A DNA stretch of 20,180 nucleotides from positions 1 through 20,180 of the IMG/VR virus record IMGVR_UViG_3300025086_000335; one strand, written 5' to 3'. Under the pieces are notes generated by a model that was given only the letters and a program-made list of their open reading frames with translations, was not told the origin of the DNA and did no database searches. A program made the translations under genes and the position numbers. Each line of letters opens with the position of its first letter. The stretch's first letter is position 1. This stretch comes from a virus. Of the stretch, positions 1 to 20,180 are shown one piece after another.

Positions 1-36
1 GGCCTACAAAGCCGTAATAAATAGAGGATAGACAAT

Positions 37-1341
37 ATGGGTAAACCTAGAGATTTAGCAAACGTAGTTGCTACTGGAAATATACTTGCTGACGGTGCAG
101 TAGCTCCTGCTGAATTGACAGGTGTTACGTCTACAGCAGCAGAAATAAACATACTAGATGGAGTAACTGCAACTGCAGCAGAGTTAAACTTACTTGATGG
201 TGTGACTGCTACCACTGCAGAGCTTAACCATGTTGACGGTGTTACATCTAATGTGCAGACACAGATGGACACTAAAGCTCCTGTAGCAAGCCCAACGTTT
301 ACTGGTACTGCTACTGCTCCTACTGTCAATGCCTCTACAGCCTTACAGATAGGTGGTGTAGCAGTAACAGCTACGGCTGCAGAACTAAACAAGATGGACG
401 GTGTAACTGTCAGTGCATCTGACATAAACACTGTAACAGCAAAAGCTCCTACTGCATCTCCTTCATTTACAGGCAATGCTACAATTACTGTTACTGATAA
501 CTCTGATGCCCTTACACTTATAAGCACAGATGCAGATGCAAATGTTGGCCCAGTTTTAAACCTATATAGAAATAGTGCTAGTCCTGCCGATAATGACGTA
601 TTAGGTCGTGTTCTTTTTAAAGGCGAAGATGATGCAGGGAATGAGGCTACTTTTGCTAGAATAGAAGCTATAGCAACAGATGTTAGTAATGGCAGTGAAG
701 ATGGCAGAATAGATTTTATTACTGCAAAAGATGATGCGTTTAATGTCGCTCTTAGTGTGGTAGGAGATAAAATTGGCATTGGAACAACTGTGCCTTCAAT
801 GACCTTAGATGTAGATGGATCAAGTGGTGGTAATGATATAGTAAGATTTAGTGGGCCTAATTCTGGTGGTTTAACATTCCGTAACGCCACTTCCAATGAG
901 TTTATTTTGCATACCGCAACATCAGATGCATTGATATTTGGAACAGCAGGTAACAATGAACGTATGCGTATAGACGCAAATGGTGATGCAAGTTTTACAG
1001 AAGAATTAATAGCTAAATCATATAACGAAACATATGTAAGTTTATCTGCAGGTTCTACTGTTGATATTAACAATGAAACAGGGAATGTATTTGCTTTAAC
1101 GACTAATCAAAATACAACACTTACATTTAGTAATCCACCTGCTTCAGGTACATCTTACGGTTTTACACTTAAACTTACAGCAGGTGGATCACACACTATA
1201 ACATATCCAAACTCTGTAGACTTTGCAGGTGGTACAGCCCCAGATGCTCCTGCATCAGGTGAGACTGACGTGCTTGTATTTTTTACAGTTGACGGTGGTA
1301 CTAATTGGTATGGTGCTATAGCAATAGATGCTGCAGGGTAA
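37..1341 (+). CDS. Tail fibre protein with AELN-x-x-DGV repeats
   Basis: Probable receptor-contacting tail fibre on the outside of the virion. The N-terminal third carries four 13-residue repeats of the form T-A-x-A-E-L-N-x-x-D-G-V (residues 31-43, 44-56, 57-69 and 111-123) and two copies of a K-A-P-x-A-S-P-x-F-T-G motif (80-90 and 136-146). Both are typical of trimeric beta-structured fibre shafts in marine phages. The C-terminal ~100 residues are Gly/Thr/Asn-rich and beta-like. I see no T7 gp17-type particle-binding domain and no endosialidase-type chaperone, so attachment to the tail must differ from T7. ATG at 37 follows an AGAGGAT ribosome binding site. The next gene, 21 bp downstream, also looks like an adsorption protein. 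The fibre role is clear from repeat composition; the receptor is unknown. Confidence 0.85.
   Translation: MGKPRDLANVVATGNILADGAVAPAELTGVTSTAAEINILDGVTATAAELNLLDGVTATTAELNHVDGVTSNVQTQMDTKAPVASPTFTGTATAPTVNASTALQIGGVAVTATAAELNKMDGVTVSASDINTVTAKAPTASPSFTGNATITVTDNSDALTLISTDADANVGPVLNLYRNSASPADNDVLGRVLFKGEDDAGNEATFARIEAIATDVSNGSEDGRIDFITAKDDAFNVALSVVGDKIGIGTTVPSMTLDVDGSSGGNDIVRFSGPNSGGLTFRNATSNEFILHTATSDALIFGTAGNNERMRIDANGDASFTEELIAKSYNETYVSLSAGSTVDINNETGNVFALTTNQNTTLTFSNPPASGTSYGFTLKLTAGGSHTITYPNSVDFAGGTAPDAPASGETDVLVFFTVDGGTNWYGAIAIDAAG
127..243 (+). repeat. Three tandem 39-bp units encoding 13-aa fibre repeats
   Basis: Three head-to-tail in-frame units encode 13-residue repeats ending in D-G-V. 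A fourth diverged unit lies at 367-405. Repetition is clear in the protein and only partial in the DNA, which suggests old duplications. Such repeats allow fibre length to change by recombination. Confidence 0.8.
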
Positions 1342-1362
1342 TTAGTAGGTAAGGTATAAAGT

Positions 1363-2826
1363 ATGGCTATAAATTGGGCTAGAACAATGTTCGGTGCTGC
1401 AGGTGCAGGTGGCAGTAATGAATGGTATGTACAAGGAAGAGCATATGGTAATCCTCCATATTCTTACTTTGCTAATAGGTATAACAATGTAATTGTAAAT
1501 CAAAATACAGGAAATATTTACACACTAAGAGTTCACAGTAGACCTGGAGTAAGTAACGAAAGATATTGGGATGAGTGGTCAGCAGATGGAAAAAATATTA
1601 AGTCTGCTAGTGGGATAACAAATCAAGCAAATAAAGTATATGTTGGTTATCCTAAAATAGATCACGACACGTCAAATACTTACGACTTTATAGAACCTTC
1701 TGGGCAAACAGGAGCATCATCTACTAGATACACAGATGTCGGAAGTGGTTCTAGTCCGTATGGTAATTATAGAAATTTTAATAGTGCATATCTTTATAGT
1801 GGGGGTTATTGGAATAATAGTTCAAATGTTAAAACTTATAATATAGGCAATAGAACATATCAAGCTAAAGGTTCTAACAATCAAGGGGGTGCTGTAGGAT
1901 CTTGGCAACACACGTCTTCTAGTTACCCTTTCAGTTTAGTTCCAGGTCATTATAACACTTACAATAGTACTCCAGGTGGGGGCAGCTTTGTTGAAATGTT
2001 TCCTATAAACCCTGCTAGTCAAAGCACAGATCACTTAGTATGGCACTCTTCAAATTATCACACTTACGGTTACAGATTAGATAGTAATTTACACACAACA
2101 GGAACAAACAATGCGTTTAGTTATCCATCAGGTTCACTTAACCAATACTGGGCTACTGGGGCAATTGATAGAGATAATGACACAATTTATATGGCAAAGT
2201 CCACTCAAATTTGGCAGTGGAATTACTCAACTAATGCTAGAAAACTATGGACTGTACAAGGTCTGACTGGGAATCCCAGATTACAATCTAATTGGTTACA
2301 TGTTCAGAATGGTTATTTATATCATTTTTTACCTACAAGTTCAGGAGGTTTACACCTTTTAAAAATGGATACTAGTGATATTAGTTCTAGCCCACAAGCT
2401 TATTTAATTAAGGATACTTCAGGATATGGAGCACCAGGAAATAATTATATAGCAAACCAAGAAGGATTCTTAGTAGAAGGACCGAATACTTATTTAGGTG
2501 ACACTGACTTACTTGCTTTAGGATTTTCTAACTATGACAGTACCTCCAGTGGCTCTCAACAAAATTCAAACTTAGCTATCGTTAAGTGGGATAACATACC
2601 TGAAATTGCAACTCATGGAAATAATATAAGTGTTGCAAGTGCTAGTCTATCGTTATCAGGTGGAAATTCGTTTGGAACAAGTGGAAATTCTACAAACAGA
2701 GGAAGCAATGGTTTATCTAATCAGTATCAAAATGCTCCAAACAATTCAACTGCTTACTTTAGTAGTGTTACTTTTCCTTCTCAAGGGGGTAATCCTAGCA
2801 CTAGTGTAGGTCCACTAAATTTATAA
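1363..2826 (+). CDS. Putative tail/adsorption protein, Tyr/Asn/Ser/Gly-rich
   Basis: No family recognised. The 487-residue product is rich in Tyr, Asn, Ser, Gly and Trp, poor in Lys, and has no Cys that I noticed. It has no signal peptide and no membrane segment. The many short Tyr/Trp-Asn-Gly-Ser stretches look like beta-strands with turns, as in beta-propeller or pectin-lyase-like phage receptor-binding proteins. The last ~70 residues are low-complexity Ser/Asn/Gly/Gln. It lies directly behind the tail fibre (RBS AAGGT, ATG at 1363) and before the 2OG oxygenases, so a second fibre, fibre tip or adhesin is the best guess. The assignment rests on position and composition only. A promoter for the next genes starts a few bases after its stop. 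Confidence 0.6.
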   Translation: MAINWARTMFGAAGAGGSNEWYVQGRAYGNPPYSYFANRYNNVIVNQNTGNIYTLRVHSRPGVSNERYWDEWSADGKNIKSASGITNQANKVYVGYPKIDHDTSNTYDFIEPSGQTGASSTRYTDVGSGSSPYGNYRNFNSAYLYSGGYWNNSSNVKTYNIGNRTYQAKGSNNQGGAVGSWQHTSSSYPFSLVPGHYNTYNSTPGGGSFVEMFPINPASQSTDHLVWHSSNYHTYGYRLDSNLHTTGTNNAFSYPSGSLNQYWATGAIDRDNDTIYMAKSTQIWQWNYSTNARKLWTVQGLTGNPRLQSNWLHVQNGYLYHFLPTSSGGLHLLKMDTSDISSSPQAYLIKDTSGYGAPGNNYIANQEGFLVEGPNTYLGDTDLLALGFSNYDSTSSGSQQNSNLAIVKWDNIPEIATHGNNISVASASLSLSGGNSFGTSGNSTNRGSNGLSNQYQNAPNNSTAYFSSVTFPSQGGNPSTSVGPLNL

Positions 2827-2831
2827 AATGA

Positions 2832-2860
2832 TTGGCTTTTATTTTTTTGTTTGGTACAAT
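2832..2860 (+). promoter_or_regulatory. Sigma70-like promoter for the 2OG oxygenase pair
   Basis: A -35 TTGGCT (2832-2837, 4/6 to consensus) and a -10 TACAAT (2855-2860, 5/6) are separated by 17 bp. Transcription would begin near 2866-2868, about 25 nt before the ATG of the first oxygenase gene. It is one of few intergenic gaps on this arm, which supports a real promoter. Confidence 0.55.
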
Positions 2861-2882
2861 GACTTGTTATCAAACAAAGGAG
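2842..2882 (+). promoter_or_regulatory. RBS-sequestering hairpin before the 2OG genes
   Basis: Arms 2842-2856 and 2868-2882 form 15 consecutive base pairs (four are G-U wobbles) around an 11-nt loop. The core TTTGTTTG/CAAACAAA is a perfect 8-bp inverted repeat. The 3' arm contains the whole Shine-Dalgarno AAAGGAG (2876-2882), 9 nt before the ATG. Read-through transcripts would hide the SD. Transcripts from the promoter at 2832-2860 start inside the loop and lack the 5' arm. No U-run follows, so it is not a terminator. Confidence 0.55.
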
Positions 2883-2891
2883 AATTGACAT

Positions 2892-3548
2892 ATGATCGAA
2901 CTAGATAAAAAAGAAAAAGTACATCCAAACAGAGTTGAAGTTTTACCACAATATTTTTATAGATTTTTGTGTGATAAATCTACTACAGAAAAATCTTTAG
3001 ACGTGTTAAAAAACATGGACTATCATCCAAACATAAAAAATGAAACTTCTTTTGATCATAGACTTGAAAGAAATGAAGAGTTAAAAGATTTATTTATTTT
3101 TTTTGAACACTGTTTAAATGAAGTTAAAGAAGATTTATATATGGAGTGTGACGAGTTAAAAATTACTCAAGCATGGGCTAACAAATCCACAGAAAATCAA
3201 AACCACCATTGGCACAATCACCCAAATTCTTTTTTAAGTGCAGTGTTTTATTTAACTGACTCACCCATGCCCACTACTTTTGCTATAGGAGATATTTGGA
3301 GTCCTCAAAAAAACTTTAGTGGTAACTTAGATTTAAATGTAAGATCGCAAGTTGCCCCTATATACCATAAAGAAGACACCGTAGCAGGTAATTTAGTTTT
3401 ATTTCCTTCAGTCGTAGACCACTGTGTTGATTCTTTACACGAAGGTATGGAAGATAGATACACAATTTCTTTTAACACTTTTCCAGAAGGTACTATTGGA
3501 AGCTATGGATCACTGGCAGGTTTGACTATTAAAGTGGATAATAGTTAA
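2892..3548 (+). CDS. 2OG-Fe(II) oxygenase, phage type (TIGR02466-like)
   Basis: Predicted cytosolic Fe(II)- and 2-oxoglutarate-dependent dioxygenase with a double-stranded beta-helix fold. The metal-site block is H-H-W-H-N-H-P-N-S (105-113), followed by the strand L-S-A-V-F-Y-L (115-121). The distal block L-F-P-S-x-x-x-H (170-177) supplies the last His, and R189-Y-T-I-S-F-N195 supplies the 2OG-binding Arg and the closing strand. These are the hallmarks of the putative 2OG-Fe(II) oxygenases common in cyanophages and other marine phages. The length of 218 residues is normal for the group. ATG at 2892 has a strong SD, AAAGGAG. The substrate is unknown; the place beside fibre genes makes a virion protein, host surface molecule or metabolite possible. 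It is followed after 1 bp by a second, different oxygenase. The DNA is more A+T-rich than the replication arm, hinting at acquisition. Confidence 0.8.
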   Translation: MIELDKKEKVHPNRVEVLPQYFYRFLCDKSTTEKSLDVLKNMDYHPNIKNETSFDHRLERNEELKDLFIFFEHCLNEVKEDLYMECDELKITQAWANKSTENQNHHWHNHPNSFLSAVFYLTDSPMPTTFAIGDIWSPQKNFSGNLDLNVRSQVAPIYHKEDTVAGNLVLFPSVVDHCVDSLHEGMEDRYTISFNTFPEGTIGSYGSLAGLTIKVDNS

Positions 3549-3549
3549 T

Positions 3550-4104
3550 ATGCTAAAAAATTATATAAAAAAATATCAGCTATTAAGTAAACAACAGAGC
3601 AAAGATATTATAGTTGAACATAAAAATGCACCTTGGCAAAAACATACTTGGAATAAAAACGTAGATAATTCTAATCAGTCCAAAGATAAAGACCCTGAAG
3701 TTTTATATATGGATCAGAAGTGGGCTTTTGTTATATACAAAAGTTTAGAAAAAAGTATACATGATTATTTTACAACTGTTTCTGATGGTAGTATGTACAC
3801 AAAAACTTTTTCTACACCTCGTTTTAATAAGTATGATGTAGAACAAAAAATGGATTATCATGTAGATCATATTCATAGTTTATTTGATGGTCAACACAGA
3901 GGTATTCCAATATTAAGCATAATTACTTTGTTAAATGAAGATTACAAAGGTGGTGAATTTTGCTTTAAACTGGATGGTAAAGAAGTAGAGTACAAATTAA
4001 AAACAGGAGAGTGTTTAATATGGCCTTCCTTGTTTATGTACCCACACTATGTAAAGCCTGTTACAGAGGGTACACGTCAAAGTTTTGTAGTATGGGCTTT
4101 TTAA
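3550..4104 (+). CDS. Prolyl 4-hydroxylase-like (PKHD-type) 2OG-Fe(II) oxygenase
   Basis: Predicted Fe(II)/2OG dioxygenase of the P4H/PiuC-like branch. The iron triad is visible as H104-V-D106 and H166 (in Y-P-H-Y-V-K-P), and the 2OG-binding Arg is R176 in G-T-R-Q-S-F-V-V-W. The central strand L-L-N-E-D-Y-K-G-G-E-F (127-137) is the typical Y-x-G-G-E-L turn of this family. All catalytic residues are present, so the enzyme should be active. It starts one base after the stop of the preceding oxygenase and has no clear SD of its own, so it is probably translated by coupling. The two enzymes differ in sequence and are not recent duplicates. In cyanophages such enzymes are often next to tail genes; the target is not known here. 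Confidence 0.8.
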   Translation: MLKNYIKKYQLLSKQQSKDIIVEHKNAPWQKHTWNKNVDNSNQSKDKDPEVLYMDQKWAFVIYKSLEKSIHDYFTTVSDGSMYTKTFSTPRFNKYDVEQKMDYHVDHIHSLFDGQHRGIPILSIITLLNEDYKGGEFCFKLDGKEVEYKLKTGECLIWPSLFMYPHYVKPVTEGTRQSFVVWAF

Positions 4105-4118
4105 AAAATATTTTCAAT

Positions 4119-4159
4119 AAAAACAGTATTAGGCTAATAAGGTAAAAACATTAGGGCAG
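4119..4159 (+). repeat. 41-bp direct repeat, upstream copy (start codon lost)
   Basis: Identical to 4545-4585 except at one base (40/41). That one difference, G4154 against T4580, turns the ATG of the downstream copy into AGG. It therefore looks like a duplicated 5' leader (RBS AAGGT plus start) of the 1101-aa virion protein gene. Reading on in the same frame gives only nine more codons before TAG. Confidence 0.9.
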
Positions 4160-4311
4160 AACTTACATCTTTTACGCAATAGCCTAACATCTTGTATTCA
4201 AAGACTTGAGTACCTATAGTATAGAACAGGCTGTAAAGTTTGTAGTACAAGCAACAGTCATAACTATGCAACACAGGGGTACATATACCCCTACAACCCA
4301 ATAGGTAACAA

Positions 4312-4341
4312 ATGACAAGTATTGTAGTATTTTTGTATATT
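4312..4341 (+). promoter_or_regulatory. Possible sigma70-like promoter before the 1101-aa gene
   Basis: ATGACA (4312-4317, 5/6 to the -35) and TATATT (4336-4341, 5/6 to the -10) are 18 bp apart. It would give a leader of about 230 nt before 4579. The caveat is that the same bases would be the start of a possible small membrane-protein gene, and T-rich membrane-coding DNA often mimics promoters. Only one of the two readings need be true. Confidence 0.3.
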
Positions 4342-4527
4342 TTAATTTTGGTTCTAAATTCTCTTTGCACTTCCACAAGGATAAGAAAGAGAGTTGGCAA
4401 GTTTTATCACGCAAGTTTGAAGTGTTTTGGTATAACACAGAAGACTCCACTGTTAACGTTGAGTCCCTGGGAGAGGGTAATGCCTAAACGAACAAGACTT
4501 TTATACCTCATTAAATCATTTACTTAG
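4312..4527 (+). CDS. Possible small single-pass membrane protein (holin-like?)
   Basis: A 71-residue open frame from ATG with a ribosome binding site (AATAGGT, 5 nt before ATG) very like that of the gene at 8670. Residues 3-18 are almost wholly hydrophobic (Ile/Val/Phe/Leu), followed by a Thr/Arg/Lys-rich stretch with R-I-R-K-R near residues 23-27. This fits an inner-membrane anchor with positive-inside topology. The C-terminal half is basic and unremarkable. No holin or spanin is visible elsewhere in the window, so a lysis role is conceivable but unproved. Its codon use includes AGG, CTG and TTG, somewhat unlike its neighbours. It lies in the segment bracketed by the 41-bp repeats. It could equally be a chance frame. 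Confidence 0.3.
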   Translation: MTSIVVFLYILILVLNSLCTSTRIRKRVGKFYHASLKCFGITQKTPLLTLSPWERVMPKRTRLLYLIKSFT

Positions 4528-4544
4528 ATGTAAATAAAAAATCA

Positions 4545-4585
4545 AAAAACAGTATTAGGCTAATAAGGTAAAAACATTATGGCAG
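4545..4585 (+). repeat. 41-bp direct repeat, downstream copy (functional leader)
   Basis: The second copy, 426 bp downstream of the first. It carries the RBS (AAGGT, 4566-4570) and the ATG (4579) of the 1101-aa protein gene. A phage-polymerase promoter-like role of the shared TTAGGCTAATAAGG core is possible, but I see no further copies in the window. Confidence 0.9.
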
Positions 4586-7500
4586 TAATAAAAGAAGTAA
4601 ACAATCCATCAGCAGGGACAGTACTTAATGCAGATAATAGTCCTGGTCTAGCTGCAGAAATAGCAGCAGGTAATCCTGGTCTTACAGGTGTTACTGTAAA
4701 TGCTCAAGGAAATTACGAGTACGATGGTGTTGAGCTTACATCTGCAGGGGGTACTACTACTGTTGTAGACCTAAATTTAGCAACTGCTGAAGATAAAGCT
4801 GCTATCAAAGAACTTGCTGAGTTAACATTTTTGGCTCAAACTACTGGGGTAAATTCAAACACACTCAATGCTGCCTATGAAAAACTAGGTCTTGATCCAA
4901 ATGATACTACAGTTTCTTCTACTTCTAATAAAATTTTAGAGGCTTCAGGATATACACCTGGAGTTACTAACGGATTCTTTGATGGTGTAGGTGGTTACAC
5001 TGGTACTGACCAAGGTATTAATATTCTTATTGACAGGTATAAGGATATGCCCACTGATGAAGACTTGATAGCTGCAGGACTAGATCCTTCAGAATACACT
5101 GCTGTCCACAGTAATGCAGCAGAAGCTTTTTACGTAGAAGAAAAATTACTGGAAATGGGTCTTTCATCTGCAAATACCAACGCTGTTATGGGATCTACTG
5201 CAGGGTTTCTTGGAGGAAATTTAAGTTCTTTGGGTATGCAAGGAGCTACAAACATCCAAGATGTTCGTGATGAAAGTGATAGACTTTCAGGAACAAACAA
5301 CAGCGAAAAGTTTTTAGACATCTATGAGTGGGATTTACTAAAGAAAAAGAAACCATTGAAACCAAAAGTACCTGGGTCAAGTGGTTTAACTGGAAACGTA
5401 AGTGGGATTAACCCCCCAGGTGGAGGTCAAATAACTGGAGGAAATGCAGGAAGTTTTGGTAATCCTGCTTATGTTAGTACTCCTCTTATTGGTAACGCTA
5501 CACCTATCTACGACACAGGACTAACTGGCTTATCAGAAGTAACTCTTCCTAACTATTCTCAGGGTCTTCAAAACCAAGAAACAGAGTTTACAAACAGAGC
5601 AGCAACACAACAAAGTTACTATCAACCACAGACACAAACAGAGAAAGAAGCTTTAGCTGCTAGTGATCCAAACTATACTGCTCCTGCCTTTGAGAATGTT
5701 TTATACAGAAATAGATTTGGTATGACTCAGTACATCCAACACATTGATGGTGTGCCTAGTCAGCCTATTCCTCCTGGTTACTTTAGAGTAACAGGCTTTG
5801 GAACTGAGGACCAAGGGGCTGCTGCTACTGGAGGAAACCAGGGTGGAATGATACAAGGATTTAATGATGGAGCTATCGTAAACCCTGCAATAAACTTTCA
5901 ACCTGGTGGTGCTGTTGTTGAACAGGATGGTGTATACAGGATCAAGTATCCTGATGGAACATATTCTCAGGGCTATGACACAGCCAATAATGCAGCCAAC
6001 GCACTTAATATGGGTATGTCTAAGCTTGGTCTACCAGACTATAACACCTACCTTACTAATCAAGGTATTGATAGAAACCTTCCTGGTTATGATGAGACAC
6101 AGTACAGAAATATGTATCAGGCTTATGTCCAAGATCCTGCTACTTTACAAAATATTAAAGATCAAGCTGCTGCAAAAGAAAAAGAAGATCTACCTCCCCA
6201 AACTGGGGGAATAAATCAAGGTCAACCTACAGAACAGACAACAGTTACTAGTGACGATCTAGCCCAGGCTCAAAGGGATCTCGTAGCCCAGGCTACTGTA
6301 GCTCCTGGTGGTTCTGTCGCTGCTGCACCTACTTCTTATATTAATCCTAATGCGTATGGTACGGTTACTGAGTCAACTGCAGGTCAAGCTATTGGTGTAG
6401 CTCCTATGGTGAGGAAAGATCAAGTAGCTCAGATTGGTACAGCTACAACTGCTGATGTTCCACAAAAGATTGGTGCAGGGCAAGTAGATGCTCAACAAGC
6501 CTACAGTGATATTCAGAATGCTACTGCAGGTATGGATGCTGCACAACTTAGTGCGCCTACAAAAACTATTGATGCTCAACAACAAGTTGGAACTTCTGTT
6601 TCAGGGCTTACTGAAGCAACAGGAACGTCCACTGATGTTACCAAACCAGACGCAAGAACTGTAGAAAAAATTGATGGAACTAGTGAACTTGTTTCTGGTA
6701 CTGGTGTAGATCAAACAAAAGTAGGACAAGCTTTCGGAACTGGTGAGGTACAAGCTGCATCAGTTCAGAATGAGTTAGCAAATCTTATGGCTCAGTTTGA
6801 TGATGGTCAAACACCTGCTTGGGCTGCAGGATCTATGAGGGCTGCATCACAGATGCTTGCTGCCAGAGGTCTTGGAGCTTCTAGTTTAGCAGGTCAGGCT
6901 GTGATCCAGGCTGCTATGGAAGCTGCTCTACCTATCGCTCAGATTGATGCAAGCAACAAACAGCAAGTAGCTTTAGTTAAAGCAGAACAAAGAGCTAAGT
7001 TTTTACAGCTAGACTTTGATCAAGAATTTCAAGCAAAGGTTGTCAATGCTTCTAAGATTTCTGAGATTGCTAACATAAACTTTAGTTCTGAACAGCAGAT
7101 TGCTCTTGAAAATTCTAAGGCTGCTAACACTATGGAGTTGCAGAACTTAACGAATGAGCAAGCATTGATTATGGCAGAGGCTGCTGCGCTATCTCAGTTA
7201 GATACACAGAACCTAAACAATAGACAACAGGCTGCAGTTCAGAATGCTCAGAACTTTCTGCAAGTAGATATGTCAAATCTTTCAAACTCGCAGCAGACAG
7301 CCCTATTTAAACAGCAATCTTTAATTAGTTCTATACTTTCTGATCAGGCTGCAGCTAATGCTGCTCAACAATTTAACGCTACCTCAGAGAACCAGACTAA
7401 TCAGTTCTTTGCTAACCTTGCAGCCTCAGTAAATCAGTTCAATGCTGCTCAGATTAATGCTATGAAACAGTTTAATGCTGACGAAGTAAATAGTTTACTG

Positions 7501-7884
7501 GAGTTTAACGCAGGGATTCAAAATCAGAGAGAGATGTTTAACGCTCAGAACTATCTAGTAGTTGCCCAGGCTAATGCTCAGTGGAGACAGAACCTTGCTA
7601 CTATTAATACTGCTGCAGCTAACGAGGTAAACAGGGAATATGCACAGACAGTCAACGCACTTACTCTGAAAACTCTGGATGAGATATGGCAGAGAGAACG
7701 TGACCTGATGGACTACTCATTTACATCTAGTGAAAACTCTGCTGATCGTGCATTGAGTATTTTATTAGGTGATAAAAAATTAGACGCTTTAAGATTGGAG
7801 CTTGACTCGCAAGAGGATCAGGCTCTTGGAGGTCTTATGGCTAAGATATTCTTTTCTTCTGATGCCACATCTATTTTTTCATAA
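4579..7884 (+). CDS. Large Gln/Ala/Asn-rich probable internal virion protein
   Basis: A 1101-residue protein, probably a structural or ejected core protein. Residues 1-260 are acidic and mixed. Residues ~260-700 are Gly/Pro/Thr/Gln-rich and probably flexible. From ~730 on it is strongly helical, Ala/Gln/Asn-rich and without membrane segments. Residues 856-921 are three 22-residue units starting N-L-x-N, and ~925-990 carry a spaced F-N-A motif five times. Helical Gln/Ala-rich repeats are frequent in phage internal core and tail-needle proteins. No enzyme motif was seen. ATG at 4579 with RBS AAGGT sits in the duplicated 41-bp leader. The transglycosylase gene follows after 12 bp, as in T7-like internal-protein clusters. 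The structural role comes from composition and neighbours; the exact T7 counterpart is uncertain. Confidence 0.65.
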   Translation: MAVIKEVNNPSAGTVLNADNSPGLAAEIAAGNPGLTGVTVNAQGNYEYDGVELTSAGGTTTVVDLNLATAEDKAAIKELAELTFLAQTTGVNSNTLNAAYEKLGLDPNDTTVSSTSNKILEASGYTPGVTNGFFDGVGGYTGTDQGINILIDRYKDMPTDEDLIAAGLDPSEYTAVHSNAAEAFYVEEKLLEMGLSSANTNAVMGSTAGFLGGNLSSLGMQGATNIQDVRDESDRLSGTNNSEKFLDIYEWDLLKKKKPLKPKVPGSSGLTGNVSGINPPGGGQITGGNAGSFGNPAYVSTPLIGNATPIYDTGLTGLSEVTLPNYSQGLQNQETEFTNRAATQQSYYQPQTQTEKEALAASDPNYTAPAFENVLYRNRFGMTQYIQHIDGVPSQPIPPGYFRVTGFGTEDQGAAATGGNQGGMIQGFNDGAIVNPAINFQPGGAVVEQDGVYRIKYPDGTYSQGYDTANNAANALNMGMSKLGLPDYNTYLTNQGIDRNLPGYDETQYRNMYQAYVQDPATLQNIKDQAAAKEKEDLPPQTGGINQGQPTEQTTVTSDDLAQAQRDLVAQATVAPGGSVAAAPTSYINPNAYGTVTESTAGQAIGVAPMVRKDQVAQIGTATTADVPQKIGAGQVDAQQAYSDIQNATAGMDAAQLSAPTKTIDAQQQVGTSVSGLTEATGTSTDVTKPDARTVEKIDGTSELVSGTGVDQTKVGQAFGTGEVQAASVQNELANLMAQFDDGQTPAWAAGSMRAASQMLAARGLGASSLAGQAVIQAAMEAALPIAQIDASNKQQVALVKAEQRAKFLQLDFDQEFQAKVVNASKISEIANINFSSEQQIALENSKAANTMELQNLTNEQALIMAEAAALSQLDTQNLNNRQQAAVQNAQNFLQVDMSNLSNSQQTALFKQQSLISSILSDQAAANAAQQFNATSENQTNQFFANLAASVNQFNAAQINAMKQFNADEVNSLLEFNAGIQNQREMFNAQNYLVVAQANAQWRQNLATINTAAANEVNREYAQTVNALTLKTLDEIWQRERDLMDYSFTSSENSADRALSILLGDKKLDALRLELDSQEDQALGGLMAKIFFSSDATSIFS
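7144..7341 (+). repeat. Three tandem 66-bp units encoding 22-aa helical repeats
   Basis: The units 7144-7209, 7210-7275 and 7276-7341 each begin Asn-Leu-(Thr/Asn/Ser)-Asn-x-Gln and run exactly 22 residues (856-877, 878-899, 900-921). A diverged unit precedes them. The 22-residue period fits an amphipathic helix that turns by whole heptad/undecad steps. Confidence 0.75.
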
Positions 7885-7896
7885 TAGGAATAAGTA

Positions 7897-8664
7897 ATGT
7901 ATAGAGATCCTAGACAAACAAAACCAATGCCTAAACCCTCTGAAAGAGTAGGTAGTAAAAGAACTAAGTATAAGGCTTCCTCTGGAAAAGAGTTGGGGCA
8001 GAGTGCTCTCATGGATATTCCTGACAGGATAAAGCCAAAGCCCAAACCTAGCACTCCTCTAGATGCTGTGAATGGGTATCGAATGTCACTCGCACAAATG
8101 TCAAAGGCAAGCCCTCGCTCTGTGTCTGAGGGTTCTATTGTAGAGGAGGATGGAACAGAGTACTCCTATCCTGCAAAGGCAAAGGGTATGCTTAGTGAAG
8201 AAGCTATTGCTAAAGTAAATAGCATGGCAGAGAAATATGGTATAAGTGCAAATGATTTTTACAGGATCTTCCAGGGTGAGAGTGCAATGGACACAACAGC
8301 CCAGAGTAAAAGCACTAAGGCAGTAGGTCTTCCACAGTTTATGCCACTCCAGTTTGAAAAGGATGGTGTCTTTGATAAGCTAAACAAAGATATTACAAAA
8401 GAAGACGTACTAAAAATGTCTGATGTAGAGCAGCTTGGACTTTACGAGGAATATTTAGACTACTGGGATTATGATGGTAGTGTACCTCTAGCAATCCTCC
8501 AGGCAGCACCAGGTAAAATAGATAAGATAAAACAAAACCCTGATACTGTACTCTATAAAAAGAACTCTGCAGCCTGGGATAAAAATCCTGGGTGGAGATC
8601 AGATGGAGATGGTGATATCACAGGGAGATCTGTTATGGAATATTTTGAGAAAGTTAATAGGTAA
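7897..8664 (+). CDS. Lytic transglycosylase (SLT domain), virion-associated
   Basis: Predicted peptidoglycan-cleaving lytic transglycosylase. The SLT domain spans residues ~100-250. The catalytic Glu is E128 in F-Q-G-E-S, followed by the A-x-S segment and G-L-P-Q-F-M-P (144-150), the classic SLT signature. The C-terminal part has L-A-I-L-Q-A-A-P-G (198-206) and an N-P-G-W-R...D-G-D-I-T stretch (230-242) found in phage relatives. The N-terminal ~60 residues are Lys/Pro-rich with no signal peptide, so the enzyme is probably packed in the particle and helps DNA cross the cell wall at entry, as T7 gp16 does, rather than acting as the lysis enzyme. RBS TAGGAA precedes ATG 7897. Here the SLT domain is a separate protein, not part of the giant protein at 10263. 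Confidence 0.85.
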   Translation: MYRDPRQTKPMPKPSERVGSKRTKYKASSGKELGQSALMDIPDRIKPKPKPSTPLDAVNGYRMSLAQMSKASPRSVSEGSIVEEDGTEYSYPAKAKGMLSEEAIAKVNSMAEKYGISANDFYRIFQGESAMDTTAQSKSTKAVGLPQFMPLQFEKDGVFDKLNKDITKEDVLKMSDVEQLGLYEEYLDYWDYDGSVPLAILQAAPGKIDKIKQNPDTVLYKKNSAAWDKNPGWRSDGDGDITGRSVMEYFEKVNR

Positions 8665-8669
8665 TAAAC

Positions 8670-9305
8670 ATGGCACTACCAACGATGAATCCCCAAGCTG
8701 CAAAAGTATTTAAACAACCAGTCATGGGTGATACCAGACCCCCACCAAAACCTAAACCACAACCAAAGCCTAGCCCTAAGAGCAAGGGCAAGCCAAACCC
8801 AAAGATATTTGAAAGACCTATTCCTGGTCAGTCTCTTACTGCTGAACCAAAGGGTAGGCCATACGAAAGACCACCAGAGATTAACGATCCTGAAGATGCT
8901 TTGCGTTATCACTTAACCAGGCTCAATGATGTAGAATCCCTGGACACTGTGATGCTTCTTTTACAGAAGGGTGTTGACGTAAAGAGTTTGACTGAGGGTA
9001 TTCTGAGGGGTGCTGTGTCTGAGGGTATTCACAGCATTGATGTAAGTTTAACTATTGCTCCTACTGTCCATGAGTTTATTGAGACTGTAGCTGATGAAGT
9101 TGGTGTGTCGTATAAGACAGGCTTTGAGAAGGGTGAGCAGGAAGAGGATGATAAAGAGATGGCTTTAGTTCAGAGTATGCTTGCTAAGTCTAAAGGTAAA
9201 GCACCTGCACCCAAGGCTGCTCCAAGAGAAGAGCCTAAACAACAAATGGAAATGAATCTTGGTGAGCCAGAGGCTGCACCTAAAGGTCTGATGGCGAGGG
9301 TATAA
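8670..9305 (+). CDS. Unknown probable virion protein, Pro/Lys-rich N terminus
   Basis: I recognise no named family. The 211 residues fall in three parts: a Pro/Lys-rich arm (20-70, with K-P-K-P-Q-P-K-P), an ordered middle (75-155) that looks alpha-helical and contains L-T-E-G-I-L-R-G-A-V-S-E-G-I-H-S, and an acidic to Ala/Pro-rich tail ending G-L-M-A-R-V. No membrane segment or enzyme motif was seen. It begins 5 bp after the transglycosylase gene (RBS TAGGT) and is followed after 2 bp by the next gene, so it is co-expressed with the internal virion proteins. The middle region resembles a conserved protein I associate with HMO-2011-like marine phages, from memory only. A chaperone or minor core protein is possible. 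Confidence 0.6.
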   Translation: MALPTMNPQAAKVFKQPVMGDTRPPPKPKPQPKPSPKSKGKPNPKIFERPIPGQSLTAEPKGRPYERPPEINDPEDALRYHLTRLNDVESLDTVMLLLQKGVDVKSLTEGILRGAVSEGIHSIDVSLTIAPTVHEFIETVADEVGVSYKTGFEKGEQEEDDKEMALVQSMLAKSKGKAPAPKAAPREEPKQQMEMNLGEPEAAPKGLMARV

Positions 9306-9307
9306 GT

Positions 9308-10270
9308 ATGGGATTTTTAGCAGGTGTACTAGAAGAGGCTAATCGCCAGGAAGACGCAGCAACTAGGGCTGAAGAGTTCATGATGTCTCAGTTGGATAAG
9401 TTAAAGGGTGTCATTATTCCTGAGTTAATGCAAAAAATAAAGACTAGGACAGAGAATGCTGCAGAGACAAAAGCTAGAATTGATTATGCACAAACTCTAG
9501 GTCTTAGTGAACGATCTGCGTATGCACTAGAAGTTACTGGTCAACTTGAGTATGAGTTACCTGCCCTAGAAAAAGTAGGAAAAAATAAAATAGCAGAAAA
9601 CTTTATAAAAACTCTTGATGCTACAATCACTAATCAAATAGACAATGATGAAGATATTGCTAAAGGAATCTCAGCAGGTATCGCTGCGATGAAAAAGAAT
9701 ATGACTGCTCAAGATAGTACGAATGCTTTAATGAAAGCTATGTATGCTACAACGAGGGATGAGTTTGAAGATGCTATGGAAGGTGTTACAGTCAAAACTA
9801 TTACTATGCCTGAAGTAGAAGACTTTGAATATAGACCTACTGGAGGTAGATCACAAATTGAATCGTCTGAATTAAGTAGAATGGATCAAAGAATTGCACA
9901 GTCTCTTCAAACTACTTTTGGTCAAGGGTATACAGTAGATCCTCAGAAAGAAGGAGGACTAGGTTATATTTCTTTTCAAGATGATGATCTAAGTAGACTC
10001 TTTACTAAATTAGCAGAAGAGGCGAGACTAAGAGCAACTTCTGCTGAACTTGGGGTGGGTGGAAGTCCTTCTCAAGTTTCTCTATTCATAGGTCAAACTT
10101 TACAAAATGCTAGACAAACAAATCCCACAACTCAGCAAACAGTCGTAAGTGAACCTCTATCAATTTTTAATAACTTAGATAAAATTCTTGCTAATCCTGG
10201 TGGATTTGACTGGAGTTCTTTACCAACAACAAACTTACGTACCCCAGAGGATGATAACTTAAATGAGTAA
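9308..10270 (+). CDS. Unknown helical probable virion protein
   Basis: No family recognised. The 320-residue product is predicted mostly helical in its first half (Glu/Lys/Ala-rich, with heptad-like spacing around residues 10-70). The middle (~105-170) is acidic, and the last ~100 residues are polar with Ser/Thr/Gln-rich linkers. There is no Cys, membrane segment, signal peptide or enzyme motif that I can see. RBS GAGGG precedes ATG 9308. Its stop overlaps the start of the giant protein in ATGAGTAA, so the two are translationally coupled and probably needed in set proportions. In T7-like phages the neighbours of the giant internal protein are gp14 and gp15; this gene could be a counterpart by position only. 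Confidence 0.6.
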   Translation: MGFLAGVLEEANRQEDAATRAEEFMMSQLDKLKGVIIPELMQKIKTRTENAAETKARIDYAQTLGLSERSAYALEVTGQLEYELPALEKVGKNKIAENFIKTLDATITNQIDNDEDIAKGISAGIAAMKKNMTAQDSTNALMKAMYATTRDEFEDAMEGVTVKTITMPEVEDFEYRPTGGRSQIESSELSRMDQRIAQSLQTTFGQGYTVDPQKEGGLGYISFQDDDLSRLFTKLAEEARLRATSAELGVGGSPSQVSLFIGQTLQNARQTNPTTQQTVVSEPLSIFNNLDKILANPGGFDWSSLPTTNLRTPEDDNLNE

Positions 10271-13200
10271 TCAGCAAGAACTATTTGGATTTACTCCTGA
10301 AGGTCTTCAACAGGAAGTCGATAAGGTTCTTCCTAAGAAAACCTCAGATGATGAACTCGTTTTCTCTAATGAGAGTTATGTTAGTAACGCTGAAGGCAAA
10401 ACCTTTATGGAGTTACTAGGTGATCCTGAGTTTGAAAATGATTTAAGATTATTTTTTAAGAACCATGATCTGTACACAATGTCTGATGAAGAAATTGAAA
10501 AGGTGGGTATAACCCAACTAGCAAATGATTTTGTAGAGCATATTCGTTTTCAAGACATGAATGAGTATGTAGCAGTACAAGACTTATTATTTTCTCAGAG
10601 GCCAGAAGAAGAAGTAGATCCTGAATCTATTCTTGCATTTGGTAGACTAGACCATGCCTTAGAAGTTTCTGAAGGGGGTGGTACTGGTTTTGCAGAAACA
10701 TTTAGTGATTACTTTAGAGGCTTTGCATCCTCTCCTACTACTGCCACAACAGTGGGTACTCTTGGGTATGGAGTATGGACTAAACTTGCTGCATACTTTG
10801 GAAAGAGGGGTACTCAATTAGCTCTTAAAAAACAACTAAAGGGTTTACTGAGAGAGGGTATTACAGACGAAGTAATTAAAAAAACTTTAAAGAAAAATGT
10901 TTTAAAGGACGCAGTAATAAGTAAGGACAATCTACTTAGCACTGGTTTTGATACTGGGGTTGCTGTTTTACACAGTGGTGCTCAAGGAGAAACAAGAGAA
11001 AATACTAGACCAGGCTACGAGTATACAATGGGAGATGTTATTCGAGATGCAGCACTACAGGGATCACTGCAGCATGTAGTAGGAACTGGTGCTAAGTCCT
11101 GGGATAATTATAATTATAATAAGTCAGTTGATGGCTTACTTGAAATGACTAAGAAATCAGAAGAGTTTACTAAAGCACAGAGAAAAGCTGCATTTAAAAC
11201 TTTTAAAAATGGAAGTTCAGAAAATATAAATGAACAGGCTAGTTCAATAGCAGAACTTGTGTCTATCTTTGAAGCTAGAAGTCAGGGTAAACCAGTAGAC
11301 TTAGCAGAGCTAGATAAGAGTTCTGTAGAACGAGGTAAAGAATTATTTCAACAGATGCTATCTGATCCAAGCGATGCTGTTATAACACCTGGTTTAAATC
11401 TAGATACCATTAGGGGTGTAACTGCTGCAGGTATAGAGTTAAGAGAAGTCTTAAAGAAGTATGCTACACCTGGTAAAAGAATTTCACAGATTGTTTCTGA
11501 TGCTGTGTCTGCAGGAGACTTTACACCTCAACAATTGGTAGCAATTAGAACTAAGTATGGTTTAAGTACAGATGAGTTAGGCTATCTTTGGTTAGCAGAA
11601 TTTTCTAAAGCAGGTTCAACTCTTGCAGAGGCTGCTAACCTTACAAGATTTGTGCAGCAAGAATTTACTCAACTTGCTAAAGGAGGTATTGAAACTCCCA
11701 GTGACAGAGCAGTGGCAGAGATTATTGATCCTCTTATCTCAGCAGATAAAGTACGTGATATTGATAACTTTACAATTGCCCTAATGACAATTCAAACTGG
11801 TACAACTGGTGCAAACGTTTTATCAGGTGCATTTAGATTAGGTGTTGCTAATACTTTAGATCAAACATGGGATGTTCTTGGCACTACTCTGTATGGTTTA
11901 AGTAAGGGTCAGCTACCAGACAAAAACTGGTTAGGGAGTGTCTTATCAAATGTAAAGAGTATGACCTGGGGTACATCTGAAGCCAAACTTTTAGATGAGT
12001 TATTCAAAGCTGACATGCCTAATGCGTACCAAGAATTATTTTATGACACATCTAGAATTTTAGAAAGTGCAGGTAATGGTAGAGGAAAACTGAATACAGT
12101 AGCCAGAGCTTTAAATGCTTTGAACACTGGAACAGATGCTGTTCTAAAACAAATGGCTTTCTACGCCTCCATTGATAAACAGTTAAGAGCACTAGGAGAT
12201 ACTACGACAGGTAGGGGAAACATTTCAGAATTTCTACAAAACTATTCTAGTATCCAAGAATTGCCAGAAGGTGTCGTAGCAAAGGCTATGCAAGAAGCTA
12301 AAGAAGTAACCTATCAAGTTACTTACAAAGGAGATGAAAGTTTATTTGGTCAGGGTGCAACTCAACTTCAAAAGTTACACTTTGAATATCCAGGTCTTGT
12401 ATCTAAAATATTTGGTATTCCTTTTCCAAGGTTTGTAGCTAATCACTTAGAAACAGTAGGTGACTATACAGGCATTGCTCACGTTGCTTATGGTATTGAG
12501 AAGGGTGCAAGGACAATGTTTCCCTGGGCAAAACCTGAGAATAAATATTTTACTGATGCCTACAAGTCTGGGAAAGACAGGTGGAAAAGAAGTATGACAG
12601 GCTTTAGTCTATTTGGTATGGGAGCCTACTCAGCATTTGCAACAGATGGAGAGAGTCCATACGACAGAGATGTTCTTGCTCCCTTGTCAGAAAAGATTTT
12701 AGGTGACATGTCACTAACAGAGCAGGACTATTCCAGATCTTTAGCTACTTTTTTAGCTCCTGTTTTCTTAGGAGATTTTGCTGCACGATGGTATATGGGT
12801 CAAAGAGAATTTAAACTTACTGAAGCTGACGAAGAAGTATTTAAAGAAATGCTAGGAGGTATGGCAGAGGTAGGGTTTGATGCAGGTCTTATAGAAAATT
12901 TACGAGTTGTGTATGAAGAAGGAACAGGTAACGTACCACAAGGTTTACAAACCTTTTTAGGTGATCAACTTGCTTTATTAACTTATGCCACAAAACCTGC
13001 TTCTGATATAATGAGAAATGCTGAGTATTACAGGTCAGGATCTCCCTATGTAAAAGATTATTATGGAGGAGATCCTACAGCACCTTCTACATTTGGTGAA
13101 AGAACTTGGTGGGAAAGTATAGCTACAAGAGGTCTTGCCTGGAACAGAGCGATGAGGTTTGTTCCTGACTTAGGTGGTATCCAGGGGATGTCAGATGATA

Positions 13201-13970
13201 TTAGACCTGGAAAGGTAGCAGAGGCTGATGGTTTCTATGCAGTAGCAAACTATAATGGTACGAGTAAATATAGAACTGGTGGGTTTAGCCCTATAACAAG
13301 TCAGTTTGGGGTAAACACTGAGGCTCCCTTAAATGATTTTGAAATTGAATTAAATAAGGTGGGAATTGTACCTTGGAAAACTATCAGCAAAAGTTCTACA
13401 GATAGAAACCCTATTGTAGACCAACTTAAAAAACAAATTCTTTCCATAGGTTTAAAAACAAGAGGTGGAGAAAGACTTCAGGTTTCAATCTCTGAACAAT
13501 TCGATGTCTTTAAATCAACACCTTTAAAAGATTTAGGTGGAATAACCTATGATGAAATAACAGATCCAAGAACCAGAGAACTAGTCCTTACTAAATTCAT
13601 GGAGTCCAGAGTTAAAGTAGCAGAAAATATGGCTTCTGATATTTATGTTGCAAGAATGCAAAACCCTGAGTACTACAGTAGACAGTTGACTGGTTTTATA
13701 AGACACATGTACTCCCTCGAAAAAAGAAAGTTAGGCAAACAAAAATATTCTTTTGATGATGTAGTAAAGTTTGGTATGCAGAACACCAAGGTTGGACAAG
13801 CCTTAAGACTTAAAGGATATGACTACACTAACTCTAGAGATTATATTGTAGACGCTGCATCTGTAGAAGATGAAGTACATCGAAGAAATCTTTTACTTAG
13901 TGAGTGGCTACCTGCGTTTAAGGAAGCCAATAACATTACTGTTGAAACAGAACAGAAAGTACAGAGATAA
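10263..13970 (+). CDS. Giant probable internal (ejected) virion protein
   Basis: A 1235-residue protein, the last gene of the + arm. Size, position and neighbours match the large internal core/ejection protein of T7-like podoviruses (gp16-like role), which is extruded into the cell to make the DNA channel. It lacks the SLT domain of T7 gp16; that activity is in the separate protein at 7897. Visible features are an acidic N terminus (1-130), a Gly/aromatic weakly hydrophobic stretch near 150-185 followed by a Lys-rich helix (~185-215), a second hydrophobic Gly/Phe patch near 780, and long mixed helical regions. No nuclease, polymerase or protease motif was found. The start ATG overlaps the preceding stop by 8 bp. 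The terminator hairpin begins immediately after its stop. Function is inferred from context. Confidence 0.65.
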   Translation: MSNQQELFGFTPEGLQQEVDKVLPKKTSDDELVFSNESYVSNAEGKTFMELLGDPEFENDLRLFFKNHDLYTMSDEEIEKVGITQLANDFVEHIRFQDMNEYVAVQDLLFSQRPEEEVDPESILAFGRLDHALEVSEGGGTGFAETFSDYFRGFASSPTTATTVGTLGYGVWTKLAAYFGKRGTQLALKKQLKGLLREGITDEVIKKTLKKNVLKDAVISKDNLLSTGFDTGVAVLHSGAQGETRENTRPGYEYTMGDVIRDAALQGSLQHVVGTGAKSWDNYNYNKSVDGLLEMTKKSEEFTKAQRKAAFKTFKNGSSENINEQASSIAELVSIFEARSQGKPVDLAELDKSSVERGKELFQQMLSDPSDAVITPGLNLDTIRGVTAAGIELREVLKKYATPGKRISQIVSDAVSAGDFTPQQLVAIRTKYGLSTDELGYLWLAEFSKAGSTLAEAANLTRFVQQEFTQLAKGGIETPSDRAVAEIIDPLISADKVRDIDNFTIALMTIQTGTTGANVLSGAFRLGVANTLDQTWDVLGTTLYGLSKGQLPDKNWLGSVLSNVKSMTWGTSEAKLLDELFKADMPNAYQELFYDTSRILESAGNGRGKLNTVARALNALNTGTDAVLKQMAFYASIDKQLRALGDTTTGRGNISEFLQNYSSIQELPEGVVAKAMQEAKEVTYQVTYKGDESLFGQGATQLQKLHFEYPGLVSKIFGIPFPRFVANHLETVGDYTGIAHVAYGIEKGARTMFPWAKPENKYFTDAYKSGKDRWKRSMTGFSLFGMGAYSAFATDGESPYDRDVLAPLSEKILGDMSLTEQDYSRSLATFLAPVFLGDFAARWYMGQREFKLTEADEEVFKEMLGGMAEVGFDAGLIENLRVVYEEGTGNVPQGLQTFLGDQLALLTYATKPASDIMRNAEYYRSGSPYVKDYYGGDPTAPSTFGERTWWESIATRGLAWNRAMRFVPDLGGIQGMSDDIRPGKVAEADGFYAVANYNGTSKYRTGGFSPITSQFGVNTEAPLNDFEIELNKVGIVPWKTISKSSTDRNPIVDQLKKQILSIGLKTRGGERLQVSISEQFDVFKSTPLKDLGGITYDEITDPRTRELVLTKFMESRVKVAENMASDIYVARMQNPEYYSRQLTGFIRHMYSLEKRKLGKQKYSFDDVVKFGMQNTKVGQALRLKGYDYTNSRDYIVDAASVEDEVHRRNLLLSEWLPAFKEANNITVETEQKVQR

Positions 13971-13972
13971 AA

Positions 13973-13999
13973 AAACCCCCAGGGATTAACTGGGGGTTT
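13973..13999. terminator. Bidirectional rho-independent terminator between convergent arms
   Basis: AAACCCCCA (13973-13981) and TGGGGGTTT (13991-13999) form a perfect 9-bp stem with a 9-nt loop. Read on the - strand it is followed by seven T, a strong terminator for the replication operon. Read on the + strand it is followed by the weaker TTTAGTTT. It lies 2 bp after the stop of the giant virion gene and 3 bp beyond the stop of the last - strand gene, so it serves both arms. Confidence 0.9.
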
Positions 14000-14002
14000 A
14001 GT

Positions 14003-14233
14003 TTAAGACGGTTTATCTTTAGTCTTTTTATGATCAAGCATCAGGTATGAATAACAAAATGCTTGAGTAACGATCTCGTCTGATCGTATATACTTCCCAG
14101 ATGAAGCCAGTAAACCTGAAAGTGCTGCACCTGCGAAGTAATCCCTAGTCGCTATGTCACGAATGGGAATCTCTTTTTGAGTAAACTCTTGGGCCTCCTG
14201 CTCAAGGGTTTTCTTTTTTGTGGGCTTACTCAT
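14003..14233 (-). CDS. Small phage protein of unknown function
   Basis: Last gene of the - strand operon, 76 residues from the ATG at 14233. I prefer this start to the ATG at 14254: it has AGAGGA a few bases upstream, and it overlaps the DUF3310 stop in ATGAGTAA, the same junction as at 10263. The N terminus is Lys-rich. The centre, R-D-Y-F-A-G-A-A-L-S-G-L-L-A, is a helix seen in many small uncharacterised phage proteins. No membrane segment or metal site is clear. The role is unknown. Confidence 0.7.
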   Translation of the reverse strand: MSKPTKKKTLEQEAQEFTQKEIPIRDIATRDYFAGAALSGLLASSGKYIRSDEIVTQAFCYSYLMLDHKKTKDKPS

Positions 14234-14441
14234 TCTCTTCCTCTGCTTGTTCAATCAAGAACTCTATCATGTGCTTTGCCTTGTAGAGATCCTGGATACC
14301 ATTCTTATTCCTCCAACGAGAAATATATTTGACAACAGAACCCTCGCAGAAGTCTAGCTCGTTAGCCAGGATGTAATCAATAGGTTCTATGGCAAGGCTC
14401 TGGTAGTGTGTGCCACCCACTTGTTTACTTTTAGCACTCAT
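14226..14441 (-). CDS. DUF3310 protein (T7 gp1.7-like)
   Basis: The 71 residues match the DUF3310 pattern: G-G-T-H-Y-Q near the N terminus (9-14), I-E-P-I-D-Y-I (18-24), F-C-E-G-S-V-V-K-Y-I-S-R-W (31-43), then G-I-Q-D-L-Y-K-A-K (47-55). DUF3310 occurs widely in phages and is related to part of T7 gp1.7, a nucleotide kinase, which would fit the dNTP-supply genes of this operon. The small size makes full kinase activity doubtful. The start overlaps the preceding stop in ATGA, with GGTGAAAG as a likely RBS. Confidence 0.85.
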   Translation of the reverse strand: MSAKSKQVGGTHYQSLAIEPIDYILANELDFCEGSVVKYISRWRNKNGIQDLYKAKHMIEFLIEQAEEENE

Positions 14442-14926
14442 ACTTTCACCACATGTCTTGCGTGTTCTTGAACGTAGTCTAGAGGAAGGATAGTCATTAG
14501 ATCATCTCTGCCTTTTCGTGTGTGTAAACCAAAGTCATCTCTGTAAAACTCAGTACACCTCTCTCTTAAATCGTCAATAATATCTTCAGGTCTTATTAAA
14601 TAAAAAGAGTCAGATGATCGTACTGCTATCATCCTGTCGATACCATTAGGAACACCCCAACCCTTTTGAGGTTGCATGTTTGGTGGTCTTCTAACTGTTT
14701 TTAATTCCCACCAGATTGTAAAATCTATTGGGCCTCTTCTGTTCTTTCGCTTTGCAGCCTTGACATCAACTCTGCCAAACTCTTTATCCAGAACATCCCA
14801 GTGTTCATTACGATCCTCAGTTAGTGTAGCCTTTCTTATAAAATTATTTCCACGCAGAGCTATAAACTGATCTTCTGCTGCTCTACCTTCTTCAAAATTA
14901 CCTGCGTTCTTAAATCTTTTGTTCAC
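14438..14926 (-). CDS. Putative PD-(D/E)XK nuclease
   Basis: A 162-residue protein with the core of a PD-(D/E)XK nuclease: an N-terminal helix with E18, then H-W-D44, then the strand V-D54-V-K56. The next strands (I-D-F-T-I-W-W-E-L-K and R-M-I-A-V-R) complete a plausible alpha/beta fold. It may degrade host DNA, resolve phage DNA or act as a homing or restriction-like enzyme; no target domain is visible. It starts with GTG at 14926, supported by AGAGGA and AAGG just upstream and by a GTGA overlap with the stop of the 51-aa gene. Its stop overlaps DUF3310 in ATGA. The nuclease assignment rests on motif spacing alone. Confidence 0.6.
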   Translation of the reverse strand: MNKRFKNAGNFEEGRAAEDQFIALRGNNFIRKATLTEDRNEHWDVLDKEFGRVDVKAAKRKNRRGPIDFTIWWELKTVRRPPNMQPQKGWGVPNGIDRMIAVRSSDSFYLIRPEDIIDDLRERCTEFYRDDFGLHTRKGRDDLMTILPLDYVQEHARHVVKV

Positions 14927-15078
14927 TTGCCTTGTCCTCTGTATGGTTTTGTAGCTCTACGCTTATGCTTATTCAAAGAACCAAACTTAATAGAAGATAA
15001 TCTTTTTGACTGAGAAGTTTTCTTCTTAGTGGGTTGATGAGAGTTAGCTGCTGCACCTACAATTTGTACTTTAGCCAT
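14923..15078 (-). CDS. Small basic protein, 51 aa
   Basis: A short gene that fills the gap between DUF1289 and the nuclease. ATG at 15078 has a good RBS (GGAG, 8 nt upstream) and lies 8 bp inside the end of the DUF1289 gene. Its stop overlaps the nuclease GTG start in GTGA. The product starts M-A-K-V-Q-I-V-G and is very basic (about a quarter Lys/Arg, including K-H-K-R-R) with almost no acidic residues. It may bind nucleic acid or a partner protein. No family recognised. Overlaps on both sides plus the RBS make it a real gene despite its size. Confidence 0.75.
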   Translation of the reverse strand: MAKVQIVGAAANSHQPTKKKTSQSKRLSSIKFGSLNKHKRRATKPYRGQGK

Positions 15079-15277
15079 GATGTTTTCTCCACTGTAGTTC
15101 TGCGAGTAGCATAGTTTGCTCGTAGTCAGACATTACCATCCAGTTGCGTATTTCGTCAACAGTTCTTTTACATCCTTTGCAAAAGCCATCATCATCTATT
15201 TCACACACAGTCAGACAGGGTGATGGAGTGCTCCCATATCTAGGAGCAATCCTTCTTCTTACATGAGGTATACTCAT
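15071..15277 (-). CDS. DUF1289 family small Cys-rich protein
   Basis: A 68-residue protein with the DUF1289 signature: S-P-C21-x3-C25, then G-F-C33-x2-C36-x-R-T and D-E-I-R-N-W. Four conserved Cys could bind zinc or an Fe-S cluster. The family is found in many proteobacteria and some phages; its function is not known. Here it overlaps the RNR stop by ATGA and has no strong RBS of its own, so it is made together with RNR. This position makes a helper role in reductase or redox chemistry a fair guess, but only a guess. Confidence 0.85.
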   Translation of the reverse strand: MSIPHVRRRIAPRYGSTPSPCLTVCEIDDDGFCKGCKRTVDEIRNWMVMSDYEQTMLLAELQWRKHHG

Positions 15278-17031
15278 TCACACTTACGAAGACCTGTGTT
15301 AGGATCAAAGTAACAGGCTCCTCCCTCGTCTACAAAGTCCTGAGTCTCCTCAATGTCATCCTCCTGGGCTACCTCTTCAGAAGTAGAAGCGTTAAGAATA
15401 CCATATCGTTTACCTGCTGCTCTGAATGTTGTGCAGCCAGAGGCTCCACCATCGTATGCATCCATGTAGACTTGCTTGAACTCTTCCCAGGTTACGTCCT
15501 CGCCTGTGTTGCAAGTCTTTGAACAGGCTGAGTCCACAAAACGAGATGCTACATTAAGAACTTTTACGTGATCAAAAACAGATAATTCATCTGCTGTTTT
15601 ACCCTTAACTCCAAACCATTTGAAGCCATAGTCCTCTACTCGTTCAACCTTGGGTCCATCGAATGTCTGGATAGTTCTGTCGTAGTAATGGGAAAAGACT
15701 GGTTCAATACCTGAAGAGATGTTGTCTGCTGAGAGACTGATAGTTCCTGTTGGTGCAACAGAAAGAAGATGACTGTTACGAATACCACACTCGCTAATGA
15801 GATTACGTATGTGAGAAGGAAGAGACTTAGCAAAGTCAGACTCAAGGTAAGCCTGAGTAAATAAAGGAAAGGGTTCTTTCTCCAAAGCCAGTTCAACAGA
15901 GGTAGTATATGCGACATCCCTAATTACTCCCATAATTTCTTCTAAAGTTTTTAGGAATCTTTCACTACCATACTCAAATCCCAGTGCTTCAATTGCGTTA
16001 GCAACACCAGTAACACCTAGCCCCATACGCCTTTTGCTTTTAGCTTCTATCTCTTGTTCCTTTAGAGGGTAGGTTGCTCTATCTACGACATTATCCATAG
16101 CTCTAACGACATGAGGTATGTCATTACGAAGTTGGTTCATATTGAACACGTACTTGTCATCGTGTTTTAGTACGTACTTAGTCAGGTTAAACGAACCAAG
16201 AAGACATGCACCATTAGGAGGAAGTGGTTGTTCACCACAGGGATTAGTGGCTGCAATTGTTTCACAGTAGTGTAGGTTATTCTTCTGATTAATACGATCA
16301 ATAAATAGAATACCAGGCTCTGCCCAGTCCCATGTAGAACGTAGGATCTGATCCCATAATGCAGTAGCACTTACTGTCTTGTAGACTACACCCTCAAACT
16401 GCAAATCAAAGTCTGTGTCTTCCTTGACTGCTTTCATAAATTCATCAGTGACACCTACAGATATGTTGAACTGTGTTAGGTTATCACTGTTGTTCTTTGC
16501 TGTAATAAATTCTTCAATGTCTGGATGATCTACACGTAGCACACCCATCTGTGCACCACGTCTGTGTCCTGCAGAAGAAATGGTATCACACACAGCATTA
16601 AAGATTCCCATGAATGACAGAGGACCAGAGGACTTAGAGTCCAAAGATTTAATCAGTGCTCCTCGTGGACGTAGCGTTGAGAAGTCATAACCAATACCAC
16701 CACCTAGTCTCATTGTTTCTGCTGCACGTCTTGCAGCATCCATGATGCCATCCATACTATCTTTAATAGTTGTAGATACAAAGCAGTTGTAAGGTGTCAC
16801 ACGTCTTGGTGCTCCCATTGCAGACTGAACCCTCCCTGCAGGAAGGAAGCGTTGATTGTACAAAATGTTTCTAAAGTTATTGAAGTGTGCCTCGTTATCC
16901 TTCAATGCTTCAGCAACTCTAGTCATTGCATCCTTAAATGATTCTCCCTGGCCTCTATACTTCATGGCATGTATCTCTTCTGAGATAGGTAGTGTTGGTC
17001 CATAGTCCTGTTCTATGTTTGGTATATTCAT
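15274..17031 (-). CDS. nrdJ: Class II (B12-dependent) ribonucleotide reductase
   Basis: Converts ribonucleotides to deoxyribonucleotides with adenosylcobalamin as radical source. The 585 residues have the RNR barrel: C83 (N-C-F-V), G-G-G-I-G-Y-D-F-S-x-L-R-P (110-122), the active-site N263-P-C265-G-E267 with thiyl C265, C276 eleven residues later (redox partner of C83), P-T-G-T-I-S (427-432), and S-K-T-x-N (504-508). The N-C-E triad and the spacing from C265 to C276 fit NrdJ. There is no N-terminal ATP-cone, so allosteric control of overall activity is probably absent. The C-terminal electron-relay Cys are probably C573 and C584. ATG at 17031 has GGAG 7 nt upstream and overlaps mazG in ATGA. 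It needs cobalamin from the host but no separate small subunit. Confidence 0.93.
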   Translation of the reverse strand: MNIPNIEQDYGPTLPISEEIHAMKYRGQGESFKDAMTRVAEALKDNEAHFNNFRNILYNQRFLPAGRVQSAMGAPRRVTPYNCFVSTTIKDSMDGIMDAARRAAETMRLGGGIGYDFSTLRPRGALIKSLDSKSSGPLSFMGIFNAVCDTISSAGHRRGAQMGVLRVDHPDIEEFITAKNNSDNLTQFNISVGVTDEFMKAVKEDTDFDLQFEGVVYKTVSATALWDQILRSTWDWAEPGILFIDRINQKNNLHYCETIAATNPCGEQPLPPNGACLLGSFNLTKYVLKHDDKYVFNMNQLRNDIPHVVRAMDNVVDRATYPLKEQEIEAKSKRRMGLGVTGVANAIEALGFEYGSERFLKTLEEIMGVIRDVAYTTSVELALEKEPFPLFTQAYLESDFAKSLPSHIRNLISECGIRNSHLLSVAPTGTISLSADNISSGIEPVFSHYYDRTIQTFDGPKVERVEDYGFKWFGVKGKTADELSVFDHVKVLNVASRFVDSACSKTCNTGEDVTWEEFKQVYMDAYDGGASGCTTFRAAGKRYGILNASTSEEVAQEDDIEETQDFVDEGGACYFDPNTGLRKCE

Positions 17032-17405
17032 CTGTAGTCTCCTGATCCTTTTAATTTCCCACGTTTTTCTCTGCTGTCGAGCTTCTTCATATTTTCTTTT
17101 ACAACATCATTTAATTTTATATCTAAAAGATTTAGTATAGCTATAAAGTAAAAGAACATATCCCCTGCTTCAAGTGTGACACCTTGTTTATCTAAGGGTG
17201 TGTCATCCCTCTTATGTTTCTTGAGCTTCTCAAAGAACTCACCTGTTTCTCCTATCAGACCCATAGTATTCTCTAAGAACCTTTTATCACCAGAGGTAAT
17301 CATTTTGTTTTCTACCCACTCAGCATAATCATCTAAGTCTACTGGTTTATTTTCTTGAAAGGCATCAAAGTATCCCATGTCTTCAAGGTCTTTTTGCGTT
17401 AACAT
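17028..17405 (-). CDS. mazG: MazG-like nucleotide pyrophosphohydrolase
   Basis: A 125-residue all-alpha NTP pyrophosphatase of the MazG type. The Mg-binding motif E53-x2-E56 (G-L-I-G-E-T-G-E) and E79-x2-D82 (L-E-A-G-D) are both intact. The C-terminal K-R-x-x-x-K-G-S-G-D-Y is typical of phage members. Such enzymes hydrolyse (d)NTPs, perhaps including non-canonical ones; a role in lowering host (p)ppGpp has been proposed for phage MazG but is disputed. RBS GGAG lies 6 nt before the ATG. The start shares a base with the previous stop (TAATG) and the stop overlaps the RNR start (ATGA), linking it to dNTP production. Confidence 0.88.
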   Translation of the reverse strand: MLTQKDLEDMGYFDAFQENKPVDLDDYAEWVENKMITSGDKRFLENTMGLIGETGEFFEKLKKHKRDDTPLDKQGVTLEAGDMFFYFIAILNLLDIKLNDVVKENMKKLDSREKRGKLKGSGDYR

Positions 17406-17593
17406 TATTTCTCCTTTGCATCTATCTCTATAATTTTAACATCGTCTAAATCATATATGGTGTCTCGAATTATTTCTTCAAGACTCTTCTTTAAACTATC
17501 TGAGGCAATAAAGTTTGCTTCAGGTTCTACATCCAATAACATTGTTATTTCAAACAACACAGGAACCTCCAAGTTATATAGACTAAAACACAT
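17405..17593 (-). CDS. Unknown small protein, 62 aa
   Basis: A short gene between endonuclease I and mazG. The N-terminal ~20 residues are hydrophobic-mixed and the rest is acidic, with a probable helix (S-L-K-K-S-L-E-E-I-I-R-D) and a C-terminal beta-strand (V-K-I-I-E-I). No family recognised. The ATG at 17593, 8 bp after the upstream stop, has no good RBS; an internal Met at residue 18 (17542) has none either, so I keep the long form. The stop shares a base with the mazG start. It keeps the operon's spacing, so it is probably real. Confidence 0.6.
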   Translation of the reverse strand: MCFSLYNLEVPVLFEITMLLDVEPEANFIASDSLKKSLEEIIRDTIYDLDDVKIIEIDAKEK

Positions 17594-17601
17594 ACGTCAA
17601 T

Positions 17602-17994
17602 CTATTCTTTTGACCAATCGTCAGGAATAGATTTCTCAGCGTACTGAAAGCCATACTTTTTACACCAGTCTGCATAGGAAGACTTAGCACCCTTGTATAA
17701 CTTTGCTCTACTGTTTTGAAAAACAAAACGAATATCTAAATCAGGAAATTGTTTTGCTATCTCTTTGTGCTTACGTCTATCGTTTGCTACAAATCGTCCC
17801 TTGGTTTCTATGATTATACCATTGGACAAAACGAAGTCAGGTGTATAAGTTCTTACTTTTAAATCAACCCACCTGATCTTTTCTTTTTCATACGTAAACT
17901 TAATTCCTTTGGATCGTAACTCTTTTGCTACATCATCCTCAAAGCCAGAGCGATACCCTGCCTTGAGTGCTGATGCTCTATACTTCTTGCTCAT
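17602..17994 (-). CDS. Endonuclease I (T7 gp3-like Holliday junction resolvase)
   Basis: Structure-specific nuclease of the T7 endonuclease I family, which resolves branched phage DNA and helps degrade host DNA. Catalytic residues match T7 (E20, D55, E65, K67): counted from the ATG used here they are E19 (S-G-F-E), D53 (T-P-D-F-V-L), E63 and K65 (I-E-T-K-G). The C-terminal Y-A-D-W-C-x-K-x-G-F-x-Y-A and I-P-D-D-W are also family features. I chose ATG 17994 over the in-frame ATG at 18018, because the longer start has no RBS while 17994 has AGAGGA (spacing ~11-12) and fits the T7 N-terminal length. With either start it overlaps the end of the Cas4-like gene. Confidence 0.88.
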   Translation of the reverse strand: MSKKYRASALKAGYRSGFEDDVAKELRSKGIKFTYEKEKIRWVDLKVRTYTPDFVLSNGIIIETKGRFVANDRRKHKEIAKQFPDLDIRFVFQNSRAKLYKGAKSSYADWCKKYGFQYAEKSIPDDWSKE

Positions 17995-18847
17995 TGTACG
18001 TAAAATCCTCTGGGACATTGGGTGTTTTAACCACGTCTACCAGGAGGACATCACCATTGCCATAAACAAATCTCCTGGCTTCAGGCCAACACTTCTTGTT
18101 GAACTCACAGAATCCACAGGAGGGATGAAGCTTTGTATTAGGGCTTGTCTTTGATTGTGGTACTGGATCAAAACCTCTGTCAGGTATACCACCCTTTACC
18201 ATTTCTTTTACTTGGTTTATTTCTTTTTCTTTTTGTTCTAACTCAGGAGTAAAGTCATACATATCCAGGCAGATACCACCACCTACTTTATCAACAACAA
18301 GAAACGCACCATGAGTTTTGTTTGTTACCAGTGGATCATCCTTGGCTGCGTAGACATAAGAACTTAGCTGACTGATGTAACCAAATGGATCTTCTTCCCT
18401 GAGATTACCTTCAACAAACTTTTTAAATGAGTAGGGAGAGGCAGACTTTACATCAATAGTCATACCATCAATCACTGCATCCCTGTGTCCTGCTAGGTCA
18501 TTGATCCTCATTCGATCTTGTTGACCTGTAACTTTGTGACCAGATGCTTCTACGATAGCAAGAACTAATTCTTCTATCATGTCTCCATAAAAGAACTTCA
18601 GCAAGTCTGAAGGAGACAGTGCTCTAGCTACATTAGTCTCGTTAATCTTGTACCAAAGTTTTCTTTTACATGGGCTACCAATAGAGGAAAACGACAGATA
18701 CCCTCGTGGTTTCTGTGGTGCTCTGAATCTTGAGGTAGCTGCTTTGCCAATACGATCACCCATCTTTAGGCTTAGTAAATGATCCCAACCCTTGAGTCCA
18801 AGTATTGTGTCTTCCATATCTTTGACGAGTGTTTTTATATTGGGCAT
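17978..18847 (-). CDS. Cas4/RecB-like PD-(D/E)XK exonuclease with Fe-S site
   Basis: A 289-residue nuclease of the PD-(D/E)XK superfamily, RecB/Cas4 type. Nuclease motifs are E92/E93 (motif I region), G-H121-R-D123, I-D132-V-K134 and Q160-L-x3-Y. C60 (S-P-C-K-R-K) together with C244-x2-C247-x5-C253 forms the four-Cys pattern that binds a 4Fe-4S cluster in Cas4 and AddB. It probably replaces T7 gp6 as the phage exonuclease for host DNA breakdown, recombination and primer removal; its place between SSB and endonuclease I agrees with this. RBS AAGGAT precedes ATG 18847. The last residues overlap the endonuclease I gene. There is no cas gene or repeat array nearby, so a CRISPR role is not suggested. 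Confidence 0.85.
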   Translation of the reverse strand: MPNIKTLVKDMEDTILGLKGWDHLLSLKMGDRIGKAATSRFRAPQKPRGYLSFSSIGSPCKRKLWYKINETNVARALSPSDLLKFFYGDMIEELVLAIVEASGHKVTGQQDRMRINDLAGHRDAVIDGMTIDVKSASPYSFKKFVEGNLREEDPFGYISQLSSYVYAAKDDPLVTNKTHGAFLVVDKVGGGICLDMYDFTPELEQKEKEINQVKEMVKGGIPDRGFDPVPQSKTSPNTKLHPSCGFCEFNKKCWPEARRFVYGNGDVLLVDVVKTPNVPEDFTYNEQEV

Positions 18848-18867
18848 TGTATATCCTTATGTGTATA

Positions 18868-18904
18868 CGCCCCCACCTAAAAAATGAGAAAAAAGGTGAG
18901 GGCG
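18868..18904 (-). promoter_or_regulatory. Hairpin between SSB and Cas4-like gene
   Basis: Arms 18868-18878 and 18894-18904 pair over 11 bp with one C/A mismatch and a 15-nt A-rich loop. On the + strand it is followed by a T-run (TTTTCTTCT), so it could stop antisense transcription. On the - strand, where the genes are, no T-run follows; it could be a processing or stability hairpin that sets the SSB to exonuclease ratio. Confidence 0.5.
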
Positions 18905-18908
18905 TTTT

Positions 18909-18941
18909 CTTCTAGGGGAAGGAAACAGGAAAACCTAGAAG
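18909..18941 (-). promoter_or_regulatory. Second hairpin, containing the SSB stop codon
   Basis: CTTCTAGG (18909-18916) and CCTAGAAG (18934-18941) are a perfect 8-bp inverted repeat with a 17-nt loop. The SSB stop codon (18935-18937) lies in the stem. With the adjoining hairpin at 18868-18904 it fills nearly the whole SSB-exonuclease gap, as expected for mRNA 3'-end protection of the abundant SSB message. Confidence 0.45.
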
Positions 18942-19465
18942 GGTATTGAGTCCTGTGGTTCTTCTTGGGAGGTGGAAGATGTAGAACCACCAGAACTATC
19001 AGAGTGATCTGTGAACATTGAGCCTGGTTGGGAGGAACCACCCTCTGATTCATAGACCACATGATCTAGGATCTGTAGTCCTAGAAGTCGTGAGCCTGTA
19101 CGTGGACTGTTCTTTCCACTGTACAGTTCAATCTTTACAATACCTGTACTGCCATTACCAATCAAACCATTGTCTTCTAGATCCCAGGCTTTACCAGTAA
19201 TGTCTGCCACGATGGGTGCTCCACCCTGCCAGTCGTAGTTTCCTTTGTGAGGTCTATCGAAGGTGACTTTGAAACCACCATCTTCCTCTTTAAATTGTTT
19301 TTGAAGACCTGCTTTTTGCAAACCCTTCATCGTTTCTTTATCAGTTATCACTGTAACTTTATAAGCACCCTCTGTCTCAGAGTGAAAATCTGCACGATCA
19401 CGATTAGTCTCAAAGACTTTTGCCCAGTGTATCGTACCTTTAACGTCATGTTGTGTTGATGGCAT
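18935..19465 (-). CDS. Single-stranded DNA-binding protein (T7 gp2.5-like)
   Basis: Probable phage SSB that coats single strands at the fork and recruits other proteins. The 176-residue length is near that of T7 gp2.5. Residues ~5-140 are beta-rich with a W-A-K-V-F-E-T start and aromatic residues suited to an OB-fold. Residues ~140-165 are a Gly/Ser-rich linker, and the C terminus is acidic and ends D-S-I-P-F, like the D-D-D-I-P-F tip of bacterial SSB and the acidic, Phe-terminated tail of gp2.5 that contacts polymerase and helicase. ATG at 19465 has an excellent SD, AAAGGAGG, 6 nt upstream. It has its own promoter with an operator-like palindrome, suggesting high or separately timed expression. 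Confidence 0.85.
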   Translation of the reverse strand: MPSTQHDVKGTIHWAKVFETNRDRADFHSETEGAYKVTVITDKETMKGLQKAGLQKQFKEEDGGFKVTFDRPHKGNYDWQGGAPIVADITGKAWDLEDNGLIGNGSTGIVKIELYSGKNSPRTGSRLLGLQILDHVVYESEGGSSQPGSMFTDHSDSSGGSTSSTSQEEPQDSIPF

Positions 19466-19488
19466 ACTGCCCTCCTTTGTTTTAATAT

Positions 19489-19521
19489 ATTATACTTAGG
19501 GTCTATGACCCTATATGTCAA
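19489..19521 (-). promoter_or_regulatory. Promoter-like sequence with internal palindrome, before SSB
   Basis: On the - strand a perfect -35 TTGACA (19516-19521, touching the polymerase stop) and a perfect -10 TATAAT (19489-19494) are 21 bp apart. That spacing is longer than the usual 17 bp. A less perfect TAAGTA lies at 17 bp. Between the hexamers is a perfect palindrome. Confidence 0.45.
19497..19513. promoter_or_regulatory. Operator-like 7-3-7 palindrome
   Basis: TAGGGTCTATGACCCTA is a perfect inverted repeat (7-bp arms, 3-bp centre) lying between the -35 and -10 hexamers of the SSB promoter. Its position suits a repressor, or an activator that corrects the long spacer as MerR-type proteins do. 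I found no second copy in the window. It could also be a mRNA hairpin at the end of the polymerase gene. Confidence 0.45.
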
Positions 19522-20180
19522 TGGGTTTCAGCCCAATTTTTTCCTATGTCGTATGACCCAGGTGTAGGAATCTTGAACCCTAGCTCCTGGCCTACGTCAA
19601 GCATGGCCTGTGCCTGTATCTGTCCAAGTAGTTCAGCCTCTTCCTTTGTGCCTGTTACTTCTACTTGGTACTCATCATGGATAAAGCCAACCATCTTAAA
19701 TCTGATTCCTTCCTTACGTGCTATGTCGTGCCAACGCAGGAGGGTGTACTTCATAAGACAAGCCTCACCATTCTGTAGGATACCTGCCAAGGCTTTGTGG
19801 GTACTGGGTACATTTACCCTGCGTCCATCGTAACCCTTGAACCAACCATTCTCTCCAACTTGTTTGATATATTTATTCTTTAGATCATATAATCCTCCAA
19901 TGCTCATCTCAAAACGAGTACGTGCATCCTGCGCTTCCTTCATGCTGACCTTGAGTATCTGACCAGTCTTTGCTACCCCTGCTCCTAGTAACCAAGCATA
20001 GATAAAAGTCTTTGCCATATCTCTTGTACCATTGGGTACATCCAAAGCATTCTTGTTGACGTTGTGTATGTCTGTCTCGTTTTCTTTCTTACCCTTCATG
20101 ATAGCCTGGGCATACTGATCTTCACCATACATACGCCAGAGGTAGTCAGCCAGTACTCGTAACTGAATACCGTCAGCATC
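19518..20180 (-). CDS. polA: Family A DNA polymerase, T7 gp5-like (C-terminal part)
   Basis: Replicative DNA polymerase; only the palm/fingers end is in the window, and the reading frame stays open to base 20180, so the N-terminal part with the 3'-5' exonuclease lies outside. All three polymerase motifs are present: motif A, D-A-D-G-I-Q-L-R, at the first visible residues; motif B, R53-D-M-A-K57-T-F-I-Y61, counted from the window edge; and motif C, H168-D-E-Y-Q. The Tyr in motif B corresponds to T7 Tyr526 (E. coli Phe762), so the phage has the T7-type residue. The nearest ATG (20132) falls inside motif A and is not the start. It heads the visible part of the - strand replication operon. Confidence 0.93.
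   Translation of the reverse strand, partial: DADGIQLRVLADYLWRMYGEDQYAQAIMKGKKENETDIHNVNKNALDVPNGTRDMAKTFIYAWLLGAGVAKTGQILKVSMKEAQDARTRFEMSIGGLYDLKNKYIKQVGENGWFKGYDGRRVNVPSTHKALAGILQNGEACLMKYTLLRWHDIARKEGIRFKMVGFIHDEYQVEVTGTKEEAELLGQIQAQAMLDVGQELGFKIPTPGSYDIGKNWAETH

Follow-up and report, generated by a model that had tools for sequence, protein, structure and literature searches.

The window considered here, by which we mean the whole stretch of 20,180 nucleotides that was analyzed (positions 1 to 20,180 of the IMG/VR virus record IMGVR_UViG_3300025086_000335), carries two consecutive 2OG-Fe(II) oxygenase genes, a 41-bp leader that occurs twice and, beginning within the second leader copy, a large structural-type gene (Table 1). 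Between the leader copies lie the remains of a heptose kinase gene and of a cupin gene, together with a small open reading frame, ORF71, that is nested in the cupin relic.

Table 1. Features at and around the repeated leader, in window coordinates
Feature	Position	Strand	Remarks
2OG-Fe(II) oxygenase 1 (2OG1, PF13759)	2892..3548	+	right end of the incoming upstream module; Pfam/PHROG matches; 78-95% aa identity in L019-L023 phages
2OG-Fe(II) oxygenase 2 (2OG2, PF13640)	3550..4104	+	last gene of the upstream module; 83-96% identity in L019-L023
Leader copy 1	4119..4159	+	AGG at the start-codon position; extra copy, missing upstream of the kinase in all relatives
12-mer GAACTTACATCT	4159..4170	+	11/12 match, in the same codon phase, to 4732-4743 GAGCTTACATCT (large-gene codons 52-55)
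Extra segment of ~11 nt, AATAGCCTAAC	4178..4188		not in the relatives' kinase (alignment)
Kinase relic (3' end of a PfkB/HldE-type heptose kinase, dead)	about 4188..4299	+	75-81% nt identity to the relatives' kinases; 5' part missing
Cupin relic (118-aa cupin gene)	4301..4528	+	81-86% nt identity to intact cupins
Ribosome-binding-site-like sequence	4302..4311	+	within AATAGGTAAC, before ORF71; ATGGGTAAC in relatives; shares AATAGGTAA with the gene starting at 8670
ORF71 (71 aa)	4312..4527	+	+1 relative to the cupin; hydrophobic N-terminal helix, basic tail; probable overprinted gene
Leader copy 2 (native)	4545..4585	+	probable final codons of the lost epimerase, Shine-Dalgarno sequence and large-gene ATG
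Large structural-type gene (1101 aa)	4579..7884	+	conserved across phages of the HMO-2011 type; forms the fixed border to the right of the exchanged region

The two leader copies agree at 40 of 41 bases with a spacing of 426, and their sole mismatch sets ATG in copy 2 against AGG in copy 1, just as the first-pass annotation had described. Because the runner-up ungapped match in the window reaches only 63%, the repeat is far beyond chance. A 21-mer of the repeat occurs twice in its own record and nowhere else there, and an exact scan of IMG/VR returned a single further contig (L001/L004, 4.4 kb), which has the same two copies 426 nt apart. This twin contig corresponds to the window from 3443 to about 4790 with zero differences, and the two-copy arrangement is therefore not a single-sample assembly error; it is real and recently shared, and window and twin are counted as one lineage. 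It might be supposed that the 41-bp sequence is a regulatory element, a promoter or leader used twice with copy 1 driving the segment behind it, given its intergenic location and Shine-Dalgarno-like AAGG. We consider this highly unlikely. Recurrence at many promoters had been named in advance as the mark of a regulatory motif, whereas the exact 21-mer scans of the record and of IMG/VR gave nothing beyond the two copies seen here and in the twin contig. The identity also extends past the large-gene start into its opening codons, and the 5' part of the leader aligns to the epimerase terminus and spacer/leader of relatives (shuffle P 0-0.03). A degenerate leader pattern had no match in 22 related records, which counts weakly against a regulatory role, as the relatives' leaders are one base shorter and the pattern is unable to match them. 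An Rfam search of 4080-4620 gave no match.

The nature of the intervening DNA emerges from relatives gathered via the large gene. All 18 of the contigs from cassette-bearing relatives that cover the site (18/18) have the order kinase, cupin, epimerase, large gene, and more fully a carbamoyltransferase, GmhB (minus strand), RfaE2, a PfkB kinase of HldE type, a 118-aa cupin and an HldD-like epimerase, followed by the large gene. Of these genes the window retains, at the corresponding place, only the 3' end of the kinase (aligned over 4190-4298) and a damaged cupin. This cupin has lost the start and first 15-16 codons, contains three in-frame stops and lacks the last about 80 nt. All that is left of the epimerase is probably its final few codons, now the 5' portion of the leader. 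Such homology to intact genes at the matching locus is what a cassette relic should display, and since no intact translatable cassette enzyme remains (the kinase 5' part and the epimerase are gone, and the cupin is startless with stops), the segment is a relic and not a functional cassette member. Judged by these alignments, the DNA between the leader copies is a native ADP-heptose cassette in ruins. The proposal that extra DNA was trapped between the copies was thus right about the trapping but not about cargo, the trapped DNA being a kinase-cupin-epimerase remnant that is native here in relatives. A tandem duplication, or the insertion of mobile cargo that brought its own leader copy, would explain the direct repeats flanking the segment, but the segment is native at the locus in relatives, integrase and transposase are absent and nothing similar is inserted elsewhere, making either event extremely improbable.

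Some further features of this segment may be mentioned. The possibility that the kinase relic is a second gene that was kept has been rejected: it lacks a start codon, and by maximum likelihood (ML) none of its codon positions is depleted of substitutions (0.30/0.13/0.23 at the three positions on the window branch). Several ORFs lie antisense to the segment (88 and 78 aa in the window; 140 aa in L009) and were likewise set aside, not being conserved among relatives; the one in L009 (2679-3101, minus strand) runs across the kinase end and the cupin, and its length is not conserved. L009 (38-3983) and 17 other contigs are HMO-2011-type relatives that carry the carbamoyltransferase and ADP-heptose cassette directly before the large gene. 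By inspection, the extra AATAGCCTAAC of the window resembles the inverted complement of the leader sequence TTAGGCTAAT, and could be a fold-back (templated) insertion.

The upstream side of the locus has a different affiliation. The 2OG pair is present in L019-L023, where an unrelated gene follows it, and 2OG1 is absent from 18 searched large-gene-bearing records; a DNA search against annotated phages gave weak oxygenase matches only. In HMO-2011, CRP-9 and CRP-13 the same large gene is preceded by tail-fiber-type and small genes. Because the cassette, the 2OG pair or tail-fiber-type genes differ among phages at this place, the site just before the large gene is, on gene order, a border of module exchange. 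Mosaicism and recombination between such phage groups have already been published (PMC8528129). In the window the 2OG module joins sequence of the cassette phages, with GCAG and TACAT shared at the junction, and the locus is a true scar of recombination where two modules meet, formed around the native cassette relic.

As for the two leader copies, copy 2 is the native leader and copy 1 a newcomer, probably brought by the upstream module. The copies differ at 1/41 bases, against some 10-20% of sites changed in the relic; so small a difference has P=0.002 if the rate is 0.19 per site and P=0.07 if it is 0.10. Since the copies differ less than the relic has decayed, copy 1 probably arrived after the cassette had begun to decay, unless the copies were homogenized. 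Of the original duplication or cargo interpretation, the scar therefore stands, with the amendments that one copy is native, the other is a newcomer and the segment is not cargo. Similarly, the single ATG/AGG difference is confirmed, but a mutation of the start codon is not required, as AGG falls on, or close to, the point where kinase sequence (GGTGCAG) begins; it could be a point change of ATG or part of that junction, with one substitution either way. A decayed gene start directly after copy 1 had also been suggested on the strength of the in-phase 12-mer match. After shuffling, a 12-mer finds an 11/12 match within the first 300 nt of the large gene with P of about 0.001, and among the other 12-mers of the window 0.2% find one, although these are a posteriori figures. 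They are suggestive, and positions 4159-4170 are possibly what is left of a second gene start that became joined to the kinase; alternatively, they may be diverged kinase GCAGGAGATACATTC. Beyond them the sequence is that of the kinase. Relatives without the 426-bp unit were looked for in IMG/VR via 2OG1, 2OG2 and the large gene, and this yielded neither a single-leader ("empty") relative nor a parent with the order 2OG2-leader-large gene.

ORF71 is the part of the relic that appears to have escaped decay. It is open with an ATG in 14 other contigs, in every one nested in an intact cupin, as well as in the 2 contigs of the window lineage, and it is open in all 11 distinct close relatives. In the window it remains uninterrupted although the cupin is dead there. 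Both deletions spare it together with its ribosome site, one ending just before that site and the other just after the ORF71 stop. The first cupin stop (TGG to TAG) converts ATGGGTAAC to ATAGGTAAC, and in doing so yields AATAGGTAA as found before the gene at 8670. The frame is confined to one cupin clade, and most members of the wider family lack it; no standalone homologue was found in viral and genome contigs, and no known family was matched. A structure model gives a helix at residues 2-18 with low confidence (pLDDT 58), too weak for a fold search.

A conserved ORF that is read out of frame with the older gene, with selection visible in the nested frame, is what an overprinted gene should present, and ORF71 presents both, with the caveat that diversity is low in the region. 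Across the close clade, variable cupin synonymous columns number 16/51 inside ORF71 vs 30/39 outside (P=2e-5); the same comparison in seven control groups gave no significant difference in six and a weaker one in the seventh (P=0.02). By cupin codon position, variable sites are distributed 15:4:18 inside ORF71 vs 3:2:31 outside (P=0.0009), and the inside pattern also departs from the 54:34:219 of the seven control groups, which are cupins lacking ORF71 (P=0.0018). Had selection on the cupin merely been relaxed, variation at position 2 should have risen as well, so this does not account for the pattern; in the relatives, variation inside ORF71 falls on its own third positions. A codon permutation test gave P of 0.002-0.06. 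The window branch, along which the cupin died, has 7 amino acid changes in ORF71 vs 13.7 expected (P=0.0005), and an invariant-column test counts 8 vs 13.8 expected (P=0.004), with the ORF71 frame the most depleted of six. It should be noted that invariant-column tests carry an ascertainment bias and that the kinase relic likewise has few third-position changes (2/21). The ML comparison is free of this bias: window branch lengths at ORF71 positions 3/1/2 are 0.247/0.148/0.071 (P=0.002-0.006), and the third position of the kinase relic is not depleted (0.229). The relatives' kinases, too, vary unusually little at third positions near their 3' end (e.g., L082 about 3680-3830), so some of the shortage of synonymous variation in ORF71 may be regional. 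ORF71 was noticed before being tested, and the data hold one cupin-less lineage. With this understood, selection on ORF71 is supported by the statistics of codon-position change.

The same relic and scar could nonetheless surround nothing but decaying junk, with ORF71 open by chance and functionless, and we regard this as a tenable though rather unlikely reading. The homology and decay are certain, a 71-codon frame stays open by chance with P of 0.21-0.58 per lineage in simulation at moderate divergence, and the regional low diversity extends into the kinase end. Against it, the position-specific signals of the relatives (P=0.0009, 0.0018) and the window branch (P about 0.0005-0.006) agree, and the two deletions spared exactly ORF71, its stop and its ribosome site. 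On balance we favor ORF71 as an overprinted gene that probably outlived its host frame and has a predicted product. That it was born by overprinting in a phage cupin, whose older frame was then destroyed and trimmed from either end, and that the younger frame survived behind a changed ribosome site closer to the phage consensus and is now free-standing, we consider slightly likelier than otherwise.

Overall, the locus would combine a cassette relic with a recombination scar, the leftover being retained through ORF71, an account we think reasonably probable. An ADP-heptose cassette (GmhB, RfaE2, kinase, cupin, epimerase) would once have lain directly upstream of the large gene. In the lineage of the window the cupin and kinase decayed and the epimerase was deleted, probably leaving its last bases in the large-gene leader that is now copy 2. 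Afterwards, a module ending in the two 2OG oxygenases would have displaced everything upstream, joined via a second leader copy (copy 1) whose probable donor was a phage with the order oxygenases-leader-large gene. The joining may have been an illegitimate recombination within the kinase, where the two sequences have a few bases in common (TACAT or GCAG), and the added large-gene start behind copy 1 would then have been lost for the most part. We infer both the donor phage and this order of events. The leftover would have been spared from purging by carrying ORF71, a +1-frame small protein with a hydrophobic N-terminus that was still selected after the death of the cupin; we propose that it was kept because ORF71 stayed under selection.

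Comparable heptose genes are known from cyanomyoviruses. S-CAM1 and P-SSM2 carry ADP-heptose genes (GmhB, HldE kinase and RfaE2 domains, HldD), and homologues of the kinase, nucleotidyltransferase, cupin and epimerase of the cassette are found in them, whereas the window keeps only dead kinase and cupin fragments and the relatives' intact cassettes share only about 40-45% identity with their cyanophage counterparts. In phiX174, the lysis gene E is a nested +1 overprinted gene inside gene D. Like E in D, ORF71 is small, shifted by +1, wholly inside an older gene, hydrophobic at its N-terminus and restricted in distribution; in the window, however, the older frame is lost and the nested one remains, and lysis is not claimed for ORF71, its resemblance to nested lysis genes being a lead only. 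Overlapping genes have been reviewed (PMC8227390). Most overprinted genes come to notice at a stage when they are still tied to the host frame, and a locus with a dead, trimmed host gene and a surviving nested frame would offer a direct test of the nested frame's own function and show one route by which a new gene may become independent.

In its large gene and the neighboring morphogenesis module, the window resembles the mosaic marine phages of HMO-2011 type and CRP-9 type, for which inter-group recombination is described (PMC9038755, PMC8528129); unlike the relatives of the window, the isolates HMO-2011, CRP-9 and CRP-13 are without a cassette before the large gene, and heptose genes are not mentioned in these two papers. 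The locus marks a hot border in the abundant HMO-2011-type marine phages at which heptose, oxygenase and tail-fiber modules are interchanged. Two other places in the window may be noted. While window and twin contig (L001) are identical upstream, their identity drops to 80-90% from about 5400, inside the large gene (window 4793-5440), and this abrupt divergence is a sign of recombination within the gene. Additionally, the first 150 aa of the tail fiber (window 37-486) are 97% identical to the fiber of L094, a relative without the cassette, and the remainder differs; by this comparison, the tail-fiber gene holds another recombination border.
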